64,000 nucleotides of DNA, taken from NCBI GenBank assembly GCA_947464275.1, contig CANHVU010000002.1:62001-126000 (forward strand), in the 5' to 3' direction. The stretch comes from Bacteroidota bacterium (lineage in GTDB: Bacteria > Bacteroidota > Bacteroidia > UKL13-3). Shown in pieces: positions 1 to 64,000 of the stretch (the first letter of the stretch is position 1; the number at the start of each line of letters is the position of its first letter). The position numbers and the translations under genes were made by a program. The notes under the pieces were generated by a model. It saw only the letters and a list, made by a program, of their open reading frames with translations, was not told where the DNA came from and made no database searches.

Positions 1-1
1 G

Positions 2-223
2 GTAGCAGGTTATATTGGTTTAGTTTGTGGTGTATTTGGATTAGAGGCTGTAAGTGCTGCTATAAAAGGGCAAGAAAGTGGTATGTTTCAAAACCCAGGA
101 GTAGATATTATTATTGCCATAAAAGCATTAGCAATATTAATTTTCTCAGGTGCGTTAGCTGGCATTATTCCTGCACAAAAAGCAGTTAATATTAGTCCAG
201 TGGAAGCATTGAGGACGGAGTAA
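2..223 (+). CDS. ABC transporter permease, MacB/FtsX family (C-terminal fragment)
   Basis: This is the last 73 codons of a gene that begins before the window; the reading frame starts at base 2 and ends with TAA at 221-223. The fragment has a hydrophobic helix (AIKALAILIFSGALAG) followed by IIPAQKAVNISPVEALRTE, the hallmark C-terminus of FtsX/MacB-type permeases (G-x-x-P-A-x-K-A...PVEALR.E). Such permeases are the inner-membrane, mechanotransmitting half of tripartite or lipoprotein-type ABC exporters. The adaptor gene that follows 170 bp downstream supports a MacAB-like export system. The substrate cannot be inferred. The family call is firm; the exact subfamily is not. Confidence 0.85.
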   Translation, partial: VAGYIGLVCGVFGLEAVSAAIKGQESGMFQNPGVDIIIAIKALAILIFSGALAGIIPAQKAVNISPVEALRTE

Positions 224-271
224 AAGCCGATTGAAATAAATGCGAAGTGCGAAATGAATAATCACGCAAGG

Positions 272-361
272 CGTGAGCGGAGTCAATAAAATAGTTCGAA
301 TAAAAATATTGAAGTAAAGTATGAATTGCCGTTTGGCGGTTACTGAGCTTGTCGAAGTATA
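272..361. repeat. Intergenic copies of the GAGCGGAGTC / GAGCTTGTCGAAG repeat family
   Basis: The 167-bp gap between the permease and the adaptor carries GTGAGCGGAGTC (272-283) and TTACTGAGCTTGTCGAAGTA (340-359). Related words recur at 10664-10842 and in the 39.2-39.5 kb intergenic region, so this is a dispersed repeat and not unique leader sequence. A TTG codon at 349 inside the repeat would extend the adaptor gene by 14 residues, but this is most likely fortuitous. Confidence 0.7.
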
Positions 362-390
362 GCCAACGGAATAGAAGAAAAAAGAAAAAC

Positions 391-1485
391 ATGAAAAAAA
401 TAATTAGAACATTGGTATTTGTGGCACTTGGTGCTTTGTTTGTGTACACCATTTATTACTTGTATAATAAAAACCAAGAAAAGCCAACGGTATTTAAAAC
501 CACCCAAGCTTTTGAAACTGATATTGTGAAAAAAACTTTAGCTACAGGAAGCATTGTGCCTCGTAGAGAAATCAATATCAAACCTCAGGTTTCAGGTATT
601 ATTGAAAAAATATTTGTGGTAGCAGGCACGCATGTGAGCAAAGGAGATATGATTGCGCGTATAAAAATTATTCCCAACATGATTAATTTAGCCAATGCCG
701 AAAGCCGCATTACACGCGCAAAATTGGCTTTAGATAATGCAAAAATTGATTTTGATAGAAACCAAAAAATGTTTGATCAGAAAATGATTTCATTATCGGA
801 ATACCAACCTTTTGCCTTGGCATATAAAAACGCTAAGGAGGAGCTTGAAGCTGCTGAAAATAATATTGCGTTGATTAAAGAAGGGGTAAGTAAATCAGGG
901 GGTAAAGTAACTAATACGATTGTGCGCAGCACCATTGATGGAATGATTTTGGATATTCCGGTTAAAGAAGGTGGAAGTGTAATTGAAAGTAATAATTTTA
1001 ACGAAGGAACCACCATTGCCTCTATAGCCGATATGGGCGAAATGATTTTTGATGGAAAAGTAGATGAAAGTGAAGTAGGAAAAATTAAACCAGGAATGGA
1101 CTTAATTTTAACCATTGGCGCTTTAGATACTGTAAAATTCAACGCCAATTTAGAATACATTGCACCAAAAGGAGTGAAAGAAAATGGCGCTATTCAATTT
1201 CAAATAAAAGCAAAGGTAAACTTACAAAAAGGGGTGTTTTTACGCGCAGGTTATAGCAGTACCGCTGATATAGTTTTAGCTAAAAAAGAAAAAGTATTGG
1301 CCTTAGCCGAAGGTGTATTGCAATTTGAAAATAATAAAACTTTTGTAGAAGTAGAAACTGCTCCGCAAACATTTGAAAAACGCTACTTACAAACTGGCCT
1401 TAGCGATGGAATTAACATTGAAATTTTAGGTGGAATAAAAAAAGAAGATAAAATCAAAGACCCAAATGTGGAGAAGGTGGAGTAA
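391..1485 (+). CDS. MacA/HlyD-type periplasmic adaptor of an ABC exporter
   Basis: Membrane-fusion protein of about 364 aa that would bridge the inner-membrane MacB-like permease and an outer-membrane TolC-type channel. Residues ~5-24 form a single N-terminal membrane anchor. Next come a lipoyl/barrel-sandwich half (IKPQVSGIIEKIFVVAGTHV, ending VSKGDMIARI), a coiled-coil hairpin rich in A/E/K/N (about residues 95-165), the second lipoyl half (TIDGMILDIPVKEGGSVI) and beta-barrel/membrane-proximal domains. I chose the ATG at 391 because it precedes the basic-hydrophobic anchor; the upstream TTG (349) lies in a dispersed repeat. Gene order is permease then adaptor, the reverse of classic macAB. 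Family certain, substrate unknown. Confidence 0.88.
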   Translation: MKKIIRTLVFVALGALFVYTIYYLYNKNQEKPTVFKTTQAFETDIVKKTLATGSIVPRREINIKPQVSGIIEKIFVVAGTHVSKGDMIARIKIIPNMINLANAESRITRAKLALDNAKIDFDRNQKMFDQKMISLSEYQPFALAYKNAKEELEAAENNIALIKEGVSKSGGKVTNTIVRSTIDGMILDIPVKEGGSVIESNNFNEGTTIASIADMGEMIFDGKVDESEVGKIKPGMDLILTIGALDTVKFNANLEYIAPKGVKENGAIQFQIKAKVNLQKGVFLRAGYSSTADIVLAKKEKVLALAEGVLQFENNKTFVEVETAPQTFEKRYLQTGLSDGINIEILGGIKKEDKIKDPNVEKVE

Positions 1486-1598
1486 TGATTCACAAGAACT
1501 TCCTTATTTAATTCCTAGATGCGAACACGATAAATATTTTTACAATGCAACATTATTTATTGTAATATTGTCTAAACCTAGAACCAATAGTTAAAGAT

Positions 1599-2180
1599 AT
1601 GAAAAAATTTAGTTCAATAATTTTAATTGGCTTGTTAGTTATTTTCTCTTCTTGCAAAAAAACAGAATCAAATTGCAGCGGAAATGTGGAGATAAAAGGG
1701 AGTAATCACTTGGTTGATTTAAGTGTTTTAAAAACTGTTCCTCAAATGCTGGATAGTTTGGAAAAGTACCCCAATTTGCAGGCTGCAAGCATTATGGATG
1801 ATGAATATATGACTAGTTTAAGTTGTAACTATTTTTACAATAACTTAACAGTATTTGGTGCAAGTTACGAATTAACCAAAAGTAAAAAATTTGGCTATTT
1901 TGATTGTTATGATTACAGACCCAAAGTGACCCTTCCAAATAATTTGGCCCAAAATATTGATAATAAAAAAGCAATCGAAATAGCTAAAAAAGCAATTAAT
2001 TTAGAACCAACTTGTTTAACATCCCAACTTGGATATTCTTATCAAGATACTAGTGCTATTGAAAAAACTAGCAGCTATAAATTGGTTTGGAATATAAAAA
2101 GTGGCAGTGCCTACGTTATAGTTGACGCTAGCAATGGTAGTGTTTACTCCAAATTTGATGGTAGATTTACCATTAAATAA
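1599..2180 (+). CDS. Lipoprotein of unknown function, possible PepSY-like C-terminus
   Basis: 193-aa predicted lipoprotein. The N-terminus is a short basic segment, a hydrophobic core and the lipobox IFSSC (Cys ~19), followed by KK, the usual Bacteroidota outer-membrane lipoprotein start. The C-terminal third (KKAIEIAKKAINLEP..., then YKLVWNIKSGSAYVIVDASN and GSVYSKFDG) resembles the PepSY pattern of a helix followed by a hairpin ending in 'vDa.tG.v', but this is a visual resemblance only. It stands alone between the exporter and the Ada-like gene, each more than 100 bp away. I do not recognise a specific function. Confidence 0.7.
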   Translation: MKKFSSIILIGLLVIFSSCKKTESNCSGNVEIKGSNHLVDLSVLKTVPQMLDSLEKYPNLQAASIMDDEYMTSLSCNYFYNNLTVFGASYELTKSKKFGYFDCYDYRPKVTLPNNLAQNIDNKKAIEIAKKAINLEPTCLTSQLGYSYQDTSAIEKTSSYKLVWNIKSGSAYVIVDASNGSVYSKFDGRFTIK

Positions 2181-2323
2181 TTTACAACTTCAATAAATAA
2201 ATTTTAAAATAAAATGTATTCTTTTCCTTTTGAATACAGTTTGATGTAACAAAATAATCTTAGCAATATTCAGATTTTATAAACCTTTCCTAATTGTTAT
2301 TATTGCTTTGCAATTTGTAACAA

Positions 2324-3175
2324 ATGAACGAGCAAGAAATACTGAATTACCAGCGCATTGCAGCTGCAATTGAATTTATAAAAACAAATTTTAAGGCACA
2401 GCCCTCGTTAGAACAAATAGCAGCAGCAGTTCATTTAAGTCCTTTTCATTTTCAACGTTTGTTTGCTGAATGGGCTGGAACTAGTCCCAAGAAATTTTTA
2501 CAGTATATAAGTATTGAACATGCTAAATATTTATTAGGTACAAAGCAACAAACACTATTTAATACTGCCTTAGAAATGGGTTTTTCAAGCACCAGTGTGC
2601 TACATAATCTGTTTGTGAAAATAGAAAGTATGACACCAGCAGAGTATAAAAATGGTGGTAAAAATTTAATAATTAATTATAGTTTTGAGAGTAGCCCATT
2701 TGGTGTTTTAATAATTGCATCCACTCCTAAAGGAATCTGTTATATAGCTTTTATGGAGAATGAGGAATTGTCTGTTAACCTACTCCAATCACAATTTCCT
2801 GCTGCAAGTATTGTTTTTAATAAAGTAAATTTTCATAAACAAGTTAAACATTTTTTTGAATTGAATTCAGGTAATCATGGTCCTATAAAACTTCATTTAA
2901 AGGGAACCGATTTCCAACTTAAGGTTTGGGAAGCCTTGTTGAAAATTCCATTAGGTGAGTTAAGTACTTATGGTCAGTTAGCAAAACAAATAGACAACCC
3001 AAATGCATCTAGAGCAGTGGGAACAGCCATTGGTAACAATCCCATTGCATTTATTATTCCTTGTCATAGAGTTATACAAGCTTCGGGTTTGATAGGAGGA
3101 TATATGTGGGGAAGTACGCGCAAAACTGCTATAATAGGATGGGAGAGTGCAATTAATGAAAACGAAAAAAAATAA
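2324..3175 (+). CDS. Ada-like protein: AraC-type HTH fused to methylated-DNA-[protein]-cysteine methyltransferase
   Basis: 283-aa protein predicted to repair O6-alkylguanine by suicidal transfer to a cysteine, and probably to bind DNA. Residues ~10-110 are an AraC double helix-turn-helix (LEQIAAAVHLSPFHFQRLFA and FNTALEMGFSSTSVLHNLF). Residues ~195-277 are the alkyltransferase domain with FQLKVWEALLKIPLGELSTY and the active-site motif IPCHRVI (Cys ~247). The N-terminal zinc domain of E. coli Ada, which senses phosphotriesters with its own Cys cluster, is absent. It therefore cannot act as a classical adaptive-response activator by that route; the two-domain form is common in Bacteroidota. It is 26 bp upstream of the MmcQ/YjbR gene, so the two may be co-transcribed. 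Confidence 0.9.
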   Translation: MNEQEILNYQRIAAAIEFIKTNFKAQPSLEQIAAAVHLSPFHFQRLFAEWAGTSPKKFLQYISIEHAKYLLGTKQQTLFNTALEMGFSSTSVLHNLFVKIESMTPAEYKNGGKNLIINYSFESSPFGVLIIASTPKGICYIAFMENEELSVNLLQSQFPAASIVFNKVNFHKQVKHFFELNSGNHGPIKLHLKGTDFQLKVWEALLKIPLGELSTYGQLAKQIDNPNASRAVGTAIGNNPIAFIIPCHRVIQASGLIGGYMWGSTRKTAIIGWESAINENEKK

Positions 3176-3201
3176 CTAATTTGCAATAAATTATTATAAA
3201 A

Positions 3202-3558
3202 ATGAATATTGAATACTTACGCGATTATTGTATCAATAAAAAAGGTGTAGAGGAAACTTTTCCTTTTGATAACGATACATTAGTTTTTAAAGTAATGGGA
3301 AAAATGTTTGCTCTCACTTCTTTAGCCAATCCTACAAGTGTAAATTTGAAATGTGATCCAGAAAAAGCCATTGAGTTACGAGCTAGTTACGATGCCATAA
3401 AACCAGGTTTTCACATGAGTAAAACACATTGGAATACCATTGATTATAATGGTGATGCTAACGATCAATTAATACTCGAATTAGTTGACCATTCTTATCA
3501 ATTAGTAATAGCTGGACTTACTAAAAAACTAAAAATGGAGTTAGAAAATTTAGCATAA
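3202..3558 (+). CDS. MmcQ/YjbR family protein (double-wing DNA-binding fold)
   Basis: 118-aa protein of the YjbR/MmcQ/CyaY-like fold. Visible family features are the N-terminal helix and 'KKGVEETFPFDNDTLVFKV', then MGKMFALTSL, the 'VNLKCDPEKAIELRASYDAI' segment, GFHMSKTHWNTI, and a C-terminal helix with 'HSYQLVIAGLTKK'. These match the conserved 'P.g.h.s..hWntv' core. The biochemical role of the family is not well established; it is often listed as predicted DNA-binding. It lies 26 bp after the Ada-like alkyltransferase and ends at a shared terminator with asnS. Family assignment is strong. Confidence 0.88.
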   Translation: MNIEYLRDYCINKKGVEETFPFDNDTLVFKVMGKMFALTSLANPTSVNLKCDPEKAIELRASYDAIKPGFHMSKTHWNTIDYNGDANDQLILELVDHSYQLVIAGLTKKLKMELENLA

Positions 3559-3561
3559 AAA

Positions 3562-3592
3562 AAGGCCATCATTTCTGATAGCCTTATTTTTT
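3562..3592. terminator. Convergent (bidirectional) intrinsic terminator
   Basis: AAGGC-c-ATCA (3562-3571), TTTC loop, TGAT-a-GCCTT (3576-3585), then a T-rich run on the + strand and an A-rich run upstream. It sits between the YjbR-type gene and the convergent asnS gene and can serve both. Confidence 0.8.
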
Positions 3593-3601
3593 TATAAATT
3601 A

Positions 3602-5125
3602 TTATGGTAATAAACGTCCATACATTCTAGGGAATGGAATACTTTCGCGTACATGCGGTAATTTACAAATCCAAGTTACCAAACGCTCCAAACCTAAACC
3701 AAAACCTGCATGTGGCACACTTCCATATCTGCGTAAATCTAAATACCACTCAAAGGCTTCCATTGGAAGTTCGTGTTCGTTAATTTTACCAATTAATAAA
3801 TCGGTATCAGTTTCACGCTCACCACCACCAACTATTTCGCCATAACCTTCAGGTGCTAATACATCCACACCACGTGCAAATTCAGCGTTTTCTGGATCAC
3901 GTTTTAAGTAAAACGCTTTCACTGCATGAGGCCAATTGTAAACCATAACAGGTACATCAAACAAACGTGTTAAAACAGTTTCATCGCTTCCGCCAAAATC
4001 GTTTCCGTATTCAAAGTTTCTAGCCGATTCTAACCAACCCGGAATATTGCGTTCTTGTTCTTCTAGGTCTTTTAACTCTTGTTTTAATTTATCAATTTTA
4101 GCTTGGTTAAAACCAATTTCTCCTTTTTTCATTCCAGGAGTTTTAATTCTTTCTTCGCGTTCAGCTATCTCTGCATTTACCTCTACTATTTTAGCTTTTA
4201 CTTGAGCTAATTCGTCTTCTAACGATTTAATAGAGTTTTGTCCGTTTACATCTTGCTCACCTTTAATAATGCGAACTGCCTCATCGTAAGTTAAACGAGG
4301 GAAAGGCCTAACAATTTGTTCTAAAACAGTGGTATCTCTTCCTACCATTTCTAGTTCTGCTTTGCAATTTGCCAATACATTTGAAACTACAAAACGCAAG
4401 AAATTTTCAATAACATCCATGTTTTGGAAAATATCGTAAAACACCATTTCGGGTTCTATCATCCAAAACTCCGATAAATGCCTACGTGTTTTCGATTTTT
4501 CAGCTCTAAAAGTGGGTCCAAATGTGTAAATTTTACCCATAGCAAAAGCCATTGCCTCACCATAAAGCTGACCACTTTGACTTAAATAGGCAGTATCGCC
4601 ATAAAAATCGGTTTCAAATAAATTGGTTGTTCCTTCGCAGGCATTACCTGTAAATAAAGGTGCATCCATTTGAACAAAACCTTCGTTTTGGAAAAACTGA
4701 TGTATAGAGAAAATAATTTGATTTCTAATTTTCATAATAGCCCACTGACGTTGGCTACGCAACCACAAATGGCGTTTGTCCATTAAAAAATCAACCCCAT
4801 GTTCTTTTTTCGAAATTGGGTATTCATCGGCTACCGAAATTACTTTTACATTACTTGCTTGAATTTCGTATCCGCCTATTTGTTTTTCATCTTTTCTAAC
4901 GCTACCAGTTATTTCAATTGAAGTTTCAATTGAAATTTTTTTACATTCGTTAAATACCTCTTCGCTTACGCTATCGGCACTAACCACACATTGGCACCAT
5001 CCTGTACCATCGCGTAAAATTATAAAATAAATTCCTTTACTATCTCTGCGGTTGCTTGCCCAACCTTTTAGTGTAACTTCTTTTCCTTCGTAATCTTTTA
5101 AGTCTTTAATTAAAAATGCTTGCAT
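3602..5125 (-). CDS. asnS: Asparaginyl-tRNA synthetase
   Basis: 507-aa class IIb aminoacyl-tRNA synthetase charging tRNA-Asn. An N-terminal OB-fold anticodon-binding domain (VTLKGWASNRRDSKGIYFII) is followed by the class II core. Motif 2 is seen as TFRAEKSKTRRHLSEFWMIE (about residues 205-224) and motif 3 as GFGLGLERLVTWI near the C-terminus. A Lys/Glu-rich segment at about residues 295-360 (SIKSLEDELAQVKAKI... ending LKDLEEQERNIPGW) is an insertion predicted to form an antiparallel coiled coil. It makes the protein longer than the usual ~460-470 aa. The start is the ATG at 5125. A TACTTTTG element lies ~35 bp upstream. Confidence 0.96.
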   Translation of the reverse strand: MQAFLIKDLKDYEGKEVTLKGWASNRRDSKGIYFIILRDGTGWCQCVVSADSVSEEVFNECKKISIETSIEITGSVRKDEKQIGGYEIQASNVKVISVADEYPISKKEHGVDFLMDKRHLWLRSQRQWAIMKIRNQIIFSIHQFFQNEGFVQMDAPLFTGNACEGTTNLFETDFYGDTAYLSQSGQLYGEAMAFAMGKIYTFGPTFRAEKSKTRRHLSEFWMIEPEMVFYDIFQNMDVIENFLRFVVSNVLANCKAELEMVGRDTTVLEQIVRPFPRLTYDEAVRIIKGEQDVNGQNSIKSLEDELAQVKAKIVEVNAEIAEREERIKTPGMKKGEIGFNQAKIDKLKQELKDLEEQERNIPGWLESARNFEYGNDFGGSDETVLTRLFDVPVMVYNWPHAVKAFYLKRDPENAEFARGVDVLAPEGYGEIVGGGERETDTDLLIGKINEHELPMEAFEWYLDLRRYGSVPHAGFGLGLERLVTWICKLPHVRESIPFPRMYGRLLP

Positions 5126-5157
5126 GTATCAATAAGTCTCTTTTGTATAATTAAGTA

Positions 5158-5165
5158 CAAAAGTA
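5158..5165 (-). promoter_or_regulatory. Candidate -7 element (TACTTTTG) of asnS
   Basis: On the minus strand the sequence reads TACTTTTG, an exact match to the Bacteroidota sigma-A -7 consensus TAnnTTTG, 33 bp upstream of the asnS start. I see no TTG at the expected -33 position, so only the -7 half is supported. Confidence 0.5.
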
Positions 5166-5366
5166 ATTTATTTTGAGCTATTAGCCATAAAGTTTGCATT
5201 TAGTTTTAGTAGTTTGTGTAATTTCTTGTCATACTACAATAATTTGTTATAGCCAGTGAAACCATTGTTTTAATCAAAAAAAATAGTTTATTGCTATTTG
5301 TAATTTATTAAAAACAAGCATTTAAAGGGTGCTTTTAACCAAAACTTATTTAAAAAAAATTTACCA

Positions 5367-6293
5367 ATGAAAAAAATTATTTTGTCAGCTTTAGCTGCGT
5401 TTTTTGTATCTATTGCTGGCTTTGCACAAGAAATAGACAGCACCCAAATTTGGGCCGATTTAGTAGAATCTAACTTAAAGTACGAAACTGGAGTTATTGA
5501 TTTAAAAGATGGAAATGCAAAACTTACTGTACCACGAGGCTTCAAATTTTTGAATAAAGAACAAAGTATTTATGTTCTTACCGAACTTTGGGGAAACCCA
5601 GCAGATAGTTCTACAATAGGAATGTTAGTTCCTGAAAATAGGGGTGTGGTTGGCACAAAAAGCTGGGCTTTTACTATCAGTTTCGATGCAATGGGATATG
5701 TAAAAGATGACGATGCAGACGATATTGATTACAGTGAATTGTTAAAAGAACAACAAAAAGAATTTGAAGAAGCTAATCCTGAAAGAGTTAAAGCGGGTTA
5801 TCAACCAATTCAATTTGTAGGTTGGGCATCAACTCCTTTTTACGATAAAAACAAAAAAGTATTGCATTGGGCTAAGGAATTAAAATTTGGAACTGATAGC
5901 TTAAGTACTTTAAATTACAACTTACGTGTTTTAGGTCGTAAGGGTATTTTTATGTTAAATGCAGTTGCTTCTATGGATGAATTAAATGAAGTTAAATCAT
6001 CAATTGATAAAGTAATTACCAGTGTGCAGTTTAATGAAGGTAGCAGATATGCTGATTTTGATTCAAATATTGATGAAGTTGCAGCTTGGACAATTGGCGG
6101 TTTAGTAGCAGGTAAAATTTTAGCTAAAGTTGGAATTTTTGCTGTATTAGCTAAGTTTGGTAAAGTTATTATTTTGGGTTTAATAGCTGCTGGTGGATTT
6201 ATTTGGAGATTAATTACAGGTAAACGTAAAAAGAATGAAGATGAAAATAATGATTCTTCTAGCAATATGGAAGATGCAAAAGTAATTGAATAA
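5367..6293 (+). CDS. DUF2167 family membrane protein
   Basis: 308-aa protein with a signal peptide (MKKIILSALAAFFVSIAGFA then QE) and a C-terminal membrane region at about residues 233-277 (two hydrophobic stretches), followed by a basic-acidic tail. The middle matches the DUF2167 pattern of 'predicted membrane-anchored proteins': GNPADSSTIGMLVPE, WAFTISFDAMGYVKDDDAD, IQFVGWASTPFYD and LNYNLRVLGRKGIFMLNAVA. The bulk would be periplasmic, anchored at the C-terminus. The molecular role of the family is unknown. It is a single-gene unit: asnS diverges upstream and a strong terminator follows. Confidence 0.85.
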   Translation: MKKIILSALAAFFVSIAGFAQEIDSTQIWADLVESNLKYETGVIDLKDGNAKLTVPRGFKFLNKEQSIYVLTELWGNPADSSTIGMLVPENRGVVGTKSWAFTISFDAMGYVKDDDADDIDYSELLKEQQKEFEEANPERVKAGYQPIQFVGWASTPFYDKNKKVLHWAKELKFGTDSLSTLNYNLRVLGRKGIFMLNAVASMDELNEVKSSIDKVITSVQFNEGSRYADFDSNIDEVAAWTIGGLVAGKILAKVGIFAVLAKFGKVIILGLIAAGGFIWRLITGKRKKNEDENNDSSSNMEDAKVIE

Positions 6294-6314
6294 GTTAATC
6301 TTTAACTTTTTCTG

Positions 6315-6338
6315 AAAGAGCCTTCGGGCTCTTTTTTT
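6315..6338 (+). terminator. Intrinsic terminator after the DUF2167 gene
   Basis: Perfect 8-bp stem AAAGAGCC/GGCTCTTT closed by a TTCG tetraloop and followed by a run of T. It lies 22 bp after the stop codon. Confidence 0.9.
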
Positions 6339-6408
6339 ATGTCTATTTTTACCATAATGTAACATTTTTAAAAAGTTGTTATTACTACTTTCGAGAAAAA
6401 ATAATTTT

Positions 6409-6825
6409 ATGGACAGAAAAGAATTTTTATCGCAAGTTGGCTTTGGTGTAGCCGCATTATTAGTACCCGTTTGTATTGGTGGTGTTTCAAGTTGTTCTAA
6501 AGAAAGTACAACTACTTCAACCCCAAGTAATGTTGATTTTACCCTAGATGTAAGCACAGGCGCTTTAGCTGCTAATGGAGGTTATTTGGTAAGTAATGGT
6601 GTAATTGTAGCCCGCACTACCTCTGGCAGTTTTATAGCAGTATCGGCTGCTTGCACACACGAGGGAACCAATGTTTATTACAGCTCAAGTAATAATAATT
6701 TTATTTGCCCAAACCATGGTGCAAAGTTTAGTACCACAGGTGCAGTAACTCAAGGTCCAGCCTCTAAAAGTTTAACTCAATATAAAACTACTTTAACTGG
6801 AACCAGTTTAAGGGTTTATTCTTGA
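6409..6825 (+). CDS. Rieske [2Fe-2S] domain lipoprotein
   Basis: About 138 aa. The N-terminus (MDRKEFLSQVGFG, hydrophobic stretch, GVSSC) looks like a lipoprotein signal, so the protein is likely anchored in the cell envelope. The Rieske cluster ligands are present: CTH at residues ~83-85 and CPNHG 15 residues further on, giving C-x-H-x15-C-x2-H. I chose the ATG at 6409 because the longer reading adds 11 residues before a natural start. The domain is small and stands alone, so it is not a full cytochrome bc-type Rieske subunit; it resembles the ferredoxin-like 'ubiquinol-cytochrome c reductase iron-sulfur subunit' relatives often annotated in Bacteroidota. Redox partner unknown. Confidence 0.88.
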   Translation: MDRKEFLSQVGFGVAALLVPVCIGGVSSCSKESTTTSTPSNVDFTLDVSTGALAANGGYLVSNGVIVARTTSGSFIAVSAACTHEGTNVYYSSSNNNFICPNHGAKFSTTGAVTQGPASKSLTQYKTTLTGTSLRVYS

Positions 6826-7226
6826 AAATAGACACAATATTTTTTGTAAATACCGTATTAATTATCTCCAATTTTTAGCTGAATATTATTAAATAATTAT
6901 ATAATTTTAGTTGGCCATTTTCGGCATGGTATTTATTTTGGTGCTTTGTATTTTATTTTAGACAATTAATTGATAATGTGGTGAATTGATAAGGCTTATT
7001 TGCCTTACCAACACTGCATTTTTTTTTGTGTAAAAAACCTTATTCACAGGCTAACTTTTAACAAATAAAGCACTTGCCAAGCCTCTCCAAAAAATGTGTG
7101 CATATTCTAACTTGATTTAGCGTTTATATACTTGCATTTTTGATTGACTATTTATCGCCAAAAATTTAAAAAGTGGTTTTAAATAAAAAGTACCATCAAG
7201 TCTGAATTAAAGCAAGCCATTAAACC
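6826..7226 (+). other. 401-bp leader region of nrdJ with a weak promoter candidate
   Basis: Very AT-rich and without a convincing ORF. It contains a small AAGGC...GCCTT hairpin near 6990-7006. A possible promoter is TTG at 7112-7114, 20 bp, then CATTTTTG at 7135-7142, about 85 bp before the nrdJ start. I looked for adenosylcobalamin-riboswitch landmarks and for paired NrdR boxes and saw neither by eye. Confidence 0.4.
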
Positions 7227-10200
7227 ATGACTAAATCAACCAAAAAGAACAACCTAGAAAAAGGGTTAAACATTAGCCGCCATTTTACTAAAGAAGACGT
7301 AAGTCCATTTGATATGTTTGAATATGATTACCGAACTTCGGTAATTAAAAATACCAATGGAAGTGTCGTATTTGAATTGAAAAATGTTGAAGTACCAAAA
7401 TCGTGGAGCCAAGTAGCCACAGATGTATTGGCACAAAAATATTTTAGAAAAGCTGGAGTACCCCAACCTGATGGTAGTTTAGGACAAGAAACAAGCATTA
7501 AACAAGTGGCGCATAGAATGGCTCATTGTTGGATGAAATGGGGCGAAGATTATGGTTACTTTAATTCTCGTAACGATGCACAAGTATTTTACGAAGAAAT
7601 GGTGTTTATGATAATTGGTCAATATGCTGCGCCAAACTCACCACAATGGTTTAATACCGGTTTGCATAGCTCTTATGGAATAGCTGGTAAACCGCAAGGA
7701 CATTATTTTGTAAATCCAAAAACGGGTCAGTTAGAAAAATCAACTTCGGCATACGAGCGTCCGCAACCTCATGCTTGCTTTATACTTTCGGTTGATGATG
7801 ATTTGGTAAACGATGGTGGTATAATGGATTTATGGGTGCGCGAAGCACGTATATTCAAATATGGTTCTGGTGTTGGAACCAATTATTCTAAAATTAGAGG
7901 CTCCATGGAAAAATTAAGTGGCGGTGGAACTTCATCGGGCTTAATGAGTTTTTTAAAAATTGGCGATAGGGCTGCGGGAGCCATTAAATCGGGCGGAACT
8001 ACACGCAGAGCCGCTAAAATGGTTTGTTTAGATTTAGATCACCCCGAAATAGTTGAATTTATAAATTGGAAGAAAAACGAAGAAAAGAAAGTAGCCGCTT
8101 TAATTGCCGCAGGCTATGCAAGCGATTATGAAGGCGAAGCGTACGCAACTGTTTCTGGTCAAAATTCAAATAATTCAGTACGCATTCCTCATGAGTTTTT
8201 TACTGCTTTAAACGAAGGAAAAAACTGGGATTTAAAAGCACGTACCAATGGCAAAACCATTAAAAGTATTCCTGCAAGCGATATGTGGGATATGATAGCC
8301 GATGCGGCTTGGGCTTGTGCCGATCCTGGTGTGCAATACGATTCAACTATCAATGAATGGCATACTTGTCCTGAAGGCGGAAGAATCAATGCATCTAATC
8401 CATGTTCGGAATATATGTTTTTAGACAATACCGCTTGTAATTTGGCTTCGCTTAATTTAATGAAATATTTTGATGCCAATACTTTAACATTTGATGTAAA
8501 AGGTTTTGAACACAGTAGCCGTTTATGGACTATGGTGTTAGAAATTTCAGTGTTAATGGCTCAGTTTCCTTCAAAAGAAGTAGCACAACTTTCGTACGAT
8601 TACAGAACTTTAGGTTTGGGTTATGCCAATTTAGGTTCCATGTTAATGATAGCTGGTATTCCTTACGATTCGCCAAAGGCCTTTGCCATTTGCGGAGCAA
8701 TAACTGCTATTTTAAATGGAGTTGCCTATCAAACTTCGGCTGAAATGGCTAAGCATTTAGGTACATTTAGCAAATACCAAGAAAACAAAGAGCACATGTT
8801 GCGTGTAATGCGCAACCATCGTTATGCAGCATATAATGCTACCGAAGCTTACGAAGGACTTTCAGTAAAACCTGTAGGAATTGATCCAAAATATTGCCCT
8901 GATTATTTATTAACTGCTGCCACCAGTGCTTGGGATAAAGCAGTTCAAATGGGTGAACAATATGGCTACCGCAATGCCCAAGCTACTGTAATTGCTCCAA
9001 CTGGAACCATTGGTTTGGTTATGGATTGCGATACTACTGGAATTGAACCAGATTTTGCTTTGGTTAAATTTAAAAAATTATCAGGTGGTGGTTATTTTAA
9101 AATCATCAATTCGGGTGTGCCTGCGGCTTTAAAAAACTTAGGTTACAATCAAACAGAAATTGATGCCATTGAGAAATATGCCATTGGCCACGCTACTTTA
9201 AAAGGTGCGCCACATATCAATCCTGAAAGTTTAAAATTCCGAGGTTTTACCGATGAGGAAATAGAGAAATTAGACAAAGCAGCTGCAGGTGCTTTTGAAA
9301 TTGGTTTTGCATTTAACCAATGGACATTAGGTGAAGATTGCTTGCAGCGTTTAGGTTACAAGCCTGAAGATTATAATAGCCATACATTTAATTTATTGCG
9401 TAAGTTAGGTTTTACCAAAACCGAAATAGAAGAAGCCAACGATTATATATGTGGCACCATGACGGTAGAAGGTGCTCCTTACTTAAAAGACGAGCATTTA
9501 CCAGTATTTGATTGTGCCAATAAATGTGGCAATAAAGGCGAACGATATATTGCTGCTACTGGCCATATTAGAATGATGGCTGCTGCGCAACCATTTTTAA
9601 GTGGAGCTATTTCAAAAACAATTAATTTACCAAACGAAGCTACTATAGAAAACATCAAAGAATGTTACTACATGAGCTGGAGTTTAGGTTTAAAAGCCAA
9701 TGCCCTTTACCGCGATGGCTGTAAATTAAGCCAACCGCTTTCTAATAAATCGGATGTGAAGGATGAAGAGGAAATTCAAGAAACGGTAGAAGCTATTTTA
9801 GGCGAAGATGCACACAAACCAGTTGGCGAGTTAAGCCCTGAGCAAGTGTTGGAAGCAGCTACAGCCATTTTAAATAGAACTCACGATACAGCATTTAAAC
9901 ATAAATTGGCAGGTGTAGTAGCACGTAAAACTTTACCTGGCAAACGAGGTGGATTTACACAAAAAGCTTCTGTTGGCGGACAAACCATTTTTGTGCGTAC
10001 TGGCGAATACGAAGACGGAACTTTGGGTGAAATATTTGTAGATTTACATAAAGAAGGAGCCACTTTACGCAGCTTAATGAACTGTTTTTCCATAGCAGTT
10101 TCGTTAGGTTTACAATATGGTGTGCCTTTAGAAGAGTATGTAGATAAATTTACGTTCACTCGCTTTGAGCCTGCTGGAATGGTTACTGGCCATGATAATA

Positions 10201-10619
10201 TTAAAAATGCTACCTCTATTATTGATTACATGTTCCGCATGTTGGGCTTTGAATATTTGGGTAGAGAAGATTTTATACAAGTGCCACCCACAGAAAGTCA
10301 GCGAAGTATGTTGGCCATTAACCAACACCGCCATGTAATTCATGGTTCAAGTATGGTAAAATCAGAAAGCTTTAGTAATATTGTGGCCGATAACTTGGTT
10401 CAAAATACTACCATTGGTTTTCATAAAGTAGAAAAAACAGCTTTGGCACCTCAGTCGGTTGTTGTTAGTCAAACCATGGAAGCACAATTGGACCAAGTGA
10501 ACGAAATGAATAAACGCATGGGCGATAGTCCTGCTTGTCCAACTTGTGGCCATATTACCATTCGCAGTGGTGCATGTTATAAATGCTTAAATTGCGGCAC
10601 ACAAACAGGATGCAGCTAG
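7227..10619 (+). CDS. nrdJ: Adenosylcobalamin-dependent (class II) ribonucleotide reductase
   Basis: 1130-aa enzyme that reduces ribonucleotides to deoxyribonucleotides using coenzyme B12 and so works with or without oxygen. The ten-stranded barrel core is clear: GINASNPCSEYMFLDNTACN-like segment (the sequence reads RINASNPCSEY, Cys ~393) and the VIAPTGTIGLVMDCDTTGIE loop. After the core comes a TSCPD domain (about residues 905-975; GTLGEIFVDLHKEGATLRSL). The protein ends in a Cys-rich tail (CPTCG...CYKCLNCGTQTGC) that can bind zinc and carry the re-reducing thiols. No class I nrdA/B is in the window. It is a monocistronic gene with a long leader. Confidence 0.94.
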   Translation: MTKSTKKNNLEKGLNISRHFTKEDVSPFDMFEYDYRTSVIKNTNGSVVFELKNVEVPKSWSQVATDVLAQKYFRKAGVPQPDGSLGQETSIKQVAHRMAHCWMKWGEDYGYFNSRNDAQVFYEEMVFMIIGQYAAPNSPQWFNTGLHSSYGIAGKPQGHYFVNPKTGQLEKSTSAYERPQPHACFILSVDDDLVNDGGIMDLWVREARIFKYGSGVGTNYSKIRGSMEKLSGGGTSSGLMSFLKIGDRAAGAIKSGGTTRRAAKMVCLDLDHPEIVEFINWKKNEEKKVAALIAAGYASDYEGEAYATVSGQNSNNSVRIPHEFFTALNEGKNWDLKARTNGKTIKSIPASDMWDMIADAAWACADPGVQYDSTINEWHTCPEGGRINASNPCSEYMFLDNTACNLASLNLMKYFDANTLTFDVKGFEHSSRLWTMVLEISVLMAQFPSKEVAQLSYDYRTLGLGYANLGSMLMIAGIPYDSPKAFAICGAITAILNGVAYQTSAEMAKHLGTFSKYQENKEHMLRVMRNHRYAAYNATEAYEGLSVKPVGIDPKYCPDYLLTAATSAWDKAVQMGEQYGYRNAQATVIAPTGTIGLVMDCDTTGIEPDFALVKFKKLSGGGYFKIINSGVPAALKNLGYNQTEIDAIEKYAIGHATLKGAPHINPESLKFRGFTDEEIEKLDKAAAGAFEIGFAFNQWTLGEDCLQRLGYKPEDYNSHTFNLLRKLGFTKTEIEEANDYICGTMTVEGAPYLKDEHLPVFDCANKCGNKGERYIAATGHIRMMAAAQPFLSGAISKTINLPNEATIENIKECYYMSWSLGLKANALYRDGCKLSQPLSNKSDVKDEEEIQETVEAILGEDAHKPVGELSPEQVLEAATAILNRTHDTAFKHKLAGVVARKTLPGKRGGFTQKASVGGQTIFVRTGEYEDGTLGEIFVDLHKEGATLRSLMNCFSIAVSLGLQYGVPLEEYVDKFTFTRFEPAGMVTGHDNIKNATSIIDYMFRMLGFEYLGREDFIQVPPTESQRSMLAINQHRHVIHGSSMVKSESFSNIVADNLVQNTTIGFHKVEKTALAPQSVVVSQTMEAQLDQVNEMNKRMGDSPACPTCGHITIRSGACYKCLNCGTQTGCS

Positions 10620-10663
10620 TTGATTTATGAATTTTGATTTATGATTTGTGATTCAATGACCAT

Positions 10664-10842
10664 GGTCGTTGAGTTTGTCCGAAATCTTTCGTCCGAAACG
10701 GCTTCGGTCATTGAGCGGAGCCGAAATGACATTTGGACGAAATGATACTAATTTTGTTTCGAATGTCTTCGGACATTGAGCGGAGCCGAAATGGCACTAA
10801 TCTTATAAATAATGTTAGAGCGTTTCGACAAGCTCAACGACC
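10664..10842. repeat. Cluster of four GGTCATTGAGCGGAGCCGAAAT-type repeats
   Basis: Four ~22-bp copies occur in the gap after nrdJ: 10664-10685 (GTCGTTGAGTTTGTCCGAAA core), 10706-10727 and 10771-10792 (both with ATTGAGCGGAGCCGAAAT), and an inverted copy at 10822-10842 (TTTCGACAAGCTCAACGACC). The first and last copies are inverted relative to each other, so the block is a ~179-bp inverted-repeat-bounded unit. No ORF is present. Related words are at 272-361 and 39190-39506. Confidence 0.8.
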
Positions 10843-10891
10843 GAACATTATTTAACCAAACATGCCACAATTAACTAGCCCGATGTGGGGG

Positions 10892-10945
10892 CAATTTTAT
10901 ATATAAATTTAAAATCCTTGCTTGCATAAAGCAGGGATTTTTTTA
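10892..10945 (+). terminator. Intrinsic terminator, upstream copy of a duplicated terminator
   Basis: An 11-bp stem (AATCCTTGCTT at 10913-10923 with AAGCAGGGATT at 10929-10939, one G-T pair), 5-nt loop, then a T run. Together with the preceding CAATTTTATATATAAATT it forms a ~55-bp unit repeated almost identically at 11604-11656. It probably ends nrdJ transcripts despite lying ~270 bp downstream. Confidence 0.85.
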
Positions 10946-11023
10946 TTCTAAATTTTTAAATTGTTTTTACAGTTAAAAAATGGAATGTTTGTTTAAAATA
11001 AATTCTTTAGTTTGAGTAAAAGT

Positions 11024-11581
11024 ATGAAAGTAAAATTACCCTCAATTATATATTTGGTATTGCTAAGTGTTTTAATAAATGCTTGTAGCAAAGGTTGCCC
11101 TGATAGCAAACCCATAGAAAGGGGAGTAGATAAAAGCTACTTACCTAATATCATTCCTTACAGCGATACCAGCACTCGTTTATTTTTAAAAAATGGAACC
11201 GATACCTTACTTTTTAAAAGCCAAGGTTTGAAAGAAACAATTACAAACGAACTATACGGTGAAAGCTGCGAAAACTACAATATACAAAAATACAACCTGA
11301 AAATGGCTGCAAGTGATACGGATTTTTTTCAAATTAATTATTATGGATACTGGCAAGGAGGTCCTCTTGTTCGTTACAATAGCTCTAATTTTGAAACAAA
11401 TGAAATATATGATGGGCGCTACATTAATTTTTTTCAATTAAAGCAGCTTAGCGTCCTTAGTCATATTTATGATAGTGTTTCTATTTCACCAAATACATAT
11501 GGAGATACTGTATACTCTAATTTAAAATTTGGTGTTTTGAGAGTTAAAGATATGAATAATGTCTATGAATTAATCAAATAA
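11024..11581 (+). CDS. Lipoprotein of unknown function (related to the 48.7/49.5 kb pair)
   Basis: 185-aa predicted lipoprotein: MKVKLPSIIYLVLLSVLINA then Cys, followed by SKGCPDSKP. I chose the ATG at 11024; the TTG at 11012 adds only four residues. The body (IPYSDTSTRLFLKNGTDTLL) and the C-terminal motif (LKFGVLRVKDMNNVYEL) resemble the lipoproteins at 48716 and 49515, which have '(I)P(F/Y)xGN(D/E)TL' and 'YGhhxhxhxxxxhahL'. The three appear to be distant members of one family. The gene is bracketed by two near-identical terminator units, which suggests insertion or duplication as a cassette. Function unknown. Confidence 0.7.
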   Translation: MKVKLPSIIYLVLLSVLINACSKGCPDSKPIERGVDKSYLPNIIPYSDTSTRLFLKNGTDTLLFKSQGLKETITNELYGESCENYNIQKYNLKMAASDTDFFQINYYGYWQGGPLVRYNSSNFETNEIYDGRYINFFQLKQLSVLSHIYDSVSISPNTYGDTVYSNLKFGVLRVKDMNNVYELIK

Positions 11582-11603
11582 ACAAAATACCCTACTAATG
11601 CAT

Positions 11604-11656
11604 CAATTTTATATATAAATTAAAGTCCTTGCTTGCATAAAGCAGGGATTTTTTTT
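11604..11656 (+). terminator. Intrinsic terminator, downstream copy of a duplicated terminator
   Basis: Same unit as 10892-10945 with very few differences: AGTCCTTGCTT (11624-11634), loop GCATA, AAGCAGGGATT (11640-11650), then eight T. It ends the lipoprotein gene and also separates it from the convergent GNAT gene. Confidence 0.88.
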
Positions 11657-11678
11657 ATTCCAAACACTTTTAAGCAAT

Positions 11679-12224
11679 CTATATTTTTTGGAAATTTTTC
11701 TTTAAAAGTCCAAAAAGCAAGGAATCTTCTAAAATTCCATCAACATGGTAGTGCTCTTTCAAAACACCTTCTTGGCTAAACCCCATATTGGTGATTAACT
11801 TTAAAGATGGAATATTTTTAGGACTAACGAGCGCTTCTATTCTGTTTAAATTCATGTTAGTAAAACCATGATGAATAATGGCTCTAACAGCTTCTGTCAT
11901 ATAGCCTTTTTGCTTGTATTCGTCCAATTTTATATCGTAACCAATTTCAGTTCTTTGATGTATGGCATACCAATTATGAAAAGCACATGCACCAATTACT
12001 TTATTATCGGTTTTATTTAACAAATGGAATATAACAACCGAACGATTATATGATGTAAAACCTTGTTTAAAACGTTCCTTATCTGTAGCTAATGCAGTAT
12101 CAGTATAAGCTCCTAAAAAAGTGCTTAACTCCTCATCTGCGTAATTGGTAAACACAAAATTAAGTTGCTCAATTCCCGATTTGCGCAGCAAGAGTCTTTC
12201 GGTTTCAATTATTTCAAATTCCAT
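11679..12224 (-). CDS. GNAT family N-acetyltransferase (RimJ/RimL-like)
   Basis: 181-aa acetyl-CoA-dependent N-acetyltransferase. The N-terminal FEIIETERLLLRKSG strand, the central GYDIKLDEYKQKGYMTEAVR motif (motif A, acetyl-CoA pyrophosphate binding; the usual Q/R-x-x-G-x-G/A is partly degenerate as YKQKGY) and NRIEALVSPKNIPSLKLITN then MGFSQEGVLKEHY (motif B) are all characteristic of the RimJ/RimL-type GNATs that acetylate protein N-termini or small molecules. Substrate unknown. It lies downstream of purF on the same strand, with a terminator between them. Confidence 0.88.
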   Translation of the reverse strand: MEFEIIETERLLLRKSGIEQLNFVFTNYADEELSTFLGAYTDTALATDKERFKQGFTSYNRSVVIFHLLNKTDNKVIGACAFHNWYAIHQRTEIGYDIKLDEYKQKGYMTEAVRAIIHHGFTNMNLNRIEALVSPKNIPSLKLITNMGFSQEGVLKEHYHVDGILEDSLLFGLLKKNFQKI

Positions 12225-12251
12225 AAAACGAATTTAATAGTTGCTATCAAA

Positions 12252-12286
12252 ATAAAAAGAGGCCATATAAAAATACAGCCTCTTTT
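12252..12286 (-). terminator. Intrinsic terminator of purF
   Basis: AAAAGAGGC (12255-12263) pairs with GCCTCTTTT (12278-12286). On the minus strand the stem is followed by TTTTATTTT. It lies between the purF stop and the GNAT gene. Confidence 0.82.
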
Positions 12287-12314
12287 CTTTAGTATAATTA
12301 ATTTAATAAAACGC

Positions 12315-14210
12315 TTAGTAAGCTCGGGCATTACTGCCTTCGTAATAATTAATAAATGCTTTATTTACTACTTTAGTTCCGCCTGGAGTTGGGTAATTTC
12401 CTGTAAAATACCAATCGCCATGATGGTTAGGACATGCTTGGTGTAAATTTTCAATGCTTTGGAAAATTACATCTACCTCAGCAGTAATTTCATCCGGAGT
12501 AACAATTTTAGCTATTTGTGCCGAAATTTCGTCAGGTGTAAATAACGCATATAAATCTTTCAAATAGTTTTTCATTTCTTCTTTTGGCAGATTTTCTTGC
12601 GCTTTACATTTTCGGTAAACTTCGTCAATTTTAGCATCTAGTTTACGCTCTTTAACCAAAGCTATCATGGCTTGAAAAGCTACAAAATCTTTTAACCTAC
12701 TCATGTCAATTCCATAACAATCAGGGTAACGAATTTGCGGAGCAGAAGAAACAATTACTATCTTTTTAGGATGTAATCTATCTAAAATACGTAAAATAGA
12801 TGTTTTTAAAGTTGTACCACGCACAATTGAATCGTCAATTACTACTAAAGTATCTTCATGGTTTTTTACAATTCCATAAGTTACATCGTACACATGAGCT
12901 ACCATATCCTCGCGGTTGGTATCATCGGTAATAAATGTTCTTAGTTTAGCATCTTTAACCGCTACACGCTCTCTTCGCGGATGTAATTCTAAAATTTCTT
13001 TTAGTTTTTCATCGGTAATATTTGCGCCTAATTGCTTAATTTGTTCAATTTTATGGGTGTTTAATAAATCGTTTATACCATCCACCATTCCATAAAACGA
13101 AACCGCTGCTGTATTGGGTATATAGCTAAAAACTGTATTTTTAAAATCATAATCTACAGTTTTCATTATTTTATCAGCTAGCAAATAACCAAGCTGCTTG
13201 CGCTCTTTGTAAATGTCTCTATCATTTCCACGGCTAAAATAAATACGTTCAAACGAACATGCTTTATTTTCGGCTTGTGGTATAATATTGGTTTCGGTTA
13301 TGGTTCCATCTTTCTTAATAATTAATGCATTACCACGACCTAATTCTTTTATTTCTCTAATCGGAATATTGAAACCTGTTTGAATAGCAGGACGCTCGCT
13401 AGTAACTACCGCAATTTCATCGTTGCAATAATAAAAACAAGGGCGAATTCCGTTAGGATCGCGAACTACAAAAGCATCGCCATGACCTAATAAACCAGCC
13501 ATAACATAACCTCCATCAGCATCACGCAATGAGCGTTTTAAAATATTTTCAATATTTAATTCCTTGGCTATTAAACTCGATATTTCTTGGTTGCTGTGTC
13601 CGTCTAATTTGTATTTGGTAAACAAACGTTGGTTTTCTTCATCAATAAAATGACCAAATTTTTCCAGCATAGTTACCGTATCAGCTCTTTCACTAGGATG
13701 TTGGCCTAACTCTACCAAAACGTTGAATAATTCATCTACATTGGTTAGGTTAAAATTACCCGCAAGCATTAAATTTCGGCTCATCCAATTATTTTCTCTA
13801 ATAAACGGATGGCATAAATCTACACTATTGCCTCCATGAGTTCCGTAGCGCAAATGACCGAGCAATAACTCGCCCATAAAAGGCACATTGGAGCGCATGT
13901 AATCAGGGTCGCGTAACTGCTCTTTGGTTCCTGATTTGCTAACTTTTTTATTTAATTTTTCAAAAATTTCGGCAATGGCATTGCTTCCATTTGCACGCTG
14001 ACGATTGATATAAGTTTCGCCAGGCAAAGCATTTATTTTAATGGTTCCCACTCCTGCGCCATCTTGGCCGCGGTTGTGTTGTTTTTCCATTAAAAGGTAA
14101 AGGCGTTTTAAACCGTATAACGCTGAGCCATATTTTTCTTGGTAAAAACTCAGCGGTTTAAGTAGGCGAATAAGGGCTATTCCGCACTCGTGTTTGATTG
14201 AATCACTCAT
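12315..14210 (-). CDS. purF: Amidophosphoribosyltransferase (long form)
   Basis: 631-aa glutamine PRPP amidotransferase, first committed step of purine synthesis. The N-terminal Ntn glutaminase nucleophile is probably Cys9 (HECGIALIRL), which implies removal of a short propeptide. RGQDGAGVG, LLGHLRYGTHG and the phosphoribosyltransferase PRPP loop VVIDDSIVRGTTLK are present. It is clearly longer than the ~470-505 aa typical PurF, with extra segments in the glutaminase half (about residues 65-110 and 165-210) and a C-terminal extension of ~70 residues. The long form is seen in other Bacteroidota; whether it is the main PurF or a paralogue cannot be told here. A TACTTTTG element precedes it. Confidence 0.92.
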   Translation of the reverse strand: MSDSIKHECGIALIRLLKPLSFYQEKYGSALYGLKRLYLLMEKQHNRGQDGAGVGTIKINALPGETYINRQRANGSNAIAEIFEKLNKKVSKSGTKEQLRDPDYMRSNVPFMGELLLGHLRYGTHGGNSVDLCHPFIRENNWMSRNLMLAGNFNLTNVDELFNVLVELGQHPSERADTVTMLEKFGHFIDEENQRLFTKYKLDGHSNQEISSLIAKELNIENILKRSLRDADGGYVMAGLLGHGDAFVVRDPNGIRPCFYYCNDEIAVVTSERPAIQTGFNIPIREIKELGRGNALIIKKDGTITETNIIPQAENKACSFERIYFSRGNDRDIYKERKQLGYLLADKIMKTVDYDFKNTVFSYIPNTAAVSFYGMVDGINDLLNTHKIEQIKQLGANITDEKLKEILELHPRRERVAVKDAKLRTFITDDTNREDMVAHVYDVTYGIVKNHEDTLVVIDDSIVRGTTLKTSILRILDRLHPKKIVIVSSAPQIRYPDCYGIDMSRLKDFVAFQAMIALVKERKLDAKIDEVYRKCKAQENLPKEEMKNYLKDLYALFTPDEISAQIAKIVTPDEITAEVDVIFQSIENLHQACPNHHGDWYFTGNYPTPGGTKVVNKAFINYYEGSNARAY

Positions 14211-14221
14211 AAAAAGATAAG

Positions 14222-14229
14222 CAAAAGTA
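14222..14229 (-). promoter_or_regulatory. Candidate -7 element (TACTTTTG) of purF
   Basis: On the minus strand TACTTTTG lies 12 bp before the purF start, matching TAnnTTTG. That would give a very short leader. No TTG is visible at the ideal -33 spacing. Confidence 0.45.
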
Positions 14230-14290
14230 CATCATTATTTTAAAATAATTTCCTATTTTATGTTTTAAAAAATTGGAAATTTTGAACATA

Positions 14291-14326
14291 AAAAAAACCG
14301 ACAACTAAATAGTTACCGGTTTTTTT
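14291..14326 (-). terminator. Intrinsic terminator of the PorE-like gene
   Basis: AAAAAAACCG (14291-14300) pairs with CGGTTTTTTT (14317-14326), with an inner ACT/AGT pair in the loop. It lies 10 bp beyond the stop of the minus-strand gene at 14336 and gives a T run in that direction. Confidence 0.85.
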
Positions 14327-14335
14327 ATGAATAAA

Positions 14336-16450
14336 TTATCTCCTTTGTGGGGGTTGACTTCCTGGTCTTACTCTTTGACCTGGAGCAGGTTTAACAGGAT
14401 CTGCTGTTTTAGGTTTAGGAGGAGCTACATAATTAGTTTCAATTACTTTTACTGTAGTCCTTCTGTTTTCTTGATGCTCAGCTTCCGAACATTTTTGACC
14501 TTCAATTCTTTCATTAGGTCCTTCACAAGCACATTTTTTTATTGCAAGCTCGTTTTCTCCATATCCTCTAGAAACTAAACGCATTGAATCAACTCCATGG
14601 CGAATTAAATAACCAACACATGAATCAGCACGTCTTTGCGATAATTTGATATTGTATAACGAATCTGCTCTACAATCTGTGTGCGAACCCAATTCATATT
14701 TTAACATTGGATATTTATTCATTATAAATACTAATGAATCTAAAATCTCTGCCGAACGTGGTCTAATATCTGCACTATCTAAGCCATAATAAATTCCTTT
14801 AACCGTAAATTCTTCTAAATCAATTGGTTTTAAAGTTAAATCTTGTACCAAATCAGTTGAAACTTCAAGCCCTTTGGTTGTTGCTCCGTATATCTTACTA
14901 TCATAATGTAATGGCTTTGAACCATAAAAATCATAGTCTGTACCAGCTCTTAATGGAATTCTATACGAACCAACTTCGTCAGTTTTTACTACTAACTTAA
15001 TGGTATCATTACTATTAGTAAACTGGATAGTTGTATTTTTCAGAATTGCACCATCTTTTGAACTTCTAGCCACACCACTCAAAGTAAATACCAATGGTGT
15101 TTTTGTAAATCTGTAAATGTCATCTCCACCTTTGCTGTTCAATCTGTTAGATGCAAAAAATCCACTTTCTTTATCTTTTGAGAAGATAATTGAAAAGTCA
15201 TCTCCACCCGAGTTTATTGGTGCTTTCATGTTGATAGCATCACTCCAATCGGTACCTTGTCCTTTGGTATAAAATATATCTAATCCACCCATACCACATT
15301 TGCCATTTGAGGCAAAGTATAAAGTGCCATCTTCGTGTTGGAAAGGAAAACCTTCGTCACCATCAGTATTAATTGCTGGACCTAAATTTACTGGATCGCC
15401 CCAAGCATTTCCTCTTTTGCTGTAACTTACACTGTATAAATCTTTACTTAATTCTGCACCTTCAGGATTTTCTGCACTAGTTACTGGCTTAGCAATACTG
15501 CCAGGCATATTACTTGAGAAATATAATGTAGTTCCGTCTTTACTTAAAAATGGTTGGCCACAATCAAATGAATCGGTACTAAAAGGAAGTGGTACTGGAA
15601 CGCTCCACTCTGTTCCGCTCAATTTAGATTCGTATATTCTACAATGTGCTCCCTTACCATCATTTTTTTCACCATAATTACATTTAGTAAAATACATGGT
15701 GGTAAATTTTGCATCAAAACAAACAGTACCATCGTTCCATTTTCCATTCACATTTTTCTTGTCAACTAAAATGGGTGGGCTATAATTTTCAATAATTTCT
15801 TTATTCTTTTTGTTTAATTTCAACGTTGTTGTGTAAACATCGCAGTATCCATTATTAAACCAACCGTATTTGTCTTTACCGCTTACACCTACTTCAAGTC
15901 TATCACTTGAAAACATTAATTGGTCTTTTCTAAAATACATTGGAGCAAAGTCACTAAATTTGGTATTTAATTTAGCTACATTTTCAACAACAAAACGTGT
16001 TTTTTCTGATTTCCATTTCTGTGCATTTATACTTCCACAGTCTTCTAAGTCAATCTTTGGATCAGAACCAACATCTTTTTTGTATTTATTAGCCTCAGTA
16101 ATTGCTTCAACATATTTTTCCGAAAATTTCAAAGCTTGAATTTGACGGTATTTCGCTTCAGAATTGGTTGGATCTTGCTGAACAGATTTGGTGTACCAAT
16201 TTTGGGCTACAAGCCAATTGTTTGATAATCTAGCGCATTCAGCAGCATAAAAAGCTGCTTCTTTCTTAATATCTTTGTTTTTAGTAGTACCATATACTTT
16301 TTGATAAATGGTTCCAGCTGCTGCATATTGTAGGTCTTTGAACTTTTTTCGAGCTTCGTTAATATCTCCTCCACCACTTTTACAAGCGAAGAATAAAGCA
16401 GATAATATTAATACAAATCCAGTTAATTTTATCATGTAATTTTGTTTCAT
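14336..16450 (-). CDS. PorE-like type IX secretion lipoprotein (TPR, PD40 propeller, CRD, OmpA)
   Basis: 704-aa outer-membrane lipoprotein candidate. Order of domains: lipoprotein signal with lipobox LFFAC (Cys ~23); TPR-like helices (~residues 30-115); WD40-like PD40 beta-propeller (~150-430, e.g. FDAKFTTMYFTKC, LSKDGTTLYFSSNMPG, GFPFQHEDGTLYFASNGKCG); a carboxypeptidase-regulatory-like domain (~435-520, FTLSGVARSSKDGAIL); and an OmpA-type peptidoglycan-binding domain (~540-665, GSHTDCRADSLYNIKLSQRR) with a Pro/Arg-rich tail. This is the architecture described for PorE, a peptidoglycan-associated T9SS component. Similar architectures exist outside T9SS, so the role is inferred. The T9SS-sorted protease at 28.1 kb agrees with it. 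Confidence 0.8.
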   Translation of the reverse strand: MKQNYMIKLTGFVLILSALFFACKSGGGDINEARKKFKDLQYAAAGTIYQKVYGTTKNKDIKKEAAFYAAECARLSNNWLVAQNWYTKSVQQDPTNSEAKYRQIQALKFSEKYVEAITEANKYKKDVGSDPKIDLEDCGSINAQKWKSEKTRFVVENVAKLNTKFSDFAPMYFRKDQLMFSSDRLEVGVSGKDKYGWFNNGYCDVYTTTLKLNKKNKEIIENYSPPILVDKKNVNGKWNDGTVCFDAKFTTMYFTKCNYGEKNDGKGAHCRIYESKLSGTEWSVPVPLPFSTDSFDCGQPFLSKDGTTLYFSSNMPGSIAKPVTSAENPEGAELSKDLYSVSYSKRGNAWGDPVNLGPAINTDGDEGFPFQHEDGTLYFASNGKCGMGGLDIFYTKGQGTDWSDAINMKAPINSGGDDFSIIFSKDKESGFFASNRLNSKGGDDIYRFTKTPLVFTLSGVARSSKDGAILKNTTIQFTNSNDTIKLVVKTDEVGSYRIPLRAGTDYDFYGSKPLHYDSKIYGATTKGLEVSTDLVQDLTLKPIDLEEFTVKGIYYGLDSADIRPRSAEILDSLVFIMNKYPMLKYELGSHTDCRADSLYNIKLSQRRADSCVGYLIRHGVDSMRLVSRGYGENELAIKKCACEGPNERIEGQKCSEAEHQENRRTTVKVIETNYVAPPKPKTADPVKPAPGQRVRPGSQPPQRR

Positions 16451-16573
16451 GTGTAAATACTTTTTGCGTTTGATTTAGTACAAACGCAATTTTAATGTTT
16501 TTAGCGTATTAAACAATGTTTTTTTTTGCAACTTTTCTTTTTTTAATTATCTATAAATGAGTGCTTTTAAACA

Positions 16574-16608
16574 AAACAGCCATTCAAAATAGTATTGAAT
16601 GGCTGTTT
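16574..16608 (-). terminator. Intrinsic terminator of glnN
   Basis: A perfect 14-bp stem, AAACAGCCATTCAA with TTGAATGGCTGTTT, and a 7-nt loop, 25 bp beyond the glnN stop. The minus-strand side continues TTGTTT, so it can terminate in that direction. Confidence 0.88.
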
Positions 16609-16632
16609 AAAAATGCATAAAATGCAAAAAAA

Positions 16633-18822
16633 TTATTTAATAAATAACATTTCTCTGTACTTAGGTAATTGCCATAAAGTATCATCTACCATAAACTCTA
16701 AAGCATCACTTGACGAGCGAACATTATCAAATAAAGGTTTTACTTTATGGCATAATGCCACCGCTGCTTTGTGTGTATTAACTGCATGGTGTGCTTTTTC
16801 AGTTTCAATAATTATTTTATCTACGTTATCGCTAATTGTTTTTATATGTTTAGAAATAGTTTCGATAGTTTTTAACTGTGTTTCGTAGCTTGCTTTGCTT
16901 AAACCCGCACCTTTTAAAGCTTGAACATTAGTAGCCAATTTGCTTTGGTATTCTACAGCAGCCGGAATTACATGTGATGTAGCTAATTGTGATAATGTTT
17001 TTGCCTCAATGTCTATCTTTTTTACATATAATTCTTGCATAATTTCATAACGAGCTTCTAATTCTATTTTGCTAAAAATATTATTTCTAGTAAATAAATC
17101 AGCCGATTGTTTTGAAACGTAGGCATTCAAAGCTTCTGGAGTAGTTTTTACATTTGATAAACCACGTTTTTCAGCTTCTTTAACCCACTCGTCACTATAA
17201 CCATTTCCTTCAAACAAAATGTTTTTAGATGCTTTGTAATAAGCTTTTAAAGTGCTCAAAATAGCTTCTTCTTTCTTTTTACCTTTCTTAATTAAGGCAT
17301 CTACCTCAGCTTTAAATTTGTTTAATTGGTCTGCCATTACTGTGTTTAAAACAATCATTGCATTAGCACAATTTGCACTTGAACCAACCGCTCTATATTC
17401 AAATTTATTTCCAGTAAAGGCAAATGGCGAAGTACGGTTTCTATCGGTATTGTCTAATAAAATATCAGGAATTTTGATAACATTGATAGCTTGTTTTGAT
17501 TTGGTATTAACCTTAGCGCTCGATTTATCGTTTAAAATTGAATCTAACACGTTGGTCATTTGGCTGCCAATAAAAATACTCATAATTGCCGGTGGAGCTT
17601 CGTTGGCACCCAAACGGTGATCGTTACTTGCAGTAGCAATTGATGCACGTAATAAATCAGCATTATCGCTAACAGCCTTAATTACATTTACAAAGAAAGT
17701 AAGGAATTGTAAATTGGTTTCTGGATTTTTGGTAGGAGCTAATAAATTTACACCTGTATTGGTAATTAAACTCCAGTTATTGTGTTTTCCGCTACCGTTA
17801 ACACCAGCAAATGGTTTTTCATGTAACAGAACTTTTAAACCATGGCGCTGACTCACTTTTTCCATTAAATCCATTAACAATTGGTTATGGTCAACTGCTA
17901 AATTAGCTTCTTCAAAATTTGGAGCACATTCGAATTGACCTGGAGCTACCTCGTTATGACGGGTTTTTAAAGGGATTCCTAATTTGTATGCTTCAGTTTC
18001 ATAATCCACCATAAAATCGTGAATTCTTGGAGGAATTGAACCAAAGTAATGATCTTCTAATTGTTGTCCTTTTTCAGGAGCATGGCCTAATAAAGTGCGG
18101 CCAGTTAACATTAAATCTGGACGAGCATAAAACATAGCTTCGTCAATTAAAAAATATTCTTGCTCTATACCTAAACTTACTGATGATTTAGTAACGTTAG
18201 TATCGAAGTAATCAGCGCAAACACTTACTACTGATTTTTCAACTGCATGTAATGCTTTTAATAAAGGTGCTTTAAAATCTAGCGCCTCACCTGTATAAGA
18301 AACAAAAATGGTAGGAATACATAAAGTTTTACCATTATTTTCTTCCATAATAAATGCTGGCGATGAAGGGTCCCAAGCGGTGTAACCACGCGCTTCAAAA
18401 GTGTTACGAATACCTCCGTTTGGAAAACTACTTGCATCTGGTTCTTGCTGAACCAAAGCGCCTCCTGAAAACTTTTCCATTGAACGACCATCTTCAGTTG
18501 GTTCAAAAAAGGCATCATGTTTTTCGGCTGTAGCACCCGTTAATGGCTGAAACCAATGTGTATAATGCGTAACTCCACGGCTCATTGCCCAATTTTTCAT
18601 TCCCGAAGCTACTGCATCAGCATGGCTACGGTCAATTTTTTCACCCATTTTTACAGCTCTTGAAACTGCTTCGTAAGCTTCTTTGCTTAAAAAGTTTTTC
18701 ATGGCACTGTCGTTAAATACATTGCTGTTGTAAAAATCTGATACTTTTTCAGATGGGGCTTTGGTAAGAACTGGATTTCTGCTGAGGGCAGTTTTTAAAG
18801 CGTTGAAACGTAAAGTTGGCAT
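16633..18822 (-). CDS. glnN: Glutamine synthetase type III
   Basis: 729-aa GSIII, which makes glutamine from glutamate, ammonia and ATP. The length (~720-730) separates it from the ~450-aa GSI. Visible landmarks are GVTHYTHWFQPLTGATAEKHDAF split by the family's N-terminal motif, SLGIEQEYFLID (metal-binding glutamates), RHNEVAPGQFECAP, AGVNGSGKHNNWSL (the H/N ATP and glutamate site) and NRTSPFAFTGNKFEYRAVGS. No adenylylation-site motif of GSI is seen, as expected. GSIII is the usual enzyme in Bacteroidota. It is monocistronic, with a strong terminator. The start codon is the ATG before PTLRFNALKTALS. Confidence 0.97.
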   Translation of the reverse strand: MPTLRFNALKTALSRNPVLTKAPSEKVSDFYNSNVFNDSAMKNFLSKEAYEAVSRAVKMGEKIDRSHADAVASGMKNWAMSRGVTHYTHWFQPLTGATAEKHDAFFEPTEDGRSMEKFSGGALVQQEPDASSFPNGGIRNTFEARGYTAWDPSSPAFIMEENNGKTLCIPTIFVSYTGEALDFKAPLLKALHAVEKSVVSVCADYFDTNVTKSSVSLGIEQEYFLIDEAMFYARPDLMLTGRTLLGHAPEKGQQLEDHYFGSIPPRIHDFMVDYETEAYKLGIPLKTRHNEVAPGQFECAPNFEEANLAVDHNQLLMDLMEKVSQRHGLKVLLHEKPFAGVNGSGKHNNWSLITNTGVNLLAPTKNPETNLQFLTFFVNVIKAVSDNADLLRASIATASNDHRLGANEAPPAIMSIFIGSQMTNVLDSILNDKSSAKVNTKSKQAINVIKIPDILLDNTDRNRTSPFAFTGNKFEYRAVGSSANCANAMIVLNTVMADQLNKFKAEVDALIKKGKKKEEAILSTLKAYYKASKNILFEGNGYSDEWVKEAEKRGLSNVKTTPEALNAYVSKQSADLFTRNNIFSKIELEARYEIMQELYVKKIDIEAKTLSQLATSHVIPAAVEYQSKLATNVQALKGAGLSKASYETQLKTIETISKHIKTISDNVDKIIIETEKAHHAVNTHKAAVALCHKVKPLFDNVRSSSDALEFMVDDTLWQLPKYREMLFIK

Positions 18823-18950
18823 ATTTTATGTTTGATTTTTGCGGTAAAAATAATGCTTAACAAAATATTAGCCTATTTATTTTTAATTAATGTTGCACAT
18901 TTTTTCAAGACGAGTTGAAGATGCCTTTATAATAAAGGTTTTCGAGCTAA

Positions 18951-19652
18951 TTATTTTTTAGGTCCTTTTGGTTGCAATGGTCTAATTTCAAGATTTACAG
19001 TATGAAAATTATCAGGCATTTGCAATGCGAAGATTAAATTGGCCGCCACATCTTCGGGCATTAACATATAATCGTGAGGTTTTACGCCTGGACTATTTCT
19101 GAAAAAATCTGTTTTTACCGCGCCAGGATAAATACAAGTTACTTTTATTTTAAAATCGCGAACTTCGCGAAAAAGCGACTCGCTAAAACCTTTTACAGCC
19201 CATTTACTTGCTGAGTAACCAACTACTTGCGCCATTCCTTCTAACGCAGCAGTAGAAGCAATATTGATGATATGGCCAATTTCCTTTTCTTTCATTTTTG
19301 GCAAAGCCATTTTACAGCAATAAAAAATACCGTTTAAGTTGGTTTCTTGCATTTCATGAAATTGTTCAATAGGCATATCTTCCAAAAACCCAAAATAACC
19401 TAATCCTGCGTTATTTATAAGAATATCAATGGTTTGCTTAGTTTTTGTAAATATTGTATTGAAAGCATTTTGAACTGAATCAAAGCTGCGTACATCGCAG
19501 TTGATAAAAGTGTAATTTGAATTTGAAATGTCGTTATTATTTCGACCTAAGCCAAATACTGTTGCGCCATTTGCTAATAATTGTTCGCATACGGCTTTGC
19601 CAATTCCTTTGCTAACACCTGTAACAACGGCTATTTTGTTTTGTAAATTCAT
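18951..19652 (-). CDS. Short-chain dehydrogenase/reductase
   Basis: 233-aa classical SDR. Cofactor motif TGVSKGIG (residues 11-18), NNAG at ~80-83, catalytic Ser ~133 (INIASTAA), and YSASK with Tyr146 and Lys150. The arrangement matches NAD(P)-dependent oxidoreductases of ~230-250 aa. PGAVKTDFF follows the active site, as in the family. The substrate is not predictable; relatives are often annotated 3-ketoacyl-ACP reductase-like. It stands alone, more than 100 bp from glnN, on the same strand. Confidence 0.9.
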   Translation of the reverse strand: MNLQNKIAVVTGVSKGIGKAVCEQLLANGATVFGLGRNNNDISNSNYTFINCDVRSFDSVQNAFNTIFTKTKQTIDILINNAGLGYFGFLEDMPIEQFHEMQETNLNGIFYCCKMALPKMKEKEIGHIINIASTAALEGMAQVVGYSASKWAVKGFSESLFREVRDFKIKVTCIYPGAVKTDFFRNSPGVKPHDYMLMPEDVAANLIFALQMPDNFHTVNLEIRPLQPKGPKK

Positions 19653-19884
19653 GTAAAAATTGTAAGATTAGAAAATTTAAAGATTACAAGATTACAAAAA
19701 TTGATTGCTTGTCCAAGAATATATTCTCGAATAAATTAAACATATTTCGCTTCCTCTAGTATATTTTTGTTATTATTGTGCGCTTAAAAAATTTACTTTA
19801 AGCTTATTACTAGCTATTTATAGGAGTTAGTAATTATTTAAAAACACTAAAATTTTGAAAAACATTACTTCAGGGCAATTTAAA

Positions 19885-21036
19885 ATGATTGCCAAAACAC
19901 AACAAGGCTTGGAGCCTTTGTTAGAAAAAGAATTACAAGAACTTGGAGCACAAAATACACAGCGCTTAAAACGAGCAGTTAGTTTTGAAGGCGATAAAAG
20001 GTTAATGTACAAGGTAAATCTTCATTCTCGTTTGGCGCTAAAAATTCTTTTGCCTTTTTATAGTTTCAAAGCCAGAAACGATCGAGAACTTTATGATGCA
20101 ATTGGTACTATTGATTGGAGTGCATTTTTAGATGTAAATGGTTCGTTGGCAATTGATGGATTATTGCGTTCTGATTATTTTAACCATTCACAATACATAG
20201 CTTTAAAGGCTAAAGATGCCATAGTTGATCAATTTAGAACTAAATTTAACAAACGTCCTAATGTTGATATTGTTAACCCTGATTTACGTTTAAACTTACA
20301 TATTTTTCAAGATAGCGCCACGCTATCGTTAGACTCAAGTAACGACTCATTGCACCGCAGAGGTTACCGCGAGGATGCAAATAAAGCTCCTTTAAATGAA
20401 GTAACAGCTGCTGCTATTGTTAAAATGACGGGTTGGAACGGTTCAGAGGCTTTGATGGATGGCATGTGCGGAAGTGGAACCATATTGATAGAAGCAGCCA
20501 TGATGGCTAAAAATATTCCTGCTAATTACTTACGCAAACGTTTTGGTTTTCAGTCGTGGTTAGATTACGATCATCAACTTTGGCAGGAGGTAAAACAAGA
20601 AGGAAAAGCTGGAATAAAAGATATTAAATTAACCATTAACGGTTCTGATATTTCGTGGGATACATTGCAAATTGCAAAATCAAACGTAGATAAAGCTGGT
20701 TTAACTGGTGTAATAAAATTAGATAAAACGCCTTTTGAAAACCTAATGCCAAATGCTGAAAGAGGTTGCTTAATAATGAATCCGCCTTATGGCGAGCGCT
20801 TAGCTTTGGAAGAAGCAAATGCTTTTTATAAAATGATTGGAGATAAATTCAAAAAAGATTTTTCAGGTTGGCAAGCTTGGGTTTTATCCTCAAATCAGGA
20901 GGCTATGAAAAGTATTAGGCTAAAAACTTCTCAGCGTTTATTGGTTTTTAACGGCCCATTAGAATGCAAGTTCCATCAATACGAAATGTACCAAGGTACC
21001 AAACGTGTTTTTGATAAAGAAACTAAAGCCGAATAA
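19885..21036 (+). CDS. THUMP-domain class I rRNA methyltransferase (RlmL/RlmK-N2-G type)
   Basis: About 383 aa, predicted to N2-methylate a guanosine of 23S rRNA. The N-terminal part (KTQQGLEPLLEKELQELGA) plus a THUMP domain (~residues 50-150) precede a methyltransferase domain. The SAM site reads ALMDGMCGSGTILIEAAMMA and the catalytic motif is NPPYGERL, typical of N2-G methyltransferases (N-P-P-Y). It matches the N-terminal half of E. coli RlmL and the stand-alone YpsC-type proteins. I chose the ATG at 19885; a TTG at 19855 would add ten residues (KNITSGQFK) with no family support. The gene ends 1 bp before the stop of the convergent gene. Confidence 0.88.
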   Translation: MIAKTQQGLEPLLEKELQELGAQNTQRLKRAVSFEGDKRLMYKVNLHSRLALKILLPFYSFKARNDRELYDAIGTIDWSAFLDVNGSLAIDGLLRSDYFNHSQYIALKAKDAIVDQFRTKFNKRPNVDIVNPDLRLNLHIFQDSATLSLDSSNDSLHRRGYREDANKAPLNEVTAAAIVKMTGWNGSEALMDGMCGSGTILIEAAMMAKNIPANYLRKRFGFQSWLDYDHQLWQEVKQEGKAGIKDIKLTINGSDISWDTLQIAKSNVDKAGLTGVIKLDKTPFENLMPNAERGCLIMNPPYGERLALEEANAFYKMIGDKFKKDFSGWQAWVLSSNQEAMKSIRLKTSQRLLVFNGPLECKFHQYEMYQGTKRVFDKETKAE

Positions 21037-21037
21037 A

Positions 21038-22354
21038 TTATTCGTTCACCATATTTAACCAAACCGTTCGCCAATGCTCCCATTCAGGAGTATTGGTAAG
21101 GTTGGAGTTATGCCAAATACTTATAAAGTTTCCGCCTACTTTTTTAACTTCAGTTTTTAGTTTTTGAATAGCTATATTGGCTTCTTCAGGAGTGAAATTT
21201 TCTCCATTTTTTAAAGTAACATCCATTATGCAAGGCGAAAATATTTCTAAGTTTTTTGCGGTATTTTCTATCAAATCAAAAAACTGAAAACCTTTGGAAG
21301 TGCTAGCTCTAAAGCCAATTTTATTACCATAAGCCATGCTATAATCTTCCATTATATTACTTTCTATTAAATGATTAAAACTAGAAGGTAGTTTAAATTT
21401 TAAAAAATGGAACCTGCTTGTATTAATTGTAGTATTGCTTATTTTTTCTAATTCGGTTTTTTCGGTAAAAAGTATTTTTTTACTTGAACTAGCGTGGTAT
21501 GAAGGATGAATTCCAACTGGAAATTTAGAAGCAATATGCTTTATTAAATTTTGATATTCGCTACTTTCTGGAAGCAAGTTTTTGTCGTGAGTGCTTTCGC
21601 TTTCAGCTAATAGAAAAAAGAAATGAGATGGTTTATTGCCCAAAGACTTAAAAATGAAATCATAAGTATCAAATTCATCTTTTAGGTTTTTGTCAAATTG
21701 TTTATTCAGTTCTTTAAAGTCAAGTCTGAATAAATTACCCAAAGCTTTTTTGTAAAATCTAAATGAGCTTAAACCTTTGTATTTGTATGCAAAATCAATA
21801 TCAAAAGTATTTAACTCAGCATAATTAGTAAGTGTATAATTGATATGACTATACTGTTTATGAATAATTTTGCCCAACTCTATTGCCCAAAAATCAACCA
21901 ATGGAATTTGTAGAAAACCATTTTTAAAAGCCAAACTTTCTTCAGCCTTAAATCTATTGTGTAAATCGAAATGAGGGAGAATATATTCTTCGTATCTACC
22001 TAATAAATAAAAACTGGCACTAAATATATCGAACGGTAAATGCTGCTTTGGTGGTTCAATAAATTTATCAGTATCAAATTTTAAGTTAAAAAAGGTATGA
22101 ATAAACTGCTCACTTTTTTCAACTACTACAGGAATTTTCTTTAAATTTTCTTCAAATAAAAGGGTGTGAGCCGGAATATTAATGCAGTGCTCCATAATGG
22201 TGTTGGAGTAGTTTATTTTAGGCATTTTTGAACGCATAAAATAATCAAAGCTATCGGTTAATGTATAAGTTATTTGAAGGCGTTTAAGCAAAACCTCATT
22301 TAAAATATAGAGTAACCTTGGCGATTTTTCGTCAGCTGCAAAAATCAAAAGCAT
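21038..22354 (-). CDS. Polysaccharide deacetylase-like protein (DUF7033-type N-terminus)
   Basis: 438-aa protein with an N-terminal domain (residues ~1-140) that looks like the DUF7033 type seen fused to deacetylases in Bacteroidota (RLQITYTLTDSFDYFM, LPFDIFSASFYLLGRYEEYI). A C-terminal NodB-like region begins at TFDIDFAYKYKG (Asp-x-Asp) and continues with KFPVGIHPSYHAS (metal-binding His) and GFRASTSKGFQFFDL. The second metal-binding His pair is therefore present. The enzyme would remove acetyl groups from a cell-surface glycan, but activity is inferred. It is 33 bp upstream of no other gene on this strand except the HAD gene, which reads into it. Confidence 0.75.
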   Translation of the reverse strand: MLLIFAADEKSPRLLYILNEVLLKRLQITYTLTDSFDYFMRSKMPKINYSNTIMEHCINIPAHTLLFEENLKKIPVVVEKSEQFIHTFFNLKFDTDKFIEPPKQHLPFDIFSASFYLLGRYEEYILPHFDLHNRFKAEESLAFKNGFLQIPLVDFWAIELGKIIHKQYSHINYTLTNYAELNTFDIDFAYKYKGLSSFRFYKKALGNLFRLDFKELNKQFDKNLKDEFDTYDFIFKSLGNKPSHFFFLLAESESTHDKNLLPESSEYQNLIKHIASKFPVGIHPSYHASSSKKILFTEKTELEKISNTTINTSRFHFLKFKLPSSFNHLIESNIMEDYSMAYGNKIGFRASTSKGFQFFDLIENTAKNLEIFSPCIMDVTLKNGENFTPEEANIAIQKLKTEVKKVGGNFISIWHNSNLTNTPEWEHWRTVWLNMVNE

Positions 22355-22387
22355 ACTGCAATATACAATTTAGGGTTGAATTATAAG

Positions 22388-23011
22388 CTATTGTTTTTCA
22401 AGCAGTTTTATTTCATCTACAAACCATTGTCCAATAGGTCTTTTTGTCCAAATACTTTTAATACCCATTGTTTCAGCTGCTTTGAAGTGCATTCGGGTAT
22501 CGTCTATAAATATAGTTTCTTCAGGCTTTAAGTTGTTTTCGTCTAAAATAATTTGCCAAGCTTCTAGGTGTGGTTTGCGCAAATGTATTTGATGTGAGTA
22601 ATAAATTTTATCAAAAAGATTTTCCCAAATTTCATCTGGATGGTCTTTTTCAAATATTTTTTTAAATTCTTGAATGTGTAATTCGTTGGTATTACTTAGA
22701 ATAAAAATTTTATATTCTTTTCTTAGCTGTTTTAAAATTTCAATTCTATCAATTGGAACATTTAAAATCATGTTGTTCCAAGCATTAGAAATTTCTACAT
22801 CACTGGCATTTCCTTTAAGTTCAGCCTTAATGGTTTGTACAAATGTTTCAGTATTTACTTTACCCAATTCATATTCTTTAAAAATGGGCAATTTTTCATT
22901 TACTTCGTCTAAATCAATATTGAGTCGTTTAAAACTTCTAATAGTTCTATCTTGATCAAGATTTACAATTACACCGCCTAAATCAAAAATTATAGCTTTA
23001 TATTTTAACAT
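22388..23011 (-). CDS. HAD-superfamily phosphatase (YihX-like)
   Basis: About 207 aa. The motif I region reads IIFDLGGVIVNLD, the form 'DLGGV' seen in the YihX/epoxide-hydrolase-N-terminal subgroup, with the first Asp as nucleophile. Motif II is FILSNTNELH, the Lys region is RKPHLEAW, and motif IV is IFIDDTRMHFKAAE. Such proteins dephosphorylate small sugar phosphates or similar compounds. I chose the ATG at 23011 (MLKYKAII); the longer reading to 23059 adds 16 residues that overlap the tRNA promoter region. It reads towards the deacetylase-like gene 33 bp away and may be co-transcribed. Confidence 0.88.
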   Translation of the reverse strand: MLKYKAIIFDLGGVIVNLDQDRTIRSFKRLNIDLDEVNEKLPIFKEYELGKVNTETFVQTIKAELKGNASDVEISNAWNNMILNVPIDRIEILKQLRKEYKIFILSNTNELHIQEFKKIFEKDHPDEIWENLFDKIYYSHQIHLRKPHLEAWQIILDENNLKPEETIFIDDTRMHFKAAETMGIKSIWTKRPIGQWFVDEIKLLEKQ

Positions 23012-23092
23012 TTTATAAAAATTATTTGCAATAATAATACAAATTACATACTTTCGCACTCCCTAAAAAATCAAAGAATAATCATTTGATTT

Positions 23093-23169
23093 GGGCCTAT
23101 AGCTCATTCGGTTAGAGCAACTGACTCATAATCAGTAGGTGCCTGGTTCGATTCCAGGTGGGCCCACCA
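23093..23169 (+). tRNA. tRNA with anticodon CAT (Met or lysidine-type Ile)
   Basis: 77-nt cloverleaf with encoded CCA. Acceptor GGGCCTA/TGGGCCC (one G-T pair), D-arm GCTC...GAGC, anticodon stem ACTGA/TCAGT with loop CTCATAA (anticodon CAT), T-arm CCTGG/CCAGG with TTCGATT. Elongator Met and the Ile2 tRNA whose C34 becomes lysidine share this loop. Initiator Met is unlikely because the three G-C pairs of the anticodon stem are absent. A TACTTTCG element precedes it by ~40 bp. The hairpin after it is a good terminator. Confidence 0.92.
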
Positions 23170-23170
23170 T

Positions 23171-23204
23171 AAAAAAGGAGTTACAATTTGTAACTCCTTT
23201 TTTG
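23171..23204. terminator. Bidirectional terminator (tRNA / dut)
   Basis: A perfect 15-bp stem, AAAAAAGGAGTTACA with TGTAACTCCTTTTTT, with a 3-nt loop. It starts right after the tRNA CCA end and lies 16 bp from the convergent dut stop, so it can end both transcripts. Confidence 0.92.
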
Positions 23205-23219
23205 TTTCTAAATAGGTGA

Positions 23220-23654
23220 TTATATTTTTCCAGTACTTCCATAACCACCAGCGCCACGGCCTGTTTCGCTTAACTCAGTGGTAATTTCCCATACAGCCGT
23301 TTCGTGCTTGGCTATAACTAATTGGGCTATGCGCTCCCCATTTTTTATTTCAAACGGCTCGGTTCCATGATTAATTAAAAGTACTTTAACTTCGCCTCTA
23401 TAATCAGCATCAATGGTGCCTGGACTGTTTAAAACAGTAATTCCGTGTTTAAAAGCTAAACCACTTCTGGGTCTAACTTGGGCTTCATAACCTACTGGAA
23501 TTTCCATAAATAAACCTGTAGGTATAAGTGCTTTTGAATTTGGATTTAAAATTATTGACTCACTTACAAAAGAGCGTAAATCCATACCTGCGGCATGAGC
23601 TGTTTCATAAGCAGGTAATTCGTTGTTAGAAGTATTAATTATTTTTATTTTCAT
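23220..23654 (-). CDS. dut: dUTP diphosphatase (trimeric)
   Basis: 144-aa dUTPase converting dUTP to dUMP and PPi, which keeps uracil out of DNA and feeds dTMP synthesis. All five motifs can be read: AAGMDLRS (I), [11 protein letters not shown] (II), [15 protein letters not shown] (III, with the catalytic Asp), NGERIAQLV (IV) and [11 protein letters not shown] (V). The length is typical. It lies 5 bp after the flippase start and reads in the same direction as a packed block of five genes running from pssA to dut. Confidence 0.97.
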
Positions 23655-23658
23655 AAAA

Positions 23659-25125
23659 CTAGTGATTAAATATTGTTTTAAAACGCTTTTCTACTATAAA
23701 AGCAATGGTTATAAAAAGGATAAGTAAAAGAATATTGATACTATATAAAATAATTGCATCAGTAAAAATACCAGATAGCAATTTGCCTATAAAAAATATA
23801 GCAATTGCAGTTAAAGTGTAACCGAAAAATTTACCAATATTATATTCGATGGGATAATACTTTTTACCCATTAGGTAGCAAACTACCATCATGCTAAAAT
23901 AGCAAATAAATGTAGCCCAAGCCGAACCGGTATAACCATAAACAGGAATCCAAATGAAGTTTAATAACAAGGTAATGCCAGCCCCCATAAGCGATATGTT
24001 TGCTCCTTTTTTATTATTATCACTTAGTTTATACCAAATAGATAAATTATAATAAATACCGAGGAACATATTGGCTAATAATAAAATTGGTACTACATGT
24101 AAACCCTCATAAAATTTTGCATCTATGAAGTGTTTAAAGAAATCAATAAATAAAGTAACTACTAAAAACAAGAAAAGACAAATGATAATAAAATAGTCCA
24201 TTACTACTGCATAAATGGTGCGTTTGTCTGAACTTTTTGAGTGACTAAAAAAGAAGGGTTCAGCAGCAAACTTAAAAGCCTGTATAAACAAAGTCATTAA
24301 AATGGAAAGTTTATAATTAGCCGCATAAACGCCATTCATTTCATTCGCTAAATGGGCATCTGGATATAAGTATTTTATTAATACACGGTCTAAGGTTTCG
24401 TTAATCATACCAGCAAAACCTACAATAATTAAAGGTGCTCCATAAATTATCATTTGCTTCCAAATCATTTTATCAAAACCTAATTTAATGTTCTTAAATT
24501 CTACTAACAGAAGTGGAATGGTAATTATGCTGGCAATTAAGTTACTGATAAATACATACTTTATACCAACTTGTCCATTGAATAAAGGCATTTCAATACC
24601 TTTGTTTTGAAGATAAGGACATAACATTAAGAAGTATAAATTGAAAAGAATATTGCTAAAAATATTGATGTTTTTTACTAATGCAAACTTTAAAGGTTTG
24701 TTTTGTTGACGTAATAACGCAAATGGCAAAAATGTAAGGGCATCAAGACCTATTATTAAAGCAAAATAGATAATATATTCTGCATGTTCCGGATATCTTA
24801 TGAGGTTGGCTATGGGATGTGCAAATAACACCGTTCCTACCATAAAAATTATGGAGGTAACTAATATTGAAATTAATGCCGTAGAAAAAATTCGAGGATT
24901 ATTTTTATTGCTATTAGAAAACCTAAAATATGCTGTTTCCATTCCATACATGAGCACCACATTTAAAAAAGAAACATAGCCATACATTTCAGCTATAGTG
25001 CCAAAGTCGGCCTTTGAAAATAATGCTGTGTGTAATGGTACCAATAAATAGTTTAAAAATCTACCCAAAATAGTACTTAAACCATAAACGGCTGTTTGCC
25101 CTGCAAGCTTTCTAATAGTACTCAT
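23659..25125 (-). CDS. Polysaccharide/oligosaccharide flippase (MOP superfamily, Wzx-like)
   Basis: 488-aa multi-spanning membrane protein with about 14 predicted helices and basic loops. The N-terminal '[20 protein letters not shown]' and '[20 protein letters not shown]' are the classic start of Wzx/RfbX polysaccharide-export proteins, which move lipid-linked saccharide units across the inner membrane. It overlaps the M28 peptidase stop by one base (TAATG type), implying translational coupling, and is followed 4 bp later by dut. No glycosyltransferase cluster is adjacent, so its glycan is unknown. Confidence 0.85.
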
Positions 25126-26552
25126 TATTTTTTACTTGGTATTGAATTTTCAATGCTTTGTTTGATATATGCATTAACAAAATCGTAAATTAATTGATAC
25201 GATTCATTGTATTTACTTAATGTTACAGCAGATGCCTTATCATCAATATCATGATAAAAACTATAATTTCCCATTAAATAAAAAAAGAATGATTTAACGC
25301 CTGCCTCAGTAAAATAATAGTGGTCACTGTTAGCAGCTTTTCCTCTTGAATTGATATTAGGTAAATAGTTTCCTTGTTCATTGATGTAACGCAATAACTT
25401 AAATTCATCAGGAAATTCGGTAGCGTTAACTGCAGTCATTCCTTTATCGCCCGTTGCCATCAAATCTAAATTCAGTAATAGTGCCATTTTATTTAATGCA
25501 ACAGTAGGATTTTGTGTGTAATAATAAGAACCTAATAGGCCTGCTTCTTCACCTGCAAATGCAATAAATAGTACGGAATAATCTAGAGGAGTTTTGGAAA
25601 TATTGCCTACCAAATCAAGCATCATTGCTATTCCGCTTGCATTATCATTTGCGCCAGGAAATATAGCCTCACCAAATTTTCCAAGATGGTCGTAATGTGC
25701 CGTTATTACTATAAATGAATCAGGGTAAAGTTTACCTTTAACTATTCCAAGTATATTTTGCGTTTGATGGTTTATTAAAATGGATTCTATATTAATATAT
25801 AATTCTACCATATGGTGTTTTATGGCATTTTTTTGGATATAAATAATTGGGAATTTTTCTTTTTGTAATGCTACACTCCAAGTAAACTTATCTTGGTTAT
25901 TGAATATTAAGCCTTTTGCTCCAATTGAGTTCGATAAAATACTTTCGGCCCTTTCAGGGTGCAAAAATGTTTTGCCTTTGATATCGGTAACTACAATAAA
26001 AAATTTTCGCAATGATTTTTTGGTGAAAGTTTCAAAAGCAAAACTATTATCAATGGTAGCAGAATCGATATAAATTACGTTGAATTTTCCCTTTATTGAT
26101 GGACATCCCGCATTGACAATAAATTCTCTACCAGCTTCTAATCCAACACCATCAACATTTAAAAACGTTTCACCTGGAAAAGTAACAACAGGAAAGCCGA
26201 AAGTTTGATAGTAATCAACGGTAGGGGAGCCGAGTCTATTTTTTCTAAAAATTTCGGCTATTAAGCGAGATGCTTTTTTATCTCCTTCATTTACATAACC
26301 CCTGCCAGCAAAATCATCTGAACATAATTTTTCAATCAACTGTTTTGCATATTCTTTGTTTTGAGCTTTTGTTGCTAAAGGACATAGAATGTAAGCAATA
26401 GGCAATAAGCAATAAACACTAGGCAAATGACAACTAGTAAAAAACGAATTGCAGTTGTGCTTTAGCCATCGGAAAAAGAGGAAAAGAAAAGTAAGTTTAG
26501 GGCAAAAAAAATCCTTTGAAATAGTTTTAATACGCTTTCTCAGGATTGTCAT
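25125..26552 (-). CDS. Secreted M28 family aminopeptidase-like protein
   Basis: 475-aa reading; the M28 zinc ligands are visible: ITAHYDHLG (His), GANDNASGIAMMLDL (Asp), AFAGEEAGLLGS (catalytic and ligand Glu) and SDHYYFTEAGV (His). A PA-like inserted region lies before the catalytic core. The first ~65 residues are odd: a basic stretch (MTILRKRIKTISKDFF) and then LPSVYCLLPIAYILCPLATK, ending AQN. That second hydrophobic run with 'AQ' looks like the true signal peptide, and it is encoded by a degenerate short repeat. The TTG of HLPSV could be an alternative start. The peptidase should act in the periplasm or outside. Confidence 0.85.
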   Translation of the reverse strand: MTILRKRIKTISKDFFCPKLTFLFLFFRWLKHNCNSFFTSCHLPSVYCLLPIAYILCPLATKAQNKEYAKQLIEKLCSDDFAGRGYVNEGDKKASRLIAEIFRKNRLGSPTVDYYQTFGFPVVTFPGETFLNVDGVGLEAGREFIVNAGCPSIKGKFNVIYIDSATIDNSFAFETFTKKSLRKFFIVVTDIKGKTFLHPERAESILSNSIGAKGLIFNNQDKFTWSVALQKEKFPIIYIQKNAIKHHMVELYINIESILINHQTQNILGIVKGKLYPDSFIVITAHYDHLGKFGEAIFPGANDNASGIAMMLDLVGNISKTPLDYSVLFIAFAGEEAGLLGSYYYTQNPTVALNKMALLLNLDLMATGDKGMTAVNATEFPDEFKLLRYINEQGNYLPNINSRGKAANSDHYYFTEAGVKSFFFYLMGNYSFYHDIDDKASAVTLSKYNESYQLIYDFVNAYIKQSIENSIPSKK

Positions 26553-26565
26553 TTTTCAAATAAAA

Positions 26566-26817
26566 TTAAATTGCTACTACAGTGTATTCGTAGCTTTCCA
26601 TAATAAGGTTAGCTAATAATTTAGTGCAGGCAGTTTCCACCATTTGTTTAGCTTCGGTTTCATTAGCTGCTTCTAACTCCAATGTTATATGTTTTCCAAT
26701 TCTTACATTCGATACTGTATGTAAACCAATATTTGGCATAGAACCTGTAACTGCTTTTCCTTGTGGGTCTAATAAAGCCTTATGAGGCATAATGTTTATG
26801 TGGGCTGCGTATTTCAT
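26566..26817 (-). CDS. purS: Phosphoribosylformylglycinamidine synthase subunit PurS
   Basis: 83-aa PurS. It makes a dimer that bridges PurL and PurQ in the small-subunit form of FGAM synthase, the fourth step of purine synthesis. The sequence KYAAHINIMPHKALLDPQGK, then VTGSMPNIGLHTVSNVRIGK, is the hallmark pattern (V-x-x-K-x-x-vlDPqG-x-a). It overlaps the pssA stop by 4 bp (ATGA) and is separated from the M28 peptidase by 13 bp. Neither purL nor purQ is adjacent, so its partners must be elsewhere on the chromosome. Confidence 0.92.
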   Translation of the reverse strand: MKYAAHINIMPHKALLDPQGKAVTGSMPNIGLHTVSNVRIGKHITLELEAANETEAKQMVETACTKLLANLIMESYEYTVVAI

Positions 26818-27515
26818 TTTTTAGTTTGAAAATTATTATAAATTGAAAAAAGTATGTATAAAATAATGCTGATGTTTATTCCTAAATATCCAAATGCAAA
26901 TAAACTAATCAAACAGCATATTAAAAAGATATATCGTAGTTGATTTGCTTGCCAAGCAAAACTTTTGAATTTTAAAGCAAACAGAGGTAACTCAGCTACA
27001 AGTAGATAAGCGCTTACAATTGGAAAAAAAACCAGGAACCAAATATTTTGAAAAATAGAACCCAAACCAAAACTATTGGCACTAATTACAAATGGAATAG
27101 CTGCTATAAAAAGAGAATTAGCCGGAGTAGGAACTCCAATAAATGAATCAGTTTGACGGGTATCAATATTAAATTTAGCCAATCTAATTGCTGAAAAAAT
27201 AGGAATTAAAAACGAAATATAGGAATGAATATCAAAGTGGTTAAAATCGATTGGAATATTTGTAATTTTATAAAAAATAAATCCTGGAGCAACTCCAAAA
27301 CTAACACAATCAGCCAATGAATCCAATTGTTTACCCATTTCGGAACCAACCTTTAAGGCACGAGCAACAAAGCCATCAAAAAAGTCTAAAATAGCTGCAG
27401 CACCAATAAAATAAGCGGCTTTCTCTAGGTCATTTTCCACCAAACTTGAAATAATGGATAAACAACCAAACAATAAATTGAATGAGGTAAGTGCATTAGG
27501 AATGTGTTTTTTCAT
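26814..27515 (-). CDS. pssA: CDP-diacylglycerol--serine O-phosphatidyltransferase
   Basis: 233-aa membrane enzyme making phosphatidylserine, the precursor of phosphatidylethanolamine. The CDP-alcohol phosphatidyltransferase signature is present: DGFVARALKVGSEMGKQLDS, followed by LADCVSFG, matching D-G-x2-A-R-x8-G-x3-D-x3-D. About 6-7 membrane segments follow. Length and N-terminus (KKHIPNALTSFNLLFGCLSI) are standard for the Gram-positive-like/Bacteroidota PssA. First gene of the minus-strand block pssA-purS-M28-flippase-dut. The start is divergent from the gene at 27632, leaving a 116-bp shared promoter region. Confidence 0.94.
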   Translation of the reverse strand: MKKHIPNALTSFNLLFGCLSIISSLVENDLEKAAYFIGAAAILDFFDGFVARALKVGSEMGKQLDSLADCVSFGVAPGFIFYKITNIPIDFNHFDIHSYISFLIPIFSAIRLAKFNIDTRQTDSFIGVPTPANSLFIAAIPFVISANSFGLGSIFQNIWFLVFFPIVSAYLLVAELPLFALKFKSFAWQANQLRYIFLICCLISLFAFGYLGINISIILYILFSIYNNFQTKK

Positions 27516-27631
27516 TTGTATTTTGGTTCAAAACTTTTCGCAAAGTATTAGTTATTTAATAATTTGACAAAGTACGGATAAAATAAAATTGCTTTTACGG
27601 CTTAACCTTATAATTTTGAAATTTATAAAAA

Positions 27632-28087
27632 ATGTTTAAAATGTTCAGAAATACATTACTTATAGTATTCTCATTAGTTGGCTTACATTTAAGTGCCCAA
27701 AACAAAATAAGTACAGTTTTTAATAAAAAAACTAGTAATCTACCATGCACGCAAAATGCAACTTATGAAAATATTAATGGTAAAATAAATGTTAGCATAA
27801 TGACCAATGATGGTCAGTTATTGGAACTGAATAACATAGATGAAAGTCAATTTAAGTGTGGTAAAAAAATGAATTCTTTGAAGCCCAAAATTGTTTTGAT
27901 AAATGAAAAAAAGAATCAAACTTGGGTTTCAAATTCAAGCATTAATATTTCTATTAAATGTAAAGGTGTTCCAAATGAATACCACGTATTTTTTAGTGGG
28001 TTAATAAAAAATAATAAACAAAAAATGTTTTTAAGTTGCAATTTACAAGTTAAAAGTAAACCTAAAAAGCACCTGATTATTAATTAG
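27632..28087 (+). CDS. Small secreted protein with four cysteines, next to a T9SS protease
   Basis: 151-aa protein with a signal peptide (FRNTLLIVFSLVGLHLSAQN; the 'AQ' cut site is typical here). The mature part has four Cys (LPCTQ, FKCGKK, IKCKG, LSCNL), enough for two disulfides, and is basic. It has a beta-rich look but no motif that I recognise. It ends 20 bp before the start of the 1278-aa subtilase and is almost surely co-transcribed with it. A role as an inhibitor, chaperone or accessory factor of that protease is an inference from the arrangement. The ATG at 27641 is an alternative start. Confidence 0.65.
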   Translation: MFKMFRNTLLIVFSLVGLHLSAQNKISTVFNKKTSNLPCTQNATYENINGKINVSIMTNDGQLLELNNIDESQFKCGKKMNSLKPKIVLINEKKNQTWVSNSSINISIKCKGVPNEYHVFFSGLIKNNKQKMFLSCNLQVKSKPKKHLIIN

Positions 28088-28107
28088 AAAATAATAAAGT
28101 TAAACCA

Positions 28108-31100
28108 ATGTATAAAAAATTACTAAGTATTTCTATGGCTATATTCCTTTTAGGTGAGGTAAATGGTCAACAACAAGTTAAAGTACCACATAAAAGTTTA
28201 TTGGAGGCTAAAAATAGTTTAGAGCTACAAGCCATTTATGAACAAAATATTAAAGCTGAACTTACCTATGCAAAGGAAGTTTTGGGATTAAATATTGACC
28301 CTCAAATATTACTGGATGGAACGGTAATTCAATTAGTAGGTGTTTCTGAAAATGGAATACCTAAGTATATTAAAACAGATAATGCAGGTGCTGCTAAAAC
28401 TATTGGAACCGATAAAGTTCATCCAGGTGGTAGTTTAGGTTTTAATTTGTCTGGAAGCGGAATGACTAATCGAATAGGTATTTGGGACGGAGGTGCTGTT
28501 AGAGTTAGTCATCAAGAATTTCAAGGAAGAGCAGTACAAACTGACGGGACAACTACTTTAAGCGATCATGCTACACATGTGGCTGGAACAATGATTGCCG
28601 GTGGGGTGCAAGCAAATGCAAAAGGAATGTCGTTTCAAGCACCATTAAAATGCTATTTTTGGGATAACGATGTAAATGAAATGAATACTGCTGCTGGTTC
28701 AGGCATGTTGGTATCAAATCATAGTTATGGAAGTGTTTGTGGTTGGAATTATGATGACGCAAGTACACAGTGGAAATGGTATGGAGATGTTAGTTTGTCT
28801 TCTACAGAAGATTATAAATTTGGATTGTATAATGATGATGCTCAAGCTTGGGATCAAACAGTATATAATAATCCATATTATTTACCTTTTAAATCAGCTG
28901 GAAATGATAGGGGAGATGTTCCTAGCACAGCTGCCACAAGAGTTTATTTTAATTCAAACACTGGTAATTGGGTTCCTTTTAGCGGAGCTACTCCTCCAGC
29001 TGATGGTCAATATGATTGTATTTCTACAAATGGAGTGGCAAAAAATATTCTTACAATTGGTGCAGTAAATAAAATTACAAATGGATGGAATGGAGCTAGT
29101 TCTGTTGTAATGAGTTCATTTAGTGGTTGGGGGCCAACTGATGATGGAAGAATAAAGCCAGATATTTGTGCAGCTGGAGTTGATTTATACTCGAGTTATT
29201 CAGGCAATAATACAGCATATAGCACCATAAGTGGTACTTCTATGGCTTCTCCAAATGCTACTGGTTCGGCACTTTTAATACAACAACATTACAATAACTT
29301 AAAAGGTAAATTTTTGCGCGCTTCTTCGCTCAAAGGATTAATTATTCATACTGCTGATGAAGCTGGAAGTAACCCTGGTCCAGATTATTCTTTTGGATGG
29401 GGTTTAATGAATACAGCTAAAGCTGTTCAATCAATCTCAGACAGTGGTGCAAACCAAATAATAGAATCACAAATCCCAACAGATTTAACTCCATTTGTTA
29501 AAACGGTAGTTTCTAATGGCACAGTTCCTTTAAAAATAACTTTATGTTGGACAGATATTGCCGCTACTGCTTCAAGTTCAAACGTTTTTGATGATCAGGT
29601 AGCAAAATTGATAAATGATTTGGATGTTAGAGTTGTGAGAGTTAGCGATAATCAACAATTTTTACCATACATATTAAATCCTGCCACACCAAATGCTGCA
29701 GCCACAAATGGGGATAATTTTAGAGATAATGTAGAACAAATTTTTATTGCTGCGCCTTCTGCAGGGGCATACTCTATTAAAGTTTCAAGCAAACGAGGAT
29801 TTCCAAATAATTTGAGTCAATCATTTTCTTTAATAATTGGTGGTATTTCGCCTAAACCAGCTGCTAATTTTTCGGCTTCAGCTCAAATGTCGTGTGTAGG
29901 TAGTCAAATTACTTTTACCAATAATTCTTCATCAAGTAATACCGCAATTTGGTATTTTCCAGGCGGTTCACCTTCTACATCAACATCGGCCAACCCTGTT
30001 GTGACATACAGTGCTGCTGGAAATTACCCTGTGGCACTAAAAGTAACTGGTGTTTCAGGTGAAGATTCACTTTACAAATTAGATTACATTAAAATTGGCG
30101 GGTTAACACTCCCAGTTATTGAAACCTTTGAAAGTAATTCTCAAACTGCAAATTTATGGAGAGTTGGAAACATTTATAATGATACTTTTAGTTTTAGAAA
30201 ATGGACAAATGCACTTGGAACAACACCAGGAAATACTGTTATGGGTGTAAATTTTTACGATAATCCAATCACAACTAGGCGCTATCAATTATACTCCCCA
30301 ATTTTAGATTTAAGAGGTATGCAAAATGCCAATTTAAGTTTTCAACATGCATATAGTAGGTATGACGGAACAAGTAAAGATTCACTAATTGTAAGTATAA
30401 GTTCAAATTGTGGTTCAACTTGGACTCGATTAGTTGGAATGACAGAAAATAGGCCGAGTAATGGTTCAAAAATGGCTACATATACTGGCGTTGGAGATCC
30501 AGCACAAACTTCACAGTATGCTTTTGTTCCGTCTTTGCCAGCAGACTGGTGTAGTACAAACATTAACAGTACCCCATGTAATTCTATTGGATTAAATTCT
30601 TTTGTTGGGCTTAACAATGTAATTATTAGATTTGAAGTTTATTATGGAGGAGGAAATAACTTATTTTTAGATAATATAAATATTACTGGAACACCTTTTA
30701 GTCCTAAAGCAGGATTTAAAGTTCCTAGTTTGGTATGTGCAAATCAAAATACTGTATTAACCGATACTTCATTAAATAACCCGAGCACATGGAATTGGGT
30801 AGTATCAGGACCACAAAACTTTACATCTACAAGTAAAAACCCATCATTTAATTTTTCAAGTACAGGTTTATACACAGTTAAATTAAAAGTAAGCAATGTT
30901 TCTGGAAGTGATAGCGTTACCGTTACCAATTCGTTTGAGGTAAAAGCTAGTCCAGCTAAACCTATTGTAAGCTTATCAGGTTCACTTATACTTTGTAATA
31001 ATGATTCATCATTGTTAACAACAACTTCAAGTAACTTGCAATGGTACCGTGATAGTGTTGCAATTGTTGGTGAAATAAATTCGAATTATTATAATAAAAA

Positions 31101-31944
31101 TGCGGGTAAAATTGCTGTTAGAACTATGGGTTCAAATGGATGTTCTGCACAAAGTGATTTGTATACATTTAGCACAGGCACTAACCCTCCAGTTCCTACC
31201 ATTACAAAATCATTGGCAGGAAATCAATTCTGTGAAGGCGGTTCATTTACACTTACTTCGAGTGCAACTTCGGCAAATACTTGGATGAGAAATGGGGTTA
31301 ATATGCCTGGTCAAACAGCCACAACTTTAAGTTTTAATGATTCAGGCACATTTAATGTAAAGGTTTCAAATGGCGTTTGTAGCTCCATTTCAGTTCCGTT
31401 AACAATTAGCAAATTGCCAAGACCAAATACTTCTGATATAACAGCATCTAAATTTGCTTACAAAAATGATACAGCGTCTTATTGGGTGAATGGATTACCA
31501 ACCTCTAGTTATAATTGGACGGTATCAGGAGGAATAATTCAAAGTGGACAAAACACGAATAACATTGTTGTAAAATGGAGTACAGGCACCAATGGTGTGG
31601 TTCAGGTGACTGAAAAAGGAACCAACGGATGCAATGGAGTGTTAAAAACTTATCCTGTAGGTATTTGGAACACAGCAGTTAGTAATGTTTCTAATAACAA
31701 CGATTTTATTTTGTTCCCTAATCCTACAAACCAATTCATTAATATTAATTATTTAGGAAGTACAATTAATAACTTAAACATTACTGTTTTTGATATGCTT
31801 GGTAAAAAGGTTTTGAGCCAAGACATAAACTTGGATAATAATAACCAACAGGTTTTGGATTTAGCAAATCTAGCTAAAGGTGTTTATATCATTAAATTGG
31901 TTTCAGATAATTTTTCGGGTAGTAAAATTATTACCAAAGAATAG
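28108..31944 (+). CDS. Subtilisin-like (S8) serine protease with PKD-type repeats and a T9SS sorting domain
   Basis: 1278-aa secreted protease. Signal peptide MYKKLLSISMAIFLLGEVNG, then a pro-region and an S8 catalytic domain with Asp127 (GIWDGG), His154 (DHATHVAG) and Ser378 (SGTSMASPN). Downstream are at least two PKD/immunoglobulin-like domains (ASAQMSCVGSQITFTNNSSS; then again near residue 875), a MAM/jelly-roll-like region (~680-860) and more Ig-like segments. The C-terminal ~75 residues are a type A T9SS sorting domain (LFPNPTNQFININYL ... GKKVLSQDI ... GVYIIKLVSD). This should route the protein through the outer membrane to the cell surface. A strong terminator follows. Long S8/T9SS proteases of this kind often help degrade external protein. 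Confidence 0.92.
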   Translation: MYKKLLSISMAIFLLGEVNGQQQVKVPHKSLLEAKNSLELQAIYEQNIKAELTYAKEVLGLNIDPQILLDGTVIQLVGVSENGIPKYIKTDNAGAAKTIGTDKVHPGGSLGFNLSGSGMTNRIGIWDGGAVRVSHQEFQGRAVQTDGTTTLSDHATHVAGTMIAGGVQANAKGMSFQAPLKCYFWDNDVNEMNTAAGSGMLVSNHSYGSVCGWNYDDASTQWKWYGDVSLSSTEDYKFGLYNDDAQAWDQTVYNNPYYLPFKSAGNDRGDVPSTAATRVYFNSNTGNWVPFSGATPPADGQYDCISTNGVAKNILTIGAVNKITNGWNGASSVVMSSFSGWGPTDDGRIKPDICAAGVDLYSSYSGNNTAYSTISGTSMASPNATGSALLIQQHYNNLKGKFLRASSLKGLIIHTADEAGSNPGPDYSFGWGLMNTAKAVQSISDSGANQIIESQIPTDLTPFVKTVVSNGTVPLKITLCWTDIAATASSSNVFDDQVAKLINDLDVRVVRVSDNQQFLPYILNPATPNAAATNGDNFRDNVEQIFIAAPSAGAYSIKVSSKRGFPNNLSQSFSLIIGGISPKPAANFSASAQMSCVGSQITFTNNSSSSNTAIWYFPGGSPSTSTSANPVVTYSAAGNYPVALKVTGVSGEDSLYKLDYIKIGGLTLPVIETFESNSQTANLWRVGNIYNDTFSFRKWTNALGTTPGNTVMGVNFYDNPITTRRYQLYSPILDLRGMQNANLSFQHAYSRYDGTSKDSLIVSISSNCGSTWTRLVGMTENRPSNGSKMATYTGVGDPAQTSQYAFVPSLPADWCSTNINSTPCNSIGLNSFVGLNNVIIRFEVYYGGGNNLFLDNINITGTPFSPKAGFKVPSLVCANQNTVLTDTSLNNPSTWNWVVSGPQNFTSTSKNPSFNFSSTGLYTVKLKVSNVSGSDSVTVTNSFEVKASPAKPIVSLSGSLILCNNDSSLLTTTSSNLQWYRDSVAIVGEINSNYYNKNAGKIAVRTMGSNGCSAQSDLYTFSTGTNPPVPTITKSLAGNQFCEGGSFTLTSSATSANTWMRNGVNMPGQTATTLSFNDSGTFNVKVSNGVCSSISVPLTISKLPRPNTSDITASKFAYKNDTASYWVNGLPTSSYNWTVSGGIIQSGQNTNNIVVKWSTGTNGVVQVTEKGTNGCNGVLKTYPVGIWNTAVSNVSNNNDFILFPNPTNQFININYLGSTINNLNITVFDMLGKKVLSQDINLDNNNQQVLDLANLAKGVYIIKLVSDNFSGSKIITKE

Positions 31945-31968
31945 TTTTTATAAATTAATATAAACGTT

Positions 31969-32003
31969 AAAAGAACACGCTTGAGGGCGTGTTCTTTTTT
32001 TAT
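31969..32003 (+). terminator. Intrinsic terminator of the protease gene
   Basis: 12-bp stem AAAAGAACACGC with GCGTGTTCTTTT, a 6-nt loop, then TT runs. It lies 24 bp after the stop codon. Confidence 0.9.
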
Positions 32004-32014
32004 TTTAGACAAAC

Positions 32015-32683
32015 TTGAACGAAAAGTATAAATTATTTAGTGCTTTAAACGCTACTCAATTAAAAAAAAAGCAAGAATTTTGCAATGTTTTGGTTAGGTT
32101 TATTCCTAGGGAAGCTGTTGAGTATTGTGCAGAACTAATTCTATTTCATGATTTGCATTTACATGTAGAAAATGAGCGAAAGAGTAAGTATGGAGATTAT
32201 AGTCCGCACAATGGAAAAGGAAACAGAATTAGCATCAATTTTAATTTGAGTAAGTTTGATTTTTTGATAACATTTATTCACGAACTCTCGCATCATACTG
32301 CATTTGTTAAGTATGGAAATCACCATGAGCCACATGGTGAAGAATGGAAAGTTGAGTTTCAGAAAAATATGATTCCTTTTTTTGAACATGAAACATTATT
32401 TCCTTACGATTTAAAAGCAGCAATTGCAAAACATATGCGTAATCCTAAATATACGCATTCGGCTGATATTAAATTACTGCAAGTGCTTAAGAAATATGAT
32501 GAAAAAAAAGCGAGTACATTAGTTTTAGCTGATTTACCTAATGGAACACTCTTTAAAATGAAAGGTTATCCTGATACATTACGTAAAATTGAAAAACTCA
32601 GAACGTACATTTTATGCGAATCATTAAACAATAAAAAATACCGGGTTCATGCAATGGTGGAAGTTACCATTATTGAAAGTTAG
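32015..32683 (+). CDS. SprT-like zinc metalloprotease-fold protein
   Basis: 222-aa SprT-like protein. The metal-binding motif is HELSHH (HExxH), and the third ligand region is HEPHGEEWK. The SprT family includes the eukaryotic SPRTN protease for DNA-protein crosslinks; the bacterial role is not settled. There is no ATG in the first half of the frame, so the start is most likely the TTG at 32015 (LNEKYKLFSALN), which begins ~12 bp after the preceding terminator. The TTG start is inferred from the frame only. The C-terminus carries a small beta domain (GTLFKMKGYPDTLRK). Confidence 0.85.
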   Translation: MNEKYKLFSALNATQLKKKQEFCNVLVRFIPREAVEYCAELILFHDLHLHVENERKSKYGDYSPHNGKGNRISINFNLSKFDFLITFIHELSHHTAFVKYGNHHEPHGEEWKVEFQKNMIPFFEHETLFPYDLKAAIAKHMRNPKYTHSADIKLLQVLKKYDEKKASTLVLADLPNGTLFKMKGYPDTLRKIEKLRTYILCESLNNKKYRVHAMVEVTIIES

Positions 32684-32724
32684 TAAAATGACAGAGTTGT
32701 TGCTAAAACAAATTGAAAAAAGTA

Positions 32725-32754
32725 TTGTACTATATATTTTAAGATTTACTTTTG
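32725..32754 (+). promoter_or_regulatory. Promoter of the IscA/HesB gene: TTG-N19-TACTTTTG
   Basis: TTG at 32725-32727, 19 bp, then TACTTTTG at 32747-32754. This is an exact match to the Bacteroidota sigma-A consensus TTG-N19-TAnnTTTG and lies 32 bp before the gene start. Confidence 0.8.
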
Positions 32755-32786
32755 CACAAGTATTTATTTAATAAAATACCAAAACC

Positions 32787-33113
32787 ATGATTACAGTTAG
32801 CGAAAAAGCAAAAAAACGTATTGCAGAATTAAAAATTGAACAAAACTACAGCTCTGCGCACTTTTTAAGAGTAGGTGTGGAAAGTGGTGGCTGTTCTGGA
32901 CTATCCTATAAATTAGATTTTGATACCGAATTAAAACCTGGTGATGAAAAATTTGGAGATAATGGTGTTGAAATAGTTACAGATAAGCGCAGTGTTTTGT
33001 ATTTATTTGGAACAGAACTTGATTTTACTGACGGATTAAATGGAAAAGGATTTAGTTTTAATAATCCAAATGCCTCACGTACATGTAGTTGCGGAGAAAG
33101 TTTCTCAGTATAA
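32787..33113 (+). CDS. Iron-sulfur cluster assembly protein, IscA/SufA/HesB family
   Basis: 108-aa A-type carrier that holds and transfers an Fe-S cluster. The three conserved cysteines are present: Cys in ESGGCSGLSY (~res 37) and the CSC pair in SRTCSCGESF at the C-terminus. This is the canonical C-x(n)-C-G-C-like arrangement with a C-S-C-G ending. The rest (SEKAKKRIAELK, VYFFGT-like LYLFGTELDFTDGL, GKGFSFNNPNA) fits the family. Contrast with the cysteine-free relative at 43602. It is a single gene between two promoters. Confidence 0.95.
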   Translation: MITVSEKAKKRIAELKIEQNYSSAHFLRVGVESGGCSGLSYKLDFDTELKPGDEKFGDNGVEIVTDKRSVLYLFGTELDFTDGLNGKGFSFNNPNASRTCSCGESFSV

Positions 33114-33133
33114 ACATTTTTTTTGTGGAGTGT

Positions 33134-33162
33134 TTGATTTTTAAATCAAAACGGTATATTTG
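33134..33162 (+). promoter_or_regulatory. rpsT promoter overlapped by a perfect inverted repeat
   Basis: TTG at 33134-33136, 18 bp, then TATATTTG at 33155-33162 (TAnnTTTG). The TTG is inside the perfect 8-bp inverted repeat TTTGATTT-TT-AAATCAAA (33133-33150), so a regulator bound there would cover the -33 element. The repeat could instead be the weak terminator of the upstream gene, but it lacks a T tail. Confidence 0.6.
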
Positions 33163-33224
33163 CAACCCCTTTATTAGTTATATACATAGCTGATAAGTTT
33201 TAAAGAGATAAATTAAATACAAAG

Positions 33225-33524
33225 ATGGCTAATCATAAATCAGCAATAAAACGTAACAGAAGTAACGCAACTAAGCGTTTACGTAACCGTTATCAAGCAA
33301 AAACAACTCGTAGCGCTATTAAAGAACTACGCCTATCTGAAGATAAAGCTGCAGCTTCAGAATTATTTAAAAAAGTAGCTAGTATGTTAGACAAGTTGGC
33401 TAAACGTAGCATTATTCACAAAAATAAAGCTGCAAACCAAAAATCTAAATTAGCTAAAGTAGTTAGCAAAATTGGAACAGCTCCTAAAAAAGTAGCTAAA
33501 TCAACTAAGAAAAAAACTGCTTAA
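33225..33524 (+). CDS. rpsT: 30S ribosomal protein S20
   Basis: 99-aa, very basic, three-helix ribosomal protein binding 16S rRNA at the 5' domain. MANHKSAIKRNRSNATKRLR is the standard start (ANxKSAxKR). The Ala/Lys-rich C-terminal tail (APKKVAKSTKKKTA) is a little longer than in E. coli S20 (87 aa). S20 is often autoregulated post-transcriptionally; the leader here (~60 bp after the -7 element) was not analysed for that. A strong terminator follows. Confidence 0.96.
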   Translation: MANHKSAIKRNRSNATKRLRNRYQAKTTRSAIKELRLSEDKAAASELFKKVASMLDKLAKRSIIHKNKAANQKSKLAKVVSKIGTAPKKVAKSTKKKTA

Positions 33525-33557
33525 GCAGCATTTGTCTTAAATAAAGTATTATTATTT

Positions 33558-33594
33558 AAAGCTTACTCATAAATTATGGGTAAGCTTTTTTTGT
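33558..33594 (+). terminator. Intrinsic terminator of rpsT
   Basis: AAAGCTTAC (33558-33566) pairs with GTAAGCTTT (33580-33588), continued inward by TCATA/TATGG, then a run of T. Confidence 0.9.
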
Positions 33595-33636
33595 TTTTAA
33601 GCTTTTAATTTATTTTGCCGTTGCATTTAAATCAGA

Positions 33637-34338
33637 ATGGAAAATATTTTAGATAAAATTTCGGGTATTAAAGCTTGGGCTGAAGATGACAGACCAAGAG
33701 AAAAATTTTTGCTAAAAGGTAAACAAAGTTTGAGCAATACTGAGCTTTTGGCTATACTAATTGCAACGGGTACCAAAAATGAATCGGCAGTAGATTTGGC
33801 AAGAAAAATATTGCAATTAACCAATGATAATTTAAATGAGCTAGGCAAACTTTCAATTAATGATTTAAAGAAAGTAAAAGGAATAGGAGAGGCCAAGGCA
33901 ATAACCATAGCTGCTGCCCTTGAATTAGGTAGAAGGAGAAAAGACGAAGATGCTAAACAAATAGAAATTGTTAAAACATCTCGTGAGGTTTTCAATTATT
34001 TTGAGCCTTTACTAGCCGATTTGCCTCATGAAGAATTTTGGATTTTATTACTTGCCAGAAATAGAAAAGTAATAGCTCGGGTAAAAATTAGTGAGGGTGG
34101 TGTAGCTGGAACAGTAGTAGATACTAAAATAATATTTAAACACGCTATCGAAAATTTGGCTAGCTATATTGTACTTTGCCATAATCATCCTTCAGGAAAT
34201 TTGCAGCCAAGTGCTGCAGATATTCAAATAACAAAAAATTTAAAAAATGCTGCAAAACTCCTCGATATAGACATCGTTGATCATATAATTATTGGAAACA
34301 ATAAATATTACAGTTTTGCTGATAATGATAATTTTTAA
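33637..34338 (+). CDS. radC: RadC/JAB-domain protein
   Basis: 233-aa protein of the UPF0758/RadC family. A helix-hairpin-helix-like N-terminal half (LSNTELLAILIATGTKNESA, LKKVKGIGEAKAITIAAALE) is followed by a JAMM metalloprotease-like domain with the signature LCHNHPSGNLQPSAADI (H-x-H-P-S-G-x7-D), the catalytic Glu probably being in HEEFWILL. The annotation 'DNA repair protein RadC' is historical; the function is not established and the original radC mutation lies elsewhere. It is 112 bp after rpsT. Confidence 0.93.
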   Translation: MENILDKISGIKAWAEDDRPREKFLLKGKQSLSNTELLAILIATGTKNESAVDLARKILQLTNDNLNELGKLSINDLKKVKGIGEAKAITIAAALELGRRRKDEDAKQIEIVKTSREVFNYFEPLLADLPHEEFWILLLARNRKVIARVKISEGGVAGTVVDTKIIFKHAIENLASYIVLCHNHPSGNLQPSAADIQITKNLKNAAKLLDIDIVDHIIIGNNKYYSFADNDNF

Positions 34339-34393
34339 ACTATTTTTCAATTAATGCATCAAAACCGAATTATTAACTTAAACATTAGATTAA

Positions 34394-34960
34394 TTGGAAA
34401 AGGAAATTACTGATAGTGAATTAATTGAAAAATTTAATAATGAGCAAACTAAACATGCTGCATTTGAACTCATTTTAAATAAATTTCAAAAACAAACCTA
34501 TTGGCATATTCGCAGAATAGTAATTAGCCACGATGATGCAGATGATATACTGCAAAATACTTTTATTAAAGTTTGGGAAAATTTGGCAAAATTTAGAGGA
34601 GATAGCAAGCTATATACTTGGATATATCGCATTGCTACTAACGAGTCATTACTATTTATTCAAAAGAAAAAACAAAATTTCAATATTTCAATTGATGATG
34701 AAAATTCCGAATTTCTAAGCCATAACTTAACAGCTGATAATTATTTTGATGGCAACCAAATAGAACTAAAATTGCAACAAGCTATTTTAACTTTACCTAA
34801 TAAACAAAGATTGGTTTTTAACATGAAATATTATGAAAACATGAAATATGAAGAAATGAGTGAAGTACTTGATACCAGTGTGGGCGCATTAAAAGCATCC
34901 TATTTTCATGCTGTCAAAAAAATAGAAGATCACCTAAAAAAGGAAATAAATTTTAAATAA
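34394..34960 (+). CDS. RNA polymerase sigma-70 factor, ECF type
   Basis: 188-aa ECF sigma factor. Region 2 (YWHIRRIVISHDDADDILQN, FIKVWENLAKFRGDSKLYTW) and region 4 (LPNKQRLVFNMKYYENMKYE, EEMSEVLDTSVGALKASYFH) are clear, separated by an acidic linker. There is no ATG at the N-terminus, so the start is likely the TTG at 34394 (EKEITDSELIEKF). Stop and next start are 1 bp apart, so it is co-transcribed with the acyltransferase. No classical anti-sigma (FecR-type) gene follows; the membrane protein at 36034 is the best candidate. Confidence 0.9.
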   Translation: MEKEITDSELIEKFNNEQTKHAAFELILNKFQKQTYWHIRRIVISHDDADDILQNTFIKVWENLAKFRGDSKLYTWIYRIATNESLLFIQKKKQNFNISIDDENSEFLSHNLTADNYFDGNQIELKLQQAILTLPNKQRLVFNMKYYENMKYEEMSEVLDTSVGALKASYFHAVKKIEDHLKKEINFK

Positions 34961-34961
34961 G

Positions 34962-35981
34962 ATGATACAATTTTTCAAGCAGTTTAAATCGTTACAACAA
35001 GCCGAAATTGGAAGTTATAGCCCTGGATTAAATGCCATAAAAGGATTGTTAGTAATAATCGTAATATTTGGTCATGCCATTAATATTACATCCAAATTCC
35101 AAACAGTTTATTTTTTTCATATGCCACTTTTTTTATCAATTAGCGGATTTTTGGTTAAAAAGTCGGCATTTGATGTTGGAATTTTTGCTTACTTCAAAAA
35201 GTTTTTTAATAGAGCTATTATTCCATGGTTAATTGCATTTGTTGTTTTTATTCCAATTGCATTCTATAATAAATCATTTGCTACTTTTTCTGTTAAAGAT
35301 ATACTTTACCCTTACTATCATTTGTGGTATATACCTGCCTATGTTCTTGGTGTTTGTGTGTGTTTCTTAGCTGTAAAATACAAAATTCCATATTGGTTAA
35401 TGCTTATTGTTTTAGTCATTATTTCTTGCTGTTGGTTTATAATTTACCGCGATTCTTCTCCCGATAATTTGCCTTTATTTTACCTAGGTGAAAAAAGAAT
35501 TTATGGCTATTTAACTTTTTTCTTTTTAGGATTTGCTATTAGAAATAAGGAAATAAAATGGAGACCTAATCCCTATTTACTTATGGTAATTATTTCATTA
35601 ACAGGTTTGGTTATATTGGCTTTTATTGCCAAGCACATGCAGTCAAATGGCTTATTATTGGTTACTCCTTATTTAATTTGTAATATCGGTTTAGGTTTTT
35701 TTACCCTTATTTATTTATCATCTCAAAATTGGACTAATAATAAATTTATTCATTTTGTAAATAACCAATCGTTAGGAATTTATTTGTATCACCCGTTGTT
35801 TATTTTTTTAGCTTACCAAGCCTTAAACGACCCTCAAATGAATAAATTAAATGATTTATATGGCAGTATTATTTTTATTCTATCTACTCTTTTAAGTACA
35901 GCATTAATATGGTTGTTAACCCAATTTGATATAACCAATAGATATGTATTAGGTAATACTAAGAAAATCATAAATAAATAG
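34962..35981 (+). CDS. Membrane acyltransferase family 3 protein
   Basis: 339-aa, about ten predicted membrane helices. The N-terminal half shows 'LNAIKGLLVIIVIFGHAINI' and 'MPLFLSISGFLVKKSAF', matching the acyltransferase 3/OafA-like signature (R/K-G-(L/I)...H...), which modifies surface polysaccharides or lipids with acyl groups using an active-site His. It overlaps none but lies 1 bp after the ECF sigma gene, so the sigma factor may control envelope acylation. That linkage is inference; such enzymes also occur alone. YLYHPLF near residue 275 is a further family motif. Confidence 0.85.
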   Translation: MIQFFKQFKSLQQAEIGSYSPGLNAIKGLLVIIVIFGHAINITSKFQTVYFFHMPLFLSISGFLVKKSAFDVGIFAYFKKFFNRAIIPWLIAFVVFIPIAFYNKSFATFSVKDILYPYYHLWYIPAYVLGVCVCFLAVKYKIPYWLMLIVLVIISCCWFIIYRDSSPDNLPLFYLGEKRIYGYLTFFFLGFAIRNKEIKWRPNPYLLMVIISLTGLVILAFIAKHMQSNGLLLVTPYLICNIGLGFFTLIYLSSQNWTNNKFIHFVNNQSLGIYLYHPLFIFLAYQALNDPQMNKLNDLYGSIIFILSTLLSTALIWLLTQFDITNRYVLGNTKKIINK

Positions 35982-36033
35982 TTCAGTTGTAATTAAACCA
36001 TTTAGTTGAAATAATATCTACCAAATACTTTCA

Positions 36034-36576
36034 ATGGAAAACGAGACAGAAAATAGTGAAAATGTATTTTTAAATAACTTACCTAAAACAAATGGTTTTA
36101 GTGTGCCGACTGGTTATTTTGAAAACAGAAGTACCTTGATTTTAAGCAAAATAGAATCAAATAAAACTTTGGATATAACTGATAATGAAGGGGGCTTTAC
36201 TGTTCCTGTGAATTATTTTGAAACGAGTAAATCTCAAATATTAAGTAAAGTAGGTGCTCCACAAGTTAAAAAAGTAAATCTGTTGTCTGCTACCAATTGG
36301 CAATTTGTAAGTGGAATAGCAGCCATTTTCATAGCCATTATTTCGCTTATTATTTTTGTAAAAAATAATAAATCAGATAATTTAAGTGCAAACTTAAATA
36401 AGGTAAGCGAAGCAGAAATTATAGATTATTTGGCCAATAATGATGTAAAAATTGAATGGATTAATGAGTTAAATCCGGCAATAAAAGCAGATTCAAAGAA
36501 AGAAGAAAGTAACAAAGAAATTGAACAATATTTATTAGAGCATGCTGACGAGCAAGCCTTATTAGATGAACTTTAA
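36034..36576 (+). CDS. Single-pass membrane protein with duplicated 'VPxxYFExxxxxILSK' motif; candidate anti-sigma regulator
   Basis: 180-aa protein. Two similar 19-residue segments (GFSVPTGYFENRSTLILSK at ~22-40 and GFTVPVNYFETSKSQILSK at ~54-72) precede a membrane helix (~92-112, IAAIFIAIISLIIFV) and a mostly acidic C-terminal domain ending in LDEL. A cytosolic N-terminus carrying short repeats, a membrane segment and a periplasmic tail fits a sigma-factor regulator, as seen downstream of ECF sigma genes in Bacteroidota. I do not recognise a Pfam domain. It is followed 12 bp later by the Spy-like gene. Confidence 0.65.
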   Translation: MENETENSENVFLNNLPKTNGFSVPTGYFENRSTLILSKIESNKTLDITDNEGGFTVPVNYFETSKSQILSKVGAPQVKKVNLLSATNWQFVSGIAAIFIAIISLIIFVKNNKSDNLSANLNKVSEAEIIDYLANNDVKIEWINELNPAIKADSKKEESNKEIEQYLLEHADEQALLDEL

Positions 36577-36588
36577 GAAAAAAATACC

Positions 36589-37020
36589 ATGAAAAAATAT
36601 ATTTATTTAGTAGCAATTATTGCAACCATTTCATTTAATGCAATGGCCCAAAAAGGGGAGAGATTAGAAGCCATGAAAATTGGTTTTATTACTGAACGAT
36701 TGAATTTAAGTAGCGATGAAGCAAAAATATTTTGGCCTGTTTACAATAAATTTACCGAAGATTTGAAAAAATTGCGCCAAAGCACCAAAGGGAAAATTGC
36801 AGATGAAATGGCCGAAATGCCAGCAATGACAGACGCTGAAGCTGAAAAAGTTTTAAACGATATGGTGAGTTTTAAAATAAATGAAGCAGAATTACTTAAA
36901 AAATATGCTACTGAATTTAAGAAGGTTTTACCTGTAAAGAAGGTGGTTTTATTGTTCAAAGCCGAAAACGATTTCAAACGCGAATTACTTAAAAAATTAG
37001 CTCAACGAAATAGGGATTAA
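36589..37020 (+). CDS. Periplasmic Spy/CpxP-like protein
   Basis: 143-aa helical protein with a signal peptide (MKKYIYLVAIIATISFNAMA then QKG). The mature part is charged and helical with spaced L-x-x-(D/E) motifs (LNLSSDEAKIFWPVYNKFTE and FKKVLPVKKVVLLFKAENDF), the pattern of the LTXXQ/Spy family of periplasmic chaperones and the related 'sensor' proteins in Bacteroidota. It is the last gene of the sigma-factor group (34394-37020) and could sense or buffer envelope stress. The role is inferred from family and position. Confidence 0.75.
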   Translation: MKKYIYLVAIIATISFNAMAQKGERLEAMKIGFITERLNLSSDEAKIFWPVYNKFTEDLKKLRQSTKGKIADEMAEMPAMTDAEAEKVLNDMVSFKINEAELLKKYATEFKKVLPVKKVVLLFKAENDFKRELLKKLAQRNRD

Positions 37021-37040
37021 CAAAGTAGCATTGTTAAGTT

Positions 37041-37072
37041 AGATTGTCATTGCGAACGAAGTGAAGCAATCT
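37041..37072. repeat. Dispersed hairpin repeat of the TGTCATTGCGAACGAAG type
   Basis: AGATTG...CAATCT forms a stem around TCATTGCGAACGAAGTGAAG. This short word belongs to the well-known bacterial intergenic repeat family of the form 'TCATTGCGAgc...aAGCAATCT'. It is in the gap between the Spy-like gene and the lytic transglycosylase. Confidence 0.75.
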
Positions 37073-37118
37073 CAAGCCTAACGATTGGTTTTTATATTAA
37101 AACTATAAGCAAAAACCC

Positions 37119-38030
37119 TTATTTCCTCAACGTAATTTCTACACTTTCGCCTTCTTTTAAAGTAAGTGTATTGCTACGCAACCAAGGATTTAATAATTTT
37201 ACCGTTTTATAATTGGTTTTAAACTGAATAGCCCAAGCAGCCAAATCTGGTATGGAATAATTAACCGATAAGTTGATGGTTGGAATTGGATCGTATAAAT
37301 GATTTTTAGCTATGTAAAAACCATATTGCTGTGGCTTTTCGGCTATTTCCTTCATGGCTAAAATTCTAAACACGTAACGCGATGTTTCGGTATTTAAAAA
37401 TAAATCGTAATAACTGCTACCTGATTGGTTTTTTAACTGGCGCCTTAAACCTTCAATTCCCATATTATAACTTGCAGCCACCAAACCCCAATCGTTAAAA
37501 ACTGAATACGATTCTTTAAAGTACTTGCAAGCTGCATAAGTAGCTTTTTCAAGGTGATAGCGCTCATCTACTTCGGTATTGATAGTTAGGCCATACTGTT
37601 TGCCTGTTTTATCCATAAACTGCCAAAAACCCGATGCACCCACGGGAGAATTTACATTTAACAAGCCACTTTCAATTAATGCCACGTATTTTAAATCATC
37701 GGGCATACCTTCTTCCTTTAAAATGCGCTCAATGGTTGGAAAAAATCGGTTTGCACGTTTCAATAACAAAATGGTTTGCGATTGCCAATAAGCGTTTGTA
37801 AGCAATTCTCTATCAAATCTTTCGCGCACATCAAACTCCTTTAAGCTGATTTTTTGCCCTGCAAATGTTACACTTTCGGGAATTGGCAATGAATAACTTC
37901 TGATATTTTGCTCAATTAACTGTTGCTGTTTATCATCATAACGCAAACTGCCTTTAATAAACAATCCGCTACCAAAACAAATGATACCAACTAACAGTAT
38001 AATAACCGTATTTTTATTCCAAAACTTCAT
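37119..38030 (-). CDS. Lytic transglycosylase (SLT/MltD-like)
   Basis: 303-aa protein with an N-terminal membrane anchor (WNKNTVIILLVGIICFGSGL) and an SLT domain at about residues 105-225. Key features: ALIESGLLNVNSPVGASGFW (catalytic Glu in ESG), QFMDKTGKQYGL, and ACKYFKESYSVFNDWGLVAA then SYNMGIEGL. It cleaves peptidoglycan between MurNAc and GlcNAc with 1,6-anhydro product formation. No LysM domain is seen at the C-terminus, unlike MltD, though the tail (NPWLRSNTLTLKEGESVEI) resembles the linker that precedes LysM. It starts 2 bp after the RluD stop (overlapping operon). Confidence 0.9.
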   Translation of the reverse strand: MKFWNKNTVIILLVGIICFGSGLFIKGSLRYDDKQQQLIEQNIRSYSLPIPESVTFAGQKISLKEFDVRERFDRELLTNAYWQSQTILLLKRANRFFPTIERILKEEGMPDDLKYVALIESGLLNVNSPVGASGFWQFMDKTGKQYGLTINTEVDERYHLEKATYAACKYFKESYSVFNDWGLVAASYNMGIEGLRRQLKNQSGSSYYDLFLNTETSRYVFRILAMKEIAEKPQQYGFYIAKNHLYDPIPTINLSVNYSIPDLAAWAIQFKTNYKTVKLLNPWLRSNTLTLKEGESVEITLRK

Positions 38031-38032
38031 AT

Positions 38033-39085
38033 TTATTCCTCCTCCATTGGTTTAAAATGAGCGTAATTTTTCCATTTATCTAATACTTTCACAAAATCGT
38101 CAGGCAATGGACTTTCAAAAAACATACGCTCGTTGGTTACAGGATGTGTAAACCCAAGTGAACGTGCGTGCAAAGCCTGGCGAGGCAATATTTCAAAACA
38201 ATTATCTACAAATTGCTTGTATTTGGTAAATGTAGTTCCTTTTAATATTCTATCGCCACCATAAGTAGTATCGCCAAATAATGGATGCCCAATACTTTTG
38301 GCATGAACCCTAATTTGATGCGTTCTGCCTGTTTCCAACTTTAATTCAATTAAACTTACATAGGTTAAGTTTTCTAACACTTTGTAATGTGTAACACTCC
38401 ATTTTCCTTTTTCTTCTTCATTATAAAGTTGGAAAATTTTTCTATCGTGATTACTACGTCCAATATATCCCGTTATGGTTCCTTCTGGTTCTGGCATTTC
38501 GCCCCAAGCTATGGCATTATAACTTCTATCAATGCTGTGTTCGTAAAACTGTTTGGCCAAGTGAGTCATGGCATGTTCGGTTTTAGCCACCACCAATAAA
38601 CCGGTGGTGTTTTTATCAATTCTATGCACCAAACCTGGCCTTACATTGTTTTCCTTAGCAAAAGGCAAATCTTGAAAATGCCAAGCCAAAGCATTTACCA
38701 AAGTACCAGTAGTGTTATTATAACCAGGATGAACCACCATGTTAGTAGGTTTGTTTACTATTAATAACGAATCATCTTCGTAAATAATATTTAATGGAAT
38801 ATTTTCTGCAACAATTTCGGTATTAGCCGGAGGATTAGGTAAAACTATGCTAATGATATCAAGCGGTTTTACTTTATAATTCGATTTTACTGGTTTTTCA
38901 TTTACCAAAACACAACCTAACTCGCAGGCTTGCTGCAATTTGGAACGTGTAGCGTTGGCTATACGAATCATTAAATATTTATCAATTCGAAGCATGGCTT
39001 GACCCTTTTCTACTTCTACTCTGTGATGTTCGTATAGTTCTTGTTCTTCGTTATTGTCGTCTTCTAAAAGCGGCTTTAAATACAT
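38033..39085 (-). CDS. RluD-family 23S rRNA pseudouridine synthase
   Basis: 350-aa enzyme. N-terminal S4 RNA-binding domain (LRIDKYLMIRIANATRSKLQ, ending CVLVNEKPVKSNYKVKP) and catalytic domain with LVHRIDKNTTGLLVVAKTEH, where Asp of HRIDKNT is the nucleophile. RTHQIRVHAKSIGHPLFGD is the second signature. This is the RluA/RluC/RluD architecture; residue specificity cannot be told here, though in Bacteroidota the S4 + RluD form is usual. The N-terminus is extended by an acidic ~25-residue segment (DDNNEEQELYEHHRVEVEKG). A TACCTTTG element precedes it. Confidence 0.92.
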   Translation of the reverse strand: MYLKPLLEDDNNEEQELYEHHRVEVEKGQAMLRIDKYLMIRIANATRSKLQQACELGCVLVNEKPVKSNYKVKPLDIISIVLPNPPANTEIVAENIPLNIIYEDDSLLIVNKPTNMVVHPGYNNTTGTLVNALAWHFQDLPFAKENNVRPGLVHRIDKNTTGLLVVAKTEHAMTHLAKQFYEHSIDRSYNAIAWGEMPEPEGTITGYIGRSNHDRKIFQLYNEEEKGKWSVTHYKVLENLTYVSLIELKLETGRTHQIRVHAKSIGHPLFGDTTYGGDRILKGTTFTKYKQFVDNCFEILPRQALHARSLGFTHPVTNERMFFESPLPDDFVKVLDKWKNYAHFKPMEEE

Positions 39086-39089
39086 TCGG

Positions 39090-39097
39090 CAAAGGTA
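39090..39097 (-). promoter_or_regulatory. Candidate -7 element (TACCTTTG) upstream of the RluD gene
   Basis: On the minus strand TACCTTTG matches TAnnTTTG and lies only 5 bp before the start, giving a very short or leaderless transcript if used. No -33 TTG is apparent. Confidence 0.35.
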
Positions 39098-39189
39098 AGG
39101 CTTTTAGTTGATAGTTGTCGGTTGTTCGATATTCGTTGTTCGATATTCGATATTCGTTGACCTATGATAGTTGTTCGTTGCTGGACGTT

Positions 39190-39506
39190 GAGCGGAGTCC
39201 GATAGCTATCGGACGAAACGTAACTTCGGTTTTTTCAACCACACTTTTACTAAATATATTGTTAGAATTAGGTTTTAACAAAATCAATAGCCTTGTAAAG
39301 GCGACCTTAAAGGGTTTGTAAGGCTTTTCATTATTGATTTCTACCAAAAGTTTATCCCTACGGGATAATGATGTATACACTTTTAAATAAATTTATACCC
39401 TCAATAACCAAAAAACGTGCGGGAAAACTTTGTCAAAGTTTGGAACTTTAACAAAGTTGAAAACAGCAACAACATCGCTTCGTCCGATAGCTATCGGACT
39501 CCGCTC
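39190..39506. repeat. 317-bp element with perfect 28-bp terminal inverted repeats (MITE-like)
   Basis: The segments 39190-39217 and 39479-39506 are exact reverse complements. Each contains the 16-bp palindrome TCCGATAGCTATCGGA next to the word GAGCGGAG. Between them are other repeat-like pieces: the ATCCCTACGGGATAATG palindrome near 39353-39371 and an AACTTTGTCAAAGTTTGGAA-type imperfect palindrome at 39425-39459. No ORF of note and no transposase are inside. It fits a non-autonomous mobile element or a nested repeat mosaic. It is in the 470-bp gap between the RluD gene and prmA, whose other sequence (39110-39180) is a degenerate TTCG/ATTCG-type short repeat. Confidence 0.65.
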
Positions 39507-39556
39507 AGTGACCACTTTTCGCTCAGCATCCACTTCTATGGTCTATCGTCCATCAA

Positions 39557-40384
39557 CTATTGTCTAACCAATACCGCAGCACACCAATTATTAGTAACTA
39601 CTTTTTGTTGTAAATGTAAGCCAAAAGCTTGGCAGCTATCCAATAAATCAGCTAAATCAGATTCATAGAAACCACTTATTAAAACTATTCCTTTTGCTTT
39701 AACGTGTTTGCTTAATTGCTCAAAACTTTTCAGTAAAATATTTTTATTGATATTGGCTAAAATAATATCGTATTCAGTATTTGGAACTATGCTTAAATCG
39801 CCTTTTTGGTAATCAATATTGGTTATGCTATTCATAGCAGCATTTTCACCTACATTTTCAAAAGCCCAATCGTCAATATCGTTGGCAAAAATGCTGGTAG
39901 CACCTAATTGCGAAGCTAAAATAGCCAAAACGCCAGTACCACAGCCATAATCAAAAACGGTTTTGTTTTTAAAATTCATTTTAAGCATCAAATCCATAAT
40001 GCTTTGCGTGGTTTCGTGGTGGCCAGTTCCAAATGAAGTTTTAGGTTGAATAATTATTTCGTAAGGATATTTTTGTTCAATTTGATGGAAAGGTGCTTTA
40101 ATGATTAATTGATTACTTACAATTACAGGCTCAAAGCTACTTTCCCATTGGGCATTCCAATTTTGCTGAGGAATGGTGTTTTCGACTATTTGATTTTGAG
40201 CTAAACCATAATTACTTATTATTTCTTTGAATAAATTTTCATTGTATTCACTTTCTAATAAATAAGCTTCAAAACCAGTTTCATTTTCCAAAAATCCTTC
40301 AAAGCCAATTTCGGCTAATTCAGCTATTAAAATATCAGTTAAATCGGCACCGCAGTTAATCTGGAAAACTTTATAGTTAGTCAT
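39557..40384 (-). CDS. prmA: Ribosomal protein L11 methyltransferase
   Basis: 275-aa SAM-dependent methyltransferase that modifies L11. The SAM-binding motif is TVFDYGCGTGVLAILASQLG. The N-terminal substrate-recognition domain ends near 'TSFGTGHHETTQSIMDLMLK'. The motif IILANINKNILL (NIN variant of the N-P-P-like position) is standard for PrmA, as is the C-terminal GIVLISGFYESDLADLLD. Length is typical (~275). It is a monocistronic gene. Confidence 0.94.
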   Translation of the reverse strand: MTNYKVFQINCGADLTDILIAELAEIGFEGFLENETGFEAYLLESEYNENLFKEIISNYGLAQNQIVENTIPQQNWNAQWESSFEPVIVSNQLIIKAPFHQIEQKYPYEIIIQPKTSFGTGHHETTQSIMDLMLKMNFKNKTVFDYGCGTGVLAILASQLGATSIFANDIDDWAFENVGENAAMNSITNIDYQKGDLSIVPNTEYDIILANINKNILLKSFEQLSKHVKAKGIVLISGFYESDLADLLDSCQAFGLHLQQKVVTNNWCAAVLVRQ

Positions 40385-40459
40385 AATAAAAAATTGAGTT
40401 AAAAAAATATAGAAAAAGAAATGAATTGATGGGATATTTATTTGTAAAAAGTTACCTAA

Positions 40460-40804
40460 TTACATAGTAGCCAATAGTTCATTAATTTCAGTTGCTAAGT
40501 TTGCAATTTTTACTTTAACCTCATTAATCATATCTGGAATTGCATCAGTACTAACGCCATTCTTACCAATTTTTTCAATTTCTTTTAGTTTATCAAAAAG
40601 TTCACTTGCACCAATCATTTGTATGGGAGCTTTCATTTTATGAGCTAATTGGCCAATTGCTATATAATCTCCAACTGCTAGGTGGTGGTCAAATTCATTC
40701 ACTTCAATGGCTGTAGTGTTTATAAATAAATCTAACATTTCTCTAATAAACGAATCGTCTCCGCCAGAAATCTCTTTTAAATAGGTAAGGTCAATATTGT
40801 TCAT
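40460..40804 (-). CDS. Hpt (histidine phosphotransfer) domain protein
   Basis: 114-aa four-helix protein. The phospho-accepting His is in GQLAHKMKAPIQMIGA (A-H-x-(M/L)-K-(A/G)), the standard Hpt motif. The N-terminus (NNIDLTYLKEISGGDDSFIR) also fits. A stand-alone Hpt shuttles phosphate between a hybrid sensor kinase and response regulators. No kinase or receiver is adjacent in the window, so partners are elsewhere. Confidence 0.9.
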   Translation of the reverse strand: MNNIDLTYLKEISGGDDSFIREMLDLFINTTAIEVNEFDHHLAVGDYIAIGQLAHKMKAPIQMIGASELFDKLKEIEKIGKNGVSTDAIPDMINEVKVKIANLATEINELLATM

Positions 40805-40858
40805 TTTTTTTAATAGCTTTGACGCAAATAAACAATAAATTTTAAGTTTTTAAAAAAA

Positions 40859-41605
40859 ATGTTTGGTATTAGTTTAATTCCGATTATCCCACTTAGAAGT
40901 GAGCCAAGTAGCAAGAGTGAAATGGTAAGCCAAGTGCTATTTGGACAAAAGTATATCGTGTTGCACTCACAACCTAATTGGTTGAAAATTGAAACCATTG
41001 ATGATAAATATATAGGATGGATAAACGATACGCAAGCTGAGATAATTGATGAATCAGAATGGCTTGGTTTGCAAAATCCTACAGTAGTTTTAAATTATCC
41101 ATTTTTAAAAATTTTAGTAAATGAAACTCCAATGTTTATCAGCACCGGAAGTATCATTTATTCGTCAACTCAATTTAAAGTGGGTGGATATAATATTATT
41201 ACCAATTTGGACGAAACAAATAAGCAGTTAGGTTTGGAACCTACAGCCTTGCAATATTTAAATACTCCTTATTTGTGGGGCGGAAAAACTCCTTGGGGAA
41301 TTGACTGTAGTGGCTTTACTCAAACTGTTTTTGCTCAAAATGGAATATTCTTGAAAAGAGATGCTTACCAACAAGCTGAACAAGGCGAAACTGTGGCTTT
41401 TTTAGAGGAATCGAAAATAGGTGATTTAGCATTTTTTGATAATGATGAAGGTAAAATTATTCATGTAGGCATATTGCTAGCAAATGGGCAAATAATTCAT
41501 GCAAATGGTAAGGTAAGAATTGATAAAATAGATAATTATGGTATCATGAATTCTGAAACTCGAAAGTATAGCCATAAGTTGCGAATTGTTAAGCGGATTA
41601 TCTAA
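40859..41605 (+). CDS. NlpC/P60 (C40) cell-wall peptidase with SH3-like N-terminus
   Basis: 248-aa protein. Residues ~1-100 form SH3b-like repeats (PLRSEPSSKSEMVSQVLFGQ, IETIDDKYIGWINDTQAEII). Residues ~125-245 are the C40 domain with catalytic Cys (GIDCSGFTQTVF), His (IIHVGILLANGQIIHANGK) and the third residue in the second His-containing motif. It should cut gamma-D-Glu-mDAP-type stem peptide bonds. There is no signal peptide or lipobox at the annotated N-terminus (MFGISLIPIIPLRSE), so export is unclear. The start is ATG at 40859; a longer start is blocked by the divergent Hpt promoter region. Confidence 0.9.
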   Translation: MFGISLIPIIPLRSEPSSKSEMVSQVLFGQKYIVLHSQPNWLKIETIDDKYIGWINDTQAEIIDESEWLGLQNPTVVLNYPFLKILVNETPMFISTGSIIYSSTQFKVGGYNIITNLDETNKQLGLEPTALQYLNTPYLWGGKTPWGIDCSGFTQTVFAQNGIFLKRDAYQQAEQGETVAFLEESKIGDLAFFDNDEGKIIHVGILLANGQIIHANGKVRIDKIDNYGIMNSETRKYSHKLRIVKRII

Positions 41606-41629
41606 AAATTTGAAATTTCTTAATGCTTC

Positions 41630-42373
41630 TTATTCTTTAGCGCATTGTCTTAAAACCAGAATCAAATCGTACTCGTTAAAATTACGAATTTTCAGAAGTT
41701 CATTTTTAGCACAATAATCCTTAATCCATTCGGCTTTTTTTGCATTAACACCTGTAACTTTTATGATGTAATCAATGCTTAACTTGTCGTCAATTTTTAC
41801 TGATTGGTTATACAATTCCACCAATTTTAAAAGCTTTTCGTTGCTTTTGCCTTTATCAGAAAAATTATACCAAACCTTATTTATTAAACCTGTTACCGCA
41901 ATTCCTCCTCCCGAGGTAAAAGTAATATCCCTTATTTTAGACATTTGTCTTAGGTTTTTAGCTCTATCATTATTGTTCAATAAAGTATCGTGTTTCATTA
42001 AATTGGCATATGCCTTGGCTAATGAATCGTTTTTATGTCGTGCATTTACATTTACATCTCTTAACTTAATTTCTTTTCGTTTTAAAATAATATCAAATGG
42101 TTTTATTTCATAAAAAATGGCTTTGGTTATAATAAAAGTATCCGATTGATAAGAAATTCTCGAAATTAACAAACTATCACCTAAGCTAGCTTCCATTGCA
42201 AAAGCTCCATATTGATTGGCCGAATAAGTTTGTTTGGTAGTTGTGTTATATATAATTGAAAATGATAACGTTTGTCCAATATCGTTTTTAACAAAACCTT
42301 TTAACTCTTTGCTTTGCTGCGCCATTAGTTGGCCAGCCAAAAGCAATAATATACAAGTAAAAAAGTGTTTCAT
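41630..42373 (-). CDS. Secreted protein with carboxypeptidase-regulatory-like (CRD) domain
   Basis: 247-aa protein. Signal peptide MKHFFTCILLLLAGQLMAQQ, then a CarboxypepD_reg-like beta-sandwich (KELKGFVKNDIGQTLSFSII then FAMEASLGDSLLISRISYQS), which is common at the N-terminus of TonB-dependent receptors. The rest (~residues 110-247) is helical and charged with no motif I know. It is not a receptor, since there is no plug or barrel. It may be an accessory or envelope-associated protein. The stop lies 25 bp from the convergent NlpC/P60 gene. Confidence 0.75.
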   Translation of the reverse strand: MKHFFTCILLLLAGQLMAQQSKELKGFVKNDIGQTLSFSIIYNTTTKQTYSANQYGAFAMEASLGDSLLISRISYQSDTFIITKAIFYEIKPFDIILKRKEIKLRDVNVNARHKNDSLAKAYANLMKHDTLLNNNDRAKNLRQMSKIRDITFTSGGGIAVTGLINKVWYNFSDKGKSNEKLLKLVELYNQSVKIDDKLSIDYIIKVTGVNAKKAEWIKDYCAKNELLKIRNFNEYDLILVLRQCAKE

Positions 42374-42532
42374 ATAAATTTTGGTTTATAAAACCATAAA
42401 CGAATTAAGCCAAATATAGTTACACGCCCTAGTTTTTAAAATTAAGCAATGGTTTAAGTTTTAAATAGTTGAACTAAAAATCATTTTATAGTTACAAATA
42501 AGCAATGTACTTTCGCCCCAAATTATAGCGCT

Positions 42533-43564
42533 TTGTACAAATTACTTCTCAAATTCCTTTTCATAATGCCGGCAGAAACTGCCCATTATTTTTCGTTAAA
42601 TACCTACCAAATACTTTGTAAAATTCCGTTTGTTCGCCAAATTGTTTCTAGCATATTCAAGGTAAAAAATCCAGTACAGTTTTTAGGCTTAAACTTTTAT
42701 AACCCCATTGGTTTAGCAGCGGGTTTCGATAAAAATGCCAAGTATTTAAAAGAGTTAAGCTCGTTGGGTTTTGGGTTTGTGGAAATTGGTACGGTAACTC
42801 CATTGCCGCAAAGTGGTAACGATAAACCTCGTTTGTTCCGTTTGCCAAAAGACGAATGTATTATTAACCGAATGGGTTTTAACAACGATGGTTTAGAAGT
42901 TATAAAACAGCGTTTGGTTAACCGCCCTGCCGATTTAATTGTGGGCGGAAATATTGGTAAAAATAAAGTTACTCCAAACGAAAATGCCAAAGACGATTAC
43001 CTGAAATGTTTTGTAGGTTTATACCAATTGGTTGATTATTTTGTGGTAAATGTAAGTTCGCCTAACACACCAAACTTGCGTGAGTTGCAGGATAAAAAGC
43101 CACTTTCTGAAATACTTTTGGCTTTAATGGAAGAACGTAAAAATTTTATTGCCAAAGGCAATATTCAAAAGCCCATTTTGTTAAAAATAGCACCCGATTT
43201 AACCCAATCGCAGTTAGATGATGTAATAGAAATTGTGCAGTCAACTGGCATTGATGGTTTGGTAGCAACCAATACTACCATTAGCCGAGATAATTTAGTA
43301 ACCGCAAAAACCGAAGTGGAACAAATGGGTGCTGGCGGATTAAGTGGAAAAATTTTAAGTGAAAAATCAACCGAAATTTTGGCTTACATCAAGCAAAAAT
43401 CAAATAACCAAATTCCGGTAATTGGCGTTGGTGGTATTCATTCAGCCCAAACCGGGCAAGAAAAAATAAATGCAGGTGCTAGTTTAATTCAAATTTACAC
43501 AGGCTTTATATATGGAGGTCCAAGTTTGATAAAACAATTAGCCAAGCTAAAAATTAGTAATTAA
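42533..43564 (+). CDS. pyrD: Dihydroorotate dehydrogenase (quinone), class 2
   Basis: 343-aa inner-membrane-associated flavoenzyme oxidising dihydroorotate with quinone, fourth step of pyrimidine synthesis. The class 2 N-terminal helix (LYKLLLKFLFIMPAETAHYF) is followed by GLAAGFDKNAKYL, the substrate loop (VNVSSPNTPNLRELQ, with catalytic Ser instead of class 1 Cys) and FMN-binding GVGGIHSAQTGQEKINAGAS, IYTGFIYGGP. The family N-terminus supports the TTG at 42533 as start; the ATG at 42566 would cut the membrane helix. A TACTTTCG -7-like element is at 42508-42515. Confidence 0.95.
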   Translation: MYKLLLKFLFIMPAETAHYFSLNTYQILCKIPFVRQIVSSIFKVKNPVQFLGLNFYNPIGLAAGFDKNAKYLKELSSLGFGFVEIGTVTPLPQSGNDKPRLFRLPKDECIINRMGFNNDGLEVIKQRLVNRPADLIVGGNIGKNKVTPNENAKDDYLKCFVGLYQLVDYFVVNVSSPNTPNLRELQDKKPLSEILLALMEERKNFIAKGNIQKPILLKIAPDLTQSQLDDVIEIVQSTGIDGLVATNTTISRDNLVTAKTEVEQMGAGGLSGKILSEKSTEILAYIKQKSNNQIPVIGVGGIHSAQTGQEKINAGASLIQIYTGFIYGGPSLIKQLAKLKISN

Positions 43565-43601
43565 AAAGTTATTTCATTGTAAAAACTAAAGCATACAAAA
43601 T

Positions 43602-43892
43602 TTGAATATCATACATTTAACACCAGCGGCCATTCAAGCCATTAACGAGTATAAAGTTAACTTACAAATTCCAGCTACTCATTATTTGCGTATTGGAATC
43701 AAACAAAAAAACTCAACTGATAAAGGTTTAATTATTGGTTTTGATGAACTAGCCGATAAAGATAAAACAGTTGAAATTGAAGGCATACAAGTAGTTTATC
43801 ATCCAGGTCAAGCATTGTTTTTTGCTGGTATGCAAATTGATTTTTTAGAACGCGATGGTAAAAAAGGTTTTGAGTTAATGGAGAAAAAGTAA
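43602..43892 (+). CDS. Cysteine-free HesB/IscA-like protein
   Basis: 96-aa protein that reads as an A-type Fe-S carrier fold (LTPAAIQAINEYKVNLQIPA; GIQVVYHPGQALFFAGMQID with FLERDGKKGFEL) but contains no Cys at all. The three ligand cysteines of IscA/SufA are absent, including the GGCSG loop position and the C-terminal CxC pair; the region after 'GFEL' simply ends in MEKK. It therefore cannot bind a cluster by the usual route. No ATG precedes the fold, so the start is likely the TTG at 43602. It follows pyrD by 37 bp. Contrast with the true IscA at 32787. Confidence 0.75.
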   Translation: MNIIHLTPAAIQAINEYKVNLQIPATHYLRIGIKQKNSTDKGLIIGFDELADKDKTVEIEGIQVVYHPGQALFFAGMQIDFLERDGKKGFELMEKK

Positions 43893-43901
43893 TATTTATC
43901 C

Positions 43902-44206
43902 ATAAGGTATCTGTTAGCTTTATTATTATTTATTGGTTTGTTGTCAAAGGCAATGGTGCAACAAGCAGCTACCGATTTTATCATTATTTACAAGGTAAAC
44001 AAGGCGAAAACTTTTATAGACTTTCTCTAAAATTTAACTGTTCGGTTCAACAAATTAAGGATTGGAACAAATTAAATAACGAAGATTATTAGCAAGCAGG
44101 GCAAGTGTTAAAAATTAATGTTTTACCTGTACCAACTGTGCCTTCGGTAAATTTATCAAATACGAATACTGCTGTTGCAAAGCAAAAAACGATTCAGTTG
44201 AATTAA
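43902..44206 (+). pseudogene. Broken LysM-domain protein gene
   Basis: Two frames must be joined. The first (43902 on) reads a hydrophobic signal-like segment, RYLLALLLFIGLLSKAMVQQ. The frame then shifts near 43975. The second reads HYLQGKQGENFYRLSLKFNC followed by SVQQIKDWNKLNNEDY, a LysM motif, then an in-frame TAG (44090-44092), QAGQVLKINVLPVP, and a TAA at 44204-44206. One frameshift and one stop interrupt what was probably a secreted LysM protein. There is no ATG at the expected start either. A sequencing error is possible but two lesions make decay more likely. Confidence 0.75.
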
Positions 44207-44280
44207 AAATAAAGTATCATATCATAACCAGCAGAATGAATTTATAACAACTCTTAGTATTTGGTTTTAGTCCACTAGCC

Positions 44281-44640
44281 CTATTTTCCCTCCGTTTGTT
44301 CCAGTTTCCAACTGAATAAAATAGAAAGTTCTTTAGCCTTATCAATGGCTTTGGTTGCAATGGTACCTTGGAAACTTTGGTTTACAGTTTCACAAAATAG
44401 GTTAAGCCAAATATCGAAATGAGGCGATTTGATGTTTCTATTACTGTGTGAATCATATATATTACCTTTAAAACCGGGTTTATCCAATAGAATAAAGTAC
44501 CAAAATTCTTTCATTCTTGGTAAGTGATGTTCCCAATTAGTATTACTAAAAAAAGCGTTTAAGGTAGTGTCCTTTTTTACTTTTGTATAAAAATTTTCAA
44601 CTAATAAATCAATGTCTTGTGTGGTTGTAATGTCTCTCAT
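44281..44640 (-). CDS. Group III truncated haemoglobin
   Basis: 119-aa two-on-two globin. LVENFYTKVKKDTTLNAFFS, WEHHLPRMKEFWYFILLDKP and PHFDIWLNLFCETVNQSF (proximal His in HFDIW) match group III truncated haemoglobins. These bind oxygen, NO or other ligands; the physiological role is not defined. Single gene, with 75 bp to the LysM remnant and 43 bp to the DUF6588 gene upstream. Confidence 0.88.
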   Translation of the reverse strand: MRDITTTQDIDLLVENFYTKVKKDTTLNAFFSNTNWEHHLPRMKEFWYFILLDKPGFKGNIYDSHSNRNIKSPHFDIWLNLFCETVNQSFQGTIATKAIDKAKELSILFSWKLEQTEGK

Positions 44641-44683
44641 AATGATAGTTGATTTATAAGCTAAAAAATAAAGTTATTAGTAA

Positions 44684-45832
44684 TTATAATTTAGGAATTG
44701 GTGCAAGTTGTTGAATATTGATAGCAAAAGTAGCATTGAATGTGCTAAATTGTTCGTTGGCAAACGAATGATTATATTCAGTACCAATTGCCACTGGACC
44801 TAACTTAAACCTAAAGCCCAAAGTACCTTTGTAGGCTTGTGCTGCTTTAGTTGAAAATGAAATAGGGTCAGTAACATTTTCAGTATATTCTTCTATATTA
44901 CCATTGTTATTTCGTAATGATTTTATCGGAAATATTCCTTTCATAGCAACATCTGAAGTACCACTATGGTAAGTAACTCCAAGATATGGAGTGAAAAAAA
45001 GTAGTTTTTTAGAAACGATCAATCCAGCTTGGTAACCAGAAGTTGTAATAGTCATTTTTTGAGAATTTTTGTAATCAGCGCTAGGAAGCGAGCCTGGCAA
45101 CGAGGCATTGGCATTTAAAAAGTTTTCTCCAAAAGCAAGTTCCAAATTATTGGTATTATAGGTAGCAATTGCAGCAATATCAATTGGCAGTTTTTCAACT
45201 CCCCAAATCCATTGTGATAAAGAGTGTTTTACACCAAATCCAAAACCACTAGAACTAAAATCGCCACTTTGAATTGGCATAAGTCTTACCATAATTTCTG
45301 TTGATTTGATGATGCCTAAACTTACCTGAACAAAAGGTGTTGTTCCAACCGATGCAAAACTTCCCGTACCAGAAAAAGAACCAATAGTATCAATGTATAA
45401 ACGTTGTGTGTTGTCTAAAGGATTTAAAGTTGAAATAGCAAATCTAGTGCTATTCCCATCGCCCATTACAGTGGGTTGTTTGGTATTAACATCTCCATTT
45501 ATAGGAGTAAGCAAAAAATTACTTTTCGCATCAGTGTTTGCACCAACACTGTTAAGTGTAAATGTTTTCGAATCATTATTTACTAACGATCCTCCAAAAC
45601 CAACTTTAATATCAAAGCCAAATAATCCTAATGGTTTTGCAGTACTGTACCAAGCATCGTTAATGCCACTTGAAAGCCCGCGGCTAATTGGTTGTAAATA
45701 TCCATTTACTAGTTTATTTGCTTCTTCTTTTCCAGCTTTTAAAAAAACAGCTACATCATTTTGAGCAAATAGATTGTTTGTTATTACCGTAATACCAATT
45801 GTAATTAAGGTTTTATTGAATAAATGCTTCAT
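44684..45832 (-). CDS. DUF6588-type outer-membrane beta-barrel-like protein
   Basis: About 382 aa with a signal peptide (MKHLFNKTLITIGITVITNN, then LFAQN). The protein has many short amphipathic strands and ends with alternating hydrophobic residues (FSTFNATFAINIQQLAP), suggesting a beta-barrel. DVAVFLKAGKEEANKLVNGY (res ~25-45), YLQPISRGLSSGINDAWYST and GLFGFDIKVGFGGSLV resemble the DUF6588 family. Role unknown. I chose the ATG at 45832 over 45850 because it precedes the signal peptide directly. Confidence 0.72.
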   Translation of the reverse strand: MKHLFNKTLITIGITVITNNLFAQNDVAVFLKAGKEEANKLVNGYLQPISRGLSSGINDAWYSTAKPLGLFGFDIKVGFGGSLVNNDSKTFTLNSVGANTDAKSNFLLTPINGDVNTKQPTVMGDGNSTRFAISTLNPLDNTQRLYIDTIGSFSGTGSFASVGTTPFVQVSLGIIKSTEIMVRLMPIQSGDFSSSGFGFGVKHSLSQWIWGVEKLPIDIAAIATYNTNNLELAFGENFLNANASLPGSLPSADYKNSQKMTITTSGYQAGLIVSKKLLFFTPYLGVTYHSGTSDVAMKGIFPIKSLRNNNGNIEEYTENVTDPISFSTKAAQAYKGTLGFRFKLGPVAIGTEYNHSFANEQFSTFNATFAINIQQLAPIPKL

Positions 45833-45992
45833 AATTTTAAAATTAAACAAATCGTTTTTATTAGTTAATCAATTCTTGAATAGTATATTTTTGTATGCCA
45901 TAATTAGATTATAAAAATGAAAACTTAATTTCATTTATTCTAATACCAAGACATAATAGTGTTGATGTTTTTGTTATTATTTTAGAAAAAGT

Positions 45993-48383
45993 TTATCTTA
46001 AAATAACACGTTTAAAATCTCTGTCTATTTTAAACTTAACTGTACCTACTGCTAAGTTCTTCTCAGTTACTTTATGGCTTTTTCCATCTACTACAAACTC
46101 TGTACAAGTAAATGGTAATCCATGAACTACCACTTTAAATGTTTTATTGCTTTCAAAAGCACCTTCTAAAATATGAGAAAGGATTAAGTTTTTGCTATTT
46201 CCTTTTACATAAAATTTATGCAAATTATACAATCCCATTCGGTAGCCATAATTGTCGCCCGCATCTTCGTAAAGGTAACTAATTACCTCTTTTTCTTTGT
46301 TAAAATATACATGTAAAATTGTTTCCAGAACTTCTAACTCGCCTACATATTGTTGTTTTGGCCATTGTGGAATAACTGCACCTGCCTTAATAAATACAGG
46401 CATTCTATCGAGCGGGCAACCAACCATGTGTTCCTTGCCTCCATTATATTCATGATCGTTCCAAATATTGAACCAACGTCCTCTTGGCAAATAAACAGTT
46501 CGTTCGGTTATTCCAGGGCGCATTACAGGGCAAACCAAAATATGATCGCCAACTGCAAATTCATCGTTACGGAAAAGGGTTTCAGTGTCGGTTTGATCAA
46601 TAAATGCCAACGGACGTAAAATGGGTGTTCCAAACGTACTGTTTTGCCAAAATGCGGTGTACATATAAGGCAATAATTGGTAACGTAAGTGAATGAATTT
46701 TTTTACAATGTATTCGTATTTGGTTCCAAAACTCCAAGGTTCTTGGTCAAATTTGGTTTCGTTTCCTGCACTGTGTGTTCTAAAAAACGGATGGAAAGCT
46801 GCTAATTGCACCCAACGTGTATACAATTCACCATCAGGTTCGCCTATAAATCCGCCTACATCGCTTCCGCAGAACGATACTCCCGAAATATTTAATCGTA
46901 AACATTGTTGACTAGCAATCCATAAATGTTCCCAAGTAGCTATATTATCTCCTGTCCATACACTTGAATAACGCTGTAAACCGCTGTATCCTGAGCGTGT
47001 AATTACAAACGGACGCAATGGTTGTAAATAGCGTTTAATACCTTTTTGGGTAGCTCTTGCCATTTGCATTCCATAAACATTATGCGCTTTTCTGTGGCTA
47101 CATGGGTTTCCATCATAATCATGTCGGACATCTTCAGGGAAAGTGCCAATTTCAAAAACAGCAGGTTCGTTCATATCGTTCCAAACACCGCGCACTCCTG
47201 CTTCAATTAAACCTTTGAATAAACCACTCCACCATTCACGCACTTCAGGATTGGTAAAATCGGGGAAATGACATTTACCCGGCCAAACATCGCCTTCCAT
47301 TAAAGTGCCATCTGCTCTTTTACAGAAATAATCTTTGGCAATAGCCTCTTGCCAAACCCAATAATCTTTATCTATTTTTATTCCTGGGTCAATAATTACA
47401 ACGGTTTTAAAACCATCAGCCGAAAGCTCACTAATCATTTTTTTAGGGTCTGGAAAATACTCTTTGCTCCAAGTAAAACAACGAAAACCTTCCATGTAAT
47501 CAATGTCTAAATAAATGGCATCACACGGAATTTTTCGTTTTCTAAATTCAGATGTAATTTCGCGCACTTTACTTTCGGGGTAATAACTCCACTTACATTG
47601 ATGGTAACCTAAGCTCCATAAAGGAGGTAATTCTGGCGTACCTGTAAGGCTTGCATATTGTTCTACTACTTTTAACAAATCGGGTCCGTAAATGAAATAG
47701 TAATTCATTTCGCCACCACGTGCATAAAAACTTAAAGTATCAGCATTACTTTTGCCAAAATCAAAAATGGTACGGAACGAATTATCGTAAAATATACCAT
47801 ACCCAATTTCACCTTTGCTATGCACACCCATAAAAAACGGAATGTTTTTATACAATGGATCTTGATCTTTTTGAAAACCATAAGTATCCATACCATAGTT
47901 TTCAAAATATTTACCACGTAAGTTCATTTCGGTGGGCTTATCGCCCATTCCATAAAAGTACTCATCGGGTTGAATTTTTTTGCTGCAATAATTTATTTTA
48001 CCACCTTTTACCAAGTAATGTTGCCAATGAAAACCTGCTTCATCTTCACTAATGATATTATTTTGCCTATCAAGCATGGTAATTTTCATGTTTTCCTTGC
48101 TTATTTTGGCAGTAATGGATTGTGTTTGGATATAATAAAAACCATCATCTTCATAAAAATGAAGTTCTACCAATTTTTCATCAAAATATTTACTAACAGC
48201 ATAACTAAAATCTTTTTGAAAAAAACCATCAGCTGCATACCTAAAACGAATAATTTTATCTGTCATTACCCTAACTTCTAAAATGGTTTCGCTAGTAATA
48301 AAAATAAAGAAATTGCCTTCTTTTTTCACCTCTGTAACTGCATCGGGGTAAAATTTACTGGAGTATTTAGTTTGTGTAAGCAT
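45993..48383 (-). CDS. Glycoside hydrolase family 31 alpha-glucosidase
   Basis: 796-aa enzyme expected to release glucose or related sugars from alpha-glucans. An N-terminal DUF4968-type domain (residues ~1-200) precedes the (beta/alpha)8 barrel. The nucleophile Asp is in GVWNDMNEPAVFE, and the acid/base region is FRTHSAGNETKFDQEPWSFG. C-terminal beta domains (DUF5110-like) follow (IPQWPKQQYVGELEVLE...). No signal peptide is visible, so it is likely cytosolic. With the GT and GH57 genes at 50.4-53.3 kb it suggests alpha-glucan turnover. Confidence 0.95.
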   Translation of the reverse strand: MLTQTKYSSKFYPDAVTEVKKEGNFFIFITSETILEVRVMTDKIIRFRYAADGFFQKDFSYAVSKYFDEKLVELHFYEDDGFYYIQTQSITAKISKENMKITMLDRQNNIISEDEAGFHWQHYLVKGGKINYCSKKIQPDEYFYGMGDKPTEMNLRGKYFENYGMDTYGFQKDQDPLYKNIPFFMGVHSKGEIGYGIFYDNSFRTIFDFGKSNADTLSFYARGGEMNYYFIYGPDLLKVVEQYASLTGTPELPPLWSLGYHQCKWSYYPESKVREITSEFRKRKIPCDAIYLDIDYMEGFRCFTWSKEYFPDPKKMISELSADGFKTVVIIDPGIKIDKDYWVWQEAIAKDYFCKRADGTLMEGDVWPGKCHFPDFTNPEVREWWSGLFKGLIEAGVRGVWNDMNEPAVFEIGTFPEDVRHDYDGNPCSHRKAHNVYGMQMARATQKGIKRYLQPLRPFVITRSGYSGLQRYSSVWTGDNIATWEHLWIASQQCLRLNISGVSFCGSDVGGFIGEPDGELYTRWVQLAAFHPFFRTHSAGNETKFDQEPWSFGTKYEYIVKKFIHLRYQLLPYMYTAFWQNSTFGTPILRPLAFIDQTDTETLFRNDEFAVGDHILVCPVMRPGITERTVYLPRGRWFNIWNDHEYNGGKEHMVGCPLDRMPVFIKAGAVIPQWPKQQYVGELEVLETILHVYFNKEKEVISYLYEDAGDNYGYRMGLYNLHKFYVKGNSKNLILSHILEGAFESNKTFKVVVHGLPFTCTEFVVDGKSHKVTEKNLAVGTVKFKIDRDFKRVILR

Positions 48384-48715
48384 GGTTGTAAATATCTTAA
48401 TTCAAAATCCAACACAATAAAACATTTATATAAAAAAATAACTAATTAAGTTATCAAGAATTATAAGTTAGTTGTTTCATTTTATAATATTTATACCTAC
48501 TTTCATTTTATAAAGTATTATTTACCATACTATTAAAACCAATTTTAAATTTAAACTACTAATAAATAGTACATTGTGTTTTTAAAGTAAAATACCACAA
48601 ATGCAGTATTGCTATTGGTATTAAAATAACCAATGTTTGTTTTAATAAGAAACGCCTGTTTTTAGGTAATGCTTAAAGGTGTCATTTATCCATTATTTGA
48701 AAAAACTATAAACCA
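48384..48715. other. 332-bp AT-rich intergenic region before the lipoprotein pair
   Basis: No convincing gene. It contains GTTAGTTGTTTCATTTTATA (48468-48487, continued by ATATTT to 48492), a 25-bp stretch repeated with two differences at 50327-50351. The two copies flank the whole lipoprotein/hairpin-repeat block. This is the only structure I see; there is no clear promoter match. Confidence 0.5.
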
Positions 48716-49318
48716 ATGAAAACACTAAACTATAACATAATTATAAAACTAAAAGCACTAAGTATAATAACTATAATTATGCTATGCCAAAGCTGCAAGA
48801 AGGACAACAATTGTGGCGACACCAGTGATGTAGTAAACAATTACTTTATATCAGCAGATGATAAAGCAAAAATACCTTTTAAAGGAAATGATACACTAGT
48901 ATATATTAGTGACGCAGGCGATACAGCAACCTTGATAGGGGAAGGTAAGAACACTAGGACTGAACAAAAAATAACCAATATAAGTGGTGGTGATTGTGCA
49001 AAAAACCAAATTGATAAAAAAGAAACAATTAGTATTGAATACAATGGAAATAATAATGAACTAAATAAAATTTTGTATAAAATTTCTGGAAATAATGAGA
49101 GAACTTTAATAGAATACATGGTTAATACTGTCTACAGTAATGATTATCCATATTATTTTAATTCAGACAAATTTTATAAAGATTCTACATTAATAAAAAG
49201 TATTTTTTATTCAGGGGTGATATTAGATAACATAAATTATAAGGCATTATATAATTTTAATTATGGATTTTTAAAAATAGAGTTTAAAGGAGGAAAAATA
49301 TGGTTTTTAAAAATATAA
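48716..49318 (+). CDS. Lipoprotein of unknown function (paralogue 1)
   Basis: 200-aa predicted lipoprotein: MKTLNYNIIIKLKALSIITI then LCQSC, followed by KKD. The body contains 'ADDKAKIPFKGNDTLVYISD' and 'GDTATLIGEGKN', shared with the neighbour at 49515 (DDNTKAQIPYTGNETLTFIS; GDTAILKGQGKN). The C-terminus (ALYNFNYGFLKIEFKGGKIW) matches the same family pattern. It has no known domain. It is followed immediately by the ~155-bp hairpin repeat (49336-49493), whose first hairpin is a good terminator. Confidence 0.75.
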   Translation: MKTLNYNIIIKLKALSIITIIMLCQSCKKDNNCGDTSDVVNNYFISADDKAKIPFKGNDTLVYISDAGDTATLIGEGKNTRTEQKITNISGGDCAKNQIDKKETISIEYNGNNNELNKILYKISGNNERTLIEYMVNTVYSNDYPYYFNSDKFYKDSTLIKSIFYSGVILDNINYKALYNFNYGFLKIEFKGGKIWFLKI

Positions 49319-49335
49319 AAACTATGAGAATTTTA

Positions 49336-49493
49336 TTTGCCTGCGGTTGGTGTTTTCACCAACCTTTTTTGATATAAAAAAATATCTCCTTGCATTAAAC
49401 TAAAAATTATAAATACTTTTAAGTTGCTAATTATTTATCTCAGACAAGCATTAAACTGTTACTTGGTTGGTGAGAACACCAACCATAGGCAAA
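49336..49493. repeat. 158-bp hairpin-ended element, copy 1
   Basis: Ends are inverted repeats: TTTGCCTGCGGTTGGTG (49336-49352) and CACCAACCATAGGCAAA (49477-49493), with two mismatches over 17 bp. Each end also folds by itself: GGTTGGTG-TTTT-CACCAACC (49345-49364, followed by T's) and GGTTGGTG-AGAA-CACCAACC (49465-49484). The middle is AT-rich and contains ATTAAACTAAAAATTATAAA, conserved in copy 2. No ORF. Confidence 0.8.
49345..49370 (+). terminator. Terminator of lipoprotein paralogue 1 (left hairpin of the repeat)
   Basis: GGTTGGTG-TTTT-CACCAACC stem-loop, 8 bp perfect, followed by six T, 26 bp after the stop codon. Confidence 0.85.
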
Positions 49494-49514
49494 AACAATT
49501 TTAAAAAACAACAT

Positions 49515-50129
49515 ATGAAAACAGCCAAACTATTTCAAACCCAAAGTTTAATAATTATACTTTTGTTATTTTCAGCATGCAGCAAGCAAAACCCCTGCAA
49601 TGGCAGTAATTACACCCCAAAAAATTTTAATTATTTAATAGATGATAACACTAAGGCACAAATACCATACACAGGCAACGAAACCTTAACATTTATTAGC
49701 AATCAAGGTGATACAGCTATTCTAAAAGGACAAGGTAAAAATAACTTTATGAAAAAAACCACTAAAAATAGCGTAACTAGTATTGACTGCCCTGAGTATG
49801 ATAATTATAATTTTGAATATGTGGATGTTGAGTACAAAGGAACTAATTCCAATCTTTCTAATTTGTTTTATAGAGTATTTGCTAATGAATATTGGCAATT
49901 AGAGGCCTCTGCTTATTTGAACAAATCACATTATGATTATAATGCATATTTGAGTTATTATAACAATAATAGCTTATATACTTACCCTGTAGTTTGTGGT
50001 AATAAAACACTATTTGGTCGGAAAATATTGGGTGAAAAGGATACAGATCCTTTTTTTATTTATAACAAATCATATGGCATAATTCAAATTCAAATAGATA
50101 GCAATCTTATTTACACTTTAACTTTATAA
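49515..50129 (+). CDS. Lipoprotein of unknown function (paralogue 2)
   Basis: 204-aa predicted lipoprotein: MKTAKLFQTQSLIIILLLFS then AC, followed by SKQNPC. Clear paralogue of 48716 (identical pattern AKxPxxGN(D/E)TLxxIS and GDTAxLxGxGKN, C-terminal YNKSYGIIQIQIDSNLIYTL). The mature N-terminus has the Cys-rich 'CNGSNYTPKN'. The ATG at 49515 is preferred; the frame's earlier GTG lies in the hairpin repeat (49467 region). It is followed by copy 2 of the hairpin element. Function unknown. Confidence 0.75.
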   Translation: MKTAKLFQTQSLIIILLLFSACSKQNPCNGSNYTPKNFNYLIDDNTKAQIPYTGNETLTFISNQGDTAILKGQGKNNFMKKTTKNSVTSIDCPEYDNYNFEYVDVEYKGTNSNLSNLFYRVFANEYWQLEASAYLNKSHYDYNAYLSYYNNNSLYTYPVVCGNKTLFGRKILGEKDTDPFFIYNKSYGIIQIQIDSNLIYTLTL

Positions 50130-50130
50130 A

Positions 50131-50283
50131 TTTCTATGCGATTTGTGTTTTCACCAACCTTATAGATATAAAAATAACTCCTTGGATTAAACTAAAAATT
50201 ATAAATACTCTTAAGTTTCTAATTATTCATCTCAGAACAGGCATTTAACTGTTTTGGATGGTGAGAACACCCACCATAGGCAA
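50131..50283. repeat. 153-bp hairpin-ended element, copy 2 (degenerate)
   Basis: Aligned end to end with copy 1: ATTAAACTAAAAATTATAAA is shared (50184-50203), and CTAATTATTCATCTCAGA continues the match. The left end is altered (TTTCTATGCGATTTGTG), which destroys the left hairpin; the right end still reads GGATGGTG-AGAA-CACCCACC-ATAGGCAA. A further half-end (ACCAAACATAGGCAAA) is at 50308-50323. Confidence 0.78.
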
Positions 50284-50429
50284 CTTTAAGGATTGCATCT
50301 GGGAAAAACCAAACATAGGCAAATAGCTAGTTGTTTTATTTTATAATATTTTTAAAACATTTTGTAGTTTGAAACAGAAATAAATATATTGCTTGAAGTA
50401 ATTTAATAAAATTGAATTAAAATATCTAC

Positions 50430-51710
50430 ATGCAAAAACGACCTAAAGTATTAATGTTTGGATGGGAATTTCCGCCAGTAATTAGTGGTGGATTGGGTGT
50501 AGCTTGTTTGGGATTATGCAAAGCTCTTTCCCCTTTGGCTGATGTAAAAATGATCATTCCCAAAAGTGTTCCCAATTTCAAAATACCCAATATTGAACTA
50601 ATAGGGTTAAATGCTTTTAGTAGGGAGCAATTGCGTGATATTTTTAGTAAACCAAGTAAACATGGTGATCATGGACTAAATTCACACCAAATCAATGCTG
50701 GTGTTAATCCTTATGCCAAAATTCAAAATCATGAATCAGTTAACCAAAAGTTTTACGAGGTTTATAGCAATAATATTGAACCTTTTGAAATAGATGCCTT
50801 GTATGCTGGCGATGTAATAAAAAAAGCCATCGAATTTTCGCGTATTTCGGTGCAATATGCGCTTACGCAAGAGTTTGATGTAATACATGCACACGATTGG
50901 ATGACTTTTTTACCTGCCATTGAATTAAAAATGCTTACAGGTAAACCAATGGTTTTGCATGTACATTCAACCGAATACGACCGCTCGGGAGCCGATAGCA
51001 GAAATTGGGTATATGATTTAGAAAAACGTGCTATGCAGTTAGCCGATAGGGTAATCCCGGTAAGTCATTATACGGGTAGTATTTGTCATCATCATTATGG
51101 TATTCCTGATTATAAAATTACGCCTATTCACAATGGTGTAGAAACAGTAAAACATACGGTTAAGGATAGTCCGCATAAAGATAAACTAGTTATTTTTTTT
51201 GGAAGGATAACCATGCAAAAAGGACCTGAATTTTTTGTGGAAGCCGCACGGATTGTTTTGCAACACCATAAAAATGTAAAATTTGTGATGGCAGGCAGTG
51301 GCGATTTACACAAACCACTGATTGAAAAAATTGCTTCGTTTGGTTTAGGTGATAAATTCTTTTTTACTGGCTTTTTAAATAAGCAAAAATTAAATGAACT
51401 GTTAGCCATTAGCGATGTGTATTGTATGCCAAGTATGAGCGAACCTTTTGGCTTAAGTGCGGTAGAAGCTGTGCAATATGGATTACCTGTTATTATGAGT
51501 AAAACCAGTGGAGCAGGGGAGGTGTTGAGTAGTTCATTAAAAATTGATTTTTGGGATACACATAAACTCGCTCAATACATAATTGCATCGCTTGATTATA
51601 AAGGATTAAGCACCGAAATGGTAGATAAAGCAAACGAAGACCTAAAACACATTACTTGGGAAAATACAGCCTTAAAAGTTATGGAAGTTTACGAGTCGAT
51701 TATTCCTTAA
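50430..51710 (+). CDS. Glycosyltransferase family 4/5, glycogen-synthase-like
   Basis: 426-aa two-domain (GT-B) glycosyltransferase. The N-terminal GWEFPPVISGGLGVACLGLC and AHDWMTFLPAIELKMLTGKP followed by HVHSTEYDR resemble starch/glycogen synthase-type acceptor domains. The C-terminal domain has FFGRITMQKGPEFFVEAARI, MAGSGDL and the SEPFGLSAVEA motif (E-x7-E) binding the nucleotide sugar. It is in a block with GH31 (45.9 kb) and GH57 (52.1 kb), fitting an alpha-1,4-glucan synthase or starch-synthase-like role. The donor (UDP or ADP-glucose) cannot be read. Confidence 0.85.
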   Translation: MQKRPKVLMFGWEFPPVISGGLGVACLGLCKALSPLADVKMIIPKSVPNFKIPNIELIGLNAFSREQLRDIFSKPSKHGDHGLNSHQINAGVNPYAKIQNHESVNQKFYEVYSNNIEPFEIDALYAGDVIKKAIEFSRISVQYALTQEFDVIHAHDWMTFLPAIELKMLTGKPMVLHVHSTEYDRSGADSRNWVYDLEKRAMQLADRVIPVSHYTGSICHHHYGIPDYKITPIHNGVETVKHTVKDSPHKDKLVIFFGRITMQKGPEFFVEAARIVLQHHKNVKFVMAGSGDLHKPLIEKIASFGLGDKFFFTGFLNKQKLNELLAISDVYCMPSMSEPFGLSAVEAVQYGLPVIMSKTSGAGEVLSSSLKIDFWDTHKLAQYIIASLDYKGLSTEMVDKANEDLKHITWENTALKVMEVYESIIP

Positions 51711-51721
51711 TGAGGTTTATT

Positions 51722-52074
51722 AAGTTAATGGAGTTGATAAGTTAAAGGAGTTAATTAAGTTTATAAGTAAATAAAGTTAATGGAGTTGATTTGTTAATAT
51801 GACAATACAGCTAAACAATTAAACGAATAAACAATTAAGCAATTCAACACTATAACAGTTCAACAATAAAACGAATAAACAATTCAACAGTATAACAATT
51901 AAACAGTTAAGCAATTAAACGAATAAACAATTAAGCAATTCAACAGTATAACACTTCAAAAATAAAACGAATAAACAATTCAACAGTATAACAATTAAAC
52001 AGTTAAGCAATTAAACGATTAAACAATTAATCGAATAAACAATTAAGCAATTCAACAGTATAACAATCCAACAA
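51722..52074. repeat. 96-bp tandem super-repeat (~2.5 copies) in a 400-bp gap
   Basis: The gap between the GT and GH57 genes is built of short AACAATTAA/AATTCAACAGTATAAC-like words. A higher-order period of exactly 96 bp is visible: copies begin ACGAATAAACAATTAAGCAA at 51823 and 51919, with a third, slightly diverged copy (ACGATTAAACAATTAATCGA) from 52015. Upstream, AAGTTAATGGAGTTGAT repeats at 51722-51738 and 51774-51790 (52 bp apart). Both strands hit stops quickly, so it is not coding. Degenerate repeats of this style also occur in other Bacteroidota intergenic regions. Confidence 0.8.
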
Positions 52075-52113
52075 TTTCACAAATCATAATTCACAAATCA
52101 AAAATATACTCCT

Positions 52114-53313
52114 ATGCCATCAATTTGTTTTTATTTTCAAGTGCATCAACCATATCGTTTAAAGGAATACACTTTTTTTGATATTGGCAATAACCATCAT
52201 TATTACGATGATGAAAAAAACAGACAAGTATTAGATAAAGTTAGTGAGCGCTGCTATTTGCCAACTAATAAATTAATGCTTGATTTAATAAAAAAACATA
52301 ATGGCGAATTTAAAATAAGTTATGCCATTAGTGGTGTAGCATTGGAGCAATTTGAAACTTGGCGCCCCGATGTATTGCAAAGTTTTAAAGACCTTGCAGC
52401 AACTGGCTGTGTGGAGTTTATTAGCGAAACTTATTACCATTCGTTGGCCTATATTTTTAGTAAAGAAGAGTTTGTAAAACAAGTTGAAAAACACAAAGCA
52501 TTGTTAAAAAAACATTTTAACTATACGCCTAAAGTTTTTAGAAATACTGAGTTGCAATACAATAACGAATTGGCTAAATTTATTGAAGATTTAGGTTACG
52601 AAGGCATTATTTGTGAAGGTGTTGATAGACTTTTAAAAGGTAGAACGCCCAATTATTTATACAAAGCGCCAAATGTTACCAAAATAAAATCGTTGCTTAA
52701 AAACTATCAGTTAAGCGATGATATAGCATTTAGATTTAGTAACCGTGGTTGGGAAAGTTGGCCATTGACAGCAGATAAGTTTGCAAGTTGGTGTCACTCC
52801 ATTGCAGGCCAGGGCGAGACCATTAACTTGTTTATGGATTACGAAACTTTTGGCGAACACCAATGGGCCGAAACTGGCATTTTTGATTTTATGTGGCACA
52901 TGCCTGAGTATATTTTAAAACATAAAGATTTTTCTTTTAAAACACCCTCAGAAACAGTGAAGGCATATGAAACCAGAGATATATACGATGCACACGAATT
53001 AACAAGTTGGGCCGATATGGAGCGAGATTTATCAGCTTGGTTAGGAAACCCAATGCAAGATGAAAGTATTGCTAAAATTTACTCAATAGAAAAAAGAGTT
53101 TATGCCACAGCCGATAAAGCGATTATTGATACTTGGCAAAAAATGCTAACTAGCGATCATTTTTACTACATGTGTACCAAGTTTTGGAGCGATGGCGATG
53201 TTCATAAATATTTCAGTCCATACGAGAGTCCTTATGATGCTTATATTTATTTTATGAATTCATTTAGCGATTTTTTAATGGAGCTTGATAAGTTTGAAGC
53301 CCAAAAAGTATAG
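52114..53313 (+). CDS. Glycoside hydrolase family 57 alpha-amylase-like enzyme
   Basis: 399-aa GH57. Conserved regions: FYFQVHQPYRL (region 1, HQP), RNTELQYNNELA (region 3, catalytic Glu) and FMDYETFGEHQWAETG (region 4, acid/base Asp). It is shorter than archaeal GH57 amylopullulanases and close to the alpha-amylase/MalA-like intracellular group. It would hydrolyse or rearrange alpha-glucans. Start is the ATG at 52114 (PSICFYFQVHQ). It forms a transcription-direction pair with the glycosyltransferase, separated by the 96-bp repeat region, and ends at a strong terminator. Confidence 0.93.
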   Translation: MPSICFYFQVHQPYRLKEYTFFDIGNNHHYYDDEKNRQVLDKVSERCYLPTNKLMLDLIKKHNGEFKISYAISGVALEQFETWRPDVLQSFKDLAATGCVEFISETYYHSLAYIFSKEEFVKQVEKHKALLKKHFNYTPKVFRNTELQYNNELAKFIEDLGYEGIICEGVDRLLKGRTPNYLYKAPNVTKIKSLLKNYQLSDDIAFRFSNRGWESWPLTADKFASWCHSIAGQGETINLFMDYETFGEHQWAETGIFDFMWHMPEYILKHKDFSFKTPSETVKAYETRDIYDAHELTSWADMERDLSAWLGNPMQDESIAKIYSIEKRVYATADKAIIDTWQKMLTSDHFYYMCTKFWSDGDVHKYFSPYESPYDAYIYFMNSFSDFLMELDKFEAQKV

Positions 53314-53317
53314 ACAC

Positions 53318-53356
53318 AAAAAAACCTGCATTTAATTTAAATGCAGGTTTTTTTAT
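53318..53356. terminator. Bidirectional terminator between GH57 and atpG
   Basis: Nearly perfect palindrome AACCTGCATTTAA/TTAAATGCAGGTT flanked by A and T runs, 5 bp after the GH57 stop and 17 bp from the convergent atpG stop. Confidence 0.9.
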
Positions 53357-53372
53357 AATTTATATGGTCGAA

Positions 53373-54254
53373 TTAAGCGCTTAATGCAGCAGCTCCACCC
53401 ACAATTTCCGAAATTTCGGTAGTAATTGCAGCTTGACGAACTCTATTGTATTCCACTTTCAATGATTTCAATAATTCACCAGCATTATCAGTAGCTTTAT
53501 CCATAGCAATCATACGAGCACCATGTTCTGAAGCTAAAGAATCTAGCATACATCTGAATAATTGTGTTTTCAAAATTCGAGGAATTAATTCTAATAAAAT
53601 CTCTTCCTTATTTGGTTCAAAAATATAATCGTTTTTCTTAACACTGTCAGTAGCTAAACTTGCGGTATTAATAGGTAAAAATTGTTCTGCACTTAAAATT
53701 TGAGTAGCAGCATTTTTAAATTGATTATAAACTATTTCAACAGCATCAAATTTACCTGAATTGTATTGATTCAAAATAAACTCACCTATAGCAAATCCTG
53801 TTTCAGAATTAGGTGTTAATAATGAGTCCTTAAAGGTATCAATATAATTAACTGCCTGTTTTGAAAAATATTCATGTCCTTTTTTGCCAATTCCGATAAC
53901 GCTTAAATTACCATTAGCTTTTTGTTCTGCATATTTTTCATTGATAGTTTTGTTGGCCATTTTAATAACATTTGCGTTAAATGAACCACATAAACCTCTA
54001 TCACTAGTAATAACAATTATTAATACATTTTTTACAGGACGAGTATCGAAATAAACTTTTAAAGAATCTACATCAATACTATCAGACAAATTACTTAAAA
54101 TGCCATTTAACTTTACTGCATAAGGGCGCATTAAAGTAATTGCATTTTGTGCCCTACGCAATTTTGTAGCCGAAACCAATTTCATGGCTTTGGTTATTTG
54201 TTGTGTAGAGGTAACTGATGCTATTCTTATTCTAACTTCTTTTAAATTTGCCAT
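53373..54254 (-). CDS. atpG: ATP synthase F1 gamma subunit
   Basis: 293-aa central-stalk subunit. N-terminal IRIASVTSTQQITKAMKLVS (I-x-S-V-x-x-T-x-x-I-T-x-A-M-x-x-V) and C-terminal YNRVRQAAITTEISEIVGGA with the conserved R-Q-x-x-I-T-x-E-I are clear. It forms the rotor with the epsilon subunit, whose gene is not here. Last gene of the minus-strand operon. An 87-bp gap to atpA holds an inverted repeat (54280-54321). Confidence 0.96.
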   Translation of the reverse strand: MANLKEVRIRIASVTSTQQITKAMKLVSATKLRRAQNAITLMRPYAVKLNGILSNLSDSIDVDSLKVYFDTRPVKNVLIIVITSDRGLCGSFNANVIKMANKTINEKYAEQKANGNLSVIGIGKKGHEYFSKQAVNYIDTFKDSLLTPNSETGFAIGEFILNQYNSGKFDAVEIVYNQFKNAATQILSAEQFLPINTASLATDSVKKNDYIFEPNKEEILLELIPRILKTQLFRCMLDSLASEHGARMIAMDKATDNAGELLKSLKVEYNRVRQAAITTEISEIVGGAAALSA

Positions 54255-54279
54255 TTTTTATTAGTTGGTTGGTTAACAA

Positions 54280-54321
54280 GTTGATTAGTTAATCAAGTAA
54301 GTACTCATTTAACTAATCAAC
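54280..54321 (-). promoter_or_regulatory. 13-bp perfect inverted repeat between atpA and atpG
   Basis: GTTGATTAGTTAA (54280-54292) and TTAACTAATCAAC (54309-54321) are perfect complements with a 16-nt loop. The downstream minus-strand sequence lacks a T tail, so it is not a standard terminator; an mRNA-processing or stabilising hairpin is more likely. Confidence 0.6.
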
Positions 54322-54341
54322 CTATTAACTTTTTACTATAT

Positions 54342-55919
54342 TTAACCTACGTATTTTGCTGATAATTCTTTACAAACTTTTTCAATAGTTGCAGCAGCAT
54401 CATCCGATAATCCTTTTTTCAAATCATCTAATGTGTTTTTATGTTTATTTTCCATATAACTTAAAAACTCAGCTTCGAATTCACGCACTTTATTAACTGG
54501 AACATTGCTTAATAAACCTTTAGTTCCTAAGTAAATAATTGCTACTTGTTGATCAACAGGTAAAGGTGAGAATTGACCTTGTTTCAAAATCTCTACGTTA
54601 CGAGCACCTTTAGCTAATACTGCTTTAGTTGCTGCATCTAAGTCTGAACCAAATTTAGAGAAAGCTTCTAACTCGCGGTATTGAGCTTGATCTAATTTTA
54701 AAGTACCAGCCACTTTTTTCATAGATTTAATTTGCGCATTACCACCCACACGCGATACAGAGATACCTACGTTGATAGCTGGACGAATACCTGAGTTAAA
54801 TAAATTCGACTCTAAGAAAATTTGTCCATCGGTAATTGAAATTACGTTAGTTGGAATGTATGCAGATACGTCACCAGCTTGTGTTTCAATAATTGGTAAA
54901 GCAGTTAATGATCCACCACCTTTAACCAAATGTTTGATTGAATCTGGGATATCATTCATTGCTTGCGCAATAGAATCGGTAGCGTTAATTTTAGCAGCAC
55001 GCTCTAATAAACGGCTATGTAGGTAAAATACGTCACCTGGGTATGCCTCACGTCCTGGAGGTCTACGTAACAATAATGAAACTTCACGGTAAGCTACTGC
55101 TTGTTTTGATAAATCATCATAAACAACCAAAGCAGGATTTCCTAAATCGCGGAAAAACTCACCTATTGCAGCACCAGCCATTGGAGCGTAAAACTGCATT
55201 GGAGCTGGATCAGATGAAGTAGCTGTAACAACTGTAGTGTATTTCATTGCTCCATTAGCTTCTAAAGTACTTACAATTTGTGCAACTGTAGATGCTTTTT
55301 GTCCAATAGCTACGTATATACAATAAACTGGTTTTCCAGCTTCATAAAATTCTTTTTGGTTGATAATGGCATCAATACAAACTGCTGTTTTACCAGTTTG
55401 ACGGTCACCAATAACTAACTCACGTTGTCCACGACCAATAGGAATCATGGCATCAATAGCCTTAATACCTGTTTGTAATGGTTCTTTAACTGGCTCACGG
55501 TAAATAACACCAGGAGCTTTACGCTCTAAAGGCATATCATATAAATCACCAGCAATTGGTCCTTTACCATCAATTGGTAAACCTAATGTATTAACTACAC
55601 GACCAACCATGCCATTACCTACTTTAATAGATGCAATTTTACCAGTTCTTTTAACTGTATCACCTTCTATAATTGAATCGCTTGAGCCTAATAATACAGC
55701 TCCAACGTTATCTTCTTCCAAATTTAATACAATTGCTTGTACACCATTTGCAAATTCGATTAACTCTCCAGATTGAACTTTAGTTAATCCATAAATACGG
55801 GCAATACCATCGCCCACTTGAAGTACCGTTCCTACTTCTTGTAATTCAGCATCCGATTTAAAGTTGCTTAATTGCTCTCTGATAATTGCTGATACTTCGT
55901 CAGGTCTAATCTCTACCAT
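54342..55919 (-). CDS. atpA: ATP synthase F1 alpha subunit
   Basis: 525-aa nucleotide-binding subunit of the F1 hexamer. Walker [10 protein letters not shown], the [20 protein letters not shown] segment, and [20 protein letters not shown] (alpha signature) are intact. AVKTVS-type alpha N-terminus ([20 protein letters not shown]) is present. Start ATG at 55919, 13 bp after atpH. Confidence 0.98.
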
Positions 55920-55932
55920 AATTAATTTTTGT

Positions 55933-56484
55933 TTATTTTGAGATATATGTGTTTAATAACTGTTGTTTGGCTTTACGTAAGCTACCCGAAATACTTGCAT
56001 CATACAAACGGTCTTCCATTTGAATCATAACTCCACCTATTAAAGATGGATCTACATGCATTTTAAGTTCTACGTTTTTACCGCTTTGTTGTTGTAAAAA
56101 GTTTTTTATTTCAGCCTTAATTTCAGCTGAAGCTTCTACTGCGGTTTTCACCGAAGCAGTAGCAATTTTGTTTATTTCGTTGTACTGTGCAATAACCGCA
56201 TCGCAAATTGAAAGGAATATCATTTCGCGTTGTTTACGTACAATAATTGATATAAACGAGAAAGTTAATTTATTAAATGAACTAGCAAAAATTTGAGTAA
56301 TAACTGCTAATTTTTTGTCACCTTTAATAACTGGGCTTTTAAGCAAGTTTTCAAGTGATTGATTTTGTTCAATAGTTTGTTTAAATAATTTCATATCTGC
56401 ACAAACTACCTCTAGCAGGTTTTGTTCAATAGCTAAATCAACTAATGACTTTGCATAACGACTGGCTACTCTAAAATCCGACAT
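55933..56484 (-). CDS. atpH: ATP synthase F1 delta subunit (OSCP)
   Basis: 183-aa peripheral-stalk subunit. N-terminal [20 protein letters not shown] and the C-terminal [20 protein letters not shown] (GG...D) motif are typical of OSCP/delta. One base separates it from atpF, so translation is probably coupled. Confidence 0.94.
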
Positions 56485-56485
56485 A

Positions 56486-56980
56486 CTAGTTCAGTGTTAT
56501 ATTTTTTAAACTTTCATTTACAAAAACCTCTTGTTGGCTTCTGTCTTCCATTTTGTTACGCAATATTTTTTCAGCTAAATCAACTGAAAGGTTAGCAACT
56601 TGAGTTTTCAATTGGTTCATGGCATTTACTTTCTCCATTTCAATTGCCTCTTTAGCTGCAGTTATCATTTTGTCACCTTCGCTTTTTGCATCACTTTTAG
56701 CTTTTGCTAAAATTTGATCCTTAATTTCGTTTGCTTCTTTTAATAACATATCGCGTTCAGCACGAGCTTCGTTTAATAAACGTTGGTTATCAGTTTTTAA
56801 ACTTTCCAACTGTAAACGTGCAGTTTCGGCCGATTTCAAAGCCTCATCAATGCTATCTTCTCTTTCTTTAAGGGTTTTGGTAATTGGTTTCCAAGCAAAT
56901 TTTGTTAATACAAAAAATAGTATAAAAAATGCTATCGAACTCCAAAAAATCAAACCAATACTTGGGGTTACTAAATCCAT
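56486..56980 (-). CDS. atpF: ATP synthase F0 b subunit
   Basis: 164-aa peripheral-stalk b subunit. One N-terminal membrane helix (IGLIFWSSIAFFILFFVLTK) and a long charged coiled coil to the C-terminus. FAWKPITKTLKEREDSIDEA is the family's hinge motif. It begins 82 bp after atpE, in a gap with an attenuator-like hairpin. Confidence 0.94.
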   Translation of the reverse strand: MDLVTPSIGLIFWSSIAFFILFFVLTKFAWKPITKTLKEREDSIDEALKSAETARLQLESLKTDNQRLLNEARAERDMLLKEANEIKDQILAKAKSDAKSEGDKMITAAKEAIEMEKVNAMNQLKTQVANLSVDLAEKILRNKMEDRSQQEVFVNESLKNITLN

Positions 56981-57018
56981 TGTATATATAATTTTATAAA
57001 AGTTTTTTCAAATAAAAT

Positions 57019-57046
57019 AAAGCCCGATTTAAAACAACCGGGCTTT
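57019..57046 (-). terminator. Attenuator-like hairpin between atpE and atpF
   Basis: On the minus strand AAAGCCCG...CGGGCTTT (8-bp stem; plus-strand arms 57019-57026 and 57039-57046) is followed by ATTTTATTTG. It lies 17 bp after the atpE stop and 39 bp before the atpF start, inside the operon. It could end a fraction of transcripts and so raise the amount of subunit c relative to b, delta, alpha and gamma. Confidence 0.7.
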
Positions 57047-57062
57047 TTGGGGTACTAATTAA

Positions 57063-57290
<228 letters not shown>

Positions 57291-57329
57291 TTAGTTTAGT
57301 TTGAAATTTTAAAATTTATTTTTTATTGA

Positions 57330-58490
57330 TTAGTGGTGTGCTTCCTCGCCATGTTCAGGTTCTTGAACGGCCATTCCAATAAACAAGGCCGACAAAATAG
57401 TGAATATAAATGCTTGGATAAAAGCAACCAATAATTCAATAGCGCTAATAAATACGATAAGAGGAGTTGCTACTGCACCTACTGCATACGATTTAAAGAT
57501 GAATGCTAAACAAACTAAGCTTAGCACTAAAATATGTCCTGCTGTAATGTTTGCAAATAAACGAATCATTAAAGCGAAAGGTTTTGTAAAGATACCAATA
57601 ATTTCTACTGGAATCATTAATGGGTATAACCAAAGTGGCACGTGAGGCGTAAAAATGTGTCCCCAATAGTTTTTGTTACCGTTAAAGTTAGTTATTAAGA
57701 AAGTAATTACCGCTAACACTAAAGTTACTGCAATATTACCTGTTACGTTAGCTCCTCCTGGGAAAAACGGAATTAAACCAATTACGTTAATGAACCAAAT
57801 AAAGAAGAAAACAGTTAATAAATAAGGCATAAACTTTTGGTATTTATCACCTAAGTTTGGTTTAGCAATATCGTCACGAACAAAAATAATGATTGGCTCA
57901 ATCCAGCTTTGTAAGCCTTTAGGGGCACCAATTCCTCTTTTGCTATAACCTTTAGCTACAGTTAAGAATATTAATAATAAACCAATTACAGCTATAAATA
58001 AAGTTGCAACATTTTTAGTAATAGAAAAATCTAATACTTTTTTGCTAGCTTCTTCATCTATTTCACCTGCTTCGTTTACAACTTTAATTTTTTCGTGAAC
58101 TAATTTATAAGTGTAATTACCTTTAAATGCATCATGACCATGGTTAAATTTACCACTTGAAAAAGTTTCTAAACCTTTATCTGTATAAATAATAACTGGT
58201 AAGTGAATGCTGGTATGTCCAAATAAATGCCAATCGTGTGCATCGGCTATATGTTCCATAATGGTTTTGTTGGCATCAAATTTTTCTTCACCATGATTTT
58301 CCTCATGTGTACCTTCTGCGTGAGCAGCAGTTGCATGTTCATTTTCTGCTGAAGCAACTGTAGAATCAGTGTGTTCACTAACCAGAGGTTGATTTGCGAA
58401 AGAAATGACTGAAACGACAGAAAACACTATCGTTAAAAGGGCAGTTTTAATGGTGTAGTTTATTGATTTCAAATTGTTTAAATAGGTCAT
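57330..58490 (-). CDS. atpB: ATP synthase F0 a subunit with signal peptide and long His/Glu-rich N-terminal extension
   Basis: About 386 aa. The C-terminal half is the proton-channel a subunit: MIRLFANITAGHILVLSLVC carries the essential Arg (MIRLFAN), and helices follow to LFIGMAVQEPEHGEE. The N-terminal ~140 residues start with a signal-like segment (INYTIKTALLTIVFSVVSVI) and a His/Glu-rich region (EHATAAHAEGTHEENHGEEK; HDWHLFGHTSIHLP) before the first transmembrane helix. I chose the ATG at 58490 (MTYLNNLK), because the frame extension upstream overlaps the next gene. Such extended a subunits are usual in Bacteroidota. Confidence 0.93.
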   Translation of the reverse strand: MTYLNNLKSINYTIKTALLTIVFSVVSVISFANQPLVSEHTDSTVASAENEHATAAHAEGTHEENHGEEKFDANKTIMEHIADAHDWHLFGHTSIHLPVIIYTDKGLETFSSGKFNHGHDAFKGNYTYKLVHEKIKVVNEAGEIDEEASKKVLDFSITKNVATLFIAVIGLLLIFLTVAKGYSKRGIGAPKGLQSWIEPIIIFVRDDIAKPNLGDKYQKFMPYLLTVFFFIWFINVIGLIPFFPGGANVTGNIAVTLVLAVITFLITNFNGNKNYWGHIFTPHVPLWLYPLMIPVEIIGIFTKPFALMIRLFANITAGHILVLSLVCLAFIFKSYAVGAVATPLIVFISAIELLVAFIQAFIFTILSALFIGMAVQEPEHGEEAHH

Positions 58491-58509
58491 TTGGTTCTTC
58501 TTTTCGTCC

Positions 58510-58890
58510 TTAATGGTGGCGCAATTTAGTTGTAAGGATATAAATTTCAAACACAATAAATAAAATAAAAAGCAACATAAAGTAAAAAATGAAAGATAAT
58601 TGATAAGTTTTATGGGTTTGAGCATAGTACAAAACATAGAACAAACTGCTTATAAATCTGATTGCTAGGGCTGCATAGGAATACATTACAAAATTTTGTG
58701 GACCTTTTTTCAAACCCAAATAACTGATATAAAACACTAAACACGTTACAATGCAGTAAAATGTTAAACAAATAATAGCATCATTAATATTTAAATTGAT
58801 TTTCAGTGAATTAATACTCCAAAAAGTAGCTGCACCTATCAAGATGCTTATTCCTATGCTCAGTAAAAAAAATTGTATAATTGTTTTCAT
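58510..58890 (-). CDS. Small four-helix membrane protein in the atp operon
   Basis: 126-aa integral membrane protein with four hydrophobic segments (IIQFFLLSIGISILIGAATF; IICLTFYCIVTCLVFYISYL; YSYAALAIRFISSLFYVLYY; LSFIFYFMLLFILFIVFEIY). It lies between the atpZ/I-like gene (8 bp) and atpB (19 bp). The position is that of an AtpI-type accessory protein, which helps build the c-ring, but the sequence shows no known motif. It ends in RHH. The assignment to ATP synthase assembly is by position only. Confidence 0.65.
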   Translation of the reverse strand: MKTIIQFFLLSIGISILIGAATFWSINSLKINLNINDAIICLTFYCIVTCLVFYISYLGLKKGPQNFVMYSYAALAIRFISSLFYVLYYAQTHKTYQLSFIFYFMLLFILFIVFEIYILTTKLRHH

Positions 58891-58898
58891 TGTATCAG

Positions 58899-59132
58899 TT
58901 ACTTTTCTCTCATAAAGTTTTTTATCAAATTATAAAAACCAATTGCCATTCCAATAAACACACCTATGATGGTTAAATATGGAATTTTATGGGCAAAATG
59001 TTTATCAACCCAATTACCCAAAAAAGTAAATATAAGCATGAAAATAATGAGCTGAACTAATAACCCAAATATTTTACTATACTTGGCGTAGCTGCTTGTT
59101 AATTCTTCTTTATCTTGTTTAGGGTCAGTCAT
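58899..59132 (-). CDS. AtpZ/AtpI family protein
   Basis: 77-aa protein with two membrane helices (FGLLVQLIIFMLIFTFLGNW; PYLTIIGVFIGMAIGFYNLI) and a short N-terminal charged segment (TDPKQDKEELTSSYAKYSK). This is the usual AtpZ/AtpI pattern of the protein encoded first in atp operons, which may handle cations or assembly. I chose the ATG at 59132. It is the first gene of the operon; the candidate promoter is 13 bp upstream. Confidence 0.8.
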   Translation of the reverse strand: MTDPKQDKEELTSSYAKYSKIFGLLVQLIIFMLIFTFLGNWVDKHFAHKIPYLTIIGVFIGMAIGFYNLIKNFMREK

Positions 59133-59144
59133 TTTTTGTGGCAG

Positions 59145-59152
59145 CAAAAGTA
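59145..59152 (-). promoter_or_regulatory. Candidate -7 element (TACTTTTG) of the atp operon
   Basis: On the minus strand TACTTTTG (TAnnTTTG) lies 12 bp before the start of the AtpZ/I-like gene. A TTG occurs 16 bp upstream of it, 3 bp short of the ideal spacing. A very short leader would follow. Confidence 0.5.
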
Positions 59153-59192
59153 ATTTATTATGGCAAAACAATTATTTTTTTAATTTGCAGGC

Positions 59193-59315
59193 ATGAAAAC
59201 TACTAAAATCATTGCTTTTATATTGATAGGCATTTCGCTTTTAACCGCAGTAAGTGCTTGCGGAAGTAAAAAAGGAATTGCAAGAAACAAAAAATGTAAT
59301 TGCCCTAAATTTTAG
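59193..59315 (+). CDS. 40-aa small lipoprotein
   Basis: A 40-codon gene: MKTTKIIAFILIGISLLTAV, then lipobox VSAC with Cys 23, then GSKKGIARNKKCNCPKF. It has a complete signal sequence, the Bacteroidota C-G-S-K-K start of the mature part, and a terminal Cys pair (CNC). Small lipoproteins of this shape are widespread in Bacteroidota and of unknown function. It lies 11 bp before the GT2 gene, divergent from the atp operon, so it may be in one unit with the GT2. Confidence 0.75.
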   Translation: MKTTKIIAFILIGISLLTAVSACGSKKGIARNKKCNCPKF

Positions 59316-59326
59316 TAGATCAAAAC

Positions 59327-60136
59327 ATGCAAAATCCTTTAGTAAGTTTAATTACAGTTACTTATAATGCTGAATCCCTTCTTTACGACACTTGGCAGTC
59401 GGCCATTAATCAGTCGTTTAAAGATTTTGAACTCATTTTAGTAGATGGTGGCTCAACAGATAATACCGTAAAAATAGCTCAACAATTTAACATTAATGTA
59501 GGAACCATTATTTCGGAACCCGATAAAGGGATTTACGATGCCATGAATAAAGGCATAAAAGCATCAAAAGGACAATGGGTTTATTTTTTAAATGCTGGCG
59601 ATTCGTTTCATGATAATGATGTGCTTGCCGATATTTTTAAAAACAATACTTTTAATAACTGCGAACTTATTTACGCCAAAGTGCAAACTGTAAATGAACC
59701 AACTGGAGTTAATTATATTAATGGCAAACCTGTAAAATACAGCGATTTCTTTTCCCACTATCCTATTTGTCATCAAGCTACGTTTACCCACAAAAGTGTT
59801 TTTGAAAAAATAGGTTATTACAACACTGCCTATAAATTAGTAGCTGACAATACTTGGTTTGCCTCATTTTTTAAAATTCAGCCTGAAAAAGCTTTTTACA
59901 TAGATAGGGTTATAGCTTTTTACGATATTCAAGGTGCCACTTACCACAAGCGTATGCTTGGATACAAGGAGTACATTCATTATGGATGGAGTAATTTCCC
60001 GCTAACAATTGCTATCAAAAATTGGTTGATGTACCCTGTAATTTGGCTAAAAGTAAAACTGATAAGAACTTTAACCAATACGGCTATTTTTAAATTTTAT
60101 AGAAAGTTAAAGTTTGGGATAAAATTGGCTCAGTAA
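59327..60136 (+). CDS. Glycosyltransferase family 2
   Basis: 269-aa inverting GT-A enzyme. LVSLITVTYNAESLLYDTWQ, FELILVDGGSTDNTVKIAQQ and GIYDAMNKGIKASKGQWVYF are the family start. The DxD-like segment is FLNAGDSFHD (A/D-G-D). CHQATF follows. It transfers a sugar to a surface polysaccharide or lipid. The C-terminal basic segment (WLMYPVIWLKVKLIRTLTNT) may associate with the membrane. Start ATG at 59327. Confidence 0.9.
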   Translation: MQNPLVSLITVTYNAESLLYDTWQSAINQSFKDFELILVDGGSTDNTVKIAQQFNINVGTIISEPDKGIYDAMNKGIKASKGQWVYFLNAGDSFHDNDVLADIFKNNTFNNCELIYAKVQTVNEPTGVNYINGKPVKYSDFFSHYPICHQATFTHKSVFEKIGYYNTAYKLVADNTWFASFFKIQPEKAFYIDRVIAFYDIQGATYHKRMLGYKEYIHYGWSNFPLTIAIKNWLMYPVIWLKVKLIRTLTNTAIFKFYRKLKFGIKLAQ

Positions 60137-60274
60137 ATTCGAAACAATAAATTCGAAATTCGAAGGCTTGCAAGTTTAAATGTTTGTTATTTAGAAACAT
60201 GTAAAATATTAAGTTTGCCAAAACTTATAAATAAAAGTGAGTTTTGGAGAACTTTGTTAAAAAAAACAATTTAA

Positions 60275-60793
60275 TTAACGACTCTTTTGTTTTTCTGCTT
60301 CTTTAAAAATTCCTTTTAAAACATCAAGTGATTTGTTGAAATCTCTGATAAAAAACCAAGACAACAAGTAAAAAGTAATAGTTAATGAGACTATAAAAAT
60401 TGGAAACTTTGCGATAACTCCATATTCAAATAATATATTATTTGAAGGAAAAAATGCAACTATTAAGAAGTATGGAAATAAAGCTCCTCCTAATAAACCT
60501 AATAATAAATGTGGATATGGATAACAACTTATTTCAATTTCAGTAAATCCATTTTCTAACTCTTTTATTTCACCATGAAGAAATATTTGATTTGCTTTAT
60601 TTAAGGATTCCTCATTTGTTAAATTCACATCAAACTGTTTTCCTGTTGTTGTTCCTTCTAATTTTTTGCTATTAAAAATTGTATTTAAAAATGAAGTTTC
60701 ATTATTGATATTATCATGAATAGCCTGCATAATTTGAGGAGGAGTTAAATTAACTTCAAAAACAACAATTCGTGGGAATAGATTGAAAAACAT
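60275..60793 (-). CDS. Hypothetical membrane protein
   Basis: 172-aa protein with a soluble N-terminal ~95 residues (VFEVNLTPPQIMQAIHDNIN; KQFDVNLTNEESLNKANQIF) and two hydrophobic segments (LLLGLLGGALFPYFLIVAFF and FPIFIVSLTITFYLLSWFFI). The tail is charged. I recognise no family. It is convergent with the GT2 gene and stands alone upstream of the dienelactone-hydrolase gene, from which a terminator separates it. Confidence 0.6.
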   Translation of the reverse strand: MFFNLFPRIVVFEVNLTPPQIMQAIHDNINNETSFLNTIFNSKKLEGTTTGKQFDVNLTNEESLNKANQIFLHGEIKELENGFTEIEISCYPYPHLLLGLLGGALFPYFLIVAFFPSNNILFEYGVIAKFPIFIVSLTITFYLLSWFFIRDFNKSLDVLKGIFKEAEKQKSR

Positions 60794-60820
60794 AATTCAA
60801 AAATAAACTTTAAGGCATAA

Positions 60821-60851
60821 AAAAACCGAAGCTTTTTGAACTTCGGTTTTT
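60821..60851 (-). terminator. Intrinsic terminator of the dienelactone-hydrolase-like gene
   Basis: AAAAACCGAAG (60821-60831) pairs with CTTCGGTTTTT (60841-60851), 9-nt loop, with a T-run on the minus strand (plus-strand A's). Confidence 0.82.
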
Positions 60852-60867
60852 TATTATATAGTAATTT

Positions 60868-61704
60868 TTATTTCAACTTCAATTTTAAAAATGCCAATGC
60901 TTTAGCATGTGCATCGGCCGAAAATTCTTTGTTAAACTTAGGATTACTAGGATTAGCAAATGCATGATCAGCATCGTAATTATAAACAGTTAGTTTCTTT
61001 TTAGCTTTTTTCATATTGGCTTCAAATGATTTTACTAAGTCAGCATTAATAAACTGATCTTGTTTAGCAAAAATTCCCAATACATCGCAATTCAAAGTTT
61101 TTAAACGTTCAAAGCTTTTTTCTGGCATTCCATAATACATAACGCATGCTTTGGCTTGTTTACTTTCTAATAAAGTACTTTGCAAACTCCAAGCACCACC
61201 CATACACCAACCAATAGTAGCTATTGATTTATCCGCACCAACTTTAGCTATAATTCCGTTTACTATAGCAGTAGCACGTTCTTGTTTTAAACCCGACATT
61301 AATTTTTGTGCGGTTGGAACATCGGTTGCAACTTCGCCATCATACAAATCAATTGCATACACATCTACATCTCCCATTTCCATGGCAAAAGTTTCTGCTT
61401 CTTGTTTTATGTAGTCGTTTAATCCCCACCATTCGTGAAATACAAATAATACTTTTTTGGTTGGTTTCGCAGATTTAATATAATAAGCATTTCCGTTTGA
61501 ACCCTCTTTGGTGGCAAATGAAATAACCTCACCTTTGGGTTGTTCTAACTTGAAAGGTACTGGCACATCGTGTTTAGATGCAAATTTGTCGTTCATGGCT
61601 AAGGCTGCATTTTGACTGCTAACGGTAATGGCGCAGCAGCTGGTTTGTGATTTTGCAATAGTAGCTAAAACAACTAATGCCATTGCTAATAAAATTTTTT
61701 TCAT
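60868..61704 (-). CDS. Secreted dienelactone hydrolase-family protein
   Basis: About 278 aa with a signal peptide (MKKILLAMALVVLATIAKSQ). The alpha/beta-hydrolase core has the nucleophile Cys in ATIGWCMGGAWSL, an Asp in FAKQDQFIN and His in DADHAFANP, the Cys-Asp-His triad of dienelactone hydrolases. The N-terminal cysteine pair (TSCCAI) may be in a disulfide. Substrates are not predictable; such periplasmic hydrolases act on varied esters. Start is the ATG at 61704. Confidence 0.88.
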   Translation of the reverse strand: MKKILLAMALVVLATIAKSQTSCCAITVSSQNAALAMNDKFASKHDVPVPFKLEQPKGEVISFATKEGSNGNAYYIKSAKPTKKVLFVFHEWWGLNDYIKQEAETFAMEMGDVDVYAIDLYDGEVATDVPTAQKLMSGLKQERATAIVNGIIAKVGADKSIATIGWCMGGAWSLQSTLLESKQAKACVMYYGMPEKSFERLKTLNCDVLGIFAKQDQFINADLVKSFEANMKKAKKKLTVYNYDADHAFANPSNPKFNKEFSADAHAKALAFLKLKLK

Positions 61705-61756
61705 GTTCGGTTTTGGTTTATATGAAATCAAACTTGCTAAATCCTAAATTGTTTCA

Positions 61757-63211
61757 TTATTCTTTTCTGATTTTATATTTTAACTCTTGTAGTTTTTGCT
61801 CAAAATAACTTGGCTGCCTTAATTTAAACCAACTTGGTTTTGAGTAATACTTTGGATTTAAAAATACATTTACATAAACAGCTCCATTTTCATAACTATT
61901 TCCATACCAATTATTATATAAAAAATCACGCTGTGGCATTGTAAATTCAGCATTTACATTTGATTGAAGCAAAGCAGGAATGGTATCTAAATTCAAGTCA
62001 TTTAACGAACTAATTTTTAAACCTTTGTCCAAATCCAAATAACGAATATCCGCGCCTGAGCTAATGGGAGCGTAAGAATAAAATGTAATCGAATCGAAAT
62101 TACTTTTTACTTGTTGTTCTAACTTAAAAAAATTGCGGTATTGCAAATTGGTATCTGCTATTACTTTACCCGGGTAATAAATTACATTTCCAATTCCTAA
62201 ACTTAACAAAACTAAACTTGCAATCCATTTAAGTTGTTTTTTATTACTAACTTCAATTAATAAAATTATTAATAAGAATTGGCTAATCATAAAGTACCTA
62301 TGTCCAATGGTATTATACAAGAACACTGCCATACAAAGGCTATTTACCAATAAAATAATAGCACTAAAAATAAACAGTTCCTTATTTAACTTTTGTTTAA
62401 AAAACAAATAAATAAGCAAAACATAAACAGTTAACATGCCATTATCAACCAAACGCCAAATAATTAAAAATACACTTTGAACAAACTGTTTAATTCCTTT
62501 TATGTCATTATGCTCAGTATAATTGGGTGATAAAAAAGCCCAACCAAAATGCTGTTGATGTATGTATAACCAAATACCTAAAACCGTTACAGCAGGTAAA
62601 AAAAGCAATAATCCATTTTTAAAAAATTGTGCAATGGTTTCTTTATTTTTAAAAACTTGGTAACAATAAATAATTCCAAAGGCTAATAAGAAAAAATTGG
62701 CTTGTAAATGGGTTAATTCCATTAATACAGTGCTCATTACAAAACCTAGTTTTTCTTCCTTTATTAAATAATAAAATGCCAATAAAACAAACAAGTAAAA
62801 CAATGGTGTATTAAGTAATAAAGCTTCTTGAGCAACAAATATAGAATAACATCCTGCTAACAATGTGGCTATATTGGCTTTGGTTTCGTGGCAATAATGC
62901 AAAGCAATTTTTCTAGTCACAAAAAGAATAAAAAAGGAAATAAGGATTATTATAAAATGACTTACCACTAACGACTTTCCGAAAATCATCCAACTGCAGG
63001 CTAATAAGAATGGAAACAATGTGGGGTGACCGGGATCAAAATTGGCAGGATACCAAATAGTTTGCAAATTATTGTTGTAAATATTAAGTGCTGCTCTAGC
63101 TGTAGATGTAACAGCATCGCCATGAAAAGGATCGTCTTTAATTACCAAAAACAACACCAATTGCAAAACTGCTATGATTGCTAAAATATACTTGTTAAAC
63201 GGCTTTTGCAT
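61757..63211 (-). CDS. Polytopic membrane glycosyltransferase-like protein (GT-C fold)
   Basis: 484 aa with about eleven predicted helices. The N-terminal loop DDPFHGDAVTSTARAALNIY then NFDPGHPTLFPFLLACSWMI has the acidic 'D-x-x-x-x-D' positions and a 'P-x-h-P-x-h-h' pattern typical of ArnT/PMT (dolichyl-phosphate-mannose-type) transferases, which use lipid-phosphate sugars. A ~120-residue periplasmic tail ends in a charged segment. The assignment is by topology and the first loop only. It is 52 bp after the dienelactone-hydrolase gene, on the same strand. Confidence 0.65.
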   Translation of the reverse strand: MQKPFNKYILAIIAVLQLVLFLVIKDDPFHGDAVTSTARAALNIYNNNLQTIWYPANFDPGHPTLFPFLLACSWMIFGKSLVVSHFIIILISFFILFVTRKIALHYCHETKANIATLLAGCYSIFVAQEALLLNTPLFYLFVLLAFYYLIKEEKLGFVMSTVLMELTHLQANFFLLAFGIIYCYQVFKNKETIAQFFKNGLLLFLPAVTVLGIWLYIHQQHFGWAFLSPNYTEHNDIKGIKQFVQSVFLIIWRLVDNGMLTVYVLLIYLFFKQKLNKELFIFSAIILLVNSLCMAVFLYNTIGHRYFMISQFLLIILLIEVSNKKQLKWIASLVLLSLGIGNVIYYPGKVIADTNLQYRNFFKLEQQVKSNFDSITFYSYAPISSGADIRYLDLDKGLKISSLNDLNLDTIPALLQSNVNAEFTMPQRDFLYNNWYGNSYENGAVYVNVFLNPKYYSKPSWFKLRQPSYFEQKLQELKYKIRKE

Positions 63212-63327
63212 TAAATAAAAATTGTAATATTTAAATGTAAAATAATAATATTGCTTGGTAATAATACCACTACAACAATATTGATTTTAAGGCAGATTTT
63301 ATGCTTGTGTCAATTTAATATTTGTTT

Positions 63328-64000
63328 ATGATAGAAATAAATTCACCAATTGAACCTTTAAATTTTGAGCTTTTTGAACAAAAACAAATTTCGGTTTATA
63401 TTAAACGTGATGACAAAATCCATCCATTTATAAGTGGCAATAAGTGGCGCAAACTTAAGTATACTCTTTCCGATGCTAAACAAAAAAATAAAAACCATTT
63501 GGTTAGTTTTGGTGGTGCTTACAGCAATCATTTAAATGCTTTGGCTTGTGCCGGTGCTATGTTTGGTTTTAAAACTACTGCCTTTGTTAGGGGTGATGAA
63601 GGAGTGAGCAACCAAATGTTGGCTTTGAATAAGCTTTGGGGAATGGAGTTTATTTATACAGATAGAACTAGCTACAGAGATAAAGAAAGTTTATTTGAAA
63701 AATATTTTGGACAAAATGAAAATGCCTATTTTGTAAATGAAGGAGGAGCAGGAGTTTTAGGTGCTAAAGGTTGCCAAGAAATTGTAACTGAATTAACCGA
63801 AAATTACCAACATATATTTTGCGCAGTAGGCACTGCTACTACTTTACAAGGAATTGCGCAAGCTATAAAAAACCAACAATTAGCGACTAAAGCCGAAGGA
63901 ATTTGTGTTTTGAAAGGAGCTGAAAATATTGATGAAGAATTGCAAAAAAATCAATTGCAAGATTATTATAAAATCCATCATCAATTTCATGAAGGAGGTT
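63328..64000 (+). CDS. PLP-dependent ACC deaminase/D-cysteine desulfhydrase-like enzyme (5' part)
   Basis: Runs off the window end after 224 codons. The start is MIEINSPIEPLNFELFEQKQ. PLP attachment is SGNKWRKLKY (Lys in NKWRKL), and the FGGAYSNHLNALACAG phosphate/substrate loop follows, then GGAGVLGAKGCQEIVTEL. This matches fold-type II enzymes of the 1-aminocyclopropane-1-carboxylate deaminase/D-cysteine desulfhydrase group. Substrate not resolved without the C-terminus. Intact at its 5' end. Confidence 0.88.
   Translation, partial: MIEINSPIEPLNFELFEQKQISVYIKRDDKIHPFISGNKWRKLKYTLSDAKQKNKNHLVSFGGAYSNHLNALACAGAMFGFKTTAFVRGDEGVSNQMLALNKLWGMEFIYTDRTSYRDKESLFEKYFGQNENAYFVNEGGAGVLGAKGCQEIVTELTENYQHIFCAVGTATTLQGIAQAIKNQQLATKAEGICVLKGAENIDEELQKNQLQDYYKIHHQFHEGG

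Follow-up and report, generated by a model that had tools for sequence, protein, structure and literature searches.

Lipoprotein genes and probable deletion derivatives of a REP-RAYT-REP unit at a variable locus of a Bacteroidota genome

Two adjacent lipoprotein genes in a Bacteroidota genome are each followed by a copy of the same repeat of about 155 bp, and the whole block lies between direct repeats. What is this repeat, and did genes and repeats arrive together? The window analysed here is a stretch of 64,000 nucleotides (G000:C2:62001-126000) from a genome, G000, of 3.4 Mb in 68 contigs. We compare it with other assembled, partly metagenomic genomes (G numbers; contigs and loci are given as C and L numbers), amongst which G007 and G009 are two relatives within the same genus. 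A first-pass annotation of the window had described the two genes, the element after each and flanking direct repeats of 25 bp, and all of these are present. LP1 (48716-49318, plus strand, 200 aa) and LP2 (49515-50129, plus strand, 204 aa) both start with a signal peptide and a lipobox cysteine. Element 1 (49336-49493) begins 18 bp after the stop codon of LP1, and element 2 (50130-50283) 1 bp after that of LP2. LP1 is preceded by a conserved leader and probable promoter, ATTAAAATAACCAATGTTTGTTT (48605-48646, plus strand), common to other members of the family, whereas LP2 starts 22 bp past element 1 and has no leader. The direct repeats are 27/30 identical when taken as 30-bp units (48466-48495 and 50325-50354). 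We also find a degenerate third REP half (50293-50322, minus strand, ..AACCAAACATAGGCAA) on the right-hand margin of the inserted block and, elsewhere in the window, two more lipoproteins of the family, at 11024-11581 and, weakly, at 1599-2177.

The element consists of two inverted copies of the hairpin 5'-TTTGCCTRNGGTTGGTG-TTYT-CACCAACC-3'. Together with its foot, the end unit reads TTTGCCT-NN-GGTTGGTG-TTYT-CACCAACC. The ends of element 1 had been described as inverted repeats that also fold by themselves; the inverted arms are 36 nt long with 86% complementarity, and each end does fold on its own. Its left REP (49336-49364, plus strand) reads TTTGCCTGC-GGTTGGTG-TTTT-CACCAACC followed by T6, a terminator-like arrangement, and its right REP (49465-49493, minus strand) is inverted. 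The RNA fold of element 1 has -13.5 kcal/mol (z = -5.0); in element 2, both hairpins are degenerate, with 2 mismatches each. The two elements are 88-90% identical (136 matching positions, 16 mismatches and some gaps), reaching 92% over a 71-nt core, and both are 86-88% identical to an element in the sister genome G004. The pattern GGTTGGTGN4CACCAACC has 4 matches in the window at up to 3 mismatches, where 0.07 are expected. A lone sub-threshold microRNA match in Rfam over element 1 was rejected.

The hairpin is dispersed through the genome. At up to 2 mismatches, the unit occurs 47 times in G000, versus 1 for a reversed control pattern. These 47 hairpins group into 25 clusters, many of which are inverted pairs or short tandem arrays, and nearly all of those mapped are intergenic. 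Inverted doublets of the BIME or REPIN type are found in the window and on C3, C10, C17, C27 and C41. The full element with the window-type interior has only two good copies in G000, side by side; the second could stem from local recombination, and for the elements alone the pair may be a local duplication. The ends of contigs C10 and C17 (L061, L065) carry tandem arrays of REP doublets with a period of 142 bp, at which the assembly probably breaks, and these two contigs may adjoin.

The likely parent of the element is on contig C14 of G000 (49177-50100), where a 172-aa ORF has element-type hairpins on both sides. The ORF is a REP-associated tyrosine transposase (RAYT) by NCBIfam (NF047646, 84.3 bits, cut-off 80), resembles TnpArep in the PDB (4er8, E 0.001) and carries the HUH and Tyr motifs, read in the sequence as MPNHIHII and YIHNNP; its match to Pfam Y1_Tnp, at 18.5 bits, is under the cut-off of 23. 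A RAYT 82% identical to this one, on G007 C3, again sits between element-type hairpins in another gene neighbourhood. The right part of the window element aligns to the last RAYT codons and the right hairpin of the C14 REP-RAYT-REP unit: in element 1, 49430-49492 matches unit positions 565-627 at 86%, and the relic at 49430-49464 (plus strand) is what remains of the gene's 3' end. The same relic is found in elements on G000 C9, G009 C27 and G009 C36. It is clearest on G009 C27, where two tandem elements keep positions 511-627 of the unit at 83-86%, and on G009 C140 RAYT codons 3-28 are fused to 131-168 between hairpins. The window elements have one more small deletion and about 40 bp of other sequence. 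Because the spacer of the doublet is a relic of RAYT coding sequence, it points to an origin by internal deletion, and copies with a similar junction at several unrelated loci show that the derivative has spread in miniature form.

Its sequence, then, marks the element as what a REP-RAYT-REP unit leaves after an internal deletion. The first-pass annotation had proposed a MITE-like mobile repeat, a proposal that agrees with such a derivation and with the dispersal of its ends. As in the MITEs RUP, NEMIS and Nezha (PMC3733652), which have 70-300 bp, terminal inverted repeats and no coding capacity, the element comes from a transposase-bearing parent, and like them it is found beside genes as a terminator-like structure. 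It differs from them in that the parent is an HUH tyrosine transposase unit and in that the element borders show no short target-site duplication, the 25-30-bp repeats being only around the whole block. Four more RAYTs in G000 (L042-L045; C2:13 kb, C3:13 kb, C16:36 kb and C26:1 kb) each have their own hairpin family, so that one genome holds several RAYT-hairpin pairs. G009 (L104, L216) has a related RAYT accompanied by arrays of GTTGTTGGTG-AAGAA-CACCAACAAC hairpins, and there too a derivative whose RAYT gene has lost an internal part.

The element is thus a REP doublet, or MITE, of a RAYT type known in Bacteroidetes. It shares with REP/BIME/REPIN systems the short extragenic hairpins in many copies and inverted doublets, a separate hairpin family for each RAYT, and a RAYT gene flanked by its hairpins (a REPtron). 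The differences are in the foot and in the spacer. The canonical REP foot GT[AG]G is absent from the element hairpin, whose foot is TTTGCCT, with GCC at a fixed distance from the stem, and the spacer is a relic of RAYT coding sequence. We inspected 30 other RAYT loci from other Bacteroidota and a few other phyla: 14/30 have a hairpin common to both flanks, 16/30 have a TTGGTG/CACCAA core on both flanks, and GCC stands at a fixed place just before the stem in 39/54 hairpins of related RAYTs. Quentin et al. (2018, PMC6006769) describe RAYT subclass 2.6, found mostly in Bacteroidetes, as having on its flanks atypical structures that lack GT[AG]G. We regard the element as belonging to this kind, the points of agreement being just the host phylum and the atypical hairpins. 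REPs and RAYTs have been studied almost only in Proteobacteria, and from the present locus a clear motif of hairpin and foot can be read for the "atypical" class of Bacteroidota. It also carries direct traces of a REP doublet formed by deletion within a REP-RAYT-REP unit, which bear on how doublets arise. REPtrons, according to the literature, do not appear to move as units.

How the lipoprotein genes relate to the element is best seen at the same sites in related genomes. In G003 and G006 the insert is absent from between the two genes that border it, and the 30-bp repeat occurs once in G003, where G000 and G004 each have one copy on either side of the block. G004 is 96% identical to G000 up to the end of the leader. 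Right after it the identity ends, and there follow a different lipoprotein gene with an early stop (a pseudogene), one element at a position orthologous to element 2, and the same right flank. The comparison of presence and absence between relatives, put forward in the first-pass annotation, thereby yields two genomes without the insert and one with a single element behind another lipoprotein. The coding sequence of the G004 pseudogene is about 80% identical (411 identities, 95 mismatches) to the lipoprotein gene at window position 11024, a gene that the corresponding site of G004 lacks; the coding sequence of one locus is thus found between the leader and the element of another. On C12, G000 has element-lipoprotein-element with two REP-type repeats of about 113 bp; at the same site G004 has one element without lipoprotein, and G003 lacks the whole insert. 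On C10, an insert of about 810 bp (REP and lipoprotein) is absent from G003 and G004, with no long target duplication. At these three loci, lipoprotein and element have been gained or lost together. On C9, a degraded lipoprotein gene and an element lie where G004 C56 has a lipoprotein gene and a hairpin. Elsewhere in the window (10892-11664), the lipoprotein gene 11024-11581 lies between 62-bp direct repeats (93.5% identical, terminator-like), and the matching place in G004 has one repeat copy and no lipoprotein.

In single-stranded DNA, hairpin ends are bound by RAYT enzymes, which make their cuts and joins next to them. Work on E. coli has established that such enzymes act on hairpins in single-stranded DNA (PMC8266576). 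What we observe here are shared ends, a relic of the RAYT gene, dispersal, a cognate hairpin-flanked RAYT and empty sites in congeners, and we consider it highly probable that a BIME- or REPIN-like REP doublet arose by deletion in a RAYT unit, is mobilised by a RAYT in trans, and promotes lipoprotein turnover through its copies. Internal deletion of a REP-RAYT-REP unit would have produced the miniature doublet, and a RAYT of the C14 type, presumably by cutting at these hairpins, would spread REPs and the miniature element in trans. Element copies would then serve as direct repeats that allow a segment of lipoprotein and element to be gained or lost, homologous recombination being the probable route, as suggested by the layout in assembled, partly metagenomic genomes. 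The lipoproteins would be a multi-copy family of fast turnover, and we infer that this turnover proceeds by recombination around REP-type repeats. A lipoprotein family whose members change places from one sister species to another is a natural system in which to test whether REPs promote gene exchange.

The strongest competitor, to which we give somewhat less than an even chance, is that ordinary horizontal transfer and homologous recombination act at variable loci, and that REPs merely pile up in tolerant intergenic spots. Lipoproteins are indeed swapped without a visible REP at the C44/C53/C45 locus, and near lipoproteins there are RAYTs from several subgroups (G009 C178, G018 C1, G004 C45), as a permissive hot spot would lead one to expect; against this, the differences between the sister genomes on C12 and in the window coincide with element borders. 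It is doubtful that REPs act as cassette exchange points, with lipoprotein coding sequences swapped between a fixed leader and a 3' REP and with RAYT cutting giving circular intermediates of gene and REP. The likeness to integron gene cassettes is one of layout only, namely a gene without a promoter (LP2) that has a hairpin repeat behind it, and a gene content that varies between fixed promoter and repeat; the hairpin has no attC core GTTRRRY and reads GTTGGTG instead. We find it quite unlikely that a target-duplicating transposon brought the insert, with the 30-bp repeats as its target-site duplication and the RAYT uninvolved. A single repeat at the empty site of G003 and a pair enclosing the block in G000 and in G004 are what such a transposon would leave, but the block contains no such transposase gene, and a duplication of 25-30 bp far exceeds those made by known transposases. 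The repeat lengths also differ at other lipoprotein inserts, from 62 bp (10892-10953/11604-11664) to about 113 bp on C12 and none on C10.

Returning to the reading by REP doublet and RAYT, there is some linkage between element and lipoprotein, but not an exclusive one. A strict REP hairpin lies within 150 bp of 2/10 lipoprotein loci in G000, against an expectation of about 0.08 (p about 0.003), and the loci on C10 and C12 have degenerate hairpins in addition. The adjacency that the first-pass annotation had raised is enriched by this count, but most of the 25 hairpin clusters in G000 are not next to a lipoprotein, and an exclusive link was rejected for that reason. Direct repeats occur in both flanks of 14/59 lipoproteins and of 18/197 other genes (ORFs of at least 120 aa at the same loci), a count in which many of the 14 are tandem lipoprotein arrays and the loci are not random choices. 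RAYT and lipoprotein genes lie within 1 kb of each other at four loci counted by eye, which is suggestive.

These counts bear on the idea that the element is a plain terminator or mRNA-stabilising module, copied only with lipoprotein genes, which we hold to be highly unlikely and mostly refuted. The elements do start 18 and 1 bp after the stops, the GC stem and T6 of element 1 (49345-49370) look like a terminator that probably ends transcription of LP1, and elements also lie 3' of lipoproteins in G004 C12, G004 C56 and G002 C68. But most hairpin clusters are away from lipoproteins, the interior of the element is RAYT coding sequence, a RAYT is flanked by the same hairpins, and on C10 the hairpin is upstream of the lipoprotein. 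Of the terminator module travelling with the gene family that had been suggested, the terminator look stands and the tie to the family does not.

That gene and element were duplicated in tandem as one unit, as the first-pass annotation had it, fits the order LP1-element 1-LP2-element 2 and the approximately 89% identity of the elements, but is next to impossible for the genes: LP1 and LP2 are only about 30% identical, fall into separate clades with other species' genes between them, and differ in that LP1 has the leader, so that the unit was not duplicated whole. In the tree, LP2 pairs with the C10 lipoprotein (66% identical, support 99/99), and LP1 forms a clade with lipoproteins from G003, G004 and G009 (99/99), its nearest kin being on G003 C43 (68%).

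The lipoprotein model is all-beta (pLDDT 90), with no PDB match for the fold at E 0.001 or better. An assignment of LP2 to BamJ (NCBIfam) was rejected as weak, at 19.7 bits against a cut-off of 100. In relatives (L195, L199, L200, L202, L204, L206, L207), a secreted protein of 270-700 aa is encoded directly 3' of the lipoprotein. These partners have no Pfam or NCBIfam match. The partner may be a polysaccharide lyase by its look, but its model is poor (pLDDT 46) and no sequence in the PDB matches it. An effector-immunity role, considered given that the lipoproteins precede large secreted proteins in relatives, was set aside, as Pfam, NCBIfam and PADLOC gave no toxin or defence family. Our guess is that the lipoprotein acts as a partner protein at the surface or in the periplasm and is subject to diversifying selection. 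At one locus compared in three genomes (L175/L180/L186), two have a lipoprotein gene on the minus strand, and the third carries on the plus strand a family member unrelated to it, as well as, close by, a broken RAYT at a place that is taken in G003 by another lipoprotein.
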